DNA of 64,000 nt from the NCBI RefSeq assembly GCF_006094435.1, contig NZ_CP034783.1, positions 5,855,001 to 5,919,000 of the forward strand. Reading direction: 5' to 3'. The notes beneath the pieces were generated by a model. That model made no database searches. It saw only the letters and a list, made by a program, of their open reading frames with translations, and was not told the DNA's origin. This document shows, in pieces, positions 1-64,000 of the stretch. Position 1 is the stretch's first letter. Every line of letters begins with the position of its first letter. Source of the DNA: Pseudomonas sp. MPC6. GTDB lineage: Bacteria; Pseudomonadota; Gammaproteobacteria; Pseudomonadales; Pseudomonadaceae. Both the position numbers and the translations under genes were made by a program.

Positions 1-176
1 AGAACAGCCCGCCACAGGTGCTGATCTGGGAGTTTCCTGAACGTTATCTGCCTGTGAACAACGAAATCGGTGACGCCGACCCGCAGTGGGTCGCAGAGCT
101 CAAAGAAGCTGGCGTTCGCCAACAAAACGTAGCCGCAAACACTAAATCCGAGACGCCCGACCGGGCGCAAAACTGA
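1..176 (+). CDS. algJ: Alginate O-acetyltransferase AlgJ, C-terminal end (partial)
   Basis: The reading frame is open from base 3 to a TGA at 174-176, giving about 57 C-terminal residues that include the stretch VLIWEFPERYLP, which I recognise from the C-terminus of AlgJ-type (SGNH/AlgX-like) acetyltransferases. AlgJ works at the periplasmic side in O-acetylation of alginate with AlgI and AlgF. It sits 14 bases ahead of algF, matching the known order algI-algJ-algF-algA. The start lies upstream of the window, so domains cannot be checked. AlgX shares the fold and is the alternative, but the adjacency to algF favours AlgJ. Confidence 0.8.
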   Translation, partial: NSPPQVLIWEFPERYLPVNNEIGDADPQWVAELKEAGVRQQNVAANTKSETPDRAQN

Positions 177-190
177 AAGAGAGGTACACC

Positions 191-844
191 ATGACTTTCA
201 CTACTACTCCTCGCCGTCTCGCTAAGACTTTGGCTCTTGTTGCTGGCATGAGCGTGTTGTCCATGCAAGCCTTCGCCGGCGACGCCGCGCTCTACGGCCC
301 GACCGCTCCAAAAGGCTCGAGCTTCGTGCGGGTCTACAACGCCGGTAACGCTGAAGTCAGCGCCACGGTTGGCACCACCAACCTGGCCGAAGTCGCGCCG
401 CTGTCCAGCACCGACTTCAGCTTCATGCCCGGCGGCGACTACAGCGCCAAGGTCGGCAGCCAGTCCCTGCCGGTGAAACTGGCCGGTGATCACTATTACA
501 CCCTGGTCAACAACGCCAGCGGCGCGCCGCAACTGATCGAAGAGCCGCCGTTCAAGAACAAGCAGAAATCCCTGGTTCGCGTACAGAACCTGAGCGACAA
601 GGCCCTGACCCTGAAAACCGCCGACGGCAAGACCGAAGTGGTGCCGAACGTGGCCGCCAAGGGCCGTGGCGAGCGTGAAATCAACCCAGTCAAAGTCAGC
701 CTGGCGCTATACGATGGCGACAAGAAAGTCGGCGACGTGAAACCGGTTGCCCTGGAACGCGGTGAAGCCGCCGTGCTGTACGTCACCGGCAACGGCAGCA
801 GCCTGTCGCCAGTCTGGGTAAAACGCCCGGTTTCGACGCGCTAA
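191..844 (+). CDS. algF: Alginate O-acetylation protein AlgF
   Basis: 217-aa periplasmic protein required for O-acetylation of alginate, thought to act as an adaptor in the AlgI/AlgJ/AlgX acetylation machinery. A Sec signal peptide is clear: Arg/Lys-rich start, hydrophobic core at about residues 13-25 and an AFA cleavage site near residue 29. The remainder is two beta-rich segments without an obvious enzymatic motif, as expected for the family, and the length matches AlgF. The ATG has a GAGAGG Shine-Dalgarno at 179-184. It lies between algJ and algA, but 217 bases holding a REPIN separate it from algA, which may affect relative expression of algA. Confidence 0.93.
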   Translation: MTFTTTPRRLAKTLALVAGMSVLSMQAFAGDAALYGPTAPKGSSFVRVYNAGNAEVSATVGTTNLAEVAPLSSTDFSFMPGGDYSAKVGSQSLPVKLAGDHYYTLVNNASGAPQLIEEPPFKNKQKSLVRVQNLSDKALTLKTADGKTEVVPNVAAKGRGEREINPVKVSLALYDGDKKVGDVKPVALERGEAAVLYVTGNGSSLSPVWVKRPVSTR

Positions 845-900
845 AACATTTGCCTGATTGCCGGGATTTCACCCACAGGACCGCTGAGTAAACGCGGTCC

Positions 901-972
901 CCTGTAGGAGCTGGCTTGCCAGCGAAGGCGCCCTCAAGGACGCCATCGCCAGCAAGCCGGCTCCTACACAGG
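901..972. repeat. REPIN (two inverted REP sequences) between algF and algA
   Basis: Two inversely oriented REP units (CTGTAGGAGCTGGCTTGCC and its complement-like partner ending CAAGCCGGCTCCTAC) flank a short spacer, so the transcript can fold into a long hairpin. This is the commonest palindrome in the window. Here it lies inside the alginate operon. Confidence 0.9.
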
Positions 973-1061
973 GCGAAGGCAATCCGGACACGAAACAAGA
1001 AAAAGAGTGAAACGACAGAACGCAGTAGCTCTGACCCATACGATTTTCAAGGAGTAACAAA

Positions 1062-2513
1062 ATGATTCCGGTGATCTTGTCAGGTGGTAGCGGCTCACGT
1101 CTTTGGCCGCTTTCGCGCAAGCAGTTCCCCAAGCAATTCCTCGCCCTGACCGGCGAACACACGCTGTTCCAGCAAACCCTGGAACGCCTGGTGTTCGAAG
1201 GCATGGACACCCCGATCGTGGTCTGCAACAAGGACCATCGCTTTATCGTCAACGAGCAGCTGCTGGCCCGTAACCTGGACACCCAGCGCATCCTGATGGA
1301 ACCTTTCGGTCGCAACACTGCGCCGGCGGTGGCCCTGACCGCGATGATGCTGGTCAATGAAGGTCGCGATGAATTGATGCTGGTCCTGCCGGCCGACCAC
1401 GTGCTCGAAGACCAGAAAGCCCTGCAACGCGCCCTGGCCCTGGCCACCGTCGCCGCCGAAAACGGCGAAATGGTGCTGTTCGGCGTACCGGCCACCAAAC
1501 CGGAAACCGGCTACGGCTACATCAAGTCGACCAACGACTCGCTGCTGCCCGAAGGCGTCAGCCGTGTGTCGCAGTTCGTCGAAAAACCGGACGTGAAACG
1601 CGCCACCGAGTTCGTCCAGTCCGGCGGTTACTTCTGGAACAGCGGCATGTTCCTGTTCCGCGCCAGCCGCTTCCTCGAAGAGCTGAAAAAACACGATCCG
1701 GACATCTACGACACCTGCGTCCTGACCCTGGAACGCAGCGAACAGGATGCCGACACCGTCGACATCGATTCTGCGACCTTCGCCTGCTGCCCGGACAACT
1801 CCATCGACTATTCGGTGATGGAAAAAACCCAGCGCGCCTGTGTCGTGCCACTGACTGCGGGCTGGAGCGATGTCGGCTGCTGGTCGTCGTTGTGGGAAGT
1901 GAACAAGAAAGATGCCAACGGCAACGTCACCAAAGGCGACGTGGTCATCCAGGACAGCAAGAACTGCATGATCCACGGCAACGGCAAGCTGGTGTCGGTG
2001 ATCGGCCTGGAAAACATCGTGGTCGTCGAAACCAAGGACGCCATGATGATCGCCCACAAGGACTCGGTCCAGGGCGTGAAACAGATGGTCAACACCCTCA
2101 ACGCGCAGGGCCGCAGCGAAACCCAGACCCACTGCGAAGTCTATCGTCCGTGGGGCTCCTACGACTCGGTGGACATGGGCGGCCGCTTCCAGGTCAAGCG
2201 CATCTCGGTCAAGCCGGGCGCCTGCCTGTCCTTGCAGATGCACCACCACCGCGCCGAACACTGGATCGTGGTCAGCGGCACCGCCGAAGTGACCTGCGAC
2301 GAGAACGTGTTCCTGCTGACTGAAAACCAGTCGACCTACATCCCGATCGCTTCGGTTCACCGCTTGCGCAACCCGGGCAAGATTTCACTCGAGATCATCG
2401 AAGTGCAATCGGGCAGCTATTTGGGCGAAGACGATATCGAGCGGTTTGAAGATATCTACGGTCGTTCCAACCCGATCGAACGCGGCGTGTCGGTGAAAAC
2501 CATCGCGCAGTAA
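1062..2513 (+). CDS. algA: Mannose-1-phosphate guanylyltransferase / mannose-6-phosphate isomerase AlgA
   Basis: 483-aa bifunctional cytoplasmic enzyme: type II phosphomannose isomerase (fructose-6-P to mannose-6-P) and GDP-mannose pyrophosphorylase (mannose-1-P plus GTP to GDP-mannose), the precursor supply for alginate. The N-terminal nucleotidyltransferase signature GGSGSRLWPLSRKQFPKQFL is at residues 8-27 and FVEKP at 172-176. The C-terminal cupin isomerase domain carries QMHHHRAEHW with the His cluster at 394-396. The ATG is preceded by AAGGAG at 1049-1054. It is the last gene of the alginate operon and is followed by a strong terminator. A WbpW/PslB-type paralogue would look similar, but the algF neighbour settles the name. 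Confidence 0.96.
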   Translation: MIPVILSGGSGSRLWPLSRKQFPKQFLALTGEHTLFQQTLERLVFEGMDTPIVVCNKDHRFIVNEQLLARNLDTQRILMEPFGRNTAPAVALTAMMLVNEGRDELMLVLPADHVLEDQKALQRALALATVAAENGEMVLFGVPATKPETGYGYIKSTNDSLLPEGVSRVSQFVEKPDVKRATEFVQSGGYFWNSGMFLFRASRFLEELKKHDPDIYDTCVLTLERSEQDADTVDIDSATFACCPDNSIDYSVMEKTQRACVVPLTAGWSDVGCWSSLWEVNKKDANGNVTKGDVVIQDSKNCMIHGNGKLVSVIGLENIVVVETKDAMMIAHKDSVQGVKQMVNTLNAQGRSETQTHCEVYRPWGSYDSVDMGGRFQVKRISVKPGACLSLQMHHHRAEHWIVVSGTAEVTCDENVFLLTENQSTYIPIASVHRLRNPGKISLEIIEVQSGSYLGEDDIERFEDIYGRSNPIERGVSVKTIAQ

Positions 2514-2528
2514 CGCTCGGTAATACAA

Positions 2529-2582
2529 AAGCCCCCATGCTATTCACTGCGTCCGCAGTGGGTTGGATGGGGGCTTTTTTTT
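2529..2582 (+). terminator. Rho-independent terminator of the alginate operon
   Basis: The arms GCCCCCAT (2531-2538) and ATGGGGGC (2567-2574) enclose a second smaller hairpin (CACTGCGTCCGCAGTG), followed by eight T residues. It lies 15 bases after the algA stop and closes the operon. Confidence 0.9.
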
Positions 2583-2610
2583 GCCTGGATTTTTGTTGCC
2601 CCGGCTGGCC

Positions 2611-2708
2611 CCTTCGCGAGCAAGCCCGCTCACACAGGGGATGGGTGTTGCCACATGATTTATGATCGACGCAAATCCCTGTGGGAGCGAGCTAGCTCGC
2701 GAAGAGGC
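2611..2708. repeat. REP pair, TTCGCGAGCAAGCCCGCTC variant
   Basis: Two inverted copies of a REP variant (CTTCGCGAGCAAGCCCGCTC at 2612-2631 and GGGAGCGAGCTAGCTCGCGAAG at about 2682-2703) are separated by about 50 bases. This subtype carries CGCGAGCAAGC rather than CGCTGGCAAGC. Confidence 0.8.
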
Positions 2709-2796
2709 CCGTGAATCCACCGCCGAAATCAAGCCCATCGCCAATCCCCCTTGCGCTTAGGTAGGATGACCCTCTCTTCTCCCGAGGTTTCACGTC

Positions 2797-3261
2797 ATGT
2801 TCATCGGCGTCCTGCTGGTCATCACCTGGCTGATCCTGTTGCTGCGTTACCCGGCCAAGGCCCTGCCCGTCTCCGTGGCGGCCGCCATAGGGTTGGGCGT
2901 GGTAGCCACCTGGGTGATCTGGATGGACAACCGCGAGGTCAAGCAACTGGCGCGCCTGGAGCTGCGCATCTCCTATGCGCCTGAACAATGCCCGGCGGAC
3001 CGTCCGCTGAAGTTGACCATGAACAATGGCAACGACGTGCCGCTGACCGAGTTGCGCTGGCGTGTCGCGGCGTACGCACCGGGCGATACGGTGAACCTGG
3101 CCGACAATCAATACGCCGCGCCCCGCTATCGCGGCCCGGGCGAACTGCAGCCGGGTGCGAACTGGGACGACTGTTTACCGATGCCGCCGTTGCGCCCCGG
3201 TTATCGCCCGCAAACCCTGGAGTTTCGCGCCGAGCGCTTGCAGGGTAGTTTCTCTGACTGA
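2797..3261 (+). CDS. Small inner-membrane protein of unknown function
   Basis: 154 aa. Residues 1-18 and about 26-44 form two hydrophobic helices; the remaining roughly 105 residues are soluble and, by the topology, probably periplasmic. The soluble part reads like a small beta-sandwich (DRPLKLTMNNGNDVPLTELRWRVAAY), possibly an immunoglobulin-like fold. Homologues in Pseudomonas are often labelled multidrug transporter, but nothing in the sequence resembles a pump and I would not use that name. It is a single-gene unit after the alginate terminator, with the next gene 78 bases away. Confidence 0.7.
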   Translation: MFIGVLLVITWLILLLRYPAKALPVSVAAAIGLGVVATWVIWMDNREVKQLARLELRISYAPEQCPADRPLKLTMNNGNDVPLTELRWRVAAYAPGDTVNLADNQYAAPRYRGPGELQPGANWDDCLPMPPLRPGYRPQTLEFRAERLQGSFSD

Positions 3262-3339
3262 CCGCGTTATCGTTCATCGCGGGCAAGTCGTATCGCCCGC
3301 TCCTGCCATCACACCTTTTTATTGCACAAGGACCGCGCC

Positions 3340-4164
3340 ATGCCCGTTGCGCTGATTACCGGATGTTCCAGCGGCATTGGCCGCGCCCTGGCCGATGCCT
3401 TTAAAAAGGCCGGTTACGACGTCTGGGCCAGCGCCCGCAGAACTGAAGACGTAGCGACGCTGGCGGCTGCCGGGTTCACCGCCGTGCAACTGGACGTCAA
3501 CGATGGCGTGGCACTCGAACAGTTGAGCAAGCGAATCGACCAGCAACCGGGCGGTCTCGATGTACTCATCAACAACGCCGGTTATGGCGCGATGGGCCCA
3601 CTGCTCGACGGTGGTGTGCCGGCCATGCAGCGCCAGTTCGAAACCAATGTGTTCGCCATCGTTGGCGTGACCCGGGCGCTGTTCCCGGCGTTGCGCCGGG
3701 CCAAAGGATTAGTCGTGAACATTGGCAGTGTGTCCGGGGTTCTGGTGACGCCATTCGCCGGTGCTTACTGTGCGTCGAAAGCCGCCGTGCACGCCTTGAG
3801 CGATGCCCTGCGCATGGAACTGGCGCCCTTCGGTATTCGCGTCATGGAAGTTCAGCCGGGGGCGATCGCCTCCAGTTTCGCCAGGAATGCCGGGCATGAG
3901 GCCGAGCAGTTGATCAGCGAACAATCGCCGTGGTGGCCGCTGCGTGAAGGCATTCGGGCGCGGGCCAAGGCGTCCCAGGACAACCCGACCCCGACCGGTG
4001 AATTTGCCGCCGGTTTGCTGAAAGCTGTGCAGCAAAGCAAACCGCCACGGTTGATCCGCCTGGGCAATGGCAGCCGGGCGTTGCCGTTGCTGGCGGGATT
4101 GTTACCCAAGGGATTGCTGGAGTCGGGGTTGATGAAGCGGTTCGGGTTGCGTGGGCAGCTCTAG
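3340..4164 (+). CDS. Short-chain dehydrogenase/reductase (classical SDR)
   Basis: 274-aa NAD(P)-dependent oxidoreductase. The Rossmann motif TGCSSGIG is at residues 7-14, NNAG is present, and the catalytic set is Ser130, Tyr143 and Lys147 (YCASK). The residues after the first beta strands (SARR) suggest NADPH preference. I start it at the ATG at 3340 because AAGGA lies at 3328-3332; an in-frame TTG 18 bases upstream lies too close to that site to be likely. The substrate is unknown. The C-terminal extension after residue 240 is rich in Leu/Pro, as in SDRs annotated as lipid- or retinol-type reductases, but this is not proof of substrate. Confidence 0.88.
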   Translation: MPVALITGCSSGIGRALADAFKKAGYDVWASARRTEDVATLAAAGFTAVQLDVNDGVALEQLSKRIDQQPGGLDVLINNAGYGAMGPLLDGGVPAMQRQFETNVFAIVGVTRALFPALRRAKGLVVNIGSVSGVLVTPFAGAYCASKAAVHALSDALRMELAPFGIRVMEVQPGAIASSFARNAGHEAEQLISEQSPWWPLREGIRARAKASQDNPTPTGEFAAGLLKAVQQSKPPRLIRLGNGSRALPLLAGLLPKGLLESGLMKRFGLRGQL

Positions 4165-4177
4165 GACCGGATCGACC

Positions 4178-4248
4178 CCATCGCGGGCAAGCCCACAGGG
4201 AAATGCATTTCAACTGTGAGCGCGAGACCGGCTTGCCGGCGCAGGCGT
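4178..4248. repeat. Degenerate REP pair
   Basis: TCGCGGGCAAGCCCAC and GACCGGCTTGCCGGCGC are divergent, inverted REP-like arms between the SDR and the next gene. They are weaker matches than the other copies in the window. Confidence 0.5.
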
Positions 4249-4282
4249 CTAAACTAACTCTGCAAAAATCTCAGGAAACAAC

Positions 4283-4681
4283 ATGACCGACTACAGCGAA
4301 TACTTCGACGAAGTGATCCAGGCCCACATTGCCATCGAACAGTGGCTGGCCGAGCAACGGGATGCGTCCGAACTCCAACACCTGCTGACCCGTTTTTCCC
4401 CGCAGTTTTCCATGGTCTCGCCATTGGGCCGGGTGCTGGATTTCGACGGGTTGAACGAGTTGTTCCTGCTGGCGGGTGGCAGGAAACTCGGGTTCCGCAT
4501 CGAGCTCAGCGAGTTGCGCGGCATCGCCCTGCACGACACTGGCGCCACGGTGAGTTACCGCGAGCAACAGACCGATGCGACCGGCCTGCACTCGGATCGA
4601 CGCTCGACCGTGGTGTTCGAGAAACAGGCTGGCGGCAAGGTGGTGTGGCGGCATTTGCAGGAGACGTTTTGCCAGGCGTGA
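4283..4681 (+). CDS. NTF2-like / DUF4440-type small protein
   Basis: 132 aa, soluble. The pattern of an N-terminal helix pair followed by a curved sheet (FSPQFSMVSPLGRVLDFDGLNELF, then TGATVSYREQQ and RRSTVVFEKQAGGKVVWRHLQETF) fits the NTF2-like cone fold (DUF4440/SnoaL type). No catalytic residues can be assigned. It begins at an ATG at 4283 and ends 42 bases before the stop of the convergent efflux adaptor gene. Confidence 0.7.
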   Translation: MTDYSEYFDEVIQAHIAIEQWLAEQRDASELQHLLTRFSPQFSMVSPLGRVLDFDGLNELFLLAGGRKLGFRIELSELRGIALHDTGATVSYREQQTDATGLHSDRRSTVVFEKQAGGKVVWRHLQETFCQA

Positions 4682-4723
4682 ACCTTTGTCTTACTTCTGA
4701 TAGACCGAGTCGCGGCCTTACGG

Positions 4724-5572
4724 TCAGTTAACAACCACCGTACAAGTAATCCCCGCCGCCAACAGCACCCCCTCCGGCACTTCATCGATGTGAATCCGCA
4801 CCGGCACCCGTTGCGCCAGGCGCACCCAGTTAAAGGTCGGGTTCACATCCGCGATCAGTTCACGGCTCTCGGGGTTATCACGGTCATAGATACCGCGGGA
4901 AATACTCTCCACGTGCCCCTTGAGCACTTCGCCACTCATCAATTGCATGTCGGCCTTGTCGCCAACCCGCACATGGGGCAGTTTGGTTTCTTCGAAGAAG
5001 CCGTAGACCCAGAACGAGTTCATGTCGACCACGGCCATTTTCGCTTCGCCGATGCGCGCATAGTCGCCGCGATGCACGTTGAGGTTGGTCACGTAGCCAT
5101 CCACCGCTGACCGTACTTCGGTGCGTTTGAGGTTCAGTTCGGCCGCTTCCAGCTGGGCCTGGGCATGCTGGTAATCGGCCAGGGCCGAGTCGGCGATGTT
5201 GCTGGCGTCGTCGCGGTTTTCCCTGGAGATCACCAGGTTGTCCATGTCGGCGCGGCGATGGGCGTTGACCTTGCGCATCTCCCATGTCGACTTGCGCGAG
5301 GCGACCAACGACTGCGCCTGCTTGACTGCAATACGATAGTGCTCGGGGTCGATGCGCATCAGCAGATCGCCCTTCTTCACCAGTTGGTTATCGCGCACCG
5401 GCACGTCCACCACTTCCCCGGTGACGTCGGCGGCGACGTTGATGATATCGGCGCGCACCCGGCCATCGCGGGTCCACGGCGTGTTCATGTAATGCACCCA
5501 CAGGGTCCGTCCGATCCATAGCGCGAGGGCCAGTACCAGCAGGGTGGCGAGCAGGCTGAAAAGCTTTTTCAT
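4724..5572 (-). CDS. HlyD/AaeA-type membrane-fusion protein of a FUSC efflux system
   Basis: 282-aa periplasmic adaptor that would bridge the inner-membrane FUSC protein to the outer-membrane factor. There is one N-terminal membrane anchor (about residues 7-26), then the biotinyl-lipoyl half-motif NVAADVTGEVVDVPVRDNQLVKKGDLLMRIDP, a short coiled coil (residues about 80-150), the second lipoyl half (VRSAVDGYVTNLNVHRGDYA) and a beta-barrel. The length matches AaeA/EmrA-like short adaptors. It is the last gene of the operon, 25 bases after the DUF1656 gene. By family, likely substrates are aromatic acids or other toxic organics; this is an inference. Confidence 0.9.
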   Translation of the reverse strand: MKKLFSLLATLLVLALALWIGRTLWVHYMNTPWTRDGRVRADIINVAADVTGEVVDVPVRDNQLVKKGDLLMRIDPEHYRIAVKQAQSLVASRKSTWEMRKVNAHRRADMDNLVISRENRDDASNIADSALADYQHAQAQLEAAELNLKRTEVRSAVDGYVTNLNVHRGDYARIGEAKMAVVDMNSFWVYGFFEETKLPHVRVGDKADMQLMSGEVLKGHVESISRGIYDRDNPESRELIADVNPTFNWVRLAQRVPVRIHIDEVPEGVLLAAGITCTVVVN

Positions 5573-5597
5573 CAGGGCCTTCTTCAGTGATAGAGAG

Positions 5598-5798
5598 TCA
5601 GTGATAGACGGTCAGCGCCAGGGCGCCGAACAGACAGGTAAACAAACTCAGGCGCAGCAACGCCGGGTGCCAGAAGAAGCGGTACAGATCGTACCCGGAC
5701 ATAAATCGGTCAAGTGCCCAGGCCAGCGCCGCGGCAATGAAAAACATCAGCGTCATGGTCGGCATGTACACGCCGTGGAAGGCGATTTCACGGGGCAT
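5598..5798 (-). CDS. DUF1656 small membrane protein (AaeX-like)
   Basis: 66 aa with two hydrophobic helices and the DUF1656 pattern PREIAFHGVYMPTM near the start. Proteins of this family are almost always encoded between a FUSC pump and its HlyD adaptor, as here, and are considered accessory subunits. The ATG at 5798 (MPREI) is chosen over an in-frame TTG six bases upstream. It overlaps the end of the FUSC gene by 11 bases, which suggests translational coupling. Confidence 0.85.
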   Translation of the reverse strand: MPREIAFHGVYMPTMTLMFFIAAALAWALDRFMSGYDLYRFFWHPALLRLSLFTCLFGALALTVYH

Positions 5799-7977
5799 GT
5801 TCAAGTCCTTGAGGCTGCGTAGCGTAGGCCGCGAGTGGTGATTGCGGATCGAGCAGAGAGGTGCGGATGAAGTGCAGGTAGCTCTTCACCCGGCGCAATG
5901 CCGAGGTATCGAAGTGCGGGGCGAAGGGTTCATCGGTGGCTTGCACGCGACTGATGGCGTGATCCACGGCGATCAGCCCGCGCTGCAGATTGCTCTGGCT
6001 CGGCTGCAGAAACAGTCGCACCAGCGAGCGGCCCATCACCCGGATCGCCTGGCGCCACGGCTGCGATTCGGCGTAGGCCGGATGCACCGGCAGGATCGCC
6101 TGTTCCTTGCGCAACTCGATGATCGCGTGGCCGACTTCCAGCACCACGAACATCCAGCGCAGCAGGTCCCGCTGCACCTGCGGCTGGCCCGCGGCGAGAC
6201 CGTAGGCCTGGTGCAGCAAATCCCGCGTGCGGCTTTCGAAACTCGATGCCAGGCCCTTGAGTTTGCCGCTGATGGCGTAGACCACCTGACCACGCAAGTC
6301 CTGCTCCAGCCGCCGCCATAACCAGCGGCTGTTGGGCGGCAGGATGATCGCCCCGGCCGCCGCGCACACCAGCATGCCGAGCACCATGGCGATGTAGTCG
6401 TTGATGAAGGCGTAGGGGTTGTAGACGGTGAGGTTGTCCGGCACCGAACCGGTGCTGAAGAAAATCAGCAAGCCAAGGCCGACCCCGGCGTATTGCGGGC
6501 GTGAGCTGAGGAACGAGCCGAGCACGATCACCGGCGCGAGCATCACGCAGAGCAATGGAAAGCCATCGATCCACGGGAAGATGAAAAACATCTCGACGAA
6601 GCCGATCAAGGCGCCCAGCAGGGTGCCGCAGGCCATCTGGAACGCCATGCGTTTCGGGTTCGGCGTGGCGGCTGAAAGGCCCACGGTGGCCGCGGCAATC
6701 AGGGTCATGGTCGCCCCGCTCGGCCATGCCGTGGCGACCCAATAGCTGCCCAGCGCCAGCAGAATGAACGCGGCACGAATCCCCGAGGCGGCTGATGCCA
6801 GCCAGTTGGTCTGCGGGGTGAACGGCTCGTCCCAGCGTTCCCGCTCGTGGCTGTGATCGGCCAGGGAGGCATGGGTCTGTGCATAACTGTGCAAGTCGTC
6901 GACGAAGCGATAGAGCAATTCGTAGGCGGTGTGGAAATCCAGCTGTTCGGCGTCGCTCGGATCGCTCTCTTCAAACGTCGCCCGCAGGTGGCGGACTGTC
7001 GCCGGCAAGTTGGCCTTATAAAGCGTCAATGCAGCTGTCAGCCGTGCGGCGTCGGGACTGGTCAGGGCGCGGCCGCTGAAACCGTCGAGCAATTCGGCAA
7101 GGTCCTGCAGCCCCGGCTTGATCGCCGCGACAACGTGATCGGTGCCATGGCTGCGCAAGCGTTCGAGCAATTGGTGCAAGGCGTTGAACCGCGTGGTGAT
7201 GCCCATGAACTCGCTGTTCAGGCGACTGAGCCGACCGTTGCGCCGGCGCATGTGCGGGTCTTCGAACACCGTGACGCTGCGCAAGCCTTCCAGCCCCACG
7301 GCTTCAGCGATAAAGCGCACGTTGCTCGCTTCGAACGCATCGCGTTTGCTGCGGCCGCGCAACCCATCGGTGACGAACAACGCGAACACGCCGAAGCGCT
7401 GATACAGGGCGTTGCGCATCGCGGCGCTGGCGGTTTGCGGCAGGATCGCGGCGCTGACCACCGTGGCGCAAAGAATCCCCAAAGAGATTTCCAGCACCCG
7501 CCACACCGCGGCCATGAATGCGCCGTCCGGGTGAGCCAATGCAGGCAAGCCGACCATGGCGGCGGTGTACCCGGCGAGCACAAAACCATAAGCGCGAAAG
7601 TTGCGATAACGCGCCGCGCCAGCCGAACAAATGCCCACCCAGATCGCCAGCGAGCCGAGGAACAACTCGGTGTTCTGCGCGAACAAGGCAATCAGCGCAA
7701 CCATCACCGCCGACCCGGTCAGGGTGCCGAGGAAGCGATAGAAACTCTTGGCGAACACCTGGCCGCTTTGCGGCTGCATGACGATGAACACGGTGATCAT
7801 CGCCGTGCGCGGTTGCGGCAATTCCAGGCGCATCGCCAGCCACAAGGTCAGGAACGCGGCGAACAGCACTTTGAAAATGTAGACCCAGGTCACGCCGTCA
7901 CTGCGTGCCCAGTCGAAAAAACCCCGGCGCCATTCCAGGGAATACAGCCAGCGCAAAGGTGCGGGCAAGGGAGTCAT
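5788..7977 (-). CDS. FUSC-family inner-membrane efflux protein (AaeB-like)
   Basis: 729 aa. The architecture is the family's duplicated one: a first block of membrane helices (about residues 28-190), a soluble helical region (about 190-390), a second block of helices (about 400-560, with LASAASGIRAAFILLALGSYWV) and a C-terminal soluble domain. AaeB-type proteins export aromatic carboxylic acids using the proton gradient. It begins 147 bases after the outer-membrane factor gene with a REPIN between them, and overlaps the DUF1656 gene. The combination with OMF, DUF1656 and HlyD makes a complete tripartite pump. Confidence 0.92.
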   Translation of the reverse strand: MTPLPAPLRWLYSLEWRRGFFDWARSDGVTWVYIFKVLFAAFLTLWLAMRLELPQPRTAMITVFIVMQPQSGQVFAKSFYRFLGTLTGSAVMVALIALFAQNTELFLGSLAIWVGICSAGAARYRNFRAYGFVLAGYTAAMVGLPALAHPDGAFMAAVWRVLEISLGILCATVVSAAILPQTASAAMRNALYQRFGVFALFVTDGLRGRSKRDAFEASNVRFIAEAVGLEGLRSVTVFEDPHMRRRNGRLSRLNSEFMGITTRFNALHQLLERLRSHGTDHVVAAIKPGLQDLAELLDGFSGRALTSPDAARLTAALTLYKANLPATVRHLRATFEESDPSDAEQLDFHTAYELLYRFVDDLHSYAQTHASLADHSHERERWDEPFTPQTNWLASAASGIRAAFILLALGSYWVATAWPSGATMTLIAAATVGLSAATPNPKRMAFQMACGTLLGALIGFVEMFFIFPWIDGFPLLCVMLAPVIVLGSFLSSRPQYAGVGLGLLIFFSTGSVPDNLTVYNPYAFINDYIAMVLGMLVCAAAGAIILPPNSRWLWRRLEQDLRGQVVYAISGKLKGLASSFESRTRDLLHQAYGLAAGQPQVQRDLLRWMFVVLEVGHAIIELRKEQAILPVHPAYAESQPWRQAIRVMGRSLVRLFLQPSQSNLQRGLIAVDHAISRVQATDEPFAPHFDTSALRRVKSYLHFIRTSLLDPQSPLAAYATQPQGLEHAP

Positions 7978-8021
7978 CAGATCCTGCTCAATTGTCGAAG
8001 GTGGTGCGGCGAAAACTGATC

Positions 8022-8116
8022 CCCTGTAGGAGCTGGCTTGCCAGCGAAGGCGGTGTGTCAGCTAATACATGTGTCGCCTGACACACCGCTTTCGCTGGCA
8101 AGCCAGCTCCTACAGG
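8022..8116. repeat. REPIN inside the efflux operon
   Basis: A near-perfect long inverted repeat: CCTGTAGGAGCTGGCTTGCC... and ...GGCAAGCCAGCTCCTACAGG. It occupies most of the 147-base gap between the outer-membrane factor and FUSC genes and could form a very stable mRNA hairpin between them. Confidence 0.92.
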
Positions 8117-8124
8117 AGCGGTGT

Positions 8125-9636
8125 TCAATTCGAGAGGCTCGTGAGAATGGCCGGGGTTTTCGGTGCCTGGATCTGGCTGTCTGTCGGCACATCGTTGCCC
8201 GCGCCAAGTCCACCGCCGAGCGCCGTCACCAGTTCGGCATGAGCGCTCAGCCGCGCGGCCTGCACCTGTTGCTGCACTTGCTGCTGCTTGAACAACAGGG
8301 TCTGGGCGTTGAGCACGTTGAGGTAGTCGGTGAGGCCGCGCTGGTAGGCGATCATCGCGATGTCGTAGGTTTTCTGCGCGGTGGCGACGGACTCGGCGGC
8401 GAAGTGTTGCTGCTTGTCCATGGACTCGCGGCGGATCAACTGGTCGGAGATGTTTTTCAGCGCGTTGACCAGCGTCTGGTTGTACCTGGCCACGGCGATG
8501 TCATAACCGGCGGAGGCTTCGCCCAGTTCGGCACGCAAGCGACCGCCGTCGAAGATCGGCAAGGAGATCGCCGGGCCGACGTTGTAGTTGAGCTTCTTGC
8601 CAGTCAAAAACTCCAGCGCACCGCCGCCGGTGGCCATGTAGCCGAGGCTGCCGACCAGATCGACGTTGGGATAGAAGCCCGCGTGAGCGACATCGATTCC
8701 CCGCGCCAGCGCCGCCACTTGCCAGCGGCTGGCGACCACGTCCGGGCGTTGACCGAGCAGTTGCGCCGGCAGCGACGACGGCAATTTCAGCGCCGTGCCC
8801 AACGACAATGTCGGCCGTTGCAACTGCGCGCCCTCCCCCGGCCCCTTGCCGGCCAGCGCGGCGAGCTGGTTGCGACTCAGCGCGATCTCCTCGTCCAGCG
8901 CATCGATCTGGCGATGGGTTTCCGGCAAGGGCGTCTCGGCCTGGCTGACTTCGAAATGCGTGCCGATTCCGCCGTCGAGGCGCTTTTGCGCCAGGTCGAG
9001 AATTTGCTGTTGCTGCTTCAGGGTCGCGGCGACGATGTCCCGTTGCGCGTAGTGCAGCGAGAGCTCGATGTAGGCGCGCACCACGTTGTTCTGCAATTCG
9101 AGCTGGGCCAGGCGCGCTTCGGCGGCGCTCATGTGGGCCAGGTCCACGGCGCGTTCGGTGCTGTTGCTTTCGCGGCCCCAGAGGTCGAGGGCGTAGCTGA
9201 AGCCCAGCGCCGCATTGTTGTCCCAGGTGGTGGTGTTGGCCAGATCGCCAGGGCCGTAGAACGGGTCGGTGGGCCAGTTGTGGCGCTTGAGCGTGGACTC
9301 GGCATTGATCTGCAGTGACTCGGCGGATTGCGCGATGCCCGCCATGGATCTGGCCTGACGCACCCGGGCGGCGGCCATGGCGATGGTCGGGCTGCCTTGC
9401 ACGGCGAGGTCGATCCAGCGGTTCAGTTGCGGGTCGCCATACGCCTGCCACCATTGAGCGGCGGGCCAGTGAGCGTCCTGCGCAGCGCTCTGGATGGCTT
9501 CGTCGGTGGCCAGTGAATCGGCCTCCAGTGCCTTGCCCTGTGGGGCAATGCCTGCGGTTCCGATGCAGCCGCTGATTGCCAGGGTTAAAACCAAAACACT
9601 GAGCGTCTTTAGCGCTCTGTTGATGCGACGCGGCAC
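8125..9636 (-). CDS. NodT/OprM-family outer-membrane efflux lipoprotein
   Basis: 503-aa TolC-like outer-membrane channel. The lipobox LAISGC gives a lipidated Cys about residue 22; two OEP repeats follow, each with long coiled-coil helices (for example DLAHMSAAEARLAQLELQNN and LDEEIALSRNQLAALAGKG). I start it at GTG 9636 because AAGGAA lies just upstream and the product then begins VPRRINRALKTLSVL with a normal signal sequence. The longer frame back to 9738 only adds residues encoded by the upstream REPIN. It is the first gene of the minus-strand operon and divergent from the LysR gene. Confidence 0.9.
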   Translation of the reverse strand: MPRRINRALKTLSVLVLTLAISGCIGTAGIAPQGKALEADSLATDEAIQSAAQDAHWPAAQWWQAYGDPQLNRWIDLAVQGSPTIAMAAARVRQARSMAGIAQSAESLQINAESTLKRHNWPTDPFYGPGDLANTTTWDNNAALGFSYALDLWGRESNSTERAVDLAHMSAAEARLAQLELQNNVVRAYIELSLHYAQRDIVAATLKQQQQILDLAQKRLDGGIGTHFEVSQAETPLPETHRQIDALDEEIALSRNQLAALAGKGPGEGAQLQRPTLSLGTALKLPSSLPAQLLGQRPDVVASRWQVAALARGIDVAHAGFYPNVDLVGSLGYMATGGGALEFLTGKKLNYNVGPAISLPIFDGGRLRAELGEASAGYDIAVARYNQTLVNALKNISDQLIRRESMDKQQHFAAESVATAQKTYDIAMIAYQRGLTDYLNVLNAQTLLFKQQQVQQQVQAARLSAHAELVTALGGGLGAGNDVPTDSQIQAPKTPAILTSLSN

Positions 9637-9662
9637 TGCTGAAAATTCCTTAAGGAAGGGGG

Positions 9663-9753
9663 CTGTAGGAGCCGGCTTGCCCGCGAACCAGACGCCGCGG
9701 TGCATCTGTTGCACCGCGTCATCGTTCTTCGCCGGCAAGCCTGGCTCCTACAG
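9663..9753. repeat. REPIN in the efflux/LysR divergent region
   Basis: Inverted arms GCTGTAGGAGCCGGCTTGCCCGCG and CGCCGGCAAGCCTGGCTCCTACAGG. They lie upstream of the outer-membrane factor gene, between it and the divergent regulator. Confidence 0.88.
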
Positions 9754-9899
9754 GGGTGCCAATTCTAGGGGTGAGCTTTGATGGCGATAAGCTGGGATTC
9801 CTGTGAATCTTTGTTACCGTTAACGCGATAATCCCTTCGTCGGGGTCACCGCCTCCGTAACTTCGTGTCACAATTTGCCATCGCCCTCGAGAGCACCCC

Positions 9900-10868
9900 A
9901 TGGACACTTTGCAAAACATGCGCGCCTTCAGTTACGTGGCCGAGGCCGGCAGCTTCACCGCCGCCGCCGTGCAACTCGACACCACCACGGCCAACGTCTC
10001 ACGCGCGGTCTCCAACCTGGAAGCCCACCTGCAAACCCGCCTGCTCAACCGCACCACCCGCCGCATCGCCCTGACCGAGGCCGGCAAGCGCTACCTGTTG
10101 CGCTGCGAGCAGATCCTGGCCTATGTCGAAGAAGCCGAAGCCGAAGCCAGCGACGCCCACGCACGCCCGGCCGGGCAACTCAAGGTGCACACCATGACCG
10201 GCATCGGCCAGCACTTCGTGATCGACGCCATCGCCCGCTACCGCAGGACCCACCCCGACGTCACCTTCGACCTGACCTTGGCCAACCGCGTACCGGACCT
10301 GCTGGACGAGGGCTACGACGTGTCCATAGTCCTGGCCAGCGAACTGCCGGATTCGGGTTTCGTCTCCCAGCGCCTGGGCATCACCTACAGCATCGTTTGC
10401 GCCTCGCCGGCCTATGTAAAAGCCAACGGCTGCGCGCATAAACCCAGCGACCTGCTCAATCACGCCTGCCTGCGCCTGGTGAGCCCGGTGATTCCCCTGG
10501 AAAAATGGGCCTTCGACGGCCCGGATGGCCAGGAAATGGTCACCATCAACAGCTCACCGTTCCTGGTGAACTCCGCCGACGCGATGACCACCGCGATCAT
10601 CAGCGGCATGGGGGTTGGCGTGTTGCCGGTGTATGCAGCCATCGAAGGGCTGCGCAATGGCACGCTGGTGCGGGTGATGCCGAACTACCGCTCCCAGGAA
10701 TTGAACCTCTATGCGATCTACCCGTCGCGCCAGTACCTGGATGCGAAGATCAAGACCTGGGTCGAATACTTGCGCGGTTCGCTGCCGGAGATATTGGCGG
10801 CGCATCAGGCGGAACTGGCGGCGTATGAGTTGAGTGGCAGTCTGGGTGGGGTGCGGTTGGCGAATTGA
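9900..10868 (+). CDS. LysR-family transcriptional regulator
   Basis: 322 aa. The N-terminal winged HTH (residues about 1-60: MRAFSYVAEAGSFTAAAVQL, then TTANVSRAVSNLEAHLQTRLLNRTTRRIALTEAG) is followed by the periplasmic-binding-like effector domain (about 90-295). The arrangement resembles CrgA/AaeR-type regulators. It is transcribed away from the tripartite efflux operon with about 260 bases between the starts, so it is the obvious candidate regulator of that pump, possibly induced by an aromatic substrate; this is inferred from position only. Confidence 0.93.
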   Translation: MDTLQNMRAFSYVAEAGSFTAAAVQLDTTTANVSRAVSNLEAHLQTRLLNRTTRRIALTEAGKRYLLRCEQILAYVEEAEAEASDAHARPAGQLKVHTMTGIGQHFVIDAIARYRRTHPDVTFDLTLANRVPDLLDEGYDVSIVLASELPDSGFVSQRLGITYSIVCASPAYVKANGCAHKPSDLLNHACLRLVSPVIPLEKWAFDGPDGQEMVTINSSPFLVNSADAMTTAIISGMGVGVLPVYAAIEGLRNGTLVRVMPNYRSQELNLYAIYPSRQYLDAKIKTWVEYLRGSLPEILAAHQAELAAYELSGSLGGVRLAN

Positions 10869-10891
10869 CCACTGACTACAGACCACCGATT

Positions 10892-10993
10892 ACTGTAGGA
10901 GCGAGCTTGCTCGCGATGGTCGTTAACGATAACGCTGTAAACCTGACACCCGGCGCTGGCCTCACGTTTTTCGCGAGCGAGCTCGCTCCTACT
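10892..10993. repeat. REPIN, GAGCGAGC(T)TGCTCGCGA variant
   Basis: The left arm CTGTAGGAGCGAGCTTGCTCGCGA and right arm TCGCGAGCGAGCTCGCTCCTAC enclose a spacer containing GGTCGTTAACGATAACGCTGT. The same spacer type recurs at 41.5 kb and in the tandem array at 60.4 kb. Confidence 0.88.
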
Positions 10994-11016
10994 AAGGGTG
11001 TGGCGTCCTAGGATGT

Positions 11017-11309
11017 TTCCCACATGCTCTGTCGGTTGTCGTGTGGGAAGCGAAATAGGTAGGCTTTTGCGGTCGCTGAAAAATCAGCGACCGGGTCTGG
11101 AAACCCGAGGTTCAAGAGTATAGATGCCTGACTTCATGACATACTACGGCGCTTTTTTACCCGTTAGAACTTGTTATGGCGGCTGTGCGTGGGAGACCTT
11201 CGGGTCTGCCGGGTTTTACTCTTGCCTCGGTTTTCCAGCCCGCGCATAGCTGCCACCTTTTCGCCTGGAAACGAAAGATGGCGGCTCCGTCCAGCAAGAG
11301 GAATACGTC
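11017..11309 (+). ncRNA. Multi-hairpin leader upstream of the DUF6124 gene (candidate structured RNA)
   Basis: Four to five helices can be read directly. TTCCCACA 11017-11024 pairs with TGTGGGAA 11042-11049. GGTCGCTGA 11071-11079 pairs with TCAGCGACC 11084-11092 around AAAA. GGGT/ACCC pairs around 11093-11106. A 16-bp arm 11178-11193 pairs with 11239-11254, with three G-U pairs, and encloses AGACC-TTCG-GGTCT (11194-11207), a canonical UUCG hairpin. A last imperfect hairpin at about 11253-11281 precedes the AGAGGA ribosome site at 11298-11303. So many helices ending at the start codon suggests a structured 5' leader or a separate RNA. Promoter and 5' end are not determined; I do not recognise a named Rfam family. 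Confidence 0.55.
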
Positions 11310-11615
11310 ATGAAAAAGCCGTCGCCTAATCCGCCAGATGCAGAAATCACCTCGCCCCAAAAACCACTCACCCTGAAAACCTCCATCCCGCCCCACACCC
11401 CCAGCCATCTATTCGTCGTCGCCCCCAACATCAAAACCGAAACCCTATTGGTCCACGCCAGCGAGTCCCTCGCCTCGGCCAGTGTCATGGCCAGTGACCT
11501 CGCCGGATTCCTCGAAGGGCCGCATCGCAACACCATGCTGGGCATCCAGCAGGTCATCATGCTCGGCGAACTGGCCGTGAACCAGGCCCTGGATAACGTC
11601 GATCCGCAGGATTAA
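11310..11615 (+). CDS. DUF6124-family small protein
   Basis: 101 aa, no signal peptide or membrane helix. The N-terminal 45 residues are Pro/Thr/Ser-rich and probably disordered; the C-terminal half (ETLLVHASESLASASVMASDLAGFLEGPHRNTMLGIQQVIMLGELAVNQALD) is helical and matches the small Pseudomonas family annotated DUF6124 (formerly DUF3077-like). The function is unknown. The start ATG follows GAGGAA. What stands out is the roughly 130-nt strongly folded sequence directly upstream (separate entry). Confidence 0.75.
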   Translation: MKKPSPNPPDAEITSPQKPLTLKTSIPPHTPSHLFVVAPNIKTETLLVHASESLASASVMASDLAGFLEGPHRNTMLGIQQVIMLGELAVNQALDNVDPQD

Positions 11616-11628
11616 AAATCCGCCTGCC

Positions 11629-11710
11629 CTGTAGGAGCCGGCTTGCTGGCGATCGCTGCAACACGGTGTACCTGACACACCGCTTTCGCTGGCAAGCCAG
11701 CGCCTACAGG
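11629..11710. repeat. REPIN downstream of the DUF6124 gene
   Basis: Inverted arms CTGTAGGAGCCGGCTTGCTGGCGA and TCGCTGGCAAGCCAGCGCCTACAGG. It is the first of two consecutive REPINs that fill most of the 325 bases before the dehydrogenase gene. Confidence 0.88.
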
Positions 11711-11749
11711 GATCACCGGTGTACCGATGGATTGTGGTCAACGCCGAAC

Positions 11750-11843
11750 CCTGTAGGAGCTGGCTTGCCAGCGAAGACGGCGGCACATCCAGCATTGATG
11801 TGACTGACAGGACGCTTTCGCTGGCAAGCCAGCTCCTACAGGG
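11750..11843. repeat. REPIN upstream of the 2-hydroxyacid dehydrogenase gene
   Basis: Inverted arms CCTGTAGGAGCTGGCTTGCC and GGCAAGCCAGCTCCTACAGG with a spacer of about 50 bases. With the preceding REPIN it leaves about 100 bases for a promoter of the next gene. Confidence 0.9.
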
Positions 11844-11940
11844 GAACGCGTACATCCGAGGCATTCAGGGGCTCGCACAACCTCCGGGAAGAATGTTAGC
11901 GTGCTTGGCATTCACCCAAGCCCGACGAGCCCTTCCCCCC

Positions 11941-12915
11941 ATGAAAAAGACCGTCCTCGCCTTCAGCCGCGTCACCCCCGAGATGATCGAACGCCTCAAG
12001 CAAGACTTCGACGTCATCGTGCCCAATCCGAAAAACGGCGACATCAACGCCCAGTTCAACGAAGCCCTGCCCCACGCCCACGGCCTGATCGGTGTCGGTC
12101 GCAAACTCGGGCGCGCGCAGCTGGAAAACGCCGCCAGACTGGAGGTCGTCTCCAGCGTCTCGGTCGGCTACGACAACTACGACGTCGGCTACTTCAACGA
12201 ACGCGGGATCATGCTCACCAACACCCCCGACGTCCTCACCGAAAGCACCGCCGACCTGGCCTTCGCCTTGCTCATGGGCAGTGCCCGTCGCGTTGCGGAA
12301 CTGGACGCCTGGACCAAGGCCGGCCAATGGCAAGCCACCGTTGGCGCGCCGTTGTTTGGCTGCGATGTACACGGCAAGACCCTGGGCATCGTCGGCATGG
12401 GCAACATTGGCGCCGCCATTGCCCGTCGCGGGCGCCTGGGCTTCAACATGCCGATCATCTACAGCGGTAACAGCCGCAAGACCGAACTGGAACACGAACT
12501 TGGCGCACAGTTGCGCAGCCTGGACCAATTGCTGGCCGAAGCCGACTTCGTCTGCCTGGTGGTGCCGCTCAGCGACAAGACCCGACACCTGATCAGCCAC
12601 CGCGAACTGGCGCTGATGAAACCGAGCGCCATCCTGATCAACATCTCGCGTGGTCCGGTCGTCGACGAGCCGGCGTTGATCGAAGCCTTGCAGAACAACC
12701 GTATTCGCGGCGCCGGTCTGGACGTCTATGAGAAAGAACCGCTGGCCGAATCGCCGCTGTTCCAGTTGAAAAACGCTGTCACATTGCCGCACATCGGCTC
12801 AGCGACCCATGAAACCCGCGAAGCGATGGCCAATCGGGCCTTGAGCAATCTGCGTAGCGCCCTGCTGGGTGAGCGACCGCAGGACTTGGTCAACCCACAG
12901 GTCTGGAAGGGCTGA
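11941..12915 (+). CDS. ghrB: 2-hydroxyacid dehydrogenase, glyoxylate/hydroxypyruvate/2-ketogluconate reductase type
   Basis: 324-aa D-isomer-specific NAD(P)H dehydrogenase of the GhrB/TkrA group, reducing glyoxylate, hydroxypyruvate or 2-keto sugar acids. The nucleotide motif is GIVGMGNIGAAIAR near residues 147-160; the catalytic set is Arg in NISRGPVVDE, Glu in DVYEKEP and His in LPHIGSAT. SVGYDNYD and the typical TNTPDVLTESTADLAF substrate/cofactor segment are also present. I start at ATG 11941; the longer frame reads through REPIN sequence and is artefactual. It appears monocistronic. The exact substrate cannot be read from sequence. Confidence 0.88.
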   Translation: MKKTVLAFSRVTPEMIERLKQDFDVIVPNPKNGDINAQFNEALPHAHGLIGVGRKLGRAQLENAARLEVVSSVSVGYDNYDVGYFNERGIMLTNTPDVLTESTADLAFALLMGSARRVAELDAWTKAGQWQATVGAPLFGCDVHGKTLGIVGMGNIGAAIARRGRLGFNMPIIYSGNSRKTELEHELGAQLRSLDQLLAEADFVCLVVPLSDKTRHLISHRELALMKPSAILINISRGPVVDEPALIEALQNNRIRGAGLDVYEKEPLAESPLFQLKNAVTLPHIGSATHETREAMANRALSNLRSALLGERPQDLVNPQVWKG

Positions 12916-12920
12916 GTGCC

Positions 12921-12949
12921 CCACGGCACGTCGAGCGGACGTGCCGTGG
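12921..12949 (+). terminator. Perfect 12-bp hairpin after the dehydrogenase gene
   Basis: CCACGGCACGTC and GACGTGCCGTGG are separated by five bases, three bases beyond the stop codon neighbourhood. There is no following T-run, so it is either a weak terminator or a transcript-end stabiliser. Confidence 0.5.
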
Positions 12950-13134
12950 CCCTGACGGCTGCATCAATAATCGGCAACTGATAACACCCCCGCCTTTTTC
13001 GATACTGCGCTATTTAGCCTGATTCACCCTGAATGACATAACTTGCAACTCAGTCGCTCGCCGGGGTTATTCACAAACGTTATAAACTTTAAAAAACCTG
13101 GAAGCACTACCAAACGGATTTGGAGAACACCTGG

Positions 13135-13644
13135 ATGAATCAATTCACCGCCGTCTGCGCTATCAGGCGGAGCAAAGTCGTGATTGTCTTGATGGGGGCA
13201 CTCTTCGGCATAGCCACCCTGATCAATAACTTTACCGATTACACGGCATACACCGAGTATATCGGGCGAATCATCAGCATGAGCCATACCGAAGGTAACG
13301 ACTCCCGACGCTACCGGGCGGTCACTTCGACCCTGTTCCACCACCGGTTTTACTGGGCGATCATCACGCTCGAGATCATCTACACGTTCAGTTGCCTGTA
13401 CGGGGCTTATCAGCTGTTTCGGAATCTGAATAAGTCGCGCAACGAATTTCACGAGGCCAAGAAATTCGCCATAGTGGGTTTGACCACCGCTATTTTTGTT
13501 TACTACGTCCTGTACGTTGTCGTATTGAATGAATGGTTCGACATGGAGTATTCCGCTCAGCAAAATGCCTTTGACTGGGCACGAAGTAATATTGAATACA
13601 TGTTCTTCGCGCTGATATACCTGGTATTGGTGTATGACAAATGA
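13135..13644 (+). CDS. DUF2165 family four-helix membrane protein
   Basis: 169 aa with four hydrophobic segments: residues about 14-33, 72-95, 110-132 and 147-166. The family-typical strings NNFTDY, RAVTST and YWAIITLEIIY after the first helix match DUF2165. The function is unknown. I start at ATG 13135, preceded at nine bases by GGAG (13122-13125), rather than at the upstream TTG. Third-position GC is lower than in neighbouring genes and the flanking DNA is AT-richer, hinting at a more recently acquired or less expressed gene. It converges on the transporter gene, nine bases away. Confidence 0.8.
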   Translation: MNQFTAVCAIRRSKVVIVLMGALFGIATLINNFTDYTAYTEYIGRIISMSHTEGNDSRRYRAVTSTLFHHRFYWAIITLEIIYTFSCLYGAYQLFRNLNKSRNEFHEAKKFAIVGLTTAIFVYYVLYVVVLNEWFDMEYSAQQNAFDWARSNIEYMFFALIYLVLVYDK

Positions 13645-13653
13645 ACCACCCGT

Positions 13654-14556
13654 TCATGCCAACTTGCCCGCCACCGGTTTGATCCCGGCGCCGGGTTTGC
13701 GAAACACCAGCACATTACCCAGCATGACCAGCACCAGGCCTGCCAGCGCCGGGGCAGTCCACTGATAACCTTCGACAAAGGCCGACACGTTGAGCGCCAC
13801 CACCGGGAACAACACCGTGCAATAGGCGGCCCGCTCCGGCCCCATGCGCCCGACCAGCGTCAGGTAGGCGGTAAACCCGATGACTGAACCGGGGATTACC
13901 AGATACAGCAACGAGCCGATATAACGGGCATTCCACTCCATGTCGAACGGAACGCCTTTGACCAGGCACCAGGCCGCGAGCATCGCCGCACCATAGGCCA
14001 TGCCCCAGGCGTTGGTGGTCAGTGGCTTGAGGCCGGCTTTCTGCTGCAGGCTCGACAGCATGTTGCCGGCCGAAAAGCACAGGGTGCCGAGCAAGGCCAG
14101 TCCCAGCCCGAGCAAGGTTTCCGGGCTGGCGGTATGACCGGCGAGTTCGGGCCAGAACAACAGGCCGAGCCCGAGCAATCCCAGCGCTCCGCCCATCAGC
14201 ACATTGCGCGCGATTTTCTGGCCGAAGAACACCCGCGCATTGAAGGCGTTCCACAGCGTGGCGGTGGAAAACACCACCGCCACCAGGCCGCTGGGGATCC
14301 ACTGGCTGGCGGTGAGGAAGCACATGAAATTGATGCAGAACAGGCACAGCCCCTGCGCCACACAGATCAGATGCCCGCGGCGGTTCATCACTTGCAGCTT
14401 GCGGCTGAGCAGCAACATCACGAACAGCATCAGCGCGGCAAGGCCGAAGCGATAGACAATCGACACGGGGATGGCCACCACGCCCAGTTGCCATTTCAGG
14501 GCAATCCAGGTGGTGCCCCAGATCAACACGGTCAGCAAGTACAACGAAAGGTTCAT
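13654..14556 (-). CDS. DMT-superfamily EamA transporter
   Basis: 300 aa, about ten transmembrane helices in two EamA repeats (first repeat LYLLTVLIWGTTWIALKWQLG at residues 5-25, typical W-G-T-W signature; second from about residue 147). Such proteins export amino acids or metabolites, or take up nucleotide sugars; the substrate is not predictable. The start is ATG 14556, because upstream sequence belongs to the divergent promoter region. It is divergent from an AraC regulator with 138 bases between the starts, so control by that regulator is likely. Confidence 0.88.
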   Translation of the reverse strand: MNLSLYLLTVLIWGTTWIALKWQLGVVAIPVSIVYRFGLAALMLFVMLLLSRKLQVMNRRGHLICVAQGLCLFCINFMCFLTASQWIPSGLVAVVFSTATLWNAFNARVFFGQKIARNVLMGGALGLLGLGLLFWPELAGHTASPETLLGLGLALLGTLCFSAGNMLSSLQQKAGLKPLTTNAWGMAYGAAMLAAWCLVKGVPFDMEWNARYIGSLLYLVIPGSVIGFTAYLTLVGRMGPERAAYCTVLFPVVALNVSAFVEGYQWTAPALAGLVLVMLGNVLVFRKPGAGIKPVAGKLA

Positions 14557-14694
14557 GGCAAAGACTCCCTGGCAGGTGCCCAGTGTCCTGCGCCAAACCT
14601 TTTCGCACTTGCATAAACTTGCGCTTTTGTCGGCCGCCGGGCTGGCAGGCCAACGTCTACGGAGTAGGATGCAAGGCGTTGGAGAGAACCGATC

Positions 14695-15585
14695 ATGCCC
14701 GCACTGGAAAGCCTGCAAGTGTTTCAAGCCCTCAACCGCTCGCCCAATGCTCGCCTCGAGCACAGCGCCGAGCTCGGTGACGGCATGGCTGCAGCCTTGT
14801 GGAGCAACCATCACGACGCCCAGGATTACGAAGCCCCGAGCCACCACACACTGTCCTGCTACATCGCCGGTGGCACCGGCACTTTTCGCCGCGACCGGCC
14901 CGGCACCAAAGGCGGCCCGGACAAGCTATGCATCCTGCCGGCCGAACACCGGTCAGCCTGGGTGATCAACGGCGACATTCGCCTCGCCCATGTCTATTTC
15001 AGCCCCGAACAATTTGCCCTCGGCTGCGTCACGTTGCTGGACCGGGAACCGCGCGAACTTCAATTACGTGAAAGCACCTTCCTCGATGACCCGCAGCAAG
15101 CCCGACGCTTCCGGCAGTTGATCACGCTCAATTGGCAAGAGCCCGGCGAACGTCTGCTCACCAGCAGCCTGGCGCATGAAATGCTCAGTCACGTGCTGCT
15201 CGGCCAGGTCGGAATGCGCGAGGGCTTGCGGCTCAAGGGTGGGTTGGCGGCGCATCAGCGTCGGCAGTTGGTCGAGTTCATCGACAGCCAGTTGGCGGAA
15301 GCCATCAGCCTGGGGCAATTGGCGGGGCTATGCGCGCTGTCCGAATATCATTTTGCGCGGATGTTCAGGGAGAGCTTTGGCTTGCCGCCGCATCAGTATG
15401 TGCTGGCGCGACGACTGAGCCAGGCGCGGGACTTGTTGCGCACAACATCACAGCCATTGGGCGACATCGCGTTGGCGTGCGGGTTTGCCAGTGCCAGTCA
15501 CTTTACCAACCGGTTTCGTCAGGCGCTGGGCGGGACGCCTGGGGAGTATCGGCAGGCGTTTTTTACGCCAGGCCGGCATCTCTGA
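14695..15585 (+). CDS. AraC-family transcriptional regulator
   Basis: 296 aa. The N-terminal part (residues about 20-150) is a cupin-like sensor region; the C-terminal AraC DNA-binding domain has two HTH motifs, LGQLAGLCALSEYHFARMFRESFG and LGDIALACGFASASHFTNRFRQALG, ending with the family signature GTPGEYRQ. It probably regulates the divergent DMT transporter gene. The inducer is unknown. Confidence 0.9.
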   Translation: MPALESLQVFQALNRSPNARLEHSAELGDGMAAALWSNHHDAQDYEAPSHHTLSCYIAGGTGTFRRDRPGTKGGPDKLCILPAEHRSAWVINGDIRLAHVYFSPEQFALGCVTLLDREPRELQLRESTFLDDPQQARRFRQLITLNWQEPGERLLTSSLAHEMLSHVLLGQVGMREGLRLKGGLAAHQRRQLVEFIDSQLAEAISLGQLAGLCALSEYHFARMFRESFGLPPHQYVLARRLSQARDLLRTTSQPLGDIALACGFASASHFTNRFRQALGGTPGEYRQAFFTPGRHL

Positions 15586-15609
15586 AAATGAAGGTGAACG
15601 GGATGCCGT

Positions 15610-15693
15610 CTTCGCGAGCAAGCCCGCTCCCACATTTAACCGCAATCTCCTGAAAGAACTGGGTCGAATGTGGGAGCGGGCTTGCTCGCGAAG
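15610..15693. repeat. REPIN, TTCGCGAGCAAGCCCGCTCCCACA variant
   Basis: CTTCGCGAGCAAGCCCGCTCCCACA and TGTGGGAGCGGGCTTGCTCGCGAAG are perfectly inverted around about 35 bases. It lies between the convergent AraC and TonB-receptor genes and may serve as a transcript end for both. Confidence 0.9.
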
Positions 15694-15713
15694 AACGATG
15701 ACTCGGTCTACCG

Positions 15714-18143
15714 TCAGAATTCCAGGGTGCTGGACAACGTCACCTGCCGCGAATCCCCCATCGACACAAAAAACCGGCTCGCCGCCGAGGTGTAGTAAGT
15801 ACGATCAAACAGGTTCTTCACATTCAGCTGAAACTTGACCTTCTGCCCTTCAACTCTGGTCTCGTAGCTGGCGAACGCATCCGCCACGGTGTAGCTCGGC
15901 AGGTCGAAATCGTTCACCGCGTTACCCGCCCGCTCCCCCACATACCGCGCACCCGCGCCTACCCGCAGCTGGTCACCGCCGACGAGGGTGCCGAAGTCGT
16001 AGACCGCCGACAGCGAGCCGCTGTTTTTGGCGACGTTCTGCAGTTGCTTGCCTTTGTAGGTCGGGTCTTCAGTGACCTCGGCATCGGTGTAGGCATAGCT
16101 GCCGATCATGCTCCAGCGGTCGCTGAGCTGACCGGTCAAATCCACTTCCAGGCCACGGGAACGCACTTCGCCGGCCGCGCTGTAGAGCGTCACCGGGCCT
16201 TCGGAGTTGGCCACCAGCACGTTGCGCTTCTTGATGTCGAACAGCGCGACGTTACCGGTCACGCGGCCAGGGATATCGAGCTTGGCCCCCACCTCCCAGG
16301 ACTTGGCTTCTTCCGGGGCGATGCTGCCGTCGAGCACGGTACTGCTGCCACTCAGCGGGGCGATGGTCGAGTTGGGCTTGAACGATTCGGTGTAACTGCC
16401 GTAGAACGACAACGCATCGGTGTAGCGATAGACCAGGCCGGCGCGCGGTACCCATTTCTGCCCGTTGCTGTCGGTGTTGGCCTGGAACGGCACGCCTTTG
16501 CCGGCGTACTGGTCGTATTCCTGGAAGCGTGCGCCAGCCACCAGGATCCACTGGTCGGTGAGGTGGATCGAGTCCTGCACAAACACCGAATCGCTGCGCA
16601 GTTTATCGGTCTGCGCGCTGTCGGCCGGGCTGACGGTGGTGCCGGCGACTTCGCGGCCGTAAACCGAGTTGGTGTAGCTGAAGGTGCTCAGGCTTTTCTG
16701 GCGGATCAGGTCTTCGCGGTAGATCTTGCGGTACTCGTCGTCGATGCCGAACACCAGGTCATGCTGCATGCCCCAGACATTGACCTTGCCTTCGAGACTG
16801 GCGGTGGTGAAGCGGTCGGTGCTGATGGCGTTCTGCGTGCCATCCATGCTCCGGGTCAGCGTGCCTGCATTGGTGTCGATGGCCGTGATGCGCACCTGGC
16901 TGGCATCGTAGGTTTCGCGGTTCCAGCTGTAGCCGAAGTGGGCGTTCCAGTCGTCGTTGAGCGCGTGGTCGGCCTCGAAACGATACAGGTCCGAGCGCCC
17001 TTCCATGTTGTTGAACGGCTCATCCAGGCGACGATCACGGGGGATGTCCAGCGGATGATTGTCACGCGGATCGATGATCGTGCCACGGTCGAAGGGGGTC
17101 AGGAACTCGCGGTGTTCATAGGCGAACAACAGCGTGGTGCTGTCACCGAACCAGGCCAGGGACGGCGCCACCAGGGTCTCGCGATGGGTGCCGAAATTGC
17201 GCCAGTAGTCTTCGTCTTCATGGTCGAGGACCATGCGATACGCCAGCCCGGAATCGCCCAGGGCACCGGTGCTGTCAAGACTGCCACCATTGCCGTTTTT
17301 GCCCTCGCCATAGGTCGAGCCACGCACGGTCACTGCGTTGTATTGCTCCAGCTCGGGCTTCTTGCTGACCATGTTCACCACACCGCCCGGGTCCTGGATG
17401 CCGTAGAGCAAGGAGGCCGGGCCCTTGAGCACTTCAATGCGCTCGACGCTGGCATTGAGGCCTCGGCCCTGTATCACCGGCATGCCGTCGCGCATGATCG
17501 AGCCGTTGCGGTTGTCGCCGAAGCCGCGGGTCATCACCGAATCCTGGGTGCTGCCCAGGGTATTGCCCTGGGTGATGCCGCTGACGTTGGCCAGCGCATC
17601 GTCCAGGTTGCGCGGTGCCTGGTCGCGAATGACCTGGGCCGGGATCACGTTGACGGTCTGGGGGATTTCCTGGAGCAAGGCCGAGGAGCGCATCACCGAA
17701 CTGGTGGGCGGCGGCTGGTAGCTCGTGGCTTGATCCATCACCGAGGTGATGGTGGTCGCGCCCAGGTTCAAGGTGCCTGCGCCGGGCAACGGCTCCAGGA
17801 CCAGGGTATGGCCGTCGGTGCGACGGAAGGTGAACCCCGAGCCGCTGAGCAAACGCTGCAGCGCCTGCTCGGCACTCATCTGCCCGCTGACGGCCGGGGC
17901 CGTGATGCCGTAGGGCGCCTCATCGGTGTAGACCACGCTGATGCCGGTGATCCGGCTGAAATCGCTCAAGGCCTGGGGCAATGGTTTGGCGGCCAGCGCA
18001 AAGCTGAACTGGGCACGCTGCTGGTCGGTGCCAGCCTCAGCCGCCAGCGCGATGCTCAACGGCAGCAACGCCAACGCCGAAAAGCTCAAGGCAGACACTT
18101 GCAACCATTGTTTGACCAAACCCGATTTTGCCCTGGACTTCAT
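15714..18143 (-). CDS. TonB-dependent siderophore receptor with N-terminal signalling (STN) domain
   Basis: 809-aa outer-membrane ferric-siderophore transducer (FpvA/FoxA/FiuA class). In order: signal peptide (about residues 1-35, ending SIALAAEA), an STN secretin-like signalling domain (about 55-105, FALAAKPLPQALSDFSRITGISVVYTDE), a plug (about 140-250, with VERIEVLKGPASLLYG and GGVVNMVSKKP) and a 22-strand barrel finishing in Phe (TLEF). The STN domain signals through the FecR and sigma factor encoded just upstream. Its start is about 280 bases from the fecR stop with a REP pair between. The cognate siderophore cannot be told from sequence. Confidence 0.94.
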   Translation of the reverse strand: MKSRAKSGLVKQWLQVSALSFSALALLPLSIALAAEAGTDQQRAQFSFALAAKPLPQALSDFSRITGISVVYTDEAPYGITAPAVSGQMSAEQALQRLLSGSGFTFRRTDGHTLVLEPLPGAGTLNLGATTITSVMDQATSYQPPPTSSVMRSSALLQEIPQTVNVIPAQVIRDQAPRNLDDALANVSGITQGNTLGSTQDSVMTRGFGDNRNGSIMRDGMPVIQGRGLNASVERIEVLKGPASLLYGIQDPGGVVNMVSKKPELEQYNAVTVRGSTYGEGKNGNGGSLDSTGALGDSGLAYRMVLDHEDEDYWRNFGTHRETLVAPSLAWFGDSTTLLFAYEHREFLTPFDRGTIIDPRDNHPLDIPRDRRLDEPFNNMEGRSDLYRFEADHALNDDWNAHFGYSWNRETYDASQVRITAIDTNAGTLTRSMDGTQNAISTDRFTTASLEGKVNVWGMQHDLVFGIDDEYRKIYREDLIRQKSLSTFSYTNSVYGREVAGTTVSPADSAQTDKLRSDSVFVQDSIHLTDQWILVAGARFQEYDQYAGKGVPFQANTDSNGQKWVPRAGLVYRYTDALSFYGSYTESFKPNSTIAPLSGSSTVLDGSIAPEEAKSWEVGAKLDIPGRVTGNVALFDIKKRNVLVANSEGPVTLYSAAGEVRSRGLEVDLTGQLSDRWSMIGSYAYTDAEVTEDPTYKGKQLQNVAKNSGSLSAVYDFGTLVGGDQLRVGAGARYVGERAGNAVNDFDLPSYTVADAFASYETRVEGQKVKFQLNVKNLFDRTYYTSAASRFFVSMGDSRQVTLSSTLEF

Positions 18144-18277
18144 TGCTCATGACCTGTGTAGAACCTACGGGATGCGAATGAATCGCAGTTTCAGTCACTA
18201 CACGGATGGGGATCGGGTTTACCTCACAAGAAAGTTGAAAATATTTTTATCGGGAGTGATGTGGTGTTTGACAGGCC

Positions 18278-18413
18278 GCCTTCGCTGGCAAGCCAGCTCC
18301 TACATTTGGAATGCATTCACCTGGCGACGGCGACACGGCGTCATGACGCGCGGTGGCGCCGTCGCAGCTGGAATGCAATCCCCTGTAGGAGCTGGCTTGC
18401 CAGCGAAGGCGCC
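18278..18413. repeat. REP pair between fecR-like and receptor genes
   Basis: CCTTCGCTGGCAAGCCAGCTCCTAC at 18279-18303 and CCTGTAGGAGCTGGCTTGCCAGCGAAGG at about 18382-18409 are inverted around about 80 bases. They sit in the intergenic region where the receptor's ECF-sigma-dependent promoter would be expected. About 130 bases nearest the receptor start remain free of repeats. Confidence 0.85.
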
Positions 18414-18420
18414 CTATGCC

Positions 18421-19392
18421 TCACCGCAAAATAATCAGGTGCCCCAGAACCTGGTGCTGCTCAAACCCCAACACCCCCTGCAACGAACTCAACACCGCCT
18501 GCGGATCCTTGCTCGGAAAACTGCCACTGACCCGCCGTGCCGCCAGCTCATCGTTAAGCAACAGGATCCGCCCCGGGTAATACCGCCCCAGGTCCTGCAC
18601 CACCTCGGCCAGTGTCGCCTTGTAGTAATTGAGCCAACCCTGACGCCAGGCCAACTGTGCTTCGCTGTCGACGCTGTGGAGTTTTTCCGCCAAGCCATCG
18701 CCATAAGCCACTTGCTGGCCGGCCGTGAGAATCTGTTGCCCGGCCTGTGCGTCCGCCGTGACGCCAACCCGCCCGGACAACACCGTGACCTGCGCGCCGC
18801 GGGGCTGCAGACGGACTTCGAACTGCGTGCCCAGCACCCGCGCCTGACCCATTTCAGCGTCCACCACAAACGGCTCGCCAGTGTGCGTCACGTTGAAAAA
18901 GCCGGCACCGCGACGCAATTGCACATGCCGCTCGCCGCGACTGAAATCCACGGCAATCGCGCTGTCGGCATCCAGGGTGACCTGCGACTGATCCGCCAGG
19001 GTGACGGTGCGGATTTCCCCCGGCGCCGACACGTAGTCCGCCCCCAGATCATCCACCCAGCGCGCCGGCTGCCAGCCGGCGCCGAAGCTGATCATCAGCA
19101 CCAGGCACGCCGCCATTGCCAACGCCCCGGGCCGGCGCGAGCGGTTCATGGCGTTGAGGTAACCCTGCAGGGCCAGGGCTTCTTCATCGGCCAAGGTGCG
19201 CGCCGGTGCTTCGGTCAACTCCCACACCACTTGCGCCTGGGCATACGCCTCGGCGTGGGCGGGGTCCGCCTGTAACCAATGGCTGAAGGTGGCCTGATCG
19301 GCGCTGCTCGGCTGGTCATGCAACAGACTCAGCCAGGCCAATGCCGCCTGCTCCTGAGCCGGCGTCGGGGTGACGCGTTCAATGGTATTCAC
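18421..19392 (-). CDS. FecR-family anti-sigma / sigma regulator
   Basis: 323-aa cell-surface-signalling protein. The N-terminal cytoplasmic FecR_N region (about 1-75, with LAWLSLLHD and FSHWLQADPAHAEAYAQAQVVW) would bind the sigma factor. One membrane helix lies at about residues 89-106, followed by the periplasmic FecR domain (about 115-215, APGEIRTVTLADQSQVTLDADSAI) and a C-terminal STN-like segment that contacts the receptor. It starts at GTG 19392, overlapping the sigma stop by four bases (GTGA), so the two are translationally coupled. Confidence 0.93.
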   Translation of the reverse strand: MNTIERVTPTPAQEQAALAWLSLLHDQPSSADQATFSHWLQADPAHAEAYAQAQVVWELTEAPARTLADEEALALQGYLNAMNRSRRPGALAMAACLVLMISFGAGWQPARWVDDLGADYVSAPGEIRTVTLADQSQVTLDADSAIAVDFSRGERHVQLRRGAGFFNVTHTGEPFVVDAEMGQARVLGTQFEVRLQPRGAQVTVLSGRVGVTADAQAGQQILTAGQQVAYGDGLAEKLHSVDSEAQLAWRQGWLNYYKATLAEVVQDLGRYYPGRILLLNDELAARRVSGSFPSKDPQAVLSSLQGVLGFEQHQVLGHLIILR

Positions 19393-19952
19393 GGTGCTTT
19401 CCCTGGCGTGCGCGGTTGGGGTTCGCGAAGGCTGGCCTTGCAGGCTTCGAGGGCGCGCATCATATGTTTTTCCACGGCGCTTTGGGACAGCCCCATGGCC
19501 TTGGCGATTTCGGCATATTTGCGCCCGTGGATGCGGTTGAGCAAAAAGATCTGCCGCGTACGCTCGGGCAAGGCGCGCAACGCGGCTTCGACGTGGCGCA
19601 AATCGTTGCCCGCCTCGAGTGCCGCTTGCGGTTCACTGCCGTGACTGTCCGGCGCATCCGGCATCCAGCCTTCGTTGACCCGCACCCGCGTGCCTTCACT
19701 GCGCAAATGGTCGATGGCGATATTGCCGGCGCAGCGCAACAGGTAGGTGCTGAGTTCTTCGACCTGCACCAGCGGCCGGCGCCAGAAACGCAGGAACAAA
19801 TCCTGCACCAGGTCCGCCGCGGTCGCTCGACAACCGACGCGCCGACTCACCAGCGCTTCCATTTGCGAACGCTGGGAAAGAAACACCTGGAGGAAATGCG
19901 CACGGGCGCCCCGATGCTCCTCATCGCGGGGTTCCGGGGGGCGGGGGATCAT
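19389..19952 (-). CDS. ECF RNA polymerase sigma factor (FecI/FpvI-like)
   Basis: 187-aa iron-starvation type ECF sigma factor. Sigma region 2 (about 30-95: ALVSRRVGCRATAADLVQDLFLRFWR, LLRCAGNIAIDHLRSE) and region 4 HTH (about 130-180: ALPERTRQIFLLNRIHGRKYAEIAKAMGLSQSAVEKHM) are both complete. I start at ATG 19952, four bases after the DUF3325 stop; an in-frame TTG at 19979 is possible but lacks a ribosome site. Unusually for fecIR pairs, the sigma gene follows three membrane-protein genes in the same direction, so it is probably co-transcribed from the Fur-controlled promoter upstream of 22162. Confidence 0.92.
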   Translation of the reverse strand: MIPRPPEPRDEEHRGARAHFLQVFLSQRSQMEALVSRRVGCRATAADLVQDLFLRFWRRPLVQVEELSTYLLRCAGNIAIDHLRSEGTRVRVNEGWMPDAPDSHGSEPQAALEAGNDLRHVEAALRALPERTRQIFLLNRIHGRKYAEIAKAMGLSQSAVEKHMMRALEACKASLREPQPRTPGKAP

Positions 19953-19956
19953 CCGG

Positions 19957-20283
19957 TCAGCACTGCGCGAACGCGGCAACGGGGCTGGCGAGCAGGCTCA
20001 CCCCGGCCAATGCCAACGCCAGGCGCGGGCGATACGGCAGCAACAGCACCAGCAACAACGCACTGAGCATCAACACCGCAAACCATTGCACCAGCCCCAC
20101 TCCCCAACCCGCCGCCGACACCGCCGCCCACAAGGACAAGGCCAACAGCAGCCAGCCACCGATGCGCATGCCTTGACGGCGCCGGGCCGAGGGCTTGCGG
20201 CCCAGCAGTTCGCCATGATGCCGATCCATCGACAAACAGAGCGCGGTGAACCCGCCATAGCAAAGCAACAAGCCCAGCAACAT
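19957..20283 (-). CDS. DUF3325 family membrane protein
   Basis: 108 aa with an N-terminal helix (LLGLLLCYGGFTALCLSMDRH) and two further hydrophobic segments (about 43-64 and 68-103). DUF3325 proteins co-occur with DUF3649 and PepSY proteins in Pseudomonas iron-uptake operons; the role is unknown but probably supports reductive iron release. The start ATG overlaps the stop of the PepSY gene by one base (TGATG), indicating translational coupling. Confidence 0.85.
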   Translation of the reverse strand: MLLGLLLCYGGFTALCLSMDRHHGELLGRKPSARRRQGMRIGGWLLLALSLWAAVSAAGWGVGLVQWFAVLMLSALLLVLLLPYRPRLALALAGVSLLASPVAAFAQC

Positions 20284-21866
20284 CAGGGCGCCCCTCGCTC
20301 AAGGGCGATCGATTGCCCACGCGGGGTTCGGGTAACGCTTCGAGCGTGCGCCGAACGCTGCATTTTCCACGCCGCCCAGGCGAGAAACACACCGCTGCCC
20401 AGGCATGTCAGTTCAAAGCCGGCCATGGCCCAGTCCCCCTGTGCCAAGGTGGCACCCAGGTGATAGGGCGTGGTCATGGCGTTCAACAGCGGCACCGCGC
20501 AAAACAGCAACGCAGCCAGCGCCAATTGATCGACCCACGCCGCACGACCACGGCGGAGCATGGCATGCAGCACGCTCAAGCCCCAGACGCTGAAGAAACT
20601 GCTCACCTCCCAGTCCGCGCGGCCGGCCATGTCGACCGGCAGCAGGCGATTGGCCCAGAAGTACGCCGCCACCGCGACCATCAACCCCGACATGCTGGCG
20701 ATGTTCAGCACGTGCACCAGCCGCAGCTCGAACGGCATCACCGCGCTTTTCGCATGTTTGAGCTGACGCTTGCCAAGCCAGATCACCAGCCCGGTGCCGA
20801 TCATCGCCGTGCCTGCCAGCCCGCAAATGAAGTACAGCCAGCGCAAGACCGGCCCCGCGAAATGGCCCATGTGCAAACCGTAGAAGGCCCCGGAAATCGC
20901 CATGGGCAAAGGCTGTTGCGCTGTTGTGCCGAGCAATTGGCCGGTGACGCCATTAAAGGTCACTGCACTGCCGAAGTCGTGGACCACCTGGTCGCTGCCA
21001 TCACGGAAAAGCACCACCGAGGCGTTCACATCGCCCGGGTTGTTGACCGCCAGCCGCCCCACTCCACCGCCCGACCATAATTCCCGGGCCTGTTCCAGCA
21101 GCGGCGCCATCGGCGCCAACTGACCCGGTTGGCCGGCGGGCTCAGGCGTAGTGGAAGCCGGAAACACCTCATCGTAAAACACCCGGACATCGCCCTTGTA
21201 CGAGGCCAGGATGCTCGCCGGCATCACCATCGACATGAAAATCACCAGGCTGCTGTAGGTGATCATCAGGTGGAACGGCAACACCAGCACGCCCACGGCG
21301 TTGTGCCCGTCGAGCCAGGAACGCTGGCCTTTGCGCGGGCGGAAGGTGAAGAAGTCCTTGAAAATTTTCTTGTGGATGATGATCCCGCTGATCAACGCGA
21401 CAAACATCACCATGGCCGCGATGGTCGACAACCAGCGGCCCCACGGATACGGCATCTGCAGCTGGAAATGGAAGCGATAGAAGAAGTCGCCGCCCCGGGT
21501 TTCCCGGCCCTGCACTTCGGCGCCGGTTTGCGGGTCGAGCAGTTTCTCGGTGAATTGACCCCGCTCGCCACGCTTGGCCGGGGTTTGCTGCCACCGCACC
21601 GAAAGACCGGGCTCCCGCGCATCGGGCAGATCGATGAGCCAGCGCGAAGCCCCGGCTGCGTGCTGCTGCAGATAGTCCTGGGCCAGGCTCAGGCTGGCCT
21701 CGGAGGTAGCGGACCGGGCGGGAATTTCCGGCTGCATCCAGTGACTGATCTCGTCCTTGAAATAGGCCAGGGTGCCGGTCAGGAAAATGGCGAACAGCAG
21801 CCAGCCGAAGATCAGCCCGGCCCAGGTGTGCAGCCAGGCCATGGCCTGGCGAAAACCCTCTTTCAT
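20283..21866 (-). CDS. PepSY-domain inner-membrane protein, likely ferric-siderophore reductase (FoxB-like)
   Basis: 527 aa. There is an N-terminal membrane helix (AWLHTWAGLIFGWLLFAIFLTGTLAYF, residues about 8-34), a large periplasmic part, helices at about 143-165, 195-220 and 340-370, and several more near the C-terminus. HTWAGL and conserved His residues (LHMGHFAGP, LDGHNAVG) fit PepSY-associated membrane proteins that coordinate heme and reduce siderophore-bound iron. The start is ATG 21866, overlapping the DUF3649 stop by one base. The longer frame up to 22316 simply reads antisense and upstream DNA. The reductase role is from family knowledge and operon context. Confidence 0.87.
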   Translation of the reverse strand: MKEGFRQAMAWLHTWAGLIFGWLLFAIFLTGTLAYFKDEISHWMQPEIPARSATSEASLSLAQDYLQQHAAGASRWLIDLPDAREPGLSVRWQQTPAKRGERGQFTEKLLDPQTGAEVQGRETRGGDFFYRFHFQLQMPYPWGRWLSTIAAMVMFVALISGIIIHKKIFKDFFTFRPRKGQRSWLDGHNAVGVLVLPFHLMITYSSLVIFMSMVMPASILASYKGDVRVFYDEVFPASTTPEPAGQPGQLAPMAPLLEQARELWSGGGVGRLAVNNPGDVNASVVLFRDGSDQVVHDFGSAVTFNGVTGQLLGTTAQQPLPMAISGAFYGLHMGHFAGPVLRWLYFICGLAGTAMIGTGLVIWLGKRQLKHAKSAVMPFELRLVHVLNIASMSGLMVAVAAYFWANRLLPVDMAGRADWEVSSFFSVWGLSVLHAMLRRGRAAWVDQLALAALLFCAVPLLNAMTTPYHLGATLAQGDWAMAGFELTCLGSGVFLAWAAWKMQRSAHARSVTRTPRGQSIALERGAP

Positions 21867-22162
21867 CAGTGGCCCACCCAGTACGCCAGCCCCGACAGTG
21901 CCGCCAGCACCAGGCTCGACACGATCAGCCCCCACCAGGCCTGCCATGCGCTGCGACAGGCAAAACACCACAGCACCGTGACGAGGTAGGCCAGAAACGA
22001 GGTCATCATCCCGGTCACCACGGCTTCGGCGCGGGCCATGGGCAACCACAGGCTCAGGCTGACACTGGCCAGCGCCGCCACGAGGTAACCGCCCAACACG
22101 GCAGCCAGCACCCGCGAGGTGACCGCCAGCCGATAGGAAACGGGGAGACTTTTGCCTTTCAT
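21866..22162 (-). CDS. DUF3649 family membrane protein (first gene of the iron operon)
   Basis: 98 aa, three hydrophobic segments (residues about 15-38, 45-65 and 72-93), soluble tails negligible. Matches the DUF3649 pattern seen before PepSY proteins in Pseudomonas iron-uptake operons. ATG 22162 has AAGG at a good distance; the frame extends upstream but without supporting site. A Fur-box-like palindrome lies 60-78 bases upstream, so the whole operon through the receptor is probably iron-repressed. Confidence 0.85.
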   Translation of the reverse strand: MKGKSLPVSYRLAVTSRVLAAVLGGYLVAALASVSLSLWLPMARAEAVVTGMMTSFLAYLVTVLWCFACRSAWQAWWGLIVSSLVLAALSGLAYWVGH

Positions 22163-22221
22163 GTTTCGACCTTGAAACGAGGGAGGGTCGCGTGAAGTCA
22201 CGGGACCAGCAAGGTCGCAAT

Positions 22222-22240
22222 ATTAATGATAAATATTCGC
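22222..22240 (-). promoter_or_regulatory. Candidate Fur box upstream of the iron operon
   Basis: ATTAATGATAAATATTCGC matches the 19-base Fur consensus GATAATGATAATCATTATC at 13 positions, including an unbroken run TAATGATAA. It lies in an unusually AT-rich patch 60 bases ahead of the DUF3649 start, where the operon promoter should be. Confidence 0.6.
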
Positions 22241-22333
22241 ATACGCAAAACGATCCGATGAGATCGTCACTGCCGATCAGGGGATCCATGCGTTTTGAAA
22301 GACACGTCACGATCATGCATGGCGCACAAACGC

Positions 22334-22361
22334 GAACGGGCCTGCATCAGCAGGCCCGTTC
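22334..22361 (-). terminator. Perfect 12-bp hairpin after the HPF-family gene
   Basis: GAACGGGCCTGC and GCAGGCCCGTTC around ATCA. It lies 30 bases past the stop of the minus-strand HPF gene; the following minus-strand bases (GCGTTTGTG) contain only a short T-run, so termination may be partial. Confidence 0.55.
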
Positions 22362-22391
22362 TATGTGGGACGGTAAAAAGTGAATCAGGCT

Positions 22392-22799
22392 TTAGCCGTT
22401 TTGCGCAGCCTGTTCGTTCTCGAGAAACTCATCTTCCAGCAGCGCATCGGCAGCAGGTCGCTCGAATGGCACTACAGCGGCACGTGGTTTGCCCCGCAGT
22501 TTGCCAAACAGGTGTTCCAGCGCGTGTTCGAGTTTTTCGGCCGCCCCGTCGATCGCCAGTTCCAGGGAGTCGGCTTTATGGGTTACAGAAATCGGTTGGT
22601 GGCCTTTTGGCCGCGCTTCCAGCTGGCAGCGCATGTCATGCGGTCCGGGCTTGTCGCCGTTTTCGTCCCGCAGATGAACCTCGACACGGGTCAGGTCCTC
22701 TTCATAACGTTCGAGCGTGCTCTCAATGGTAGTACGTACCCACTCCTCCAGTCGGATGCTGCTTTGAATATGGTTATCGCTGTTGACTTGGATTTGCAT
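22392..22799 (-). CDS. HPF/RaiA-family ribosome-associated protein
   Basis: 135 aa. The beta-alpha-beta-beta-beta-alpha pattern of ribosome hibernation factors is visible: MQIQVNSDNHIQ, helix SIRLEEWVRTTIESTLERYEEDLTRVEVHLRDENG, strands RCQLEARPKGHQPISVTH, helix ADSLELAIDGAAEKLEHALEHLFGKL. A C-terminal acidic tail (LLEDEFLENEQ) follows. It is not the rpoN-linked hpf, as rpoN is absent, and is longer than the short HPF form. The likely role is ribosome protection under stress; the exact mode is unknown. Confidence 0.85.
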   Translation of the reverse strand: MQIQVNSDNHIQSSIRLEEWVRTTIESTLERYEEDLTRVEVHLRDENGDKPGPHDMRCQLEARPKGHQPISVTHKADSLELAIDGAAEKLEHALEHLFGKLRGKPRAAVVPFERPAADALLEDEFLENEQAAQNG

Positions 22800-23013
22800 A
22801 GTTCATCCCTTATTTCAGCTAGCTCGCGAGAGGCGCATCGGCTGGCCCTTGGGCGTCATCACCGTGACCTCTTACTTACACAATCGGTGTGCGCGCGAAA
22901 CAATTCAACCCCTGGATAAAGATAAATATGGATTTGCAAAAAAAGTCGGACAACCGGTAAAAGCGCTGTTAAGGTCGGGAGTTGGGTCGCCTCGCTCCGA
23001 GGTCCCGAACGGC

Positions 23014-23961
23014 TCACATCTGCCCCTCTCCCAGCGGGTGCAGGCTACGAAAGATCCCCGCCTCTTCCACCAGCCAGTCATGCACCGCACGCACGCCCGG
23101 ATGACTCAGCGCGCCCGGCGCATAGAGCAGCACGTACCGCTTGTGATTGGGCACCGCCAGGCCAAACGGCACGATCAGCGTCCCGCGCTCCAGCTCATCG
23201 TTGAGCAGCGTTCGCCGCGCAATCGCTACGCCCATGCCGGCAATCGCCGCCTCGATGGTCAAGTGATTGCGATTGAAGGTATGCCCGCGCCGGACGTCCG
23301 CGCCTTCAAACCCGATGGCATTGAGATAGAACTCCCATTCCGCGTACTCATAACTGCCGCGCCAGGCGGTGATGTCGTGCAACAACGGGAAGTGCACCAG
23401 GTTCGCCGGACCATGCAGCGGCGGACGGCCACGCAACAGGCTCGGGGCACACACCGGAAAGATTTGCTCGTCGAGCAGCGTGGTGGATAACAAGCCGGGA
23501 TAACTGCCGTCGTTCAGATCGATGGCCAGATCGAAGTCGCCCTCGTGCAAGGGCACGCTGCTGTCCTCGGCCACCAGGCGCAATTGGATATCCGGGAAAC
23601 GCTGCTGCAAACGCGGCAGCCGCGGGGTCAGCCACTTGCTCAGGAAGGAAGGAATCGAGCGCAGCCGCAAAATCCCGCTGATCATGCCCGCGTCCAGTCG
23701 TCGTAATTCTGCATCGATGCTGCCGTAAGCCTCGTTGACCGTGATGGCCAGTCGCTGGCCTTCCGCGCTCAATTCCACCCCGCGCGCACGCCGATGGAAC
23801 AGGCGAAAGCCCAGCCGTTCCTCCAGCTGCCGGATCTGCTGACTGACCGCACCCGGCGTGATGTGCAGTTCTTCGGCGCATCGGGTGAACGACAGGTGCC
23901 GCGCGGCACAGGAAAACACGTGCAGCCAGACGTAGGTCTGGGCGTGCAATTGACGACTCAT
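23014..23961 (-). CDS. LysR-family regulator, probable regulator of the serine genes
   Basis: 315 aa. The N-terminal HTH (residues about 10-68: [54 protein letters not shown]) resembles the GcvA/DsdC group; the effector domain is at about 95-300. It is divergent from the L-serine dehydratase gene with 135 bases between the starts, like DsdC-type regulators next to serine deaminases, so I infer that it controls serine catabolism. The inducer is not established. Confidence 0.92.
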
Positions 23962-24096
23962 CGTTTAGTCCTGCTAAAGGCTGTCTTAGAAAGTTTCGTT
24001 GGTCACGTAGGACCAAGGGAGGCAGTATCGCCGAGATTGCGCTTGTCCTACAAAAATGGCAGCGATTTCTCCTCCATTGCTTGTATAGGCTTTAGC

Positions 24097-25473
24097 ATGG
24101 CTATCAGTGTTTTCGATCTTTTCAAAGTGGGCATCGGCCCGTCCAGTTCCCATACCGTCGGCCCGATGCGCGCCGCCGCGACCTTCGCCCAGGCCCTGAT
24201 TGACCAACACCTGCTGGACGACGTACGGCGGGTGGAAATCCGCCTCTACGGCTCCCTGTCGGCGACCGGCGTCGGTCACGCCACCGACCGCGCCTGTGTC
24301 ATGGGCCTGATGGGCGAATGGCCGGACAGCATCGATCCCGCGTCCATTGATAGCCGAATCCAGGCCCTGCGCGAAACCGGCGAGCTGAACCTGGCGGGCA
24401 AAACCACCATCGCCTTCAACTGGCAGCACGACCTCCTGCTGCTGGACGAGAGCCTGCCCTACCACCCCAACGCCATGTCCCTGAGCGCCTTCGGCGACAC
24501 CGGTGAGTTGTGGGAGCAAACCTATTACTCGATCGGTGGCGGTTTCATTATCGAAGCGGCCGAAGCCGAGTCCGGCATTGCGCCAGCCAGCGACGTCGTG
24601 CTGCCCTACGACTTCTCCAGCGCCGCCGAACTGCTCAAGCTCTGCAACCAACATGGGATGCGGGTTTCCGAGTTGATGATGGCCAATGAACTGGCCTGGC
24701 GCAGCGAAAGCGAAATCCGCCAGGGCCTGCTGCACATCTGGTCGGTGATGCGCGAGTGCGTCGAGCAAGGCCTGGTGCATGAAGGCATCTTGCCCGGCGG
24801 GCTGAACGTTCCGCGTCGCGCGGCGAAATTGCACCGCAGCCTGCTGGAAATCGGCAAGCCGAATGTCATCACCTCGACCCTGTCGGCCATGGAGTGGGTC
24901 AACCTGTTCGCCCTCGCCGTGAACGAAGAAAACGCGGCCGGCGGACGCATGGTCACGGCTCCGACCAACGGCGCGGCCGGGATCATCCCGGCGGTGCTGC
25001 ACTACTACATGAAATTCAACCCGGATGCGTCGGACGACGACGTGGTCGCGTTCTTTCTGGGTGCTGCCGCCGTCGGCATCCTCTGCAAGAAAAACGCTTC
25101 GATTTCCGGCGCCGAAGTCGGCTGCCAGGGCGAAGTCGGCTCGGCCTGCGCAATGGCCGCCGCCGGTCTGGCAGACGTGCTCGGCGCCACCCCGGAACAA
25201 CTGGAAAACGCCGCCGAAATCGGCCTGGAACACAACCTCGGCCTGACGTGCGATCCGGTCGGCGGCCTGGTCCAGGTGCCCTGCATCGAGCGCAACGCAA
25301 TTGCCGCGGTGAAGGCGATCAATGCCACGCAAATGGCCCTGCGCGGTGACGGCAAGCACTTCATTTCCCTGGACCGGGTGATCCGCACCATGCGCGATAC
25401 CGGCGCCGACATGCATGACAAATACAAAGAGACTTCACGGGGCGGCCTGGCGGTGAGCTGGGTGGAGTGCTGA
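24097..25473 (+). CDS. sdaA: L-serine ammonia-lyase (L-serine dehydratase), iron-sulfur single-chain type
   Basis: 458-aa enzyme converting L-serine to pyruvate and ammonia with a [4Fe-4S] cluster. The N-terminal beta-type domain carries [13 protein letters not shown] at residues about 11-23. The C-terminal alpha-type domain has the cluster cysteines in [22 protein letters not shown] and [12 protein letters not shown], and the segment [15 protein letters not shown]. The length matches the fused Gram-negative SdaA/SdaB form. I start at ATG 24097 ([12 protein letters not shown]); upstream codons are antisense to the LysR gene. It is followed after 63 bases by a serine permease, making a two-gene uptake and degradation unit. 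Confidence 0.95.
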
Positions 25474-25536
25474 GGCGCATTCCCTGACCGTCCGCAACAC
25501 GTGAGCCCGAGCAAGAACAATAACGAGGCCTGATCG

Positions 25537-26838
25537 ATGACCGATGTACGTACACCTGCTGCCGATAATCCCGCGGCAGACCTGACACGCAATACCGAAA
25601 TATCCCACAAGGGCTGGAGCAAACACGACACCACCTGGATGCTCGGCCTTTACGGCACGGCGATTGGCGCCGGTACGCTGTTCCTGCCGATCAACGCCGG
25701 CGTCGGTGGTTTCTGGCCCTTGCTGATCCTGGCCGTCCTGGCGTTTCCGATGACCTTTTTCGCCCACCGCGGCCTGACCCGTTTCGTGTTGTCCGGTCGC
25801 TCCGGGGACATCACCGACGTGGTGGAAGAGCACTTCGGCATCGGTGCCGGCAAGCTGATCACCTTGCTGTATTTCTTCGCGATCTTCCCGATTCTGCTGG
25901 TGTACAGCGTGGCGCTGACCAACACCCTCAGCAGTTTCATGGAGCATCAGTTGCACATCGCCCCGCCACCGCGGGCGATTCTGTCGCTGGGGTTGATCCT
26001 CGGCCTGATGGCCATCGTTCGTTGCGGCCAGGGCGTCATCGTCAAATGCATGAGCGTGCTGGTTTACCCCTTCGTCGCGGCGTTGCTGCTGCTCGGCCTG
26101 AGCCTGATCCCGAACTGGAACGGCGCCTTCTTCGCCACCGCCAGTGAAGGCATGCCGCTGCCGATGTTCTTCCAGACGCTGTGGCTGGCGATCCCGGTGA
26201 TGGTGTTCTCGTTCAACCATTCGCCGATCATCTCTGCCTTCGCCGTCGATCAGAAACAACGCTATGGCGAACAGGCCGAGCGCAAGAGCAGCGGCATCCT
26301 GGCCATCGCCCACGGGATGATGGTCGTTACCGTGATGTTCTTCTGCTTCAGCTGCGTGCTGGCGCTGTCCCCGGCCGACCTGGCCGCGGCGAAGGCACAG
26401 AACATCTCGATCCTGTCGTACCTGGCCAACCACTTCCAGACCCCGGTCATTGCTTATGCGGCGCCGCTGATTGCGCTGGTGGCGATCACCAAATCCTTCC
26501 TCGGCCATTACATCGGCGCCAGCGAAGGCTTTCAGGGCCTGATCGTGAAAAGCCTGCGCGGCCGCGGCCGGGTGATGTCGGCGAGCTGGCTGAACCGCGC
26601 GACGGCGCTGTTCATGATCCTCAGCTGCTGGGCCGTGGCGACCTTCAACCCGAGCATCCTGGGCATGATCGAAACCCTCGGCGGCCCGATCATCGCGTGC
26701 CTGTTGTTCCTGATGCCGATGTACGCCATCCGCCGCGTACCAGCATTGCGCCAGTACTCGGGCCAGGCCTCGAACGTGTTCGTGGTGCTGATCGGTTTGA
26801 TTGCACTGTCTGCGATCATTTATTCATTCATGCCCTGA
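25537..26838 (+). CDS. sdaC: HAAAP-family serine/threonine permease (SdaC-like)
   Basis: 433 aa, eleven predicted membrane helices. The first helices carry WMLGLYGTAIGAGTLFLPINAGVGGFWPLL, the typical G-T-A-I-G-x-G-x-L-F-L-P motif of hydroxy/aromatic amino acid permeases; the segment KSFLGHYIGASEG is also conserved. Proton-driven serine import is the likely role, given the adjacent serine dehydratase. Tyrosine/tryptophan carriers are the other members of the family, but context favours serine. Confidence 0.9.
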   Translation: MTDVRTPAADNPAADLTRNTEISHKGWSKHDTTWMLGLYGTAIGAGTLFLPINAGVGGFWPLLILAVLAFPMTFFAHRGLTRFVLSGRSGDITDVVEEHFGIGAGKLITLLYFFAIFPILLVYSVALTNTLSSFMEHQLHIAPPPRAILSLGLILGLMAIVRCGQGVIVKCMSVLVYPFVAALLLLGLSLIPNWNGAFFATASEGMPLPMFFQTLWLAIPVMVFSFNHSPIISAFAVDQKQRYGEQAERKSSGILAIAHGMMVVTVMFFCFSCVLALSPADLAAAKAQNISILSYLANHFQTPVIAYAAPLIALVAITKSFLGHYIGASEGFQGLIVKSLRGRGRVMSASWLNRATALFMILSCWAVATFNPSILGMIETLGGPIIACLLFLMPMYAIRRVPALRQYSGQASNVFVVLIGLIALSAIIYSFMP

Positions 26839-26851
26839 AACGGGCAGCCCC

Positions 26852-26944
26852 CCTGGAGGAGCTGGCTTGCCAGCGAAGGCGGTGTATCAGTCGACACATG
26901 TTTTAACTGACACACCGCTTTCGCTGGCAAGCCAGCTCCTACAG
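26852..26944. repeat. REPIN after the serine permease gene
   Basis: Inverted arms GGAGGAGCTGGCTTGCCAGCG and CGCTGGCAAGCCAGCTCCTAC. It accounts for the first third of the 310-base gap before the next gene; the remainder contains a short GGAGCC/GGCTCC hairpin near 27019-27037 and no recognisable gene. Confidence 0.88.
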
Positions 26945-27148
26945 ATATCGGCCAACAGTCCTCCTGCCGTAATCAACGCTCGACGATCCTCCCGGCATGC
27001 CCCTTGCTTTGCGTATGTAGGAGCCGCCGCAGGCTCCTGCAAAAGCGATGATGGCGATATGGCTATGGGATGCCGATGGTCTGGTGTTGCGAACCAATCC
27101 GATCTCGTCCGGTCAACAACTGCACGTTCAATCAGGCGGTGACGCATC

Positions 27149-27466
27149 ATGGACAACCCTTTTCAGCTCATTACCGATGCCTTCGCACCGGATTACCAGA
27201 TCAACCTGAGCATTCAGGGGCTGGACGGCAGCATCATGCTGACCCTGTCCAACTGCGGCCACGTGGTCGCCAAACGGATGATCAGCACCGAACAACGCAA
27301 TGACCCCAAACGCCTTAAACGCCTGGTGGAAAGCATTCAGTTCGGCATCGCCATCGAACAGGGCCACAGCGCCGTGGCCATCCTCGAAGCCATGACCGAC
27401 GGCGACAATCGCAACCTGCCGCCACCCCAGGTCCAAAGCCACAGCCGGCCGGCCGTGGGGCTTTAA
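27149..27466 (+). CDS. DUF3509-like small Pseudomonas protein
   Basis: 105 aa, soluble. FQLITDAFAPDYQINLSIQGLDGSIMLTLS, then KRMISTEQRNDPKRLKRLVESIQFGIAIEQG, reads as a two-strand plus helix fold that I recall as DUF3509, a family mostly confined to Pseudomonas. The function is unknown. Its stop overlaps the stop of the convergent psiE gene by four bases, so the two transcripts must overlap. Confidence 0.65.
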   Translation: MDNPFQLITDAFAPDYQINLSIQGLDGSIMLTLSNCGHVVAKRMISTEQRNDPKRLKRLVESIQFGIAIEQGHSAVAILEAMTDGDNRNLPPPQVQSHSRPAVGL

Positions 27467-27963
27467 ATCTCGCCCTTCTCCACTTCGGGATGTTCACCGG
27501 AACCCGCACCGATCTTGCGCTGCGGGTGTTCGATCTTCACCGAAGGGAATTGCGACGAGGCATAACGCACCACCAGAATCGAAAACGCCAGCAGCAGAAT
27601 CCCGCCGCACAGGTAGATGATCCCTATATCCGGCGGATTGTGGTGCGATACGTTGGAGATCAGCAGCCGCGTCAGCGCGGTGATCGCCACATAGATCAGA
27701 AAGCGCACCGGCATGTGGTTGGTCTTGAAGTAAATCCCGACCATCGCCCCCAGTTCCAGGTAGATGAACAGCAGCAAGATGTCATCGATCTTGATGTGCC
27801 CTTCCTCGAGCATTCCCAGAAACTCCATCACCGCCGCCCACGCGGTCACCGCACCGATGGCGAACAGCGCCAGGTAGTGGAAGGTTTCGACGAACAGGTT
27901 GCCCAGGGACTCGGCCAGTTGGTGCACGTTCTGCCGCAGCTTCTCGGCCCAGTTTATTTTCAC
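27463..27963 (-). CDS. psiE: Phosphate-starvation-inducible PsiE family membrane protein
   Basis: 166 aa with four hydrophobic helices (residues about 28-49, 61-79, 85-105, 113-134) and the family-typical FHYLALFAIGAVTAWAAV, ELGAMVGIYFKTNHMPVRFLIYVAITALTRL. The C-terminal 30 residues are a soluble, charged tail. PsiE proteins are induced by phosphate limitation in enteric bacteria; the molecular role is unknown. No Pho box was recognised upstream. Confidence 0.85.
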   Translation of the reverse strand: MKINWAEKLRQNVHQLAESLGNLFVETFHYLALFAIGAVTAWAAVMEFLGMLEEGHIKIDDILLLFIYLELGAMVGIYFKTNHMPVRFLIYVAITALTRLLISNVSHHNPPDIGIIYLCGGILLLAFSILVVRYASSQFPSVKIEHPQRKIGAGSGEHPEVEKGEI

Positions 27964-28131
27964 GATGATTCTTCCTTAGCTCGGTTCGAGCGGATGATGC
28001 GGGTTGGACGTGACGGTTGTTCTGCATGCAGAAAAAAGGCCAGAGGCCTTGGGTGAGATGATGGCTGCGGGAAATGAGGCACTACATTGAAAAGCCACTA
28101 CCCAAAGCGAGCGGATTCGCTTATCCTTTCG

Positions 28132-28147
28132 CTGTATATAGATACAG
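28132..28147 (+). promoter_or_regulatory. LexA (SOS) box
   Basis: CTGTATATAGATACAG differs from the ideal CTGTATATATATACAG at a single central base. It lies 45 bases upstream of the yebG start, which fits known SOS control of yebG. Confidence 0.93.
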
Positions 28148-28191
28148 TGGTCGATACAGACAACTTAATGTGAAGGCATGTGAGGTGGTGA

Positions 28192-28587
28192 ATGGCCGTC
28201 GAAGTGGTATACCGCAGCAGCCGAGATCTGGAGCGCTTGTTCATGGATAAAGCCGAAGCTGACCGTCATGACAAAATGCTCGAACTGGCTGAGTTGCTGG
28301 CCGAAGTGTTGCAAAAAGCCGTTCCGTCCCTGACTGAACAGCAAGTGGAAGAAGCCGGGATCTACATGGCAAAAAATCGCGACGTATTTGCCAAGGCGTT
28401 CAAGAGCCAGCCGGACGCCTTGTCCGAACTGCTGAACGCGCCTGCTGAAGTCGTTGAGCCCGTTGCAGTGGCTGCACCTGTTAAAGCGGCTGCATCGGTT
28501 GCAGCGGCACCGGACGAAGCAGCACCGGTAGAGGCGCCGAGCGCTGCGCCGACCAAGCCAGCCAAAGCGGCCAAGACGCCGAAGTAA
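28192..28587 (+). CDS. yebG: YebG-family SOS-inducible protein
   Basis: 131 aa. The YebG domain is at residues 1-85 (MAVEVVYRSSRDLERLFMDKAEADRHDKMLELAELLAEVL, EEAGIYMAKNRDVFAKAFK). It is followed by an Ala/Pro/Val/Lys-rich low-complexity tail (residues about 88-131) that is longer than in E. coli YebG (about 96 aa) and probably disordered. It belongs to the LexA regulon, supported here by the near-perfect LexA box. The molecular function is unclear. A strong terminator follows. Confidence 0.92.
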   Translation: MAVEVVYRSSRDLERLFMDKAEADRHDKMLELAELLAEVLQKAVPSLTEQQVEEAGIYMAKNRDVFAKAFKSQPDALSELLNAPAEVVEPVAVAAPVKAAASVAAAPDEAAPVEAPSAAPTKPAKAAKTPK

Positions 28588-28605
28588 GCAACGCCCGAAT
28601 TGAAT

Positions 28606-28637
28606 AGGCCCTGAATGGAATGATTCAGGGCCTTTTT
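28606..28637 (+). terminator. Rho-independent terminator after yebG
   Basis: AGGCCCTGAAT (28606-28616) pairs with ATTCAGGGCCT (28623-28633), followed by TTTTT. It lies 19 bases after the yebG stop. Confidence 0.9.
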
Positions 28638-28651
28638 CATGTCCATAAAAT

Positions 28652-28744
28652 CAAAGATCGCAGCCTCGCTCCGCGAGACAGCTCCTACATTGTGACGCGT
28701 AATCCTGTAGGAGCTGTCGAGTGCAACGAGGCTGCGATCTTTTG
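28652..28744. repeat. Long palindrome of a second repeat family (AGATCGCAGCCTCG type)
   Basis: CAAAGATCGCAGCCTCGCTCC...CAGCTCCTACA is mirrored by TGTAGGAGCTGTCGAGTGCAACGAGGCTGCGATCTTTTG. It shares only the CTCCTAC end with the common REP and has a different outer arm. A sister copy lies at 43.3 kb. Confidence 0.85.
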
Positions 28745-28751
28745 ATCTGCT

Positions 28752-29771
28752 TCAGCGGTACAACACTCTCTCCGCCAACTCGTCCGCCACCCGCGCCGGG
28801 GAGCGTTTTTCCGCCTGTGCATGGGCGAAAACTTCGGTCAGGCGCGAGCTGATTTTCGACAGGTGTGCGGTGATGGTCGGCAGCGCTTCGCCGCGGTGCT
28901 TGAGCGAGACGTAGATCAGCCCGCCGGCATTGATCACATAGTCCGGCGCATACAGGATGCCCCGCCGCTCCAGTTGATCGGCAACGTCCAGGTGGATCAA
29001 TTGGTTGTTGGCGGACCCGGCCACCGCCGCGCAGCGCAGTTGAGTCACACTGTTGCTGTTGAGCACGCCGCCCAGGCCGCAGGGCGCGAGAATGTCGCAG
29101 GGTGTACTGAGCAACGCATCGTTGGCGATCGGGTGAGCGCCCAGCTGCTCCATCGCCAATTGCACCTTGCCGTGATCGATGTCGCTGACCAGCAGTTCGG
29201 CACCGGCGGCATGCAGCTGTTCGGCAAGGGCGAAACCGACATTGCCCAGCCCTTGAATTGCCACGCGCAGGCCTTCGAGGTTATCGCTGCCCAGGCGGGC
29301 CATGGCGGTGGCACGTATGCCGGTGAACACGCCCATGGCCGCGTGGGGTGCAGGGTCGCCCGCCGATGTGGTGCTGGTGACATGCTGGGTCTGTTGGGCG
29401 ATGCAATCCATGTCCGCTACCGAGGTGCCGCTGTCGATGGCCGTGATGTAGCGGCCGTCGAGCTGATTGATGCAGCGCCCGAAGGCCTCGAACAACGCGG
29501 CGCGGCTTTCCACATGCACCGGTCGGATGATCACCGCCACGCCGCCGCCCTGAGCCAGGCCAGCGAGCGCCGCCTTGTAACTCATGCCTTGCGCCAGTCG
29601 AACAGCATCCTCGACCGCGGACTCGTCGTCAGGATAGGCCAGGTAGCGACAGCCTCCCAGGGCCGGTCCGAGACGACTGTTATGAATGGCAATCACCGCC
29701 TTCAACCCGGTGACCGGGTCGACGCTCAAATGCAGCGATTCAAGGCGAGTGCTTTGCATGAGAGCGAACAT
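28752..29771 (-). CDS. Leucine-dehydrogenase-like (Glu/Leu/Phe/Val family) protein with a replaced catalytic lysine
   Basis: 339 aa. The N-terminal dimerisation/substrate domain contains GPALGGCRYLAYPDDESAVEDAVRLAQGMSYK; the C-terminal Rossmann domain has IQGLGNVGFALAEQL, and PCGLGGVLN and AGSANNQL follow. Members oxidise branched-chain amino acids with NAD. Lys66 of MSYK is present, but the glycine motif reads GGGVAVI: Val78 (codon 29538-29540) stands where the family has the catalytic Lys of GGGKAVI, 12 residues after Lys66. The frame and the rest of the enzyme are intact. Activity may therefore be lost or altered. It appears monocistronic. Confidence 0.85.
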   Translation of the reverse strand: MFALMQSTRLESLHLSVDPVTGLKAVIAIHNSRLGPALGGCRYLAYPDDESAVEDAVRLAQGMSYKAALAGLAQGGGVAVIIRPVHVESRAALFEAFGRCINQLDGRYITAIDSGTSVADMDCIAQQTQHVTSTTSAGDPAPHAAMGVFTGIRATAMARLGSDNLEGLRVAIQGLGNVGFALAEQLHAAGAELLVSDIDHGKVQLAMEQLGAHPIANDALLSTPCDILAPCGLGGVLNSNSVTQLRCAAVAGSANNQLIHLDVADQLERRGILYAPDYVINAGGLIYVSLKHRGEALPTITAHLSKISSRLTEVFAHAQAEKRSPARVADELAERVLYR

Positions 29772-29954
29772 CGCAGGGCTCCCGAATGACTACTCGTAGT
29801 CGCCAGTATAGGCTTGCGCTAAAAAATTGCAGAAGCGCGCCGGAATAAGCGCAGCCACCAAGCAGGCTTTCGGAAATAACCTGGAATGGCTGGCGCGGGG
29901 TACTGGACGAATGTCGCAGACGAGGCTAAAACGAGGCATACCCCGGAGATTTTG

Positions 29955-30758
29955 ATGACGCCGCGCCAATGTTTCTTCGCCTGTCTGCAACGTTCACCGC
30001 CCGCGCTGTTCGACGCGGCGCTGTGGATCGCGGCCGAACACGACAAAGAGGTGAATCCGGAGGCGGTCCTGAAAGACTTCAAGGACCTGCAGCAGCGGGT
30101 CAGTTATGGTTTGCCGATGTTGCCGGTCAGCGAATTGGCCCAGCCGCTGTTGCGGCGCATGAATGACCTGGGCTTTGCCCAGGACGATTTCACGCCCTTG
30201 CGCCCGCACGTGGCCCTGGTCAACAAGGTGCTGGAACGCCGGCGCGGGCAGCCGCTGGCCCTGGGGTTGATTGCGCTGGAGCTGGCCAGGCGGCTGGAAA
30301 TCCCCATGGTCGGGGTCAACTTTCCCGGGCATTTCCTGCTGCGCGTACCGGGTGCCGATCACCTGCTCGACCCCTGCGGTGGCCGTCGCCTGTACCCCAA
30401 CGATTGCCGGGAACTGCTGCTGCGCCAGTATGGCCCGAACATGAAACTCAGCGCCGAGCACTTGCTGACCGCCGAGCCGGTGCAAATGCTGCAACGGCTG
30501 TCACGCAACCTGCGCCAGTTGCACCTCTCCAACGATGACTACATCGGTGCCCTGATAGATGCCGAACGGGTGTTGGAATTGGGCAATGCCAGCGCCGCCG
30601 ATTACCTGGCCCGGGCCAGCCTGTACCAACGGCTGGACTGCCCGAACGCCGAGCGCTTCGACCTTGAGCATGCGTTGCTGCTCAGCGACGACCCGATCCA
30701 GCGGATACGCCTGACGGACCGGCTGGAACACCTTCCGCCCAACTCGATCGTGCATTGA
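29955..30758 (+). CDS. SirB1-family transglutaminase-like protein
   Basis: 267 aa. The N-terminal half carries the transglutaminase-like core (residues about 75-150: RPHVALVNKVLERRRGQPLALGLIALELARRLEIPMVGVNFPGHFLLRV). The usual Cys of active enzymes is not evident, as in other SirB1 proteins. The C-terminal half is TPR-like helices (LLTAEPVQMLQRLSRNLRQLHL, DYLARASLYQRL). I choose ATG 29955 with GGAG at 29944-29947 over an upstream in-frame ATG. The function is unknown; such proteins are probably protein-interaction scaffolds. Confidence 0.83.
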   Translation: MTPRQCFFACLQRSPPALFDAALWIAAEHDKEVNPEAVLKDFKDLQQRVSYGLPMLPVSELAQPLLRRMNDLGFAQDDFTPLRPHVALVNKVLERRRGQPLALGLIALELARRLEIPMVGVNFPGHFLLRVPGADHLLDPCGGRRLYPNDCRELLLRQYGPNMKLSAEHLLTAEPVQMLQRLSRNLRQLHLSNDDYIGALIDAERVLELGNASAADYLARASLYQRLDCPNAERFDLEHALLLSDDPIQRIRLTDRLEHLPPNSIVH

Positions 30759-30770
30759 TCGCAGATCCCA

Positions 30771-30863
30771 TGTAGGAGCGAGGCTTGCCCGCGAATGCGG
30801 TGTGTCAGCTAAATAGATACCGACTGACACCCCCTCTTCGCGGGCAAGCCTCGCTCCTACAGA
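30771..30863. repeat. REPIN, GCGAGGCTTGCCCGCGAA variant
   Basis: TGTAGGAGCGAGGCTTGCCCGCGAA and TTCGCGGGCAAGCCTCGCTCCTACA are perfectly inverted. The repeat lies between convergent genes. Confidence 0.92.
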
Positions 30864-30874
30864 GGTGTATGGCT

Positions 30875-31510
30875 TCAGGGGGTGTCGGGCTGGTTCGCCG
30901 GATGCGCCTTGATGAATGCCGGGTGTACCGCGGCGAGTGCCGCCACTCGGCGAATCCGCGGATACGCCTCGAGCGAAATGTTGAAGCGTTCGGCGGCGTA
31001 GAGCTGCGGGATCAGGTAGGTATCCGCCAGCCCGGGCTGCGGACCGAAGCAATAACCTTCATCGCCGATCAACTGCTCCACCGTCGCCAGCCCCTGGCTG
31101 ATCCAGTGGCCGATCCATTCCACCACCTGGGGTTCATCGTGGCCCAGCTGCCGCAGCCGGTTGAGCACGCTGACGTTGTGCAGCGGGTGCACATCGCAAC
31201 CGATCAGTGACGCGACGCCGCGTTCGCGGGCGCGTGCAGTCAGGTCCCTGGACAGCAGCGGCGCCTGTGGATAACGCTCCTCCAGGTACTCGATGATTGC
31301 CGGCGACTGGATCAACAGGTCACCGTCATCCGTGCGCAAGGCCGGCACCCGGCCCTGCGGGTTGATGCCCAGGTATGGCGGTTGCCGGTGCTCGCCACCC
31401 GGCGGCGCGATCAGGTTGATCGGCAGCGCCTGATAGTCCAGGCCCTTGAGGGCCAACGCGATCCGCACCCGATAGGACGACGTCGAACGGTAGTAGGTAT
31501 AGAGCTCCAT
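30875..31510 (-). CDS. maiA: Maleylacetoacetate isomerase
   Basis: 211-aa glutathione-S-transferase-fold enzyme (zeta class) converting 4-maleylacetoacetate to 4-fumarylacetoacetate in tyrosine/homogentisate breakdown, with glutathione as cofactor. The N-terminal thioredoxin-like domain contains YYRSTSSYRVRIALALKGL, the Ser-rich zeta-class motif. LIAPPGGEHR, NPQGRVPAL and IQSPAIIEYLEERYP follow. The C-terminal domain is helical. It is third in the hmgA-fahA-maiA operon, 12 bases after fahA, which fixes the function. Confidence 0.95.
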   Translation of the reverse strand: MELYTYYRSTSSYRVRIALALKGLDYQALPINLIAPPGGEHRQPPYLGINPQGRVPALRTDDGDLLIQSPAIIEYLEERYPQAPLLSRDLTARARERGVASLIGCDVHPLHNVSVLNRLRQLGHDEPQVVEWIGHWISQGLATVEQLIGDEGYCFGPQPGLADTYLIPQLYAAERFNISLEAYPRIRRVAALAAVHPAFIKAHPANQPDTP

Positions 31511-31522
31511 GAACCGATCCTC

Positions 31523-32827
31523 TCAACGTGCCGGCAGCACTGTGCCGCGGCATTCGCCGAAACCGATGGAGGCAAAACCCTCGCGGCTGCAACGGGCGCG
31601 CAGGATGATTTCGTCGCCGTCTTCGAGAAATTTACGCACCTCGCCCGACGCTAGTTCGATCGGCTTTTTACCGCCCTCGGTGATTTCCAGCAGGCTGCCG
31701 AACTGACCGTTTTCCGGTCCCGACAAGGTGCCCGAGCCGAACAGGTCGCCGGCCTGCAGCTGGCAGCCGTTGACACTGTGGTGGGCGACCAGTTGCGCCG
31801 CGGTCCAGTACATGTGCCGGGTGTTGCTCAGGGTCAGGCGATGGGCCGGCAGGTTCTGCTCGCGCATGGCTTCGGTGAGCAGCAGCACTTCCAGTTCGAT
31901 GTCGAAGGCGCCCGCGGCCTGATCACGCTTGTCGAACAGGTACGGCAGCGGCTGCGGATCGCCTTCGGGACGGGCCGGTTGCGCGCGGCGGAACGGCTCC
32001 AGCGCTTCGGCGGTCACCACCCACGGCGAAATGCTGGTGATGAAGCTTTTCGACAGGAACGGCCCCAGTGGCTGGTATTCCCAGGCCTGGATGTCCCGCG
32101 CCGACCAGTCGTTGAGCAGGCAGAAACCGGCGATGTGATCGGCGGCGTCGCCGATGGCGATCGAGTCGCCCATCTCGTTGCCCTGGCCGATCCAGATGCC
32201 CAGTTCCAACTCGTAATCCAGGCGTGCGCAGGGGCCGAAGGTCGGCTCGGTCTGGCCGGCCGGCAGGGTCTGGCCTTTCGGCCGGCGCACGTCGGTGCCG
32301 GACGGGCGAATGGTCGAGGCGCGGCCGTGGTAGCCGATCGGCACGTACTTGTAGTTCGGCAGCAGCGGGTTGTCCGGGCGGAACAGTTTGCCGACGTTTT
32401 GCGCGTGCTCGATGCCGACGTAGAAGTCGGTGTAGTCATTGATTTTCGCCGGCAGGTGCAGCTCGCAATTCGCCGCCAGCGGCAGCAGTTTCGCGCCTTG
32501 GGCTTCGATCTTGCCGTGCAGGGTGCTGCCTTCGGTGAACAGTTCCAGCAGGCGCTCGCGCAGGGCGACACGCGCGTCGCGGCCCAATTCGAAGAACGCA
32601 TTCAACTGACCGCCACGGGTGGCTTCGACTGCAGTCTTTGCCGCGCCGTCGAACAGACCGGCATCGAGTGCCGCTTCCAGGTCGAATATATGCTCGCCGA
32701 TGGCCACCCCACTGCGGGGTGCCGAGCCCTTCACGCTGAACACGCCCAATGGCAGGTTCTGCAGCGGGAAATCAGCATGGCCGTTGGCGGAAGCAACCCA
32801 GCTACGAGTGATGGAAGTCTGAGTCAT
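31523..32827 (-). CDS. fahA: Fumarylacetoacetase
   Basis: 434-aa hydrolase that splits 4-fumarylacetoacetate into fumarate and acetoacetate, the last step of tyrosine degradation. The N-terminal SH3-like domain (about 15-115) is followed by the FAA hydrolase fold with NDYTDFYVGIEHAQNVGKLFRP, YHGRASTIRPSGTDVRRPKGQ, and the metal ligands in ELELGIWIGQGNEMG and LLNDWSARDIQAWEY. It sits three bases after hmgA and is clearly co-transcribed. Confidence 0.96.
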   Translation of the reverse strand: MTQTSITRSWVASANGHADFPLQNLPLGVFSVKGSAPRSGVAIGEHIFDLEAALDAGLFDGAAKTAVEATRGGQLNAFFELGRDARVALRERLLELFTEGSTLHGKIEAQGAKLLPLAANCELHLPAKINDYTDFYVGIEHAQNVGKLFRPDNPLLPNYKYVPIGYHGRASTIRPSGTDVRRPKGQTLPAGQTEPTFGPCARLDYELELGIWIGQGNEMGDSIAIGDAADHIAGFCLLNDWSARDIQAWEYQPLGPFLSKSFITSISPWVVTAEALEPFRRAQPARPEGDPQPLPYLFDKRDQAAGAFDIELEVLLLTEAMREQNLPAHRLTLSNTRHMYWTAAQLVAHHSVNGCQLQAGDLFGSGTLSGPENGQFGSLLEITEGGKKPIELASGEVRKFLEDGDEIILRARCSREGFASIGFGECRGTVLPAR

Positions 32828-32830
32828 GGG

Positions 32831-34135
32831 TTATCTCCGGGTCGGGTCGAAAGTGGCGGGCAGCGTGGCCCAGCAGGCGTCGTAGGTGGTTTGCAATTGC
32901 GCGCAGTCCAGGGCGAAACGGCTCGGGCGCAGCACCTGGCAGGTCTCGAACATGAAGGCCATGGTGTTGTCGATTTTGCTCGGTGCCAGTTCGGCGTTGA
33001 TCGCCCGGGTGCAGGTTTCGCCGTCCGGGCCGTGGGCGCTCATGCAGCTGTGCAACGACGCGCCGCCCGGCAGGAAGCCTTCAGCCTTGGCGTCGTATTC
33101 GCCCTGGATCAGGCCCATGAATTCGTTCATCAGGTTGCGGTGGAACCATGGTGGACGGAAGGTGTTCTCGGCCACCATCCAGCGTGGCGGGAAGATCACG
33201 AAGTCGAGGTTCGCCAGGCCGTGCACGCTGGTGGGCGAGGTCAGGACGGTGAAGATCGAGGGGTCCGGGTGATCGAAACTGACCGTGCCGATGGTGTTGA
33301 AGCGGCGCAGGTCATATTTGTACGGCACGTTATTACCGTGCCAGGCCACCACGTTCAGCGGCGAATGATCGAGCTCGCAGCCCCACAGCTCGCCAAGGAA
33401 TTTCTGCACCAGGGTGGTCGGTTGCTTCAGGTTTTCGTACTGGGCGACCGGGGTCAGGAAGTCCCGTGCATTGGCCAGGCCGTTGCTGCCGATCGGCCCC
33501 AGGTCCGGCAGGCGCAGCGGGGCGCCGTGGTTCTCGGCGATGTAGCCGCGGGCTTGCGGATCGAGCAGTTCGACGCGGAATTTCAGGCCGCGCGGCAGTA
33601 CCGCGATTTCCAGCGGCTCAAGATCCAGCACACCCAGTTCAGTGGCGATGCGCAGACGGCCCAGTTGCGGTACCAGCAGCAGCTCGCCGTCGGCGTTGAA
33701 AAACACCCGTTCCATGGAGCGGTTGGCGCGGTAGCTGTAGACGCTGATCCCGGCCGGCTTTTCCGCGCCCGAGTTGGCCGCCATGCTCACCAGCCCGTCG
33801 ATGAAATCGGTGGGCTCGCTCGGGATCTCCAACGGATTCCAGCGCAGGCGGTTGGGGGTCACTTCACCCAAGGGGCCGCCGGCCAGTTGCCGGTCCAGTT
33901 TGACGAACGCCGGGTGGTTGGCCGACGGCTGAATGCGGTACATCCAGGTGCGCCGCGCTTCGCTGCGGGCCATGGTGAACGCGGTGCCGGAGAACAATTC
34001 GGTGTAGAGGCCATAGGGGGCTTTTTGCGGGGAGTTCTGGCCGACAGGCAACGCGCCGGGCAACGCCTCGCTGCTGAATTCGTTACCGAAGCCTGACTGA
34101 TAAGCCAGCGCGGGCGCCGTTGGATCGAGGTTCAT
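32831..34135 (-). CDS. hmgA: Homogentisate 1,2-dioxygenase
   Basis: 434-aa non-heme Fe(II) dioxygenase opening the homogentisate ring to 4-maleylacetoacetate. Family signatures include [19 protein letters not shown] near the start, [31 protein letters not shown] and the iron-binding C-terminal region with [27 protein letters not shown]. The length is as expected. It is the first gene of the operon, with a palindromic site in the divergent region shared with hmgR. Loss of this gene causes brown pyomelanin; this copy is intact. Confidence 0.97.
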
Positions 34136-34220
34136 GGAGCCTCCTGAACAGGGAATAGGCAGTGGCCTTTCGCTCGGTTGGAGAGGTCATGGCACGCCCG
34201 GGTTATTTTTATCGTAATCC

Positions 34221-34239
34221 AATTACGCATAACGTAATT
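34221..34239. promoter_or_regulatory. Candidate HmgR operator in the hmgA/hmgR divergent region
   Basis: AATTACGcataaCGTAATT is a perfect 7-bp inverted repeat with a five-base spacer, flanked by a further CCAAT...ATTGG symmetry. It lies 86 bases from hmgA and 60 from the hmgR start, in an AT-rich patch, as expected for an IclR-type operator. Confidence 0.7.
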
Positions 34240-34298
34240 TGATTGGTAATGACCGTCAAGCTATAAAGACGCCCATTCGTCCCGGGATCACCGCTTCC

Positions 34299-35090
34299 AT
34301 GGAAAAGCCAGACAGCAACGGCAAACAGAAAGTCCGCTCGGCCGAAGTCGGTACCGACATCCTCAAGGCCCTGGCCGAGTTGTCGCCATCGACCTCGTTA
34401 TCGCGTCTGGCCGAACACGTGCAGATGCCGGCGAGCAAGGTTCACCGCTACCTGCAGGCCTTGATCGCCAGCGGCTTTGCCGAGCAGAACAGCACCACCA
34501 ACCATTACGGCCTGGGCCGCGAAGCCTTGCGCGTCGGGCTGGCCGCCCTCAACAGTATGGACGTGCTCAAAGTCGCCGCCCTGCCCTTGGCCGAGTTGCG
34601 CGATGAACTGAACGAGACCTGCTTTCTGGCGGTGTGGGGCAATCAGGGCGCAACCGTGGTGCATATCGAGCCGGCGGTGCGCGCAGTGACGGTGGTCACG
34701 CAATTGGGCTCGGTGCTGCCATTGCTCAGCTCATCGACCGGGCTGGTATTCGGCGCATTCCTGCCCAAGCGGGAAACCGTGGATTTGCGCGAGCAGGAAC
34801 TGCAAAACGACAGCGCGCACGCCCTCGCCGACGATCAGACCTATGAAACCCTGTTCGGGCAGATCCGTGACCGCGGCCTGCATCATGTGCATGGCTTGCT
34901 GATGCCCGGTGTCGATGCGCTGTCGGCACCGGTGTTCAACGCCGTCGGCCACGTGGCGGCAGTGATCACCATTGTCGGCCCGGCCTCGTTGTTCCATGCC
35001 GACGAAAACGGCCCGGCGGCCCGGCGATTGCTGGCGACGACGCAGGCCGTGAGTTGGCGGATGGGCTACGAGTCGCCCGCCGTCAAATGA
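34299..35090 (+). CDS. hmgR: IclR-family regulator HmgR
   Basis: 263 aa. N-terminal winged HTH (residues about 20-75: ILKALAELSPSTSLSRLAEHVQMPASKVHRYLQALIASGFAEQ), then the IclR effector domain (about 90-255) with SSSTGLVFGAFLPKRETVDL. In P. putida the orthologous HmgR represses hmgABC and is released by homogentisate. The start ATG 34299 gives the usual N-terminus; the extra upstream codons overlap the operator. Its 3' end overlaps the convergent LuxR gene by eight bases. Confidence 0.92.
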   Translation: MEKPDSNGKQKVRSAEVGTDILKALAELSPSTSLSRLAEHVQMPASKVHRYLQALIASGFAEQNSTTNHYGLGREALRVGLAALNSMDVLKVAALPLAELRDELNETCFLAVWGNQGATVVHIEPAVRAVTVVTQLGSVLPLLSSSTGLVFGAFLPKRETVDLREQELQNDSAHALADDQTYETLFGQIRDRGLHHVHGLLMPGVDALSAPVFNAVGHVAAVITIVGPASLFHADENGPAARRLLATTQAVSWRMGYESPAVK

Positions 35091-37638
35091 CAATGCCCAA
35101 TGCCTTTGCCCTGGCCACCGCTTGAGTCCTGCGTTCCACCCCCAACTTGCCATTGATGCGTCGCGCATGGGTTTTCACCGTGTGCAACGAGATGAATAAC
35201 AGATCGGCGATTTGCTGGTTCGAGTTGCCCTGTGCCACTAACGCGAGCACTTCGATTTCACGTTGACTCAACCGGCTCCCGGTGGCGGCCGTCACCTCGG
35301 GATCATGCCCCGGTTCGGCCCGTCCAATGGCCTGCGGCAACCGTGGCTGGCGCAACTGCAAATCGCGCAAGGCCTGTTGCAGGTGACAACGCTCGACCAG
35401 GGCCAGGCCTTCCTGCAACGATTGCCGGGCAACGGCCGGGTGGTCGGTCAGCCAGGCGACTTCGGCCAGCGCCAGGTGCAATTGCGCCTGCAGCCCCGAC
35501 ATCCCGCGCAGCCTGGCCCACTGCAATTGCGCCTCGAGCCGGGCCAACGGCTTGTGCGCCTGTTCCAGATAAACCTCGGTCAGTACCAGCAGATACTCCA
35601 GGACCGGAATCAGCTCCAGCGTCGCCGGCGGCGCCTGACGTGCGTGGGCCCCCTGATAGTGACGGAGCACCCGGGTCAGGGCTTCGTGCGCCAAGTGCGG
35701 CCGGCCTTGTTGCAGCCAGAAATGGCAACTCATTTGCAGCAGGACACTGCGGTACACCGTGTCTGGAATCCGTCGTTGCTGCATCAGCCGTTCGGCGTCC
35801 CGCAGCAGCACGAAAGCTTGAGCATAATCCAGCCGATTGGCCGCCAATTGGGCCAGGCCGAGGAACCCGTACAGCGCGCGTTTATCCTGGTTGCGCAGGC
35901 AGATCTGCAGGCCGCTCTCGAAATGCGCCGCGGCCTGCGCTTCTCGGCCCTGACTCAAGCTCAGGCGGCCACGATGCAGGGCCAGCCGTCCGAGCAAGGG
36001 TTCGGCCAGCGGTTGCTGCCGCAGGAGCAGGCCGTCCATGTTGGCGAGCAAGTGCTCGGCTCTGGCGCAAGCCCCCCGTTGCTCGAGCAACTGGGCGTGA
36101 TCGAGTTCCAGCAGGCCTTCGAATACCAGCGAGCCTTGCGCCCGGGCCAGGCACAACGCCTCACGGTTGAGCGCCTGCGCCACCTCGAGTTCGCCCCGCA
36201 CCAGGGCCTGTTGCGTCAAACCGGACAGGCACAGCAGCCGGACGGGCCAGAGCGCTGGCCCCAGCGCGTCAAGCGCCTCAAGCAGGTGTGCCCGCGAAGC
36301 GTCCATGCGCCCCTGCAAATGCAGCAACCAGCCTTGTTGCGCCTGCCAGCGCGCGATCAATTGCCGTTGATGGAACGCTGACGGTTGGGGCAGGAAGCGC
36401 GACAAATGGGCGATGCACTCCCCCGCCTGCTCGAAGCGTCCGGCAAACAACAAGGCCGCGGTGACCAGCCCGACCAGTTGCGGCGAACCGAGCATCAGTT
36501 CTTCGCCTTGTTGCTCGTGCAAACGCAACAGCAGCACCACGGTCTGCTCTTCGAACAGCTGCTCGAAATTGAAATGCTGCAACAGGCTGACGGCGACCTC
36601 GAACTCTTCGGCCAGCAAGGCCTGTTCGAACGCGGCCTTCCAGTCCCGTTCGGCGGCGAACCACTGACAGGCACGCCGATGCCAGGAGCGCCCGGCCGGC
36701 CATTGCTCGTCGCGCATCAAGCGGGTCAGGGGGGCGAAAATCCGCAGCCAGTCTGCCGAGTCTTGCCAGGGCTCGATGAAGCAGCCCAGTTCCTGCAGCG
36801 CATTCAAGTATTGAGCGCCCTCGCCCGCGCCGAACAGGTGATCGCAGAGCCGGGCATTGAAACGTGGCAAGTGGGCCAGCACCCGCCAGGCTTCGGCCAG
36901 CTCCGGGGTCAAGCTGGTGAAGAGCTCATGTTCCAGGTAATCGTGCAGGGTGTCCGGCCGACCGTGGAGCGTGTCGCTGCGTGACCCGTCGCATTTTTGC
37001 AGCAGCGCCACCCGTACCCCGGCGCACCAGCCACCCGTGCGCTGGAAAATCCACTCGGCAGCTTTCGTGGCCTGGGCCGGCTCCAGGTGATGCAGCAGGG
37101 GTTCGATTTCACCCTGGGTGAACGCCAGCGTGGAGCGTTCGCAATCGTACAATTCATCATCCAGCAGCAGGCGTGGCCAATTGCATTGCGGACGCCGCCG
37201 ACCGCTCAGCCACCAGGTAACCTGCGGGCTGCTGATGGCCAGCAACCGGTCGAGCAACAGATCCAGTTGCGGCTGGGGCAACCGGCAATAGTCATCGAGA
37301 AACAGCCAGGTGGCTGTCTGCAATCGAGCCAGATGCGCCAGCAATGCGGGTTCATCCGATGCCGGCAACCCCAGGGTTTGCGCGAGGCGCTGGCGAAAAT
37401 CGACCACACCGATCGCCTCCCCCGCCAACGGCAGCCAATGGACCTGACACTGTGCGGGCGCCTGCAGCAGGCATTCGATGAGCAGCGCACTCTTGCCGCT
37501 TCCCGCCGGTGCGCAGAGCAATTTCACCCGCGCCGTCGATGCCAGCAAGGGTTCGATCAACCGTTCGCGGGACTGGTGGTGGCAAGACAAACGGGGCAGG
37601 AGTCCAGGACGGTCCAGACACAGCGTCATGGCAGTCAT
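35083..37638 (-). CDS. MalT-type LuxR-family transcriptional regulator (LAL/STAND ATPase)
   Basis: 851-aa signal-transduction ATPase. N-terminal NTPase with Walker A APAGSGKS at residues 43-50 and LFLDDYCRLPQPQLDLLLD as Walker B region; a central long array of TPR-like helices (about 330-770); C-terminal LuxR HTH (about 785-845: LSQREIEVLALVAQGNSNQQIADLLFISLHTVKTHARRI). It lies 140 bases downstream of the DUF1329 gene in the same direction, so it may regulate the DUF1302/DUF1329 genes. In Pseudomonas such regulators often accompany alcohol, lipid or terpenoid utilisation genes. The inducer is unknown. Confidence 0.9.
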   Translation of the reverse strand: MTAMTLCLDRPGLLPRLSCHHQSRERLIEPLLASTARVKLLCAPAGSGKSALLIECLLQAPAQCQVHWLPLAGEAIGVVDFRQRLAQTLGLPASDEPALLAHLARLQTATWLFLDDYCRLPQPQLDLLLDRLLAISSPQVTWWLSGRRRPQCNWPRLLLDDELYDCERSTLAFTQGEIEPLLHHLEPAQATKAAEWIFQRTGGWCAGVRVALLQKCDGSRSDTLHGRPDTLHDYLEHELFTSLTPELAEAWRVLAHLPRFNARLCDHLFGAGEGAQYLNALQELGCFIEPWQDSADWLRIFAPLTRLMRDEQWPAGRSWHRRACQWFAAERDWKAAFEQALLAEEFEVAVSLLQHFNFEQLFEEQTVVLLLRLHEQQGEELMLGSPQLVGLVTAALLFAGRFEQAGECIAHLSRFLPQPSAFHQRQLIARWQAQQGWLLHLQGRMDASRAHLLEALDALGPALWPVRLLCLSGLTQQALVRGELEVAQALNREALCLARAQGSLVFEGLLELDHAQLLEQRGACARAEHLLANMDGLLLRQQPLAEPLLGRLALHRGRLSLSQGREAQAAAHFESGLQICLRNQDKRALYGFLGLAQLAANRLDYAQAFVLLRDAERLMQQRRIPDTVYRSVLLQMSCHFWLQQGRPHLAHEALTRVLRHYQGAHARQAPPATLELIPVLEYLLVLTEVYLEQAHKPLARLEAQLQWARLRGMSGLQAQLHLALAEVAWLTDHPAVARQSLQEGLALVERCHLQQALRDLQLRQPRLPQAIGRAEPGHDPEVTAATGSRLSQREIEVLALVAQGNSNQQIADLLFISLHTVKTHARRINGKLGVERRTQAVARAKALGIVI

Positions 37639-37778
37639 AGTGGTGCGCCTTTTTATAATTGTGGCGCCACCCTAGCCCTGTCCCGCCAGCTTGTTGAAGA
37701 AGTATTCAACACACTGATCGCGCCCTATAAAAAAGGTGACCTTATGTCACCTTTTTCTGTAGGACGACTGTAGGAAAG

Positions 37779-39155
37779 CTACCTCACCCCTGTACTCCGC
37801 AAGGCTGCCGGCGTGTAGTCCCCTGCTTTGGCGACGACCCCGAACTCGAAGCTGCGCTTCTCCTCGTTCTTCATCCCCAGGGCAATGTAGCGACCGGCAA
37901 TCAGGTCATACAGCGCTTCGACGGTATACGCCGGGACCTGGTGATCGTAGTAGAACTGCGCATGCCCTTCGGCGACGCGCCACAGCTGACCGCGACCGTC
38001 GTAGTGGTCGGCCAGTGCGACTTGCCAGCTGTCTTCATCGATGTACATGTGGCGCTTGGCATACACGTGCCGCTCGTTCGGCTTGACCGTCGCGACCACC
38101 TCCCAGACCCGGTGCAGCTCATACCGGGTCAGGTCCTGATTGATGTGCCCGGCCTGGATCACGTCGGTGTACTTGAGGTTGGGCGAATCGAGCTTGTAGC
38201 TGTTGTACGGGATGTACATTTCTTTCTTGCCGACCAGCTTCCAGTCGTAGCGATCCGGTGCCCCGGAAAACATGTCGAAGTTGTCGGTGGTCCGCAGCCC
38301 GTCGGACGAAGTGCCCACGCCGTCATAGGCGACTTGCGGCGCACGGCGCACACGGCGCTGGCCGGCGTTGTAGATCCAGGCCTTGCGCGGTTCCTGGACC
38401 TGATCGAGGGTCTCGTGCACCAGCAACACGTTGCCCGCCAGCCGCGCTGGCGCGGTGACTTCCTGCTTGAAATAACTGAGTACGTTCTCATCGCTGCCCG
38501 GTTTCAGATCCCCCAGCAGCGACGGCACGGCGACCTCGTCCTTGAAGCGGATGACGGTGAAATCCCCATTGGTCTGCGGTGTAGCCTGGGTGATGGTGCG
38601 GCGCAGGTTACCGCCGTGATAACGGGTGACGTGGTTCCAGATCACCTCGACGCCGTTCTTCGGAATCGGAAACGCGTAGTAGCGATTGCCGGTGAAATTG
38701 GCCAAGCCGTTGCCGTCATTGATCGGTGTCACGTTCAAGGCGCTGCGCTTGGCCGACTCATTGATCTCCGCTGGCACGGCCACGGTACGGTGGGTGGGGT
38801 AAACCGGGATCTTGTAAGTCTCCGGGTAGCGCTTGAACATTGCTATCTGGCCATCGGAGAGCTTGTCCTTGTACTTGTCCACCGTCGCCGCGGTGATGAT
38901 GAACAACGGCTTTTCAGTGGCGAACGGGTCGGCCAGGAAACCCTTGCTGTCCACGGCTCCGGCGTTTTTCGGCAGGCCACCGGTCCAGGCCGGGATCGAG
39001 CCATCGGCGTTGCCGGCCTTCTCGCCGCCCAGCGGGGTCAGGCTGGTGCCGAGTTTGTTCGCCTCTTCCGGCGACACCGCGGCCATCACGTTGACAGCCA
39101 GCAAGCTCAGGGCCAGGGCGCCGCATTGCAGAATCATCTTGCGCATTGATTTCAT
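37779..39155 (-). CDS. DUF1329 periplasmic/outer-membrane-associated protein
   Basis: 458 aa. Signal peptide at residues 1-25 (LQCGALALSLLAVNVMAA), then the DUF1329 body (LGTSLTPLGGEKAGNADGSIPAWTGG at the start is the family hallmark, YPTHRTVAVPAEI and RYELHRVWEVVATVKPNERHVYAKR further on). The fold is LolB/LppX-like in structural predictions of the family, suggesting lipid handling; this is family knowledge. It pairs with the DUF1302 gene 13 bases upstream in the usual co-occurrence seen near esterase, RND and lipid or sterol utilisation genes. Confidence 0.9.
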   Translation of the reverse strand: MKSMRKMILQCGALALSLLAVNVMAAVSPEEANKLGTSLTPLGGEKAGNADGSIPAWTGGLPKNAGAVDSKGFLADPFATEKPLFIITAATVDKYKDKLSDGQIAMFKRYPETYKIPVYPTHRTVAVPAEINESAKRSALNVTPINDGNGLANFTGNRYYAFPIPKNGVEVIWNHVTRYHGGNLRRTITQATPQTNGDFTVIRFKDEVAVPSLLGDLKPGSDENVLSYFKQEVTAPARLAGNVLLVHETLDQVQEPRKAWIYNAGQRRVRRAPQVAYDGVGTSSDGLRTTDNFDMFSGAPDRYDWKLVGKKEMYIPYNSYKLDSPNLKYTDVIQAGHINQDLTRYELHRVWEVVATVKPNERHVYAKRHMYIDEDSWQVALADHYDGRGQLWRVAEGHAQFYYDHQVPAYTVEALYDLIAGRYIALGMKNEEKRSFEFGVVAKAGDYTPAALRSTGVR

Positions 39156-39168
39156 CCTCTCAGCCAGA

Positions 39169-40962
39169 TCAGAAGTTCACGCCAAAGCTCAGCGCCAGGA
39201 AGTCGCGGTCTTCCAGGGTGTTGTAGTCACCGCCGAAGAAATCGGTGTAACTCAAGCTCGCGGTATAGGTGTTGCGGTAGTCGGCATCGACACCGAGGCT
39301 GATCGCCTTGGCGCCTTCGTTGAACAGCCCGTTGGGGCCGTAACCGGCGACGTCATGGGACCAGGACAGGTTGGGTTTGAAATTGATCCCGGCGATGACG
39401 TTGTTGTAGTCGAGGATGGCGCGGGCGCGGTAGCCCCAGGAGGTCGACGTGACGAAGCCGTCGGTATCGCCGCCAAAACCGTATTGGCCGTACACCGAGT
39501 CGCGGCCGTAGCGCAACCTGGAGCGGCCCTCCAGCCCACCGACGTGGACAACGGCCGCTTCACCCACCAGGGTCAGCCGGTCCGCGCCCATCACCTGGTC
39601 GATGAAGTGGGTCAGGGTGCTCTGGATCTGCGTCACTTCCTTGCGGCGATAGCCTTTGTTGTCCGCGCCTGGCGTCGTCGCGATCGGCGATGCCGCGCCG
39701 CCGGCGATCGGGTTGAGCATCGCCAGCGTCAGGTCGGTGCTGTTGAGCTGCACCGGTGCGTTGGGGCGATAGCTGATCTCACCGGTCCATGCGGTGCCGG
39801 TAGGCAAGGTGGTCGAGAAGCTCGCACCGTAGAGTCGAATGTCTTCCGGGTACTCGAGGTAGTACTGGCCGCGACCGAGCATCACGCTCTGGGCCAGCGC
39901 CGATCCGGTGCCGGGCGCAATCGCGTTGGCGGTACCGACGATGGCCGGGATTTGCGACAACGTGCCCAGGCCGGCCGTCGTGGTGCCGACGTTCGGGGTG
40001 CGGCTGTGGTAGTTCATGAAGTACAGGCCGTATTCGGTGTCGTCGCCCAACCAGCGCAGCGCCGTGCCCCATTGCCCGGAGTCGCGGGCGTCGCGGTCAC
40101 CGCCACGGGGCACAATCACCCCTTCCCTGCCGACCTGGAAGCCCTGGCCAAATGCGGCGGCAATCGGTTGCAACGGCGCGATGGCCGGGCTGGCGACTGT
40201 GTAGCCCGTGGTGCAACCGTCTGCTGCCACGTCACCGCCAAAGAAGGTGCCGCAGTTGTCGAGAACGGTCTGGTCCCACTCCAGTTGATAGAAGCCTTCT
40301 ACCGTGAGTTTGTCGGTCAGGCCCTGGGAGGCGAACAGCATGTTCACCGGGATCAGGCCTTCCTTGATCTCGGCGCCAGGGCGGCGGAACGCCGACACAT
40401 CGACCGGGTTGATGCTGTTGATCGAGTTGCCGATGAAGGTGCTTTCACCCCAGCTGACCACCTGCTTGCCTGCGCGTACAGTGCCCGGCAGCTCGGCGAT
40501 GGAATAGTTGTGATAGACGAAGGCGTCGAGGACCTGCGCACCGGCAGACTTGGCACCTTCCTTGCGATTGTGATCGCTGATCGGCTTGAACTCGCGGTCT
40601 TCGTCCTTCAGTTCGAAGTCGTACCAATACTTGCCACGGACAAATACCCCGGTGTCGCCATACTTCAGCTCAAGATCGTGGATCCCCTTGAAGATCTTGG
40701 AGAAGGTTTCGCCCTTCTTGAAGTTCAGCCGCCCGTCGTCACCGGTCGACGCCTGACCAGTCCCGCCATTGACGGTGCCCACCAGCGCCTTGTCGGCATC
40801 GCGCATGCCCCAGCTCGCGCCGACGGACAGCGAGGAGTCGAAGGTCCCCTCGATTTCGCCGATGTTGAATGAAACGGCCTGCGCCTGGGCGCAACAACCC
40901 AAGGCCACCGCGGTGGCCAGGGCCTGCGGTGTGAAGATGGCGCGCATTGTTGTTTTTGTCAT
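39169..40962 (-). CDS. DUF1302 outer-membrane beta-barrel-like protein
   Basis: 597 aa. Signal peptide at residues 1-29 ending AQAQA, followed by SFNIGEIEGTFDSSLSVGASWGMRDADK, the standard opening of DUF1302 proteins. The rest alternates short amphipathic strands and loops and ends in Phe (LSFGVNF), as for an outer-membrane barrel; FadL-like uptake of hydrophobic compounds is a reasonable guess. I start at ATG 40962; the longer frame to 41133 has no signal peptide at its start. Together with the DUF1329 gene it forms a two-gene operon. Confidence 0.9.
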   Translation of the reverse strand: MTKTTMRAIFTPQALATAVALGCCAQAQAVSFNIGEIEGTFDSSLSVGASWGMRDADKALVGTVNGGTGQASTGDDGRLNFKKGETFSKIFKGIHDLELKYGDTGVFVRGKYWYDFELKDEDREFKPISDHNRKEGAKSAGAQVLDAFVYHNYSIAELPGTVRAGKQVVSWGESTFIGNSINSINPVDVSAFRRPGAEIKEGLIPVNMLFASQGLTDKLTVEGFYQLEWDQTVLDNCGTFFGGDVAADGCTTGYTVASPAIAPLQPIAAAFGQGFQVGREGVIVPRGGDRDARDSGQWGTALRWLGDDTEYGLYFMNYHSRTPNVGTTTAGLGTLSQIPAIVGTANAIAPGTGSALAQSVMLGRGQYYLEYPEDIRLYGASFSTTLPTGTAWTGEISYRPNAPVQLNSTDLTLAMLNPIAGGAASPIATTPGADNKGYRRKEVTQIQSTLTHFIDQVMGADRLTLVGEAAVVHVGGLEGRSRLRYGRDSVYGQYGFGGDTDGFVTSTSWGYRARAILDYNNVIAGINFKPNLSWSHDVAGYGPNGLFNEGAKAISLGVDADYRNTYTASLSYTDFFGGDYNTLEDRDFLALSFGVNF

Positions 40963-41386
40963 GCGTCTTCCCCGGTGAGTGACAGAAGGCCACACCCTAC
41001 TGCTGCATGACGGGGGCGATAAGCGCACCAAGGAGGTATTCGTGGTGTCGCTCTTAAGGATGAATGGCGGCAGCGGGTGGGGTTCTGCCCGGGATATGGA
41101 TGGGCTGGATGGAGGGTTATCAACGCAAGGCATGGCGCAGCGGCGAGCAAAAATCTACTGTTACCCAAACCGCAACAGTGCATGACCGAAATCACTATTT
41201 TTCCTTTGCGGCCAAAGGCTTATTCTTGTCGGGCTTTAACGGCAAACAGCCTGAAAGCATCAAACCAATGGCCTGTGATCAATCCATTCCATTGGCGACG
41301 GATTTCAGATGAATTGAAAATATTCGACTCGTCACCCTGTGTTCACTGACGTTGATTTGTTGCTCCTTGATCCAACGTCTTACTTT

Positions 41387-41414
41387 GGCCGCTGCGTTTG
41401 CAGCGGCCTTTTTT
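41387..41414 (+). terminator. Orphan rho-independent terminator
   Basis: GGCCGCTGC-gttt-GCAGCGGCC followed by TTTTTT; the reverse strand lacks a T-run, so it works only on the plus strand. No upstream coding gene exists on this strand for more than 4 kb, so it may end a small RNA or be a relic of the gene destroyed next door. Confidence 0.85.
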
Positions 41415-41471
41415 ATGGGCGGCATTCACTGGTTTGGAGGCCACTGCATTTTCCAGCTTGGACACGATCCC

Positions 41472-41573
41472 TTGTAGGAGCCGGCTTGCTGGCGATGATC
41501 GTTAACGAAAACGCGTGCGGTCTGGGTAAACGCGGCGCACTTGAGTCCATCGCCAGCAAGCCGGCTCCTACAG
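41472..41573. repeat. REPIN abutting the amidase pseudogene
   Basis: CTTGTAGGAGCCGGCTTGCTGGCGATG and CATCGCCAGCAAGCCGGCTCCTACAGG flank a spacer with GTTAACGAAAACGCG. Its right end lies at the exact point where homology to the amidase begins, so it marks the breakpoint that removed the N-terminal half. Confidence 0.9.
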
Positions 41574-42128
41574 GTCGAAACCAAGCTCGCCTGGCATGCG
41601 GGCGTCAGTCACTGGGGCGAGCGGAGCAATCTGAATGACGCTTCTATCGGTGTAGAAATTGTCAACCTCGCGTCCTTTAACCTGGGGAAGTTCACCTTAC
41701 CTCCTTATCATCCAGCACAAATTGCAGCAGTTGAAGAGCTGGCGCTGGACATCCTTGAACGCTATCCGGGCATCAACCCCACCCGTGTTCTGGGCCACTG
41801 CGATATTGCGATCGGGCGCAAAAGTGACCCGGGGGCGCAATTTCCCTGGCATGCGCTTTACTTGAAAGGCATCGGTGCCTGGTTCGACGAGACCACTCGA
41901 AATGCCATTTAGCAGCAATATGTCGAGTCCGGCATTCCAGCCCGGTCCGAATTGCTGAAGTTGTTCAAGACTTACGGGTATGGCGTATCCGGCGCGACGA
42001 CCGAACAAGGCTTCACCCAGCTTGTCCGGGCATTTCAGTTGCACTTTCGCCCGGAAAAATATGATGGGGTCATGGATGCGCAAACGGCAGCGAATCTGAC
42101 GGCGTTGGTTCGTAAGTATTTTTCTTGA
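41574..42128 (+). pseudogene. N-acetylmuramoyl-L-alanine amidase (AmiD-like), truncated and with a nonsense codon
   Basis: The frame reads TKLAWHAGVSHWGERSNLNDASIGVEIVN, then VLGHCDIAIGRKSDPG, all hallmarks of the Amidase_2/AmiD peptidoglycan amidase. It stops at TAG 41910-41912. The same frame continues for 71 codons (QQYVESGIPARSELLKLFKTYGYGVSG..., a peptidoglycan-binding-like tail) to TGA 42126-42128. The N-terminal part, including the signal peptide and the first zinc histidine region, is missing, and the homology begins right after a REPIN. Truncation plus nonsense mutation makes this a decayed gene. Confidence 0.85.
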
Positions 42129-42173
42129 TGAACGAAAGCCTACCAATTCGTCATGGAAAAACGCTACGTCGAG

Positions 42174-42214
42174 TAAAAAATGACACCCCAAGCCGCATCC
42201 AGCGGCTTGGGTCA
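42174..42214 (-). terminator. Terminator of the minus-strand SDR gene
   Basis: TGACaCCCCAAGCCGC pairs with GCGGCTTGGGTCA around ATCCA (42181-42214); on the minus strand it is followed by ATTTTTTACTC. It lies ten bases beyond the SDR stop codon. Confidence 0.88.
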
Positions 42215-42223
42215 TGACATCCC

Positions 42224-43135
42224 TTAAAGCGAATACTTCTGCAAATTCCCCATCATCTCCTTCAACGCCTCAATATTATCCTTCGGATGCGCCGCCCCCT
42301 CGAAGTCACAGATCTGCTGCCAATGCGCCGCCACATCTTCCGGCGAGAACCCCACCCGCGGATCAAACCCGGCGCCCAGGCTGCGCTCCCAGCGGACCTT
42401 GCCCATCCAGCCGCCACCGACCTCGAACAGTCCGGAGGTTTCCTGGCAGTTCTCGCTGGCCAGGTACACCACCAGCGGGCTGACCAGTTCCGGTTTGAGT
42501 TGTTCGAACACTTGCGGCGGGATCAGGCCTTCGGTCATGCGGGTGCCGCCGGTGGGGGCGATGGCGTTGACCAGGATGTTGTTCTTGCGGCCTTCGATGG
42601 CCAGGGTACGGGTCAGGCCGTAGAGGCCGAGTTTGGCCATGCCGTAGTTGGACTGGCCGAAATTGCCGTAGATGCCCGAGGTCGAGGCGGTGAAGATCAC
42701 CCGGCCGTAGTTCTGCTCGCGCAGGTGCGGCCAGGCGGCGCGGGTGACTTTGTAGGCGCCTTCGACGTGGACCCGGTACACCAGGTCCCAGTCGCCGTCG
42801 TCCATTTTATGGAAGGTCTTGTCCCGCAGGATCCCGGCGTTGTTGACCACGACGTCGACCCGACCGAATACATCGAGGGCGTGCTGGACGATTTTGTCGC
42901 CATCGGTGACGGAGTCATGGTTGGCCTCGGCAGTGCCGCCCGCCTCGCGAATTTCGGCCACCACACGGTCCGCCGCCGAAGCGTTTGCGCCTTCGCCCTG
43001 GGCCGAGCCGCCGAGGTCGTTGACCAGTACTTTGGCGCCCTGTTTGGCGAACAACAGCGCATGCGCCCGCCCCAGGCCGCCACCTGCACCCGTAATAATC
43101 ACGACTTTATCTTCGAAGCGCACAGACTCGTTCAT
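42224..43135 (-). CDS. SDR-family 3-hydroxyacyl-CoA-type dehydrogenase (MFE-2/HSD17B4-like)
   Basis: 303 aa. Rossmann motif TGAGGGLGRAHALLFA at about residues 15-30, NNAGILRDKTFHKM, a serine in FTASTSGIYGNFGQSNYGMAK with catalytic Tyr/Lys, and the long C-terminal extension (VGGGWMGKVRWERSLGAGFDP) that characterises the dehydrogenase part of peroxisomal multifunctional enzyme type 2. The bacterial stand-alone versions act on 3-hydroxyacyl-CoA or steroid/terpenoid CoA thioesters. I start at ATG 43135. The nearby DUF1302/DUF1329 genes hint at a role in breakdown of a hydrophobic acyl substrate; unproven. Confidence 0.87.
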   Translation of the reverse strand: MNESVRFEDKVVIITGAGGGLGRAHALLFAKQGAKVLVNDLGGSAQGEGANASAADRVVAEIREAGGTAEANHDSVTDGDKIVQHALDVFGRVDVVVNNAGILRDKTFHKMDDGDWDLVYRVHVEGAYKVTRAAWPHLREQNYGRVIFTASTSGIYGNFGQSNYGMAKLGLYGLTRTLAIEGRKNNILVNAIAPTGGTRMTEGLIPPQVFEQLKPELVSPLVVYLASENCQETSGLFEVGGGWMGKVRWERSLGAGFDPRVGFSPEDVAAHWQQICDFEGAAHPKDNIEALKEMMGNLQKYSL

Positions 43136-43270
43136 CGGGGGGACTCCAGCAGGCCAGGGACAGTGAGTCCGAGTGTCAGGCACGGCGATGCTGGTCACAA
43201 TGAACACGGGGGAGGCTGAATAGTGTGCGATAAGGCTGGGGGATGATGAGTTGGAATTTGCGGTGGATGT

Positions 43271-43388
43271 TAAAAGATCGCAGCCTCGTTTCACTCGTCA
43301 GCTCCTACAGAGTGCGTGTACGCCGCAATGTCGCGGATGTACCCGGTTGGCGTAGGAGCTGACGAGTGAAACGAGGCTGCGATCTTTT
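43271..43388. repeat. Long palindrome of the AGATCGCAGCCTCG family
   Basis: AAAAGATCGCAGCCTCGTTTCACTCGTCAGCTCCTAC and GTAGGAGCTGACGAGTGAAACGAGGCTGCGATCTTTT are near-perfectly inverted over 37 bases. The same family occurs at 28.7 kb. Confidence 0.9.
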
Positions 43389-43397
43389 CGGTGCGAC

Positions 43398-44306
43398 TCA
43401 GGAACACGCCACCTTGCGCGGCGGCGAAACCTGCTGATCGCGGAACTCCAGATAGTGCTTGAGCACCAGCCCCGGCGCTTCGGTCTGCGGGTAGTGGCCG
43501 ATGCCGGGCAACAGGACCGTATCCGGGTTGGGGATCAGCTCCCGATAGCGCTCGACCATGTGCGCACCGGAGACCGGATCGACCTCGCCGTCGATCACCC
43601 GCAACGGCACTTCACCGCGCTGCATCGCACCGACCCAGCGCTCGCGCTGCACTCGCCGCTCGGGGATATAGGCGATCAACTTGTGCATGACCCGTGTCCC
43701 GTTATTGCTCTCGATCAGGCTCCAGAAATCATCCATCTCGCTCTCGGTGGGGCGGCTCTGGGGACCGAAGATCTGCCGGAAACTCTTCACCAGCCCGTCA
43801 CGGGAAAAGGCTCGCCCGATCATCCAGCCCAAGGGGCTGAGCAACAGTTTTTGCATCAGCACCGGGCGATGAGCTTCGGGGAACAGGCCACCGTTGAGGA
43901 ATACGCAACTGGCAATATCGATGTGCGTTTCGTAATGCCTGGCCAACAGTTCCTGGGCGACGCTGTCACCATAATCGTGGGCGAGCACATGGACCGGCTG
44001 CTCGACATTCAAATGAGCCAGTAACGCCTGCTGCAGATCAGCTTGCTCGAGCAGGCTGTATTCATGGTCCTGCGGTTTGGCGGAGTCGCCAAAGCCGAGC
44101 ATGTCACAGGCAATCACCCGATACCGCTGGATCAGGGGCTGCCACAGGTAATGCCAGTCCCAGCTGGCGGTCGGGAAGCCATGGATGAGCAACAGCGGCT
44201 CACCCTGCCCCGCCGTCCAGTAACGGATGGCCTGGCCACGAAATACGAACGTCTGGCCGCGCTTGCGCCAGACACACAGGGGGATCTCGGCGAGTGGCAT
44301 CAGCAT
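43398..44306 (-). CDS. Alpha/beta hydrolase, haloalkane-dehalogenase/epoxide-hydrolase-like
   Basis: 302 aa. GEPLLLIHGFPTASWDWHYLW carries the oxyanion-hole segment (HGFP), and AHDYGDSVAQ is the nucleophile elbow with Asp instead of Ser, as in epoxide hydrolases and dehalogenases. EVDPVSGAHM holds the acid and GHYPQTEAP the catalytic His. A cap domain (about 150-220) is present. The substrate is unknown. The ATG at 44306 has no clear ribosome site and an in-frame ATG six bases downstream is equally possible. It is followed by about 260 bases before the SDR gene, so it is probably its own transcript. Confidence 0.85.
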   Translation of the reverse strand: MLMPLAEIPLCVWRKRGQTFVFRGQAIRYWTAGQGEPLLLIHGFPTASWDWHYLWQPLIQRYRVIACDMLGFGDSAKPQDHEYSLLEQADLQQALLAHLNVEQPVHVLAHDYGDSVAQELLARHYETHIDIASCVFLNGGLFPEAHRPVLMQKLLLSPLGWMIGRAFSRDGLVKSFRQIFGPQSRPTESEMDDFWSLIESNNGTRVMHKLIAYIPERRVQRERWVGAMQRGEVPLRVIDGEVDPVSGAHMVERYRELIPNPDTVLLPGIGHYPQTEAPGLVLKHYLEFRDQQVSPPRKVACS

Positions 44307-44560
44307 TTATAACCCGGGTCGAGTTTATCGAGTTTGCGCAGCAGCGCCGGCCCTTTGACACTGGAGGGTGAATGAACGGTGGTTACGCTCACGGCAAGGA
44401 ACCTCGGCTTTTTATTATGGAGTGTTGCCAATGACTACCGAGTCTAGTCAGCCTCCAGAGATCGTGTAGTTGCATTGGCAGCCAGCTTGATGGCCTAGCG
44501 AGTCAGTGCGCCGCCAGGCTGGATCCCATCAAAGTCTCGCCTTGCCGCGCGAGCGGTCGA

Positions 44561-45016
44561 TCAGCCCCGCAGGGTACTGACCAACTCCGCCAGCCAGGGC
44601 TCGGCGTCGGTTTCCGGGGTCACGCTTTCGCTGGCGTCCAGGCGCAGCATGGGCAGCACTTCGCGAATGCCCAGTTCGCCGAACAGTTCACGCATCAGCT
44701 CCCCGCCGCCACAGAAGGTGTCGCCGTAGCTCGCATCGCCCAGCCCGATCACGGCGCCCGGCAAGCCACGCCAGGCCGCTGGCAACTGGTCGCGTATGGC
44801 GAAATACATCGGTTGCAAGTTGTCCGGCAGCTCGCCCATGCCAGTGGTCGAGGTCACCGCCAGGAAGGCCTCGGGGCCAAAGGCCTGAACATCGGCGAGG
44901 CTCGCGCGCGGGTTATGGAAGGTGGCGAAGCCTGCGTTCTGCAAAATGCTCGCAGCGTGGCGGGCGACTTCTTCAGCCGTGCCGTACACCGAGCCGGAAA
45001 GGATGGCGACTTTCAT
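44561..45016 (-). CDS. Flavodoxin (MioC/YqcA-like)
   Basis: 151-aa FMN protein for single-electron transfer. The phosphate loop SGSVYGTAEEVA is at residues about 7-18, the second FMN loop has TSTTGMGELPDNLQPMY and the third LGDASYGDTFCGGGELM. Short-chain flavodoxins of the MioC/YqcA group have this length. The start is ATG 45016; the preceding in-frame TTG is not needed. It is divergent from the LOV gene with 144 bases between the starts. Confidence 0.92.
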   Translation of the reverse strand: MKVAILSGSVYGTAEEVARHAASILQNAGFATFHNPRASLADVQAFGPEAFLAVTSTTGMGELPDNLQPMYFAIRDQLPAAWRGLPGAVIGLGDASYGDTFCGGGELMRELFGELGIREVLPMLRLDASESVTPETDAEPWLAELVSTLRG

Positions 45017-45160
45017 CAATCTGATCCTGAATCTGAGTAAAAAAGAGGGGGGATATTAACAGCCACAGCAAAAAATCTGCGATTAGCTCTCATTTCGCAT
45101 TGAGGGCCACTAGAGTTCTTTTTTAGAATGCTGCTCAATCAATCTGGAAAGGACCCTCCG

Positions 45161-45637
45161 ATGATCAACGCACAACTGCTGCAAATGGTGATCAACGCTT
45201 CCAACGACGGCATCGTGATTGCCGAAAAGGAAGGCGAGCAGGACAACATTCTGATTTACGTCAACCCGGCATTCGAGCGGCTGACCGGTTATACCAGCGA
45301 AGAAATCCTCTATCAGGATTGCCGCTTCCTTCAGTCCGGGGACCGCGATCAGCAAGCCCTGCCATTGATTAGAGAGGCATTGCGCAGCGGCGGTTCCTGC
45401 CGGGAAATTCTGCGCAATTACCGCAAGGATGGCACGCCATTCTGGAACGAACTGTCGCTGTCGACGGTGAAAAATCCGCACGACGGGCAGACTTATTTTG
45501 TCGGCGTGCAGAAAGACGTCACCGTCCAGGTCAAGGCGCAGCAGCGGGTGGTGCAGCTGGAGGCGCAATTGGCTGAAGTCCAGGCCGAACTTGCCGCACT
45601 CAAAGCGACGAACGGCGAAAACAAAACCGCGAATTAA
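45161..45637 (+). CDS. Short LOV blue-light photoreceptor protein
   Basis: 158 aa, a stand-alone LOV (PAS) domain with helical caps. The core starts MINAQLLQMVINASNDGIVIAEKEG, has the flavin-adduct motif YQDCRFLQ with reactive Cys54, then NYRKDGTPFWNELSLS and YFVGVQKDVT, all residues expected for FMN binding. The C-terminal J-alpha region (residues about 120-150, heptad-like VVQLEAQLAEVQAELAAL) is a coiled coil for dimerisation. It closely resembles the Pseudomonas short LOV proteins PpSB1/PpSB2-LOV and SBW25-LOV, which form a cysteinyl-FMN adduct in blue light. ATG 45161 has GGAAAGGA ahead of it. Confidence 0.95.
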   Translation: MINAQLLQMVINASNDGIVIAEKEGEQDNILIYVNPAFERLTGYTSEEILYQDCRFLQSGDRDQQALPLIREALRSGGSCREILRNYRKDGTPFWNELSLSTVKNPHDGQTYFVGVQKDVTVQVKAQQRVVQLEAQLAEVQAELAALKATNGENKTAN

Positions 45638-45691
45638 TGGTCACTTACTACAATCACCGATGACTTTGTAACTATTTTCTTCGAGCCAATC

Positions 45692-46297
45692 ATGCAGCGC
45701 GACGCACTCCTGACCCAGGATGAACTGGATTTTATCCAGACCATGCAGCATAACCCGCAACTCAATGTGCGGGATGCGACGTCGAGCCTGCTGGTCAACG
45801 GTGGTTCGCAGATCCGTGACTTGCTCACGCGCCTTGCCGCTCATGAGCAAGTCACCCTCCAGGCCACGTTCGAAAACCAGCAGATGACCTTCCCGCTGCA
45901 GCTGGTGGAAGACGAGTTTCATGCGCTGCATTTACGCCTCGGCGTACCCAGCATCTATGAAGACGGGCCGATGGTCCGGCCCTGGCGCCTGGTACTTGAG
46001 GAGCCGGTGGCGCTGGAAAATGCCAGTGGCCAGCCCGGCAGAATGTGGGTACACGAAGTGTCGTTCAAAGGGGTGTTGCTGGAAGTTCGCAACAAGACCA
46101 AACCCCCCAGGCATTTCGCCTTGTGGTTCAGCCCGTCAGGCTATGAGCGGATTGCGTTGCGCGGCACCCTCGAGAAAGAAACCGATAACGGCTTCCATGC
46201 CTATCAGCTGAACCAGGGCGACAAGGACGAAACCGAGCGTCTGCGCCAATTCATCCTGCAACAGCATCGGCTAACCCATCCCGCCCTGCATCTCTGA
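45692..46297 (+). CDS. PilZ-like two-domain protein of unknown function
   Basis: 201 aa, soluble. The N-terminal part (about 1-85) has a helix and beta strands as in YcgR-N-like domains; the C-terminal half reads as a PilZ barrel: RPWRLVLEEPVALENASG and then MWVHEVSFKGVLLEVRNKTKPPRHFALWF. The c-di-GMP motifs are only partly kept: RPWR instead of RxxxR and EVSFKG instead of (D/N)xSxxG, so binding is uncertain. It lies 54 bases after the LOV gene in the same direction and converges on the MerR gene, one base apart. The link with the photoreceptor is positional only. Confidence 0.7.
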   Translation: MQRDALLTQDELDFIQTMQHNPQLNVRDATSSLLVNGGSQIRDLLTRLAAHEQVTLQATFENQQMTFPLQLVEDEFHALHLRLGVPSIYEDGPMVRPWRLVLEEPVALENASGQPGRMWVHEVSFKGVLLEVRNKTKPPRHFALWFSPSGYERIALRGTLEKETDNGFHAYQLNQGDKDETERLRQFILQQHRLTHPALHL

Positions 46298-46298
46298 C

Positions 46299-47276
46299 TC
46301 ACGTATCGAGATTGCCGGCCAGGAACTGCTTCAACCGTTGGCGCATCACCATTGCCTCGCTCCCCAGACATCCGACCGACGATCCGGCCAGGCTCTCCTG
46401 CGCCAGATCCGACGCATCCCCTGCCAGCATCAACTGGCAATCCAGCCCCAAGGCCAGGCGATTCAAGCGTCGTGGCAACTCGGGTGCTGGCATATGATTG
46501 GAAAACAGCACCAGCGCCTGGGGCTTGACCCTTTCGCAGACCAGGGTCAATTCGTCGAAAGGCTGACCCAGCGCCAGCACTTGAATGGCCGAATCGACAC
46601 TGCTCAGAAACAGCGCCGTGACCAGCACTTCGAGTTCACGGCACTGATCGTTCAGCGCGCAGACAATCACCCGTCGCGGCTGCATGACCCGCACCAGCAG
46701 CAGACGCTGCAACACCCGAGAACGCAGGAAGCCATCCAGAAACAGCCATTCGCTGGCCTGGCCATAGGCTTCCTGGCGCTGCAGCAACAGTTTCCACAGC
46801 GGCAGCAGGATGTTCTGAAACACCACCGTCAGCGGGTAACTGGCAAAGATCTGCCCATAGACCTGCTCCAGGCGAGGCTCGTCAAAGGCAACGACCGCCG
46901 CCTGGACTTGCTCCTGCCATTGCGCGTAATCCGCTTGCACCAGCTCATTCGGGATAATGGGCGACAGCGCCTGGAGCGGTGCAGCCCGAGCCAGAATCTT
47001 GCCGACCTTGCTGACCGCAACGCCGCGTTCGATCCAGCTGAGAATGCTGCGAATGCGCTCGATATCGTCCATCGAATACAGACGATGTCCACTGTCGGTG
47101 CGCATGGGCTGAATCAGCCCATAACGTCGTTCCCAGGCGCGTAGCGTGACCGGGTTGACGCCGGTCAGGCGCGCCACTTCACGAATCGGAAACAGCTCTT
47201 CCTGTCCGAGCGAAGCAGTGCCTTGCACAGTTGGGACATCGTCGGTCAACACAGGCATGTACATGTCTACGTCCAT
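46299..47276 (-). CDS. MerR-family LitR/CarH-like regulator lacking B12 ligands
   Basis: 325 aa. The MerR HTH (residues about 28-95: PIREVARLTGVNPVTLRAWERRYGLIQPMRTDSGHRLYSMDDIERI) is followed by a helical region (about 110-195) and a Rossmann-like cobalamin-binding-type domain (about 198-320). The cobalamin His motif of CarH/LitR (ExHxxG) is replaced by DQCRELE at about 210-216, and the Glu-His of the helical bundle by SEWLF, so B12 should not bind. This fits the class III LitR proteins of Pseudomonas (PplR1/PplR2 of P. putida), which act together with a short LOV photoreceptor. It is divergent from folM-folE-folX. Confidence 0.85.
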   Translation of the reverse strand: MDVDMYMPVLTDDVPTVQGTASLGQEELFPIREVARLTGVNPVTLRAWERRYGLIQPMRTDSGHRLYSMDDIERIRSILSWIERGVAVSKVGKILARAAPLQALSPIIPNELVQADYAQWQEQVQAAVVAFDEPRLEQVYGQIFASYPLTVVFQNILLPLWKLLLQRQEAYGQASEWLFLDGFLRSRVLQRLLLVRVMQPRRVIVCALNDQCRELEVLVTALFLSSVDSAIQVLALGQPFDELTLVCERVKPQALVLFSNHMPAPELPRRLNRLALGLDCQLMLAGDASDLAQESLAGSSVGCLGSEAMVMRQRLKQFLAGNLDT

Positions 47277-47404
47277 GTGAATTGGATCCTATTGTACCGC
47301 GCTTGCCCTATCGTTATTCAAGGCCTGCAGAAGACACGCGCGTAATAGGTGTAGGTCTCCCGTTCGCTGGTATAGTTTTGCTCTCACTGCGACGCGAGCC
47401 GTTC
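47277..47404. promoter_or_regulatory. Divergent control region between the LitR-like gene and folM
   Basis: 128 bases hold both promoters. TTGTAC at 47292-47297 and the palindrome ATGTACAT at 47257-47264 (inside the 5' end of the regulator gene) resemble TGTACA-type LitR/CarH half sites. TATAGT at 47371-47376 is a plausible -10 for folM; no good -35 is seen at the right distance, which is common for MerR-activated promoters. Assignment is tentative. Confidence 0.4.
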
Positions 47405-48115
47405 ATGACCTCTTCATTCGCCCCGATCCTCATCACCGGCGCCGGCCAGCGTGTCGGCCTGCACTGTGCGCAGCGATTGCTCGAAGACGGCCACCCGGTG
47501 ATCTTCAGCTACCGCAGCGAGCGCCCCGGTGTGCAAACCCTGCGCGACCTGGGGGCGACCGCGGTGTTTGCAGACTTCTCCACCGAGGCCGGGATCTTTG
47601 CCTTCATCCGCGAACTGAACACCCACACCGACAGCCTGCGGGCGATCGTCCATAACGCCTCCGAATGGCTGGCCGAAACCCCGGACACCGACGCCGCCGC
47701 CTTTACCCGCATGTTCAACGTGCATATGCTGGCGCCCTACCTGATCAACCTGCATTGTGCCGATTTGCTCGAACGCTCGTGCCCCGCCGACATCGTGCAC
47801 ATCAGCGATGACGTGACCCGCAAGGGCAGCAGCAAGCACATCGGCTATTGCGCCAGCAAAGCCGGGCTCGATAGCCTGACCCTGTCTTTCGCCGCCAAAT
47901 ACGCGCCGACCATCAAGGTCAACGGTATCGCGCCAGCCCTGCTACTGTTCAACCCCGACGACGACGCGGCGTACCGCGCCAAGGCATTGGCCAAGTCGGC
48001 CCTGGGCATCGAACCCGGCAGCGAAGTGATCTACCAGAGCTTGCGCTACCTGCTCGACAACCCTTATGTCACCGGCACCACCCTGACCGTCAACGGCGGA
48101 CGGCACATCAAATAA
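47405..48115 (+). CDS. folM: Dihydromonapterin/dihydrofolate reductase FolM
   Basis: 236-aa SDR that reduces dihydromonapterin (and dihydrofolate) with NADPH. TGAGQRVG at residues 11-18 is the cofactor loop, with Arg typical for NADPH; YCASK gives catalytic Tyr148 and Lys152; HISDDVTRKGSSKHIGY and NGIAPALLLFNPDDD match FolM/PTR1-like pteridine reductases. ATG 47405; longer frames lie in the divergent control region. It is the first gene of folM-folE-folX, an arrangement that makes tetrahydromonapterin in Pseudomonas. Confidence 0.92.
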   Translation: MTSSFAPILITGAGQRVGLHCAQRLLEDGHPVIFSYRSERPGVQTLRDLGATAVFADFSTEAGIFAFIRELNTHTDSLRAIVHNASEWLAETPDTDAAAFTRMFNVHMLAPYLINLHCADLLERSCPADIVHISDDVTRKGSSKHIGYCASKAGLDSLTLSFAAKYAPTIKVNGIAPALLLFNPDDDAAYRAKALAKSALGIEPGSEVIYQSLRYLLDNPYVTGTTLTVNGGRHIK

Positions 48116-48136
48116 GCGCCCCCGCGAGGATGTTCC

Positions 48137-48697
48137 ATGACGTTATCCCTGCCCCAGAACTATCGCGAGATCCTCATCGGTCTCGGCGAAAACCCCGACC
48201 GCGAAGGCCTGCGCGACACCCCGGTGCGCGCCGCCAAGGCCATGCAGTACCTCTGCCATGGCTACGAGCAGAGTGTCGAAGCAATCGTCAACGGTGCGCT
48301 GTTCGCTTCCGACAACGATGAAATGATCATCGTCGACAACATCGAGCTGTACTCGCTTTGCGAACATCACATGCTGCCCTTCATCGGCAAGGCTCATGTG
48401 GCTTATATTCCAACGGGCAAGGTGCTGGGCCTGTCGAAGATTGCGCGGCTGGTGGACATGTTCGCCCGTCGCCTGCAGATCCAGGAAAACCTCACCCGGC
48501 AAATCGCCGATGCCGTGCAGCAAGTGACCGGTGCGGCGGGCGTCGCGGTGGTCATCGAAGCCCGGCACATGTGCATGATGATGCGCGGCGTCGAGAAACA
48601 GAATTCGACCATGAACACCTCGGTGATGCTCGGCGCCTTTCGCGAATCGAGCAACACCCGCCAGGAGTTTCTGCAATTGATCGGACGGAGCAAGTAG
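48137..48697 (+). CDS. folE: GTP cyclohydrolase I
   Basis: 186-aa enzyme forming 7,8-dihydroneopterin triphosphate from GTP, the entry to pterin and folate synthesis. Zinc ligands Cys75 and His78 ([10 protein letters not shown]) and Cys146 (HMCMMMRGV) are intact; [27 protein letters not shown] is the usual active-site helix region. It starts 21 bases after folM, and its stop is two bases from folX. In P. putida a folE copy belongs to the light-inducible genes under the LitR/LOV system; here it lies right next to such regulators. Confidence 0.96.
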
Positions 48698-48699
48698 CA

Positions 48700-49071
48700 A
48701 TGCCACAACTTCAACCAGGAATGGCGCGCATCCGGGTCAAGGACCTGTGCCTGCGCACCTTCATCGGGATCAACGAGGATGAAATCCTCAACAAGCAGGA
48801 TGTGTTGATCAACCTGACCATCCTCTATGCCGCCCAGGAAGCGGTGCGTGACAACGACATCGATCACGCGCTGAACTACCGGACCATCACCAAGGCGATC
48901 ATCGCCCACGTGGAGGGCAATCGCTTCGCCCTGCTCGAACGCCTGACCCAGGAAATTCTCGACCTGGTCATGGCCAACGAGTCGGTGCTGTATGCCGAGG
49001 TCGAAGTCGACAAGCCCCACGCCCTGCGTTTCGCCGAGTCGGTGTCGATTACGCTGGCGGCGAGCCGCTAA
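48700..49071 (+). CDS. folX: Dihydroneopterin triphosphate 2'-epimerase FolX
   Basis: 123-aa member of the dihydroneopterin aldolase/epimerase family; FolX converts dihydroneopterin triphosphate to dihydromonapterin triphosphate. [51 protein letters not shown] and [13 protein letters not shown] are the family blocks. Start ATG 48700 is two bases after folE stop; ATG 48721 is possible but its AGGA is too close. With folE and folM it completes the tetrahydromonapterin route, which supplies the cofactor for phenylalanine hydroxylase in pseudomonads. Confidence 0.93.
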
Positions 49072-49155
49072 GCTTCAAGCCTCAAGTCGCAAGCTGTAAA
49101 CTGACAGCCACCGCAATCCATCTTGCAGCTTGAAGCTTGCCGCTTGAAGCTGTCT
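49072..49155. repeat. Intergenic repeat of the AAGCTTCAAGC(T)GCAAG family
   Basis: AGCTTCAAGCCTCAAGTCGCAAGCTG is followed after about 30 bases by its inverted partners CTTGCAGCTTGAAGCTTGCCGCTTGAAGCTG. This repeat type is unrelated to the REP core and is known as a frequent intergenic element in Pseudomonas genomes. Confidence 0.7.
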
Positions 49156-49168
49156 CTCCGAGACCCCC

Positions 49169-49465
49169 ATGAACGATCAACAACGCCTGGAACTTGAAGC
49201 CGCCGCCTTCCGCCGGCTGGTCGCCCACCTGGACAGCCGCAAGGATGTGCAGAACATCGACCTGATGAACCTCTCCGGTTTCTGCCGCAACTGCTTGTCC
49301 AAGTGGTACAAGGCCGCTGCCGACGAACGCCAGATCGAGGTCAGCCTCGATGACGCCCGCGAAGTGGTCTACGGCATGCCGTACGCCGAGTGGAAAGCCC
49401 AATACCAGCAGGAAGCCAGCGCCGAACAACAAGCGGCGTTCGCCAAAGGAAAACCCAATGAGTGA
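49169..49465 (+). CDS. DUF1244 family protein
   Basis: 98 aa, soluble, helical. The characteristic string NIDLMNLSGFCRNCLSKWYKAAADE carries two conserved cysteines (CRNC) followed by VVYGMPYAEWKAQYQ. Function is unknown. It overlaps the following HopJ gene by eight bases (ATGAGTGA), so the two are translationally coupled, an association that is conserved among pseudomonads. Confidence 0.9.
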   Translation: MNDQQRLELEAAAFRRLVAHLDSRKDVQNIDLMNLSGFCRNCLSKWYKAAADERQIEVSLDDAREVVYGMPYAEWKAQYQQEASAEQQAAFAKGKPNE

Positions 49466-49796
49466 TTTGAACACCCTGCGCGCCAGCCTCAAGAGTGGCG
49501 CACACGTATTCGCCGACACCCTGGCCTTCATCGCCGCCGGCTACGACTATCAGCCTCAGGCGTTCAGCAATGGCGGCGTGGAAAACGCCGCCGGGCAGAA
49601 CGAAGGTTCGTGCAAGACCCTGGGCCTGGCACTGCTGGAAGGTCTGAGCGATGAGGAAGCGCTGTTGGCGTTTGGCGAGCATTATCGTTCGGTGGTGGCG
49701 ACGCCTGAGGGCAGCGACCACGGCAATATCCGTGCGTTGATTGCCCATGGCCTGGCTGGCGTGAAGTTCACCCAGCAGCCACTGACCCGCCGATAA
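49458..49796 (+). CDS. HopJ-family protein
   Basis: 112 aa. LNTLRASLKSGAHVFADTLAFIAAGYDYQPQAFSNGGVENAAGQNEGSCKTLGLALLEGLSDEEALLAFGEHYRSV matches the HopJ type III effector family. The family is widespread in bacteria without type III secretion, including marine species and chloroplast-related genomes, so the effector label is probably misleading; no secretion genes are seen here. The start is ATG 49458 with AAAGGA ahead. Confidence 0.9.
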   Translation: MSDLNTLRASLKSGAHVFADTLAFIAAGYDYQPQAFSNGGVENAAGQNEGSCKTLGLALLEGLSDEEALLAFGEHYRSVVATPEGSDHGNIRALIAHGLAGVKFTQQPLTRR

Positions 49797-49799
49797 CCC

Positions 49800-49888
49800 C
49801 CTGTAGGAGCTGGCTTGCCAGCGAAGGCGTCCTCAAGGGCGATACACGACTCGAGGGCCCCTTCGCTGGCAAGCCAGCGCCTACAAGG
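49800..49888. repeat. REPIN after the HopJ-family gene
   Basis: CCTGTAGGAGCTGGCTTGCCAGCGAAGG and CCTTCGCTGGCAAGCCAGCGCCTACA are inverted around about 32 bases. Confidence 0.9.
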
Positions 49889-50032
49889 TTCTGCGTTGTC
49901 CGGATGATTTGCATAGCGCGCAAACCACATCCCGACTTTTAAGATTGACCCGGCGACTTTATTTCGTTTGCCGGGTACCGCTGCTCACGGCTTAGATAAA
50001 AAGAAGCATCCCTTCTTCAGAGTCAGGCATTC

Positions 50033-51283
50033 ATGAGCAGCGAAACCATCAGCCGGTCGATCAACATCGTGCACCCCATCACCCTCAGCCACGGCAAGAA
50101 CGCCGAGGTCTGGGACACCGACGGCAAACGCTACATCGACTTTGTCGGCGGCATCGGCGTACTGAACCTCGGCCATTGCCATCCGCGCATCGTCGAAGCC
50201 ATCCGTGAACAGGCCACGCGACTGACCCACTACGCGTTCAACGCCGCGCCTCATGTTCCCTACATCGAACTGATGGATCGTCTCGCCGCGTTTATCCCGG
50301 TGGACTATCCGGTGAGCGGCATGCTGACCAACAGCGGCGCGGAAGCGGCGGAAAACGCCCTGAAGATCGTCCGTGGCGCCACCGGCCGCACCGCCATCAT
50401 TGCTTTCGATGGCGCCTTCCATGGCCGCACGCTGGCCACGCTCAACCTCAACGGCAAAGTCGCGCCCTACAAACAGAAAGTCGGCGTGTTGCCGGGTCCG
50501 GTGTACCACCTGCCCTTCCCCAGTCAAGACAACGGCGTGAGCTGCGCCGAGGCCTTGAAAGCCATGGAGCGCCTGTTCAGCGTCGAAATCGACGTCGAGG
50601 ACGTGGCCTGTTTTATCGTCGAACCGGTGCAGGGCGAAGCGGGCTTCCTGGCGATGGACGTGGAGTTCGCCCAGGTGCTGCGGCGCTTCTGTGATGACAA
50701 GAACATCCTGTTGATCGCCGATGAAATCCAGTCCGGCTTCGGTCGCACCGGGCAACGCTTTGCGTTCTCGCGACTGGGCATCGAGCCGGACCTGATCCTG
50801 CTGGGCAAAAGCATCGCCGGTGGCGTGCCGCTGGGGGCGGTGGTCGGGCGCAAGGCGCTGCTCGACACGTTGCCGAAGGGCGGACTGGGCGGCACATACT
50901 CGGGCAATCCCATTGCCTGCGCCGCGGCATTGGCGACGCTCGACGAAATGACCGACGCGCATCTGCACGCCTGGGGTGCGCAACAGGAAGAAGCGATTGT
51001 CAGCCGCTACCAAGCCTGGCGCACCCGCAAGCTGTCGCCGTATCTGGGTCGCCTGACCGGCGCCGGGGCGATGCGCGGCATCGAGCTGATCAATGCCGAC
51101 GGCACTCCGGCATCGGCGCAGTTGACGCAACTGTTGGCGTTGGCGCGCGACGCGGGTTTGCTGCTGATGCCCAGCGGCAAGTCGCGCCACATCATCCGGC
51201 TCCTGGCACCGCTGACCACTGAAGCGGCGGTGCTGGAGGAAGGACTGGACATTCTTGAGGCATGCCTCGCCAGGCTTTCCTGA
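50033..51283 (+). CDS. Class III omega-aminotransferase (GabT/PuuE-like)
   Basis: 416-aa PLP enzyme. NSGAEAAENALKIVR and FHGRTLATL bind the phosphate, EPVQGEAGFLAMD and the Asp of LLIADEIQSGFGRTG contact the pyridine ring, and the Schiff-base lysine is in LLGKSIAGGVPLGAVVG. The length fits class III enzymes using 4-aminobutyrate, 2-aminoadipate or other omega-amino acids with 2-oxoglutarate. The downstream ABC transporter and FAD oxidoreductase suggest a dedicated catabolic route for an imported amine or amino acid. The GABA label would be only a guess. Confidence 0.88.
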   Translation: MSSETISRSINIVHPITLSHGKNAEVWDTDGKRYIDFVGGIGVLNLGHCHPRIVEAIREQATRLTHYAFNAAPHVPYIELMDRLAAFIPVDYPVSGMLTNSGAEAAENALKIVRGATGRTAIIAFDGAFHGRTLATLNLNGKVAPYKQKVGVLPGPVYHLPFPSQDNGVSCAEALKAMERLFSVEIDVEDVACFIVEPVQGEAGFLAMDVEFAQVLRRFCDDKNILLIADEIQSGFGRTGQRFAFSRLGIEPDLILLGKSIAGGVPLGAVVGRKALLDTLPKGGLGGTYSGNPIACAAALATLDEMTDAHLHAWGAQQEEAIVSRYQAWRTRKLSPYLGRLTGAGAMRGIELINADGTPASAQLTQLLALARDAGLLLMPSGKSRHIIRLLAPLTTEAAVLEEGLDILEACLARLS

Positions 51284-51423
51284 AAAGCAAACTACGATCA
51301 GGGACTGACGTAGCGAATTATGTTCGCTTGCGGTCCCTGAAAATGCGCCGCAATACTGGCTAAAGACCTTGCTGCAGGCGCTAGCAATGCGTCGATCCGA
51401 CTTGGCGCAGGCGATCTTGGGGA

Positions 51424-51451
51424 CGCCTTCGCCGGCAAGCCGGCTCCTACA
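51424..51451. repeat. Single REP unit
   Basis: CGCCTTCGCCGGCAAGCCGGCTCCTAC occurs once, without an inverted partner nearby, in the 252-base gap between the aminotransferase and permease genes. Confidence 0.75.
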
Positions 51452-51535
51452 AAAAGCAGATCACCTGAGCGTTTGGATCAGTCAACCCCCCGTTCATCAA
51501 GCGAGATCACTGCCACCTACACACCTGAGGTCGTC

Positions 51536-52510
51536 ATGTATCACGACAATATAATTTATAAGAAAAAGTCCAACGATCCTCAATTCCTGCTTGGCGTCGC
51601 CGTGGTGCTGTTTCTCGGCTCCTACCTGATGAACCTGGGTAACAGCGCCCTCAGTCACTTCCTGCATCCGCTGCTGGGCAATGCCCCGGACAGCCTGACC
51701 GCACGCAATATCGCCATCGGCCTGGGCATCGCCGCACTGGGCACGCTGAACTTCCACGTCCTCGGGCGCTTGAAGTTCAAGGTGCAGACCACCGTGGTCT
51801 GGATCGAATTGTTGATCCTGTTCCTGGCGTTCTTCGACACCTTCGACCTGTCCTACAGTTTCATCCTCGACAAGATCGGCTTCCTGATCATCCAGGGCGC
51901 TGCCACCACGCTGTACATTTCCGCCATCGCGATTGTGATTGCCTTCGTCCTGGCATTGATCGGTGCCGTGGCCAAGCTGTCGAACAACGGCCTGGCCAAT
52001 GCCATCGCCTCGTTCTACACCTCGTTCTTTCGCGGCGTGCCGTTGCTGATCCAGATCTACCTGATTTACCTGGGACTGCCGCAGCTCGGTTATGTGGTCG
52101 ACGCGGTGCCGGCGGGCATTCTTGCGCTGTCGCTGTGTTACGGCGCCTACATGACCGAGATTTTTCGCGCAGGCATCCAGAGCATTCCGGTTGGCCAGTG
52201 GGAAGCTTCCCGGGCGCTGGGCATCAACCCGTTCAAGACCCTGAGCCGGGTGATCATGCCGCAAGCCTTGCGGGTGATCATCCCGCCCACCGGCAACCAG
52301 TTCATCGCCATGCTCAAGGACAGTTCGCTGGTGTCGGTGATCGGCGTCTGGGAACTGATGTACCTGGCCAAGACCCAGGGCCGCGCGGACTTCCGCCACC
52401 TGGAAATGCTGATCACCGCCGCGATGATTTACTGGGCGCTGTCGTTCATCCTTGAACGGGTGCAGGCGCGGATCGAAAAACGGGTCAATCGATCCATAGC
52501 AAGGGGTTGA
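51536..52510 (+). CDS. Amino-acid-type ABC transporter permease
   Basis: 324 aa. The C-terminal two thirds form the polar amino acid permease domain with [29 protein letters not shown] at its start and the EAA loop [29 protein letters not shown]. An additional 110 N-terminal residues bring about three extra helices (residues about 13-33, 55-75 and 83-103), an extension typical of one subgroup of these permeases. Start ATG 51536 follows TGAGG. Only one permease gene is present, so a homodimeric channel is implied. Confidence 0.9.
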
Positions 52511-52517
52511 ATGGCTG

Positions 52518-53309
52518 ATGACTCGGACCAATACCGCTGAACTGCCCGACCTGGTACCTGCTGCGCAGACCAGCCCTTCCATGATTTCCATCACTGGCCT
52601 GAACAAGTGGTACGGCAATTTTCACGCCTTGCGCGATGTCGACCTGACCGTCGCCACCGGAGAAATCCTGGTGGTGTGCGGCCCCTCGGGCTCAGGCAAG
52701 TCGACGATGATTCGCTGCATCAACCACCTGGAGAACTTCCAGAAAGGCCAGATTCAGGTCAACGGCATCACCCTCACCAGCGAGGCGGAAAGTGTCAGCG
52801 CCGTGCGCAGGGAAATCGGCATGGTGTTCCAGAGTTTCAACCTGTTCCCGCATTTGAGCGTGATGGACAACCTGACCCTGGCCCCGCAACTGGTGCAAGG
52901 CGTGTCGTCCGCCGAGGCGAAAAAACGCGCCCAGGTGTACCTGGAGCGGGTGCGCATAGCCGAGCATGCCGACAAATACCCGTCGCAATTGTCGGGGGGT
53001 CAGCAACAGCGCGTGGCGATTGCCCGGGCGCTGTGCATGAAACCCAAGGTCATGCTGTTCGATGAGCCGACCTCGGCCCTGGACCCGGAAATGGTCCACG
53101 AAGTGCTGGACGTGATGGGCGAATTGGCCACCGATGGCATGACCATGATTTGCGTGACCCACGAGATGGGTTTTGCCAGCAAGGTCGCCGACCGCGTGCT
53201 GTTCATGGACCAGGGCCAGGTTATCGAGCAAGCCACCCCCGCCGAATTTTTCAACAACCCGCAGACCGAACGCGCACAACAGTTCCTGTCACAGATCATT
53301 GGTCACTGA
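52518..53309 (+). CDS. Amino-acid-type ABC transporter ATP-binding protein
   Basis: 263-aa ATPase. Walker [10 protein letters not shown] at residues 55-63, signature [15 protein letters not shown], Walker [15 protein letters not shown] and the switch His in CVTHEMGFA are all complete. Sequence resembles GlnQ/HisP/ArtP-type subunits. It begins seven bases after the permease stop. About 20 extra residues precede the usual N-terminus ([12 protein letters not shown]), so a start at that Met is possible. Confidence 0.93.
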
Positions 53310-53355
53310 GCACCGCTTTGCCGCCCCAAAACAATAACGATAAGTGGAGATGGAC

Positions 53356-54183
53356 ATGATCAGCAAACAACACCTGTTAGCCGCCGCACTCTCGCTGGCG
53401 TTCATCGGCGCCGCCAACGCCGGCGCCGTCCTGGACAAGATCCAGAGCAGCAAGACCATGACCGTCGCCACGTCGGCGACCTGGCCACCCCAGGGTTTTA
53501 TCAACGACAAGAATGAAATCGACGGGTTCGATATCGACGTCTCCAAGGAGATCGCCAAGCGTCTGGGGGTCGAGGTCAAATTCATCACCCCTGACTGGGA
53601 CGTGATCACCGCGGGCAAGTGGAACGGGCGCTGGGACATGTCGGTGGGCTCGATGACCGCCACCAAAAGTCGCGCGCGGATCCTCGACTTCCCCGCGACC
53701 TATTACTACGTGCCGTATGTGTTTGCTGTCCATACCAAATCGGCGTTGACCGACCACAAAGCGCTCAATGACAAGACCATCGGCGTCGAAGGCGGCACCA
53801 CCTCCGAGGACTATTTCAGCCAGGCGCTGGCCATCGAAACCACTGACGTGCCGCCTGTGGTTTATGACGTGCAGACCAAGAAAATGAAAACCTATGCCGG
53901 CTCCCTCGGCCCGCTGGATGACTTGCGTCTGGGCGACGGCGTTCGTCTTGATGGCATCCTCACGCAACGCAGCACCCTGGAAGCGGCGATCAAAAAGAAT
54001 TACCCGCTGCGGGCCGTCGACAACAGCATCGTGTTCTACGAACCGCTGGCGATTGCTACCGACAAGGGTGACCCGGAGTTGAAGGCCAAGCTGAGTGAAA
54101 TCATCGGCGCGATGCACAAGGACGGCACGCTGACCAAGCTGTCGAACAAGTGGTATGGCGTGGATTATTCAACCGTCAACTAA
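53356..54183 (+). CDS. Family 3 substrate-binding protein of the ABC transporter
   Basis: 275-aa periplasmic protein. Sec signal peptide at about residues 1-22 (LLAAALSLAFIGAANAGA), then the SBP_bac_3 fold with TWPPQGFINDKNEIDGFDIDVSKEIAKRLGVEVKFITPDWDVITAGKWNGRWDM and GGTTSEDYFSQAL. The ligand is probably an amino acid or related amine. The start ATG 53356 has GTGGAG six bases ahead; two in-frame upstream starts would lengthen the n-region. It follows the ATPase by 46 bases. Confidence 0.9.
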   Translation: MISKQHLLAAALSLAFIGAANAGAVLDKIQSSKTMTVATSATWPPQGFINDKNEIDGFDIDVSKEIAKRLGVEVKFITPDWDVITAGKWNGRWDMSVGSMTATKSRARILDFPATYYYVPYVFAVHTKSALTDHKALNDKTIGVEGGTTSEDYFSQALAIETTDVPPVVYDVQTKKMKTYAGSLGPLDDLRLGDGVRLDGILTQRSTLEAAIKKNYPLRAVDNSIVFYEPLAIATDKGDPELKAKLSEIIGAMHKDGTLTKLSNKWYGVDYSTVN

Positions 54184-54192
54184 ACACCTGCC

Positions 54193-54295
54193 CCCTGTAG
54201 GAGCGAGCCCGCTCGCGAAGGACGTCAACGATGACGCAGGCAGTCTGAATGCACGCGGCGCCCCTGCGTTTTTCGCGAGCGAGCTCGCTCCTACA
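54193..54295. repeat. REPIN within the ABC/oxidoreductase operon
   Basis: CCTGTAGGAGCGAGCCCGCTCGCGAA and TTCGCGAGCGAGCTCGCTCCTAC, spacer AACGATGACGC type. It lies between the binding-protein and oxidoreductase genes. Confidence 0.9.
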
Positions 54296-54321
54296 AAAAA
54301 ACAGTTTCTCAAGGATTGACC

Positions 54322-55605
54322 ATGTCCTTCCCCACCACCTGGTATTCCCAAACCTCGCTGCCCCGCGCAACCAGGCCTGAACTGAACGCCGATCAAATCT
54401 GCGACGTCTGCATCATCGGCGCCGGGATTGCCGGCCTGACCGCCGCCCTGGAACTGAGTCGACGCGGCAAACGCGTGATCATCCTTGAAGCCCATCAAGT
54501 CGCCTGGGGCGCGTCCGGTCGAAACGGCGGGGTCGTCTCACCGGGCTGGGCCGAAGGTTCGGGGGCGATCCGCAAGAAACTTGGACTGAAACACGCAAAG
54601 GCGCTGTTCCAGATGTCGGTCGAAGGCGTGGAAATCGTCCGGCGCAACATTGCCGAACTGGCGCTGTCCGGTTGTGATCCATCCGCCGGTACGATTCGGG
54701 TCAAGCGCTACGACGACAGCGTTGGCGTGAAAAGCCATATCGATAGCATGCGCCGGGACTTCGGCTACTCGCTCAACTACCTCGACACCGCCCAAGTCCG
54801 CGAACGGGCGCACACTTCGCGCTATTTCCAGGGGGTCGAAGACCCCAATGCCCTGCACTTCCACCCGCTGAATTATTGCCTGGGCCTGGCCTTGGCCATC
54901 GAAGCGAGTGGGGGACGGATTTTCGAACAATCGAAAATGCTCGCCTGGCGTCGCGCAGGCGCCGACAAAATCGTCCAGACCGCCCACGGCACCGTGCACT
55001 GCCAGGACCTGGTGTTCTGCGCCGGTGGCTACGGCGGCCCGGAGCTGCAAAAACTCAGCCGCGCCTACCTGCCCATCGCGACCTACGTGGTGCTGACCGA
55101 ACACCTGGGCGACTCGATCAAAACCATCCTCGACTCCGGTGCCGCGTTTTCCGACGACCGCCGCGCTTCGGACTACTACCGCATCGTCGAAGGCGATCGC
55201 CTGCTGTGGGGCGGACGCATCACCACCCGCAACGAACAGAACGAACACGCGCTGGCGGCGATGCTCAAGGCGGACATGGTTTCGGTCTATCCGCAATTGG
55301 CGCCGGTGAACATCGAACTGGCCTGGTCTGGCCTGATGGGTTACTCCACCAACAAAATGCCCAACCTGGGAATGCTCGAACCAGGCGTCTGGGCCTGCAC
55401 CTCGTTTGGTGGCCATGGTTTGAACACCGGCTCGATTGGCGGCCGGGTGATTGCCGAGGCGGTGTGTGGGGAAACGGCGCGGCATGAGTTGTTCAAGCCG
55501 TACCTGCTGGACTGGAACGGGGGGCCATTCGGACGGGTTGCGGCGAATGCGATTTACCAATCGTTGAAGGTGATGGATTTTGTCCAGGAGCGGTTGCGCG
55601 GCTGA
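54322..55605 (+). CDS. FAD-dependent amine/amino-acid oxidoreductase (DAO family, PuuB-like)
   Basis: 427 aa. The FAD-binding loop VCIIGAGIAGLTAALELSRRGKRVIILEA is at residues about 30-58, followed by GASGRNGGVV, with LVFCAGGYGG in the middle and ACTSFGGHGLNTGSIGG for FAD contact at the C-terminus. The opening TTWYSQTSLPRATRPELNADQICDVCIIG is typical of gamma-glutamylputrescine oxidase PuuB-like proteins. ATG 54322 has AAGGA ahead. With the aminotransferase and transporter it probably deaminates an imported amine or amino acid. Confidence 0.9.
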   Translation: MSFPTTWYSQTSLPRATRPELNADQICDVCIIGAGIAGLTAALELSRRGKRVIILEAHQVAWGASGRNGGVVSPGWAEGSGAIRKKLGLKHAKALFQMSVEGVEIVRRNIAELALSGCDPSAGTIRVKRYDDSVGVKSHIDSMRRDFGYSLNYLDTAQVRERAHTSRYFQGVEDPNALHFHPLNYCLGLALAIEASGGRIFEQSKMLAWRRAGADKIVQTAHGTVHCQDLVFCAGGYGGPELQKLSRAYLPIATYVVLTEHLGDSIKTILDSGAAFSDDRRASDYYRIVEGDRLLWGGRITTRNEQNEHALAAMLKADMVSVYPQLAPVNIELAWSGLMGYSTNKMPNLGMLEPGVWACTSFGGHGLNTGSIGGRVIAEAVCGETARHELFKPYLLDWNGGPFGRVAANAIYQSLKVMDFVQERLRG

Positions 55606-55632
55606 ACGCAATCGACGCGGCCAACACAATCC

Positions 55633-55740
55633 GTGTAGGAGCTGGCTTGCCAGCGAAAGCGGTGGGTCAGCTGGAAAATTTTTCGACTGAACGGACGCCT
55701 TCGCTGCGGTGCGGCGATCCGACAAGCCAGCGCCTACAGG
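55633..55740. repeat. REPIN with a bulged right arm
   Basis: The left arm is the standard TGTAGGAGCTGGCTTGCCAGCGAA; the right arm TTCGCTGCGGTGCGGCGATCCGACAAGCCAGCGCCTAC contains about 16 extra bases inside the palindrome, which would give a bulged hairpin. Confidence 0.8.
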
Positions 55741-55772
55741 AGATGTGGTGGACGCGCACTTGTCGTGGATAC

Positions 55773-55799
55773 AAAAAAACCGGCCGAAGCCGGTTTTTT
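55773..55799. terminator. Bidirectional terminator between the oxidoreductase and trxB
   Basis: AAAAAACCGGC-CGAA-GCCGGTTTTTT is symmetric, with T-runs on both strands. It lies 14 bases past the trxB stop and can serve both convergent genes. Confidence 0.92.
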
Positions 55800-55812
55800 C
55801 ATGGCGACGAAA

Positions 55813-57089
<1,277 letters not shown>

Positions 57090-57842
57090 ATGCCCGCCCC
57101 CGTTCTGTCCGGCCCGCAATACCTGCGCGAAGGCCTCCGGCTGGTCCTCAGCCCCAGCCTGCGCTTGTTCGTCTTGTTGCCGCTGGCGATCAACCTGGTG
57201 CTGTTCGTCGGATTGATCTATTTGGCCAGCCATCAATTCAGCCTGTGGGTCGAGACCTTGATGCCGTCCCTGCCTGAATGGCTGAGCTTTCTCAGTTATG
57301 TCCTCTGGCCGCTGTTCGTGGTGCTGGTGGTGTTGATGGTGTTTTTCACCTTCACCATGCTCGCCAATGTCATCGCCGCGCCGTTCAACGGTTTCCTGGC
57401 GGAGAAAGTCGAAGTGGTGGTGCGCGGCACCGACGACTTCCCGGCCTTCAGTTGGGGTGAACTGATTGCCATGGTTCCCCGCACCCTCGCCCGGGAAATG
57501 CGCAAGCTGGGCTACTTCCTGCCCCGCGCCATCGGCTTGTTCATCCTCTCGTTCATCCCGGTGGTCAACATCATCGCCGCGCCGCTGTGGCTGTTGTTCG
57601 GGGTGTGGATGATGGCGATCCAGTACATCGACTACCCGGCGGATAACCACAAGCTGGGCTGGAACGAAATGCTCGCCTGGCTGCGGCAGAAACGCTGGCA
57701 GAGCATGAGTTTCGGCGGAAGCGTTTACCTGGTGCTGCTGATCCCGGTGGTCAACATCCTGATGATGCCGGCCGCCGTGGCGGGGGCGACGCTGTTCTGG
57801 GTCCGTGAGCGCGGCGCGGAAAACCTGGTGGTCCAGGGCTGA
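57090..57842 (+). CDS. cysZ: Sulfate transporter CysZ
   Basis: 250-aa inner-membrane protein (EI24/CysZ family) for sulfate import. About four long hydrophobic stretches: 25-50, 70-100, 140-170 and 205-235. [42 protein letters not shown] and [27 protein letters not shown] are the family blocks, with the IP-VN-I signatures [13 protein letters not shown] and [17 protein letters not shown] 57090 is chosen as the usual start; upstream frame has no support. Divergent from trxB, and followed after 64 bases by the glycosyltransferase. Confidence 0.93.
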
Positions 57843-57906
57843 GCGGGTCACAAATCCATCATCAAACCGCCACAATGACGACATGGCCTCAGCCGATACT
57901 GGGGTC

Positions 57907-59082
57907 ATGACGACAGCTCTGCATATCACTCTGATCACCGAAACCTTTCCTCCCGAAATCAACGGCGTGGCCAACACCCTCGGCCGCTTGTGCGACGGCC
58001 TGCGTGCGCGCGGGCACCAGGTGGAACTGGTGCGGCCGCGACAGGTGGGCGACGAGCAGCTGGGCAGCGACGATGAATTGCTGTTGTGCCGGGGCTGGCC
58101 GCTGCCGGGTTATCCCGGTTTGCAATGGGGGCAGTCATCGATGCACAAGTTGCTGCGCCGCTGGAAACGCCATCGGCCGGACGTGCTGTACATCGCCACG
58201 GAAGGACCGTTGGGACTGTCCGCATTGCGCGCGGCACGGCGCCTGGGGATCTCCGTAGTCAGCGGCTTTCACACCAATTTCCAGCAATACACCAGCCAGT
58301 ACGGGCTGGGCTTGCTGACGCGCCTGCTGACCCACTACCTGCGCTGGTTTCACAACCGTTCGACCCTGACCCTGGTGCCAAGCATCAGCCAGCGCCTGGA
58401 GCTGGAACGTCGGCATTTCGAGCGCCTGGCGCTGTTGTCGCGAGGTGTCGACAGCCAGTTGTTTCATCCGGCCAAACGGCTGCAGTCACTGCGCGAACAG
58501 TGGGGACTGGCGGAGAACGACATCGCCGTCATCCACGTAGGACGCTTGGCACCGGAGAAGAATACCGGTTTGCTCAGGCGCAGTTTTGATGCGCTGAAAG
58601 CGGCTTATCCAAAGCGTACGATCAAGTTGATCGTGGTGGGTGACGGGCCGCAACGCGTGATTCTGGAGAAGGAACTGCCCGAGGCGATTTTCTGTGGCTC
58701 GCAACGCGGCGAAGCCTTGGCCAGTCACTATGCGTCGGCGGATCTTTTTCTGTTTCCGAGCCTGACCGAAACCTTCGGCAATGTGGTGCTTGAGGCGCTC
58801 GCTTCGGGGCTGGGGGTGGTGGCCTACGATATGGCCGCGGCCGCTCAGCATATTCGCCATGGCTACAACGGCGTACTGGCGATGCCGGGGGATGAAGAGG
58901 CGTTTTGCGATGCCGCGGTGTGGTTGCTCGAGGAGGAGGAGACCTTGCGCTGCGTGCGGCTCAATGCGCGGCAGCATGCGAGTCGCCAGGGATGGGCGGC
59001 GATTATCGAGCAGTTCGAGGGGCAGTTGCGGGGGGCTTGCGTGGGGGAGTTGGTGGTGCCTAATGCACCGACCATGCCCTGA
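57907..59082 (+). CDS. GT4-family glycosyltransferase (mannosyltransferase-like)
   Basis: 391 aa, GT-B fold. The N-terminal half begins ITLITETFPPEINGVANTLGRLCDGLRARGH; the C-terminal half has VGRLAPEKNTGLLRRSF, VVGDGPQRV and the nucleotide-sugar motif FLFPSLTETFGNVVLEALASGL with the conserved EX7E. It resembles GDP-mannose-dependent alpha-mannosyltransferases (MgtA/PimB-like). ATG 57907 is preferred because MTTALHITLI fits the family start; ATG 57883 is possible. The acceptor, perhaps a lipid or a glycan, is unknown. Confidence 0.87.
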   Translation: MTTALHITLITETFPPEINGVANTLGRLCDGLRARGHQVELVRPRQVGDEQLGSDDELLLCRGWPLPGYPGLQWGQSSMHKLLRRWKRHRPDVLYIATEGPLGLSALRAARRLGISVVSGFHTNFQQYTSQYGLGLLTRLLTHYLRWFHNRSTLTLVPSISQRLELERRHFERLALLSRGVDSQLFHPAKRLQSLREQWGLAENDIAVIHVGRLAPEKNTGLLRRSFDALKAAYPKRTIKLIVVGDGPQRVILEKELPEAIFCGSQRGEALASHYASADLFLFPSLTETFGNVVLEALASGLGVVAYDMAAAAQHIRHGYNGVLAMPGDEEAFCDAAVWLLEEEETLRCVRLNARQHASRQGWAAIIEQFEGQLRGACVGELVVPNAPTMP

Positions 59083-59103
59083 ATTTTTGCTGACATTAAG
59101 GCC

Positions 59104-59197
59104 GTCTTCGCTGGCAAGCCAGCTCTTACAGGATTGTGGCGACCACATGATATGTGAACACCCGGAACCCTGAGGAGCTGGCTTGCCAGCGAAGAGG
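59104..59197. repeat. REP pair between convergent genes
   Basis: GTCTTCGCTGGCAAGCCAGCTCTTACAGG and CCTGAGGAGCTGGCTTGCCAGCGAAGAGG are inverted around about 35 bases. Both carry single-base changes in the GTAGGAGC core. Confidence 0.85.
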
Positions 59198-59213
59198 CCC
59201 TTCCAGGCGCCGC

Positions 59214-60317
59214 TTAAACCAATGTCATCAACGCCTCACGACTGAACGGCAGGATGTCCTCTTCACGCCCGTCCCGCACTTTCTGCGCCCAATCCGGATC
59301 CACCAGCAGCGCACGCCCCACCGCCACCAGATCGAACTCATCATTGTTCAACCGCTCCAGCAGTTTTTCCAGACTGGCCGGCTGGGCGATCTTGTCGGTG
59401 TTGACCATGAACTGCAGGAACTCGCCATCCAGGCCGACACTCCCGACCGTGATGGTCGGCTTGCCGGTGAGCTTGCGCGTCCAGCCTGCCAGGTTCAGTT
59501 CGGAACCGTCGAATTCCGGCTCCCAGAAACGGCGCGTCGAGCAGTGGAAAATGTCCACGCCAGCGTCGGACAATGGCTTGAGGAACTCGCCCAGCGCTTG
59601 CGGGGTTTGCACCAGGCGCGCGGTGTAATCCTGCTGCTTCCACTGGGAGAAACGGAAGATGATCGGGAACCCTTCACCGACCGCTGCACGCACCGCCTGA
59701 ATCAGTTCGATGGCGAAACGCGAACGGCTGGCCAGGCTACCGCCGTATTCGTCAGTGCGCTGGTTGCTGCCTTCCCAGAAGAACTGGTCGACCAGATAGC
59801 CGTGGGCACCATGGATTTCCACGCCGTCCATGCCGATGCTCTGCGCGTCTTTGGCCGCCTGGGCAAACGCAGCGATCACCTCCTGGATGTCCTGTTTGCT
59901 CATGCCGTGAACCACGACCTGACCGTCCTTGAGTTTTTCCGACGGACCGTAACCCGGCACGCTGGCATCCGGCTCGGTGCCGATGCGGCGCACACTGCCG
60001 ACATGCCACAGCTGAGGCACGATCTTGCCGCCTTCGGCGTGGACTGCGTCGACGACTTTCTTCCAGCCGGCCAATGCTGCTTCACCGTAGAAGTGCGGTA
60101 CGTTCGGGTAGCCGTTGGACGCCTTGTGCCCGACGGTGGTGCCTTCGGTGATGATCAACCCGACGCCGGCGGCGGCGCGACGACGGTAGTACTCGATCAC
60201 TTTGGAATTGGGTACGCCGCCCGGCGAAAACGAGCGGGTCATCGGGGCCATGACGACCCGGGTCGGCAGTTCGAGGGTGCCGAGGTGGAACGGTTTGAAC
60301 AGGGCTTTGACGGGCAT
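59214..60317 (-). CDS. Old Yellow Enzyme family NADH:flavin oxidoreductase
   Basis: 367-aa FMN ene-reductase (xenobiotic reductase-like). N-terminal LFKPFHLGTLELPTRVVMAPMTRSFS, the glycine-rich barrel, catalytic pair of the substrate site in EIHGAHGYLVDQFFWEGSNQRTDEYGGSLASRSRF, and FMN phosphate site near VGRALLVDPDW. HGAHG (His/His) corresponds to the usual HxxH/HxxN substrate-anion binder. It reduces activated C=C bonds or nitro compounds; the natural substrate is unknown. It starts at ATG 60317. Confidence 0.92.
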   Translation of the reverse strand: MPVKALFKPFHLGTLELPTRVVMAPMTRSFSPGGVPNSKVIEYYRRRAAAGVGLIITEGTTVGHKASNGYPNVPHFYGEAALAGWKKVVDAVHAEGGKIVPQLWHVGSVRRIGTEPDASVPGYGPSEKLKDGQVVVHGMSKQDIQEVIAAFAQAAKDAQSIGMDGVEIHGAHGYLVDQFFWEGSNQRTDEYGGSLASRSRFAIELIQAVRAAVGEGFPIIFRFSQWKQQDYTARLVQTPQALGEFLKPLSDAGVDIFHCSTRRFWEPEFDGSELNLAGWTRKLTGKPTITVGSVGLDGEFLQFMVNTDKIAQPASLEKLLERLNNDEFDLVAVGRALLVDPDWAQKVRDGREEDILPFSREALMTLV

Positions 60318-60427
60318 GGGGGCGCTCCACGAGGAAATATTTTATGACGAGTATAATATTGAGCGCGCGACAGATTGAACAGCACTATTGATTGCGGTGA
60401 TTAAGGTTCAAAAGGTATGAATAATGT

Positions 60428-60687
60428 AGGAGCGAGCTGCTCGCGATGGTCGTCAACGATAACGCTGTGAGCCTGATACTGCGCGGCGTTCTCAGGTACA
60501 TCGCTGGCAAGCCAGCTCCTACACGCGATGGTCGTCAACGATAACGCTGCGAGCCTGATACTGCGCGGCGCTCTCAGGCACATCGCTGGCAAGCCAGCTC
60601 CTACACGCGATGGTCGTCAACGATAACGCTGCGAGCCTGATACTGCGCGGCGTTCTCAGGTACATCGCTGGCAAGCCAGCTCCTACA
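60428..60687. repeat. Tandem REPIN array: three 82-bp units
   Basis: After an initial GTAGGAGCGAGCTGCTCGCGA arm, an 82-base unit is repeated head-to-tail three times, at 60442-60523, 60524-60605 and 60606-60687. Each unit contains GGTCGTCAACGATAACGCTG, GAGCCTGATACTGCGCGGCG, and ends CGCTGGCAAGCCAGCTCCTACA. Copies differ at about four positions. This fills most of the 378 bases between the OYE and glutathione peroxidase genes. Confidence 0.95.
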
Positions 60688-60695
60688 AAGAGATG

Positions 60696-61178
60696 TCAGC
60701 CCAGGGCTTTTTCGATCGCCTGGACGACCGCAGGATCATCCGGCGGTGTACGCGGCGAGAACCGCGCGAGCACGCGTCCATCCTTGCCGAGCAGGAATTT
60801 TTCGAAGTTCCAGGTGATGTCACCCGGGAACTCGGCGCCCTCGCCCGCCAGCAGACGGTACAACTGATGGCGATCGTGGCCGTTGACTTCCAGCTTGCTG
60901 GACAACGGAAAGGTCACGCCATAGTTGAGTTCGCAAAACGCCTGGATTTCTTGCTCGGTGCCCGGTTCCTGCCCGGCAAACTGGTTGCACGGCAAGCCCA
61001 GCACACTGAAACCCTTGGCTTCGTATTTCTGATAAAGGTTTTCCAGCGCCGCGTACTGTGGGGTCAAACCACATTTGGAGGCGACGTTGACCACAAGCAC
61101 GACGCGCCCCTTGAGGGGTGCCAGCGGTAGCTCCTGACCATCCAGGGCTGTCAATTTAAGGTCGTGAAAAGCACTCAT
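60696..61178 (-). CDS. Glutathione-peroxidase-family protein (thiol peroxidase)
   Basis: 160-aa thioredoxin-fold peroxidase detoxifying hydroperoxides. Peroxidatic Cys36 in NVASKCGLTPQY, CNQF at 64-67 supplies the catalytic Gln and Asn set, and ITWNFEKFLLGKDG the Trp. Cys instead of selenocysteine is usual for bacteria, and these enzymes often use thioredoxin. ATG 61178; the upstream extension is unlikely. It is co-directional with slyD, 121 bases downstream and separated by a terminator. Confidence 0.93.
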   Translation of the reverse strand: MSAFHDLKLTALDGQELPLAPLKGRVVLVVNVASKCGLTPQYAALENLYQKYEAKGFSVLGLPCNQFAGQEPGTEQEIQAFCELNYGVTFPLSSKLEVNGHDRHQLYRLLAGEGAEFPGDITWNFEKFLLGKDGRVLARFSPRTPPDDPAVVQAIEKALG

Positions 61179-61246
61179 GACGAACTCCAGATTCCCGTTC
61201 TTCTCAAAACAGCCACTTGGCGGTGCCATCAAGGACAGCCGCGGAC

Positions 61247-61269
61247 TAAAAAGGCGCCCTCGGGCGCCT
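61247..61269 (-). terminator. Terminator after slyD
   Basis: On the minus strand, AGGCGCCC-GA-GGGCGCCT is followed by TTTTT. It lies about 30 bases past the slyD stop. Confidence 0.85.
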
Positions 61270-61299
61270 CTCCAGTACTCGAAAGCTTAGCGCAGAAAA

Positions 61300-61785
61300 T
61301 CAGTGATGATGGCCACCTTCGCCATGGACGTGGCCATGAGCGATTTCTTCCTGGCTGGCATCACGGATGTCGATGATCTTGACCTGGAAATTCAGGCGCT
61401 GACCGGCCAACGGGTGGTTGCCGTCGACGGTGACGTCGTCGCCATCCAGATCGCGAATGGTGACGATCTGCATCTGGCCGTCCGGCGCGGAAGCGTGGAA
61501 CTGCATGCCCACTTCCAGTTCGTCGACGCCTTCGAACATGCTGCGGCTCAGGGTGCTGACCAGTTCGGCAGCGTACTCGCCGTAGGCATCTTCAGGTTCT
61601 ACGGCGACCGTCAGTTCGTCACCGACTGCCTTGCCGTCCAGGGCCCGTTCCAGGCCTGGAATGATGTTGCCTGCGCCTTGCAGGTAGACCAGCGGCGCGC
61701 CGCCGGCGGAGCTGTCGATGACCTCACCAGCGTCGTTGGTCAGGGTATAGTCGATGGAGACAGCCTTATTGGCGGCGATCAGCAT
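61300..61785 (-). CDS. slyD: FKBP-type peptidyl-prolyl isomerase SlyD
   Basis: 161-aa prolyl isomerase and metallochaperone. The split FKBP domain (NKAVSIDYTLTNDAGEVIDSSAGGAPLVYLQGAGNIIPGLERALDGKAVGD, then HPLAGQRLNFQVKIIDI) has the IF chaperone domain inserted (about 68-128). The His-rich tail HGHVHGEGGHHH (150-161) is the metal-binding end, shorter than in E. coli SlyD. ATG 61785 gives the standard MLIAANKAV start. It is divergent from the DUF3565 gene with starts touching. Confidence 0.93.
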   Translation of the reverse strand: MLIAANKAVSIDYTLTNDAGEVIDSSAGGAPLVYLQGAGNIIPGLERALDGKAVGDELTVAVEPEDAYGEYAAELVSTLSRSMFEGVDELEVGMQFHASAPDGQMQIVTIRDLDGDDVTVDGNHPLAGQRLNFQVKIIDIRDASQEEIAHGHVHGEGGHHH

Positions 61786-62092
61786 GGGGCGAGACCTTTT
61801 GCATAAGAATATTGAAAGACCCAGTTTAGCGAAGCAATCGCCCGAAAGCGAACACAACCCGGACAGACGGACCGCAGCGAAAGGCTCGACTGTTACAGGC
61901 TTCCATCAGGACGAAGACGGCCACTGGGTGGCCGAGCTTTCCTGCGGCCACACTCAGCACCTGCGCCACCAGCCACCGTGGCAGTCCCGGGCCTGGGTGC
62001 TGAACCCTTTGCTGCGCAATGAAAAAATAGGCCAGCCCTTTGCTTGCGGTTGGTGTGCACAAGGCTCTGTAAGCGATAACCTTGACGACTGA
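61784..62092 (+). CDS. DUF3565 family zinc-ribbon-like protein
   Basis: 102 aa as drawn. TGFHQDEDGHWVAELSCGHTQHLRHQPPWQSRAWV is the DUF3565 signature, followed by QPFACGWCAQG; Cys-Gly-His and Cys-x-x-Cys could bind a metal. The start is uncertain: the only in-frame ATG near the domain is at 61784, two bases overlapping the divergent slyD start, with no ribosome site. The first 45 residues before the domain look poorly conserved, so the true start could be a non-ATG codon further in. Confidence 0.75.
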   Translation: MGRDLLHKNIERPSLAKQSPESEHNPDRRTAAKGSTVTGFHQDEDGHWVAELSCGHTQHLRHQPPWQSRAWVLNPLLRNEKIGQPFACGWCAQGSVSDNLDD

Positions 62093-62152
62093 AATTCGGT
62101 AGACGACCCGTCATAAGTTGTCACCATTGCCATGCACCCCCAGAGAATTCGC

Positions 62153-64000
62153 ATGCAGACTTTTTTTATCGCACCCACCGATTTTGGTGTGGGTCTGACC
62201 TCCATCAGCCTCGGGCTGGTGCGTACCCTTGAGCGGGCCGGCCTCAAGGTCGGCTTTTTCAAACCGATTGCCCAGCCCCATCCGGGTGATACCGGGCCTG
62301 AACGCTCCACCGAACTGGTGGCCCGCACCCACGGCTTGAAACCGCCGCAGCCCTTGGGCCTGGCCCATGTCGAGCGCATGCTCGGCGACGGCCAGCTCGA
62401 CGAGCTGCTCGAAGAAATCATCACCCTGTATCAGCAGGCCGCCATCGGCAAGGACGTGCTGATCGTCGAAGGCATGGTCCCGACCCGTAGCGCCAGTTAT
62501 GCCGCACGGGTCAATCTGCACTTGGCCAAAAGCCTCGACGCCGACGTGATCCTGGTCTCTGCCCCGGAAAACGAAGTGCTGGCCGAACTGTCCGGCCGGG
62601 TGGAACTGCAGGCGCAATTGTTCGGCGGACCGAAAGACCCGAAAGTCCTCGGCGTGATCCTCAACAAGGTCAAGACCGACGAAAGCATGGAAGCCTTCGC
62701 CGCGCGCATGAAGGAACACTCGCCTTTGCTGCGTAGCGGCGATTTCAGATTGCTCGGCTGCATTCCGTTCCAGCCGGAACTCAACGCGCCGCGCACCCGC
62801 GACGTCGCCGACCTGATGGGCGCGCAGATCCTCAATGCCGGTGATTACGAAACCCGGCGCATGACCAAAATCATCATCTGCGCCCGCACCATGCGCAACA
62901 CCGTGGAGCTGCTCAAGCCCGGCGTGCTGGTGGTGACCCCCGGCGATCGCGACGACATCATCCTCGCCGTCAGCCTCGCGGCCATGAATGGCGTGCCCCT
63001 GGCCGGCCTGCTGCTGACCAGCGACACCCTGCCCGACCCGCGCATCATGGACCTGTGTCGCGGTGCGTTGCAGGCGGGCCTGCCGGTGTTGTCGGTGAGC
63101 ACCGGTTCCTACGACACCGCCAACCAGCTGAACGGCCTGAACAAGGAAATCCCGATCGACGACCGCGAACGTGCGGAGATCATCACCGATTTCGTCGCCA
63201 GCCACCTGGACGCCAACTGGCTGCACCAGCGCTGCGGCACGCCACGGGAAATGCGCCTGTCGCCGGCGGTGTTCCGCTATCAACTGATCCAGCGCGCCCA
63301 GGCCGCCAACAAGCGCATCGTCCTGCCCGAAGGCAGCGAGCCGTTGACCGTGCAGGCCGCGGCGATCTGCCAGGCGCGCGGCATTGCCCGCTGCGTGTTG
63401 CTGGCCAAACCCGCGGACGTGGAAGCCGTGGCCCGCGCCCAGGGCATCGAGCTGCCGCCGGGGCTGGAGATTCTCGACCCGGACCTGATCCGCGAGCGGT
63501 ACGTCGAGCCGATGGTGGCGCTGCGCAAGACCAAAAGCCTGAACGCGCCAATGGCCGAGCAACAACTGGAAGACACCGTGGTGATCGGCACCATGATGCT
63601 GGCGCTGGATGAAGTCGATGGCCTGGTGTCCGGGGTCATTCACTCCACCGCCAACACCATCCGCCCGGCCCTGCAGCTGATCAAGACCGCGCCGGGCTGC
63701 ACCCTGGTGTCGTCGGTGTTCTTCATGCTGTTTCCCGAAGAGGTGCTGGTCTACGGCGACTGCGTGATGAACCCGCACCCGAGCGCCAGCGAACTGGCGG
63801 AGATCGCCCTGCAAAGCGCCGATTCGGCAGCCGCATTCGGCATCACCCCGCGCGTGGCGATGATCAGCTACTCCAGCGGGGAATCGGCCAGCGGCGAAGA
63901 AGTCGAGAAGGTGCGCGAGGCCACGTTGCTCGCCCATGAACAACAGCACTCGCTGCTGATCGACGGCCCGCTGCAATACGACGCCGCCGCCAACGAAACC
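62153..64000 (+). CDS. pta: Phosphate acetyltransferase, N-terminal 616 codons (partial)
   Basis: The frame is open from ATG 62153 to the window end. The N-terminal domain (MQTFFIAPTDFGVGLTSISLGLVRTLERAGLKVGFFKPIAQP) is the dethiobiotin-synthase-like P-loop-type regulatory region of long Pta, followed by the DRTGG domain (about 215-330) and the catalytic PTA_PTB domain (from about residue 375: ANKRIVLPEGSEPLTVQAA, then VDGLVSGVIHSTANTIRPALQLI, MNPHPSASELAEIA). It converts acetyl-CoA and phosphate to acetyl phosphate, usually paired with AckA. Roughly 80 C-terminal residues are beyond the window. A long antisense frame in this gene is spurious. Confidence 0.95.
   Translation, partial: MQTFFIAPTDFGVGLTSISLGLVRTLERAGLKVGFFKPIAQPHPGDTGPERSTELVARTHGLKPPQPLGLAHVERMLGDGQLDELLEEIITLYQQAAIGKDVLIVEGMVPTRSASYAARVNLHLAKSLDADVILVSAPENEVLAELSGRVELQAQLFGGPKDPKVLGVILNKVKTDESMEAFAARMKEHSPLLRSGDFRLLGCIPFQPELNAPRTRDVADLMGAQILNAGDYETRRMTKIIICARTMRNTVELLKPGVLVVTPGDRDDIILAVSLAAMNGVPLAGLLLTSDTLPDPRIMDLCRGALQAGLPVLSVSTGSYDTANQLNGLNKEIPIDDRERAEIITDFVASHLDANWLHQRCGTPREMRLSPAVFRYQLIQRAQAANKRIVLPEGSEPLTVQAAAICQARGIARCVLLAKPADVEAVARAQGIELPPGLEILDPDLIRERYVEPMVALRKTKSLNAPMAEQQLEDTVVIGTMMLALDEVDGLVSGVIHSTANTIRPALQLIKTAPGCTLVSSVFFMLFPEEVLVYGDCVMNPHPSASELAEIALQSADSAAAFGITPRVAMISYSSGESASGEEVEKVREATLLAHEQQHSLLIDGPLQYDAAANET

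Follow-up and report, generated by a model that had tools for sequence, protein, structure and literature searches.

The closest described counterpart of the locus reported here is a region of Pseudomonas mendocina NBRC 14162 (Maruyama 2022, PMC9758184; this and the other papers are cited from partial texts). The region consists of pmlR2, a hypothetical gene, pmSB-LOV and folM-folE-folX, and the cluster of LOV gene, hypothetical gene and LitR gene is stated there to be conserved in Pseudomonas. In P. mendocina the LOV protein binds LitR in a light-dependent manner and acts by anti-repression, and gel shifts show that LitR binds the folM promoter. The operator consensus is T(G/A)TACA-N12-TGTA(C/T)A; at folM it takes the form TGTACA-N12-GGTATA. 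Light induction is weak despite this intact operator (2.4-2.5x for folM and 1.6-3.3x for folE), and expression of the LOV gene and pmlR2 is nearly constant. The related system of P. putida KT2440 comprises PplR1-PplR3 together with PpSB1-LOV and PpSB2-LOV. It does not require B12 (PMC9758184), and the PplR regulon includes phrB, ufaM and a folE (PMC9758184, PMC8508746). Within the literature collection searched for PplR, PmlR2, class II LitR and LOV with PilZ or folE, the cluster was found described in PMC9758184 alone. The accessible part of a paper on a P. cichorii LOV protein does not mention LitR, PilZ or folE.

The window is the whole 64-kb stretch of DNA that was analysed, which covers positions 5855001-5919000 of its contig; the features of the locus are listed in Table 1. 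The LOV gene, a single hypothetical gene (here encoding a PilZ-like protein), the class II LitR gene and folM-folE-folX are the same as in the P. mendocina region, and the combination of class II LitR and short LOV is shared with P. putida KT2440. There are two differences. The folM operator, intact in P. mendocina, is apparently degenerate in the window, and an ABM-domain gene found between LitR and folM in most sampled relatives is missing.

Table 1. Genes and operator-like sequences of the locus, with positions in the window
Feature	Position	Strand	Remarks
flavodoxin	44561-45016	-	NCBIfam PRK05723, 290 bits (cut-off 204)
short LOV blue-light receptor	45161-45637	+	158 aa, Cys54, without effector domain
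PilZ-like protein	45692-46297	+	201 aa; predicted C-terminal PilZ domain, residues ~94-199
class II LitR-like MerR repressor, PmlR2 type	46299-47276	-	
folM, dihydromonapterin reductase	47405-48115	+	NCBIfam PRK06483, 358 bits
folE, GTP cyclohydrolase I	48137-48697	+	NCBIfam equivalog cut-off passed
folX, dihydroneopterin triphosphate 2'-epimerase	48700-49071	+	NCBIfam PRK11245, 195 bits
putative folM operator remnant, TGTAGG-N13-GGTATA	47350-47374	+	aligned site
best operator-like match near folM	47258-47281	+	10/12; over LitR start

The genes named in the preliminary description, LOV, PilZ-like, MerR/LitR and a divergent fol operon, are all present in that order and have family or fold matches. 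The MerR/LitR gene is convergent to the LOV and PilZ-like genes and divergent from folM-folE-folX. The latter are three consecutive genes, each above its NCBIfam equivalog cut-off, and this folE is one of two copies in the genome. The adjacency of sensor, regulator and fol genes that the same description points out is not new; the arrangement has been known from P. mendocina since 2022 (PMC9758184), and the pair in the window is an ordinary orthologue. The closest relatives are P. fluorescens PS833 (PilZ-like protein 98% identical) and P. silesiensis (LitR 99% identical), so the host is a P. fluorescens-group strain. It appears to be a soil Pseudomonas.

The LOV protein starts at the ATG at 45161 and has its adduct cysteine, Cys54, in the motif YQDCRFLQ. 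It matches PAS_9 in Pfam with 77 bits, a score obtained with a query begun 12 bases upstream (45149, no start codon) and thus carrying four extra residues; some other searches with this protein likewise used a query with four extra N-terminal residues. The best PDB match is 7yx0 (E 7e-76). It consists of a LOV domain with its adduct cysteine and lacks an effector domain, as expected of a short LOV protein; as had been described, it is complete, and its length is 158 aa. The motif YxDCR[FLM][LM]Q is present in 85/85 LOV proteins from 100 surveyed loci. Leu67 occupies the place of the R66-type arginine of PpSB1-LOV of P. putida, and 60 of the 85 LOV proteins of corresponding loci also have leucine there. 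Of the four arginines that bind phosphate in PpSB1-LOV, the window protein has three. With Leu67 instead of R66, its dark recovery would be expected to be faster than that of PpSB1-LOV, in which the R66I exchange shortens recovery from 2471 to 23 min (PMC6047819). Autoregulation of the LOV gene was considered and rejected; the gap between the flavodoxin and LOV genes has no operator site below 3 mismatches.

The LitR regulator has an N-terminal MerR helix-turn-helix (HTH) (MerR_1, 60 bits in Pfam) and no Pfam B12-binding domain at E <= 5, which agrees with its description as a B12-less LitR-like MerR protein. Its start may be an internal Met. The assignment to class III LitR is not retained; PMC9758184 places the regulators of both P. 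putida and P. mendocina in class II. Like CarH, the class I LitR of Thermus thermophilus, it has a MerR HTH and a predicted overall CarH fold (5c8f, E 2e-11; mean pLDDT of the folded model only 63). It differs from CarH in having neither the B12 ligand His nor a Pfam B12 domain. The Glu-x-His-x-x-Gly motif of CarH aligns with Gln-Cys-Arg-Glu-Leu-Glu, with the ligand His replaced, in a weak second stretch of the alignment of just 3.9 bits. PF02607 (B12-binding_2) has no match in the window LitR, although helices are predicted in the region; a B12-binding_2 match (E 3.5e-7) is reported for PmlR2 (PMC9758184, partial text). Among the LitR proteins tested, four of five of the phrB type are above the B12-binding_2 cut-off vs none of four of the LOV clade.

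A tree of 40 LitR rows separates 26 LOV-linked from 14 phrB-type sequences with 100/100 support, and the window LitR falls in the LOV-linked clade. Neither P. mendocina nor P. putida is represented in the tree by a named sequence; five rows without a found start (L165, L182, L185, L186, L192) and three copies of loci already included (L166, L170, L171) were left out. The HTH of the window LitR agrees with those of the two other LitRs of the genome at 45/68 and 44/68 positions, and an altered DNA preference is therefore unlikely.

The PilZ-like protein has no Pfam match, so PF07238 is not assigned, and a PDB sequence search gave 0 matches. A PilZ fold is predicted, as in YcgR, MrkH and Alg44, and among 65 distant relatives 20 have a precomputed PF07238 assignment. 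The usual c-di-GMP motifs of PilZ domains, including those of YcgR, MrkH and Alg44, are Arg-x-x-x-Arg and Asp/Asn-x-Ser-x-x-Gly. The window protein departs from these canonical motifs with Arg-x-x-Arg and Glu-x-Ser-x-x-Gly. All 75 PilZ-like sequences compared share R96, R99, S124 and G127.

Of 199 Pseudomonas genomes sampled, 191 carry the PilZ-like gene; the 8 without it are outside the survey. From the 191, 100 loci were fetched: all but one (G008) of the 41 most distant, which gives 40, and 60 chosen among the closer ones listed. Both LOV and LitR occur in 77 of these loci, LOV only in 8, neither in 15 and LitR only in 0. The arrangement is more than coincidence, since the set LOV, LitR, folM, folE and folX occurs within ~6 kb in 53/100 loci and flavodoxin is adjacent to LOV/PilZ in all 100. 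Three of four loci without the full set show other gene combinations, so the set is common but not universal. The 53 loci make up 53/77 of the LitR-positive ones, vs 4/15 with folMEX among loci with neither LOV nor LitR. Seventeen of the 77 have just a folM-like gene (41-45% identity) and no folE. The order flavodoxin-LOV-PilZ is kept in 85/100, and in these 85 LOV-bearing loci the LOV and PilZ-like genes are co-directional with a median gap of 71 bp. Flavodoxin and PilZ-like genes are together in all 100 loci, including the 15 without LOV and LitR.

A genome-wide check covered 27 hand-picked genomes, of which 23 were chosen for LOV or LitR missing at the locus, with a LOV-clade LitR called at 200 bits or more. 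Of the 15 genomes that encode a short LOV, 13 contain such a LitR and the other two do not; it is absent from all 12 genomes that lack a short LOV. LitR is simply relocated in 6 of the 8 LOV-only cases. The phrB-type LitR is present in 27/27. That LitR never occurs without LOV holds for the first 100 loci, but as a general rule it was discarded; L243, one of the best 80 of 425 further close relatives, retains LitR intact although no short LOV is encoded anywhere in its genome.

No operator of the type TRTACA-N12-TGTAYA is found at folM in the window, and the 64-kb window as a whole has no match with 0 or 1 mismatch. The aligned site (Table 1) appears to be a remnant: its left half matches 0/6 bases at N12, its spacing is N13 instead of N12, and its right half overlaps a likely -10 box, TATAGT (47371-47376). 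Near folM, the best operator-like match has a score that 4.2% of shuffled sequences also attain. A role for this match as a conserved LitR site was rejected; it runs across the start of LitR, is absent at that place in 22 aligned relatives and is probably due to chance.

In mendocina-like folMEX loci, where the PilZ-like protein is <50% identical to that of the window, the left half TGTACA is present in 21/21, and scores are 10-12 of 12 with 16 at 12. Of the 37 folMEX loci of the fluorescens-like kind, 11 reach a score of 11 or 12, and the remaining 26 lie at 7-10. Four of those nearest to the window (L105, L107, L110, L111) score 11 or 12 of 12, and the three at 12/12 (L144, L147, L148) are all without LOV and LitR. 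Of the best 80 of 425 close relatives, L201, L221 and L226 have no readable folM, leaving 77. None of the 77 has an intact TGTACA left half. Left-half matches at N12 are 5/6 in 14, 4/6 in 22, 3/6 in 21, 2/6 in 9, 1/6 in 4 and 0/6 in 7, such that 36 keep 4 or 5 of 6 bases. One relative (L206) has TGTAGG-N13-GGTATA like the window. The GGTATA/TTATA part at -10 persists across the 77. Judged from these alignments, the folM operator is weakened across the whole close-relative group, in a manner that is not random, and is broken in the window. Weak operators can still be functional.

Elsewhere in the genome, 21 operator sites with 0 or 1 mismatch are found vs 11 for the reversed pattern. Eight match the consensus exactly, 5 intergenic and 3 within coding frames. 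Clean tandem operators are present at two places. Two exact sites lie beside a second LOV-LitR pair (L060), upstream of a SnoaL gene that begins the operon SnoaL-SDR-FAD oxidoreductase-DUF1365-cyclopropane/furan fatty acid methyltransferase, and one more lies upstream of a small gene in that stretch. Two further exact sites are upstream of a DUF1722-LitR-phrB (photolyase) operon (L061). Exact TGTACA-N12-TGTACA sites number 1-5 in 19 of 20 fluorescens-like genomes, vs 0 for the reversed control. With one site examined per genome, 12/19 precede DUF1722-LitR-phrB.

The locus is best read, as a probable rather than a secure interpretation, as the Pseudomonas short-LOV/class II LitR switch at its usual place, acting mainly in trans and with weak or no control over fol. 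By analogy with P. mendocina, LitR would in the dark bind TGTACA-N12-TGTACA operators and block their promoters. In blue light a flavin adduct would form at Cys54, and the LOV dimer would bind the HTH part of LitR and lift it off the DNA. The partnership of short LOV and LitR, proposed in the preliminary description and demonstrated in P. mendocina (PMC9758184, partial text), holds here with high confidence. The main targets would be the L060 and L061 operons; folM-folE-folX seems to have kept its place and -10 element and to have lost the left half and spacing of its operator. Because of this loss, light control of folMEX is probably weak or gone, and loss of such control in the window strain is considered likely. 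Because the folM operator is broken and clean tandem operators are present elsewhere, the main action of the pair is probably in trans.

The divergent adjacency of LitR and the fol operon, from which the operon was proposed as the target of the regulator, stands; the proposed target role is weakened by the apparent degeneracy of the published operator. That sensor, repressor and target lie together, with folM-folE-folX as the main light-controlled output, draws on the weak induction and gel shift in P. mendocina (PMC9758184, partial text) and on the higher frequency of folMEX beside LOV and LitR. This is rather unlikely given the missing operator in the window, the 17 LOV+LitR loci without folE, and the persistence of intact folM operators in L144, L147 and L148 although short LOV and LOV-clade LitR are both missing from these genomes. 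A light-sensing or B12-dependent LitR would fit the predicted CarH-like fold but is extremely improbable; no Pfam B12 domain is found at E <= 5, the CarH motif His is replaced in the 3.9-bit stretch, and the P. putida system needs no B12 (PMC9758184, partial text).

A larger response, with LitR, LOV, PilZ protein and flavodoxin working together, is suggested by the conserved flavodoxin-LOV-PilZ order and the short gap between the co-directional LOV and PilZ genes. It is very unlikely in view of the lack of an operator at the LOV promoter, the wide distribution of the PilZ gene and the 15/100 LOV/LitR-less loci in which flavodoxin and PilZ genes still lie side by side. The two are probably not dedicated parts, since both persist without LOV and LitR, and the flavodoxin is probably a neighbour and not a component of the light module. 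The PilZ-like gene is confirmed; membership of the two proteins in the light response is weakened. There is only a slender chance that the PilZ protein is a c-di-GMP receptor coupling the locus to pterin metabolism, a point where light, pterins and c-di-GMP would meet. A route leading from pterins to c-di-GMP and involving a FolM relative is known from Agrobacterium (PMC13259868, partial text). If the PilZ protein had this role, LOV and LitR would have joined a PilZ-fol neighbourhood older than themselves, as a light input that was partly uncoupled again in the group of the window strain.

The locus cautions against taking adjacency for regulation, as the fol operon seems to be kept in place while its operator is lost. 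A clean comparison is offered by relatives that share the sensor and the repressor but whose folM operators range from intact through weakened to broken.

An ABM-domain membrane protein gene lies by the LitR-folM gap in 71 of the 80 close relatives (the best 80 of 425). This gene is absent from the gap in the window, and the top match to the protein elsewhere in the MPC6 genome has only 34% identity.

The folM operators at L144, L147 and L148 (and also at L081), which are loci of Pseudomonas relatives, have TGTACA intact. Both a short LOV and a LOV-clade LitR are absent from the genomes that carry these loci; a phrB-type LitR is retained in them. L243, also from a relative, displays a clean absence of the LOV gene together with an intact LitR, and the rest of that genome contains no short LOV.

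The MPC6 genome has a further LitR-LOV pair (locus L060), arranged head to head. It is followed by two tandem operators, both exact, and then by a SnoaL-SDR-FAD oxidoreductase-DUF1365-methyltransferase operon.

Positions of the features described (bare coordinates refer to the window)
Feature	Coordinates	Position in G000:C4 (MPC6)
Short reading frame; resembles an AmpD-type amidase fragment (by eye)	41541-41912	
LitR-folM gap	47277-47404	
Palindromic, repeat-like sequence, AAGCTTCAAG/CTTGAAGCTT (by eye), folX to DUF1244-HopJ genes	49074-49150	
Second LitR-LOV pair	L060:7557-9190	about 5323556-5325189
Flavodoxin to PilZ-like gene, LOV gene absent	L243:5818-6000	

The window's LOV gene lies at 45161-45637. 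Of the 85 LOV proteins at the window-type locus, 60 carry Leu at the residue 13 positions past the cysteine, 22 carry Arg, 2 carry Val and 1 carries Ile. In PpSB1-LOV, dark recovery is tuned by the residue at this position (PMC6047819).
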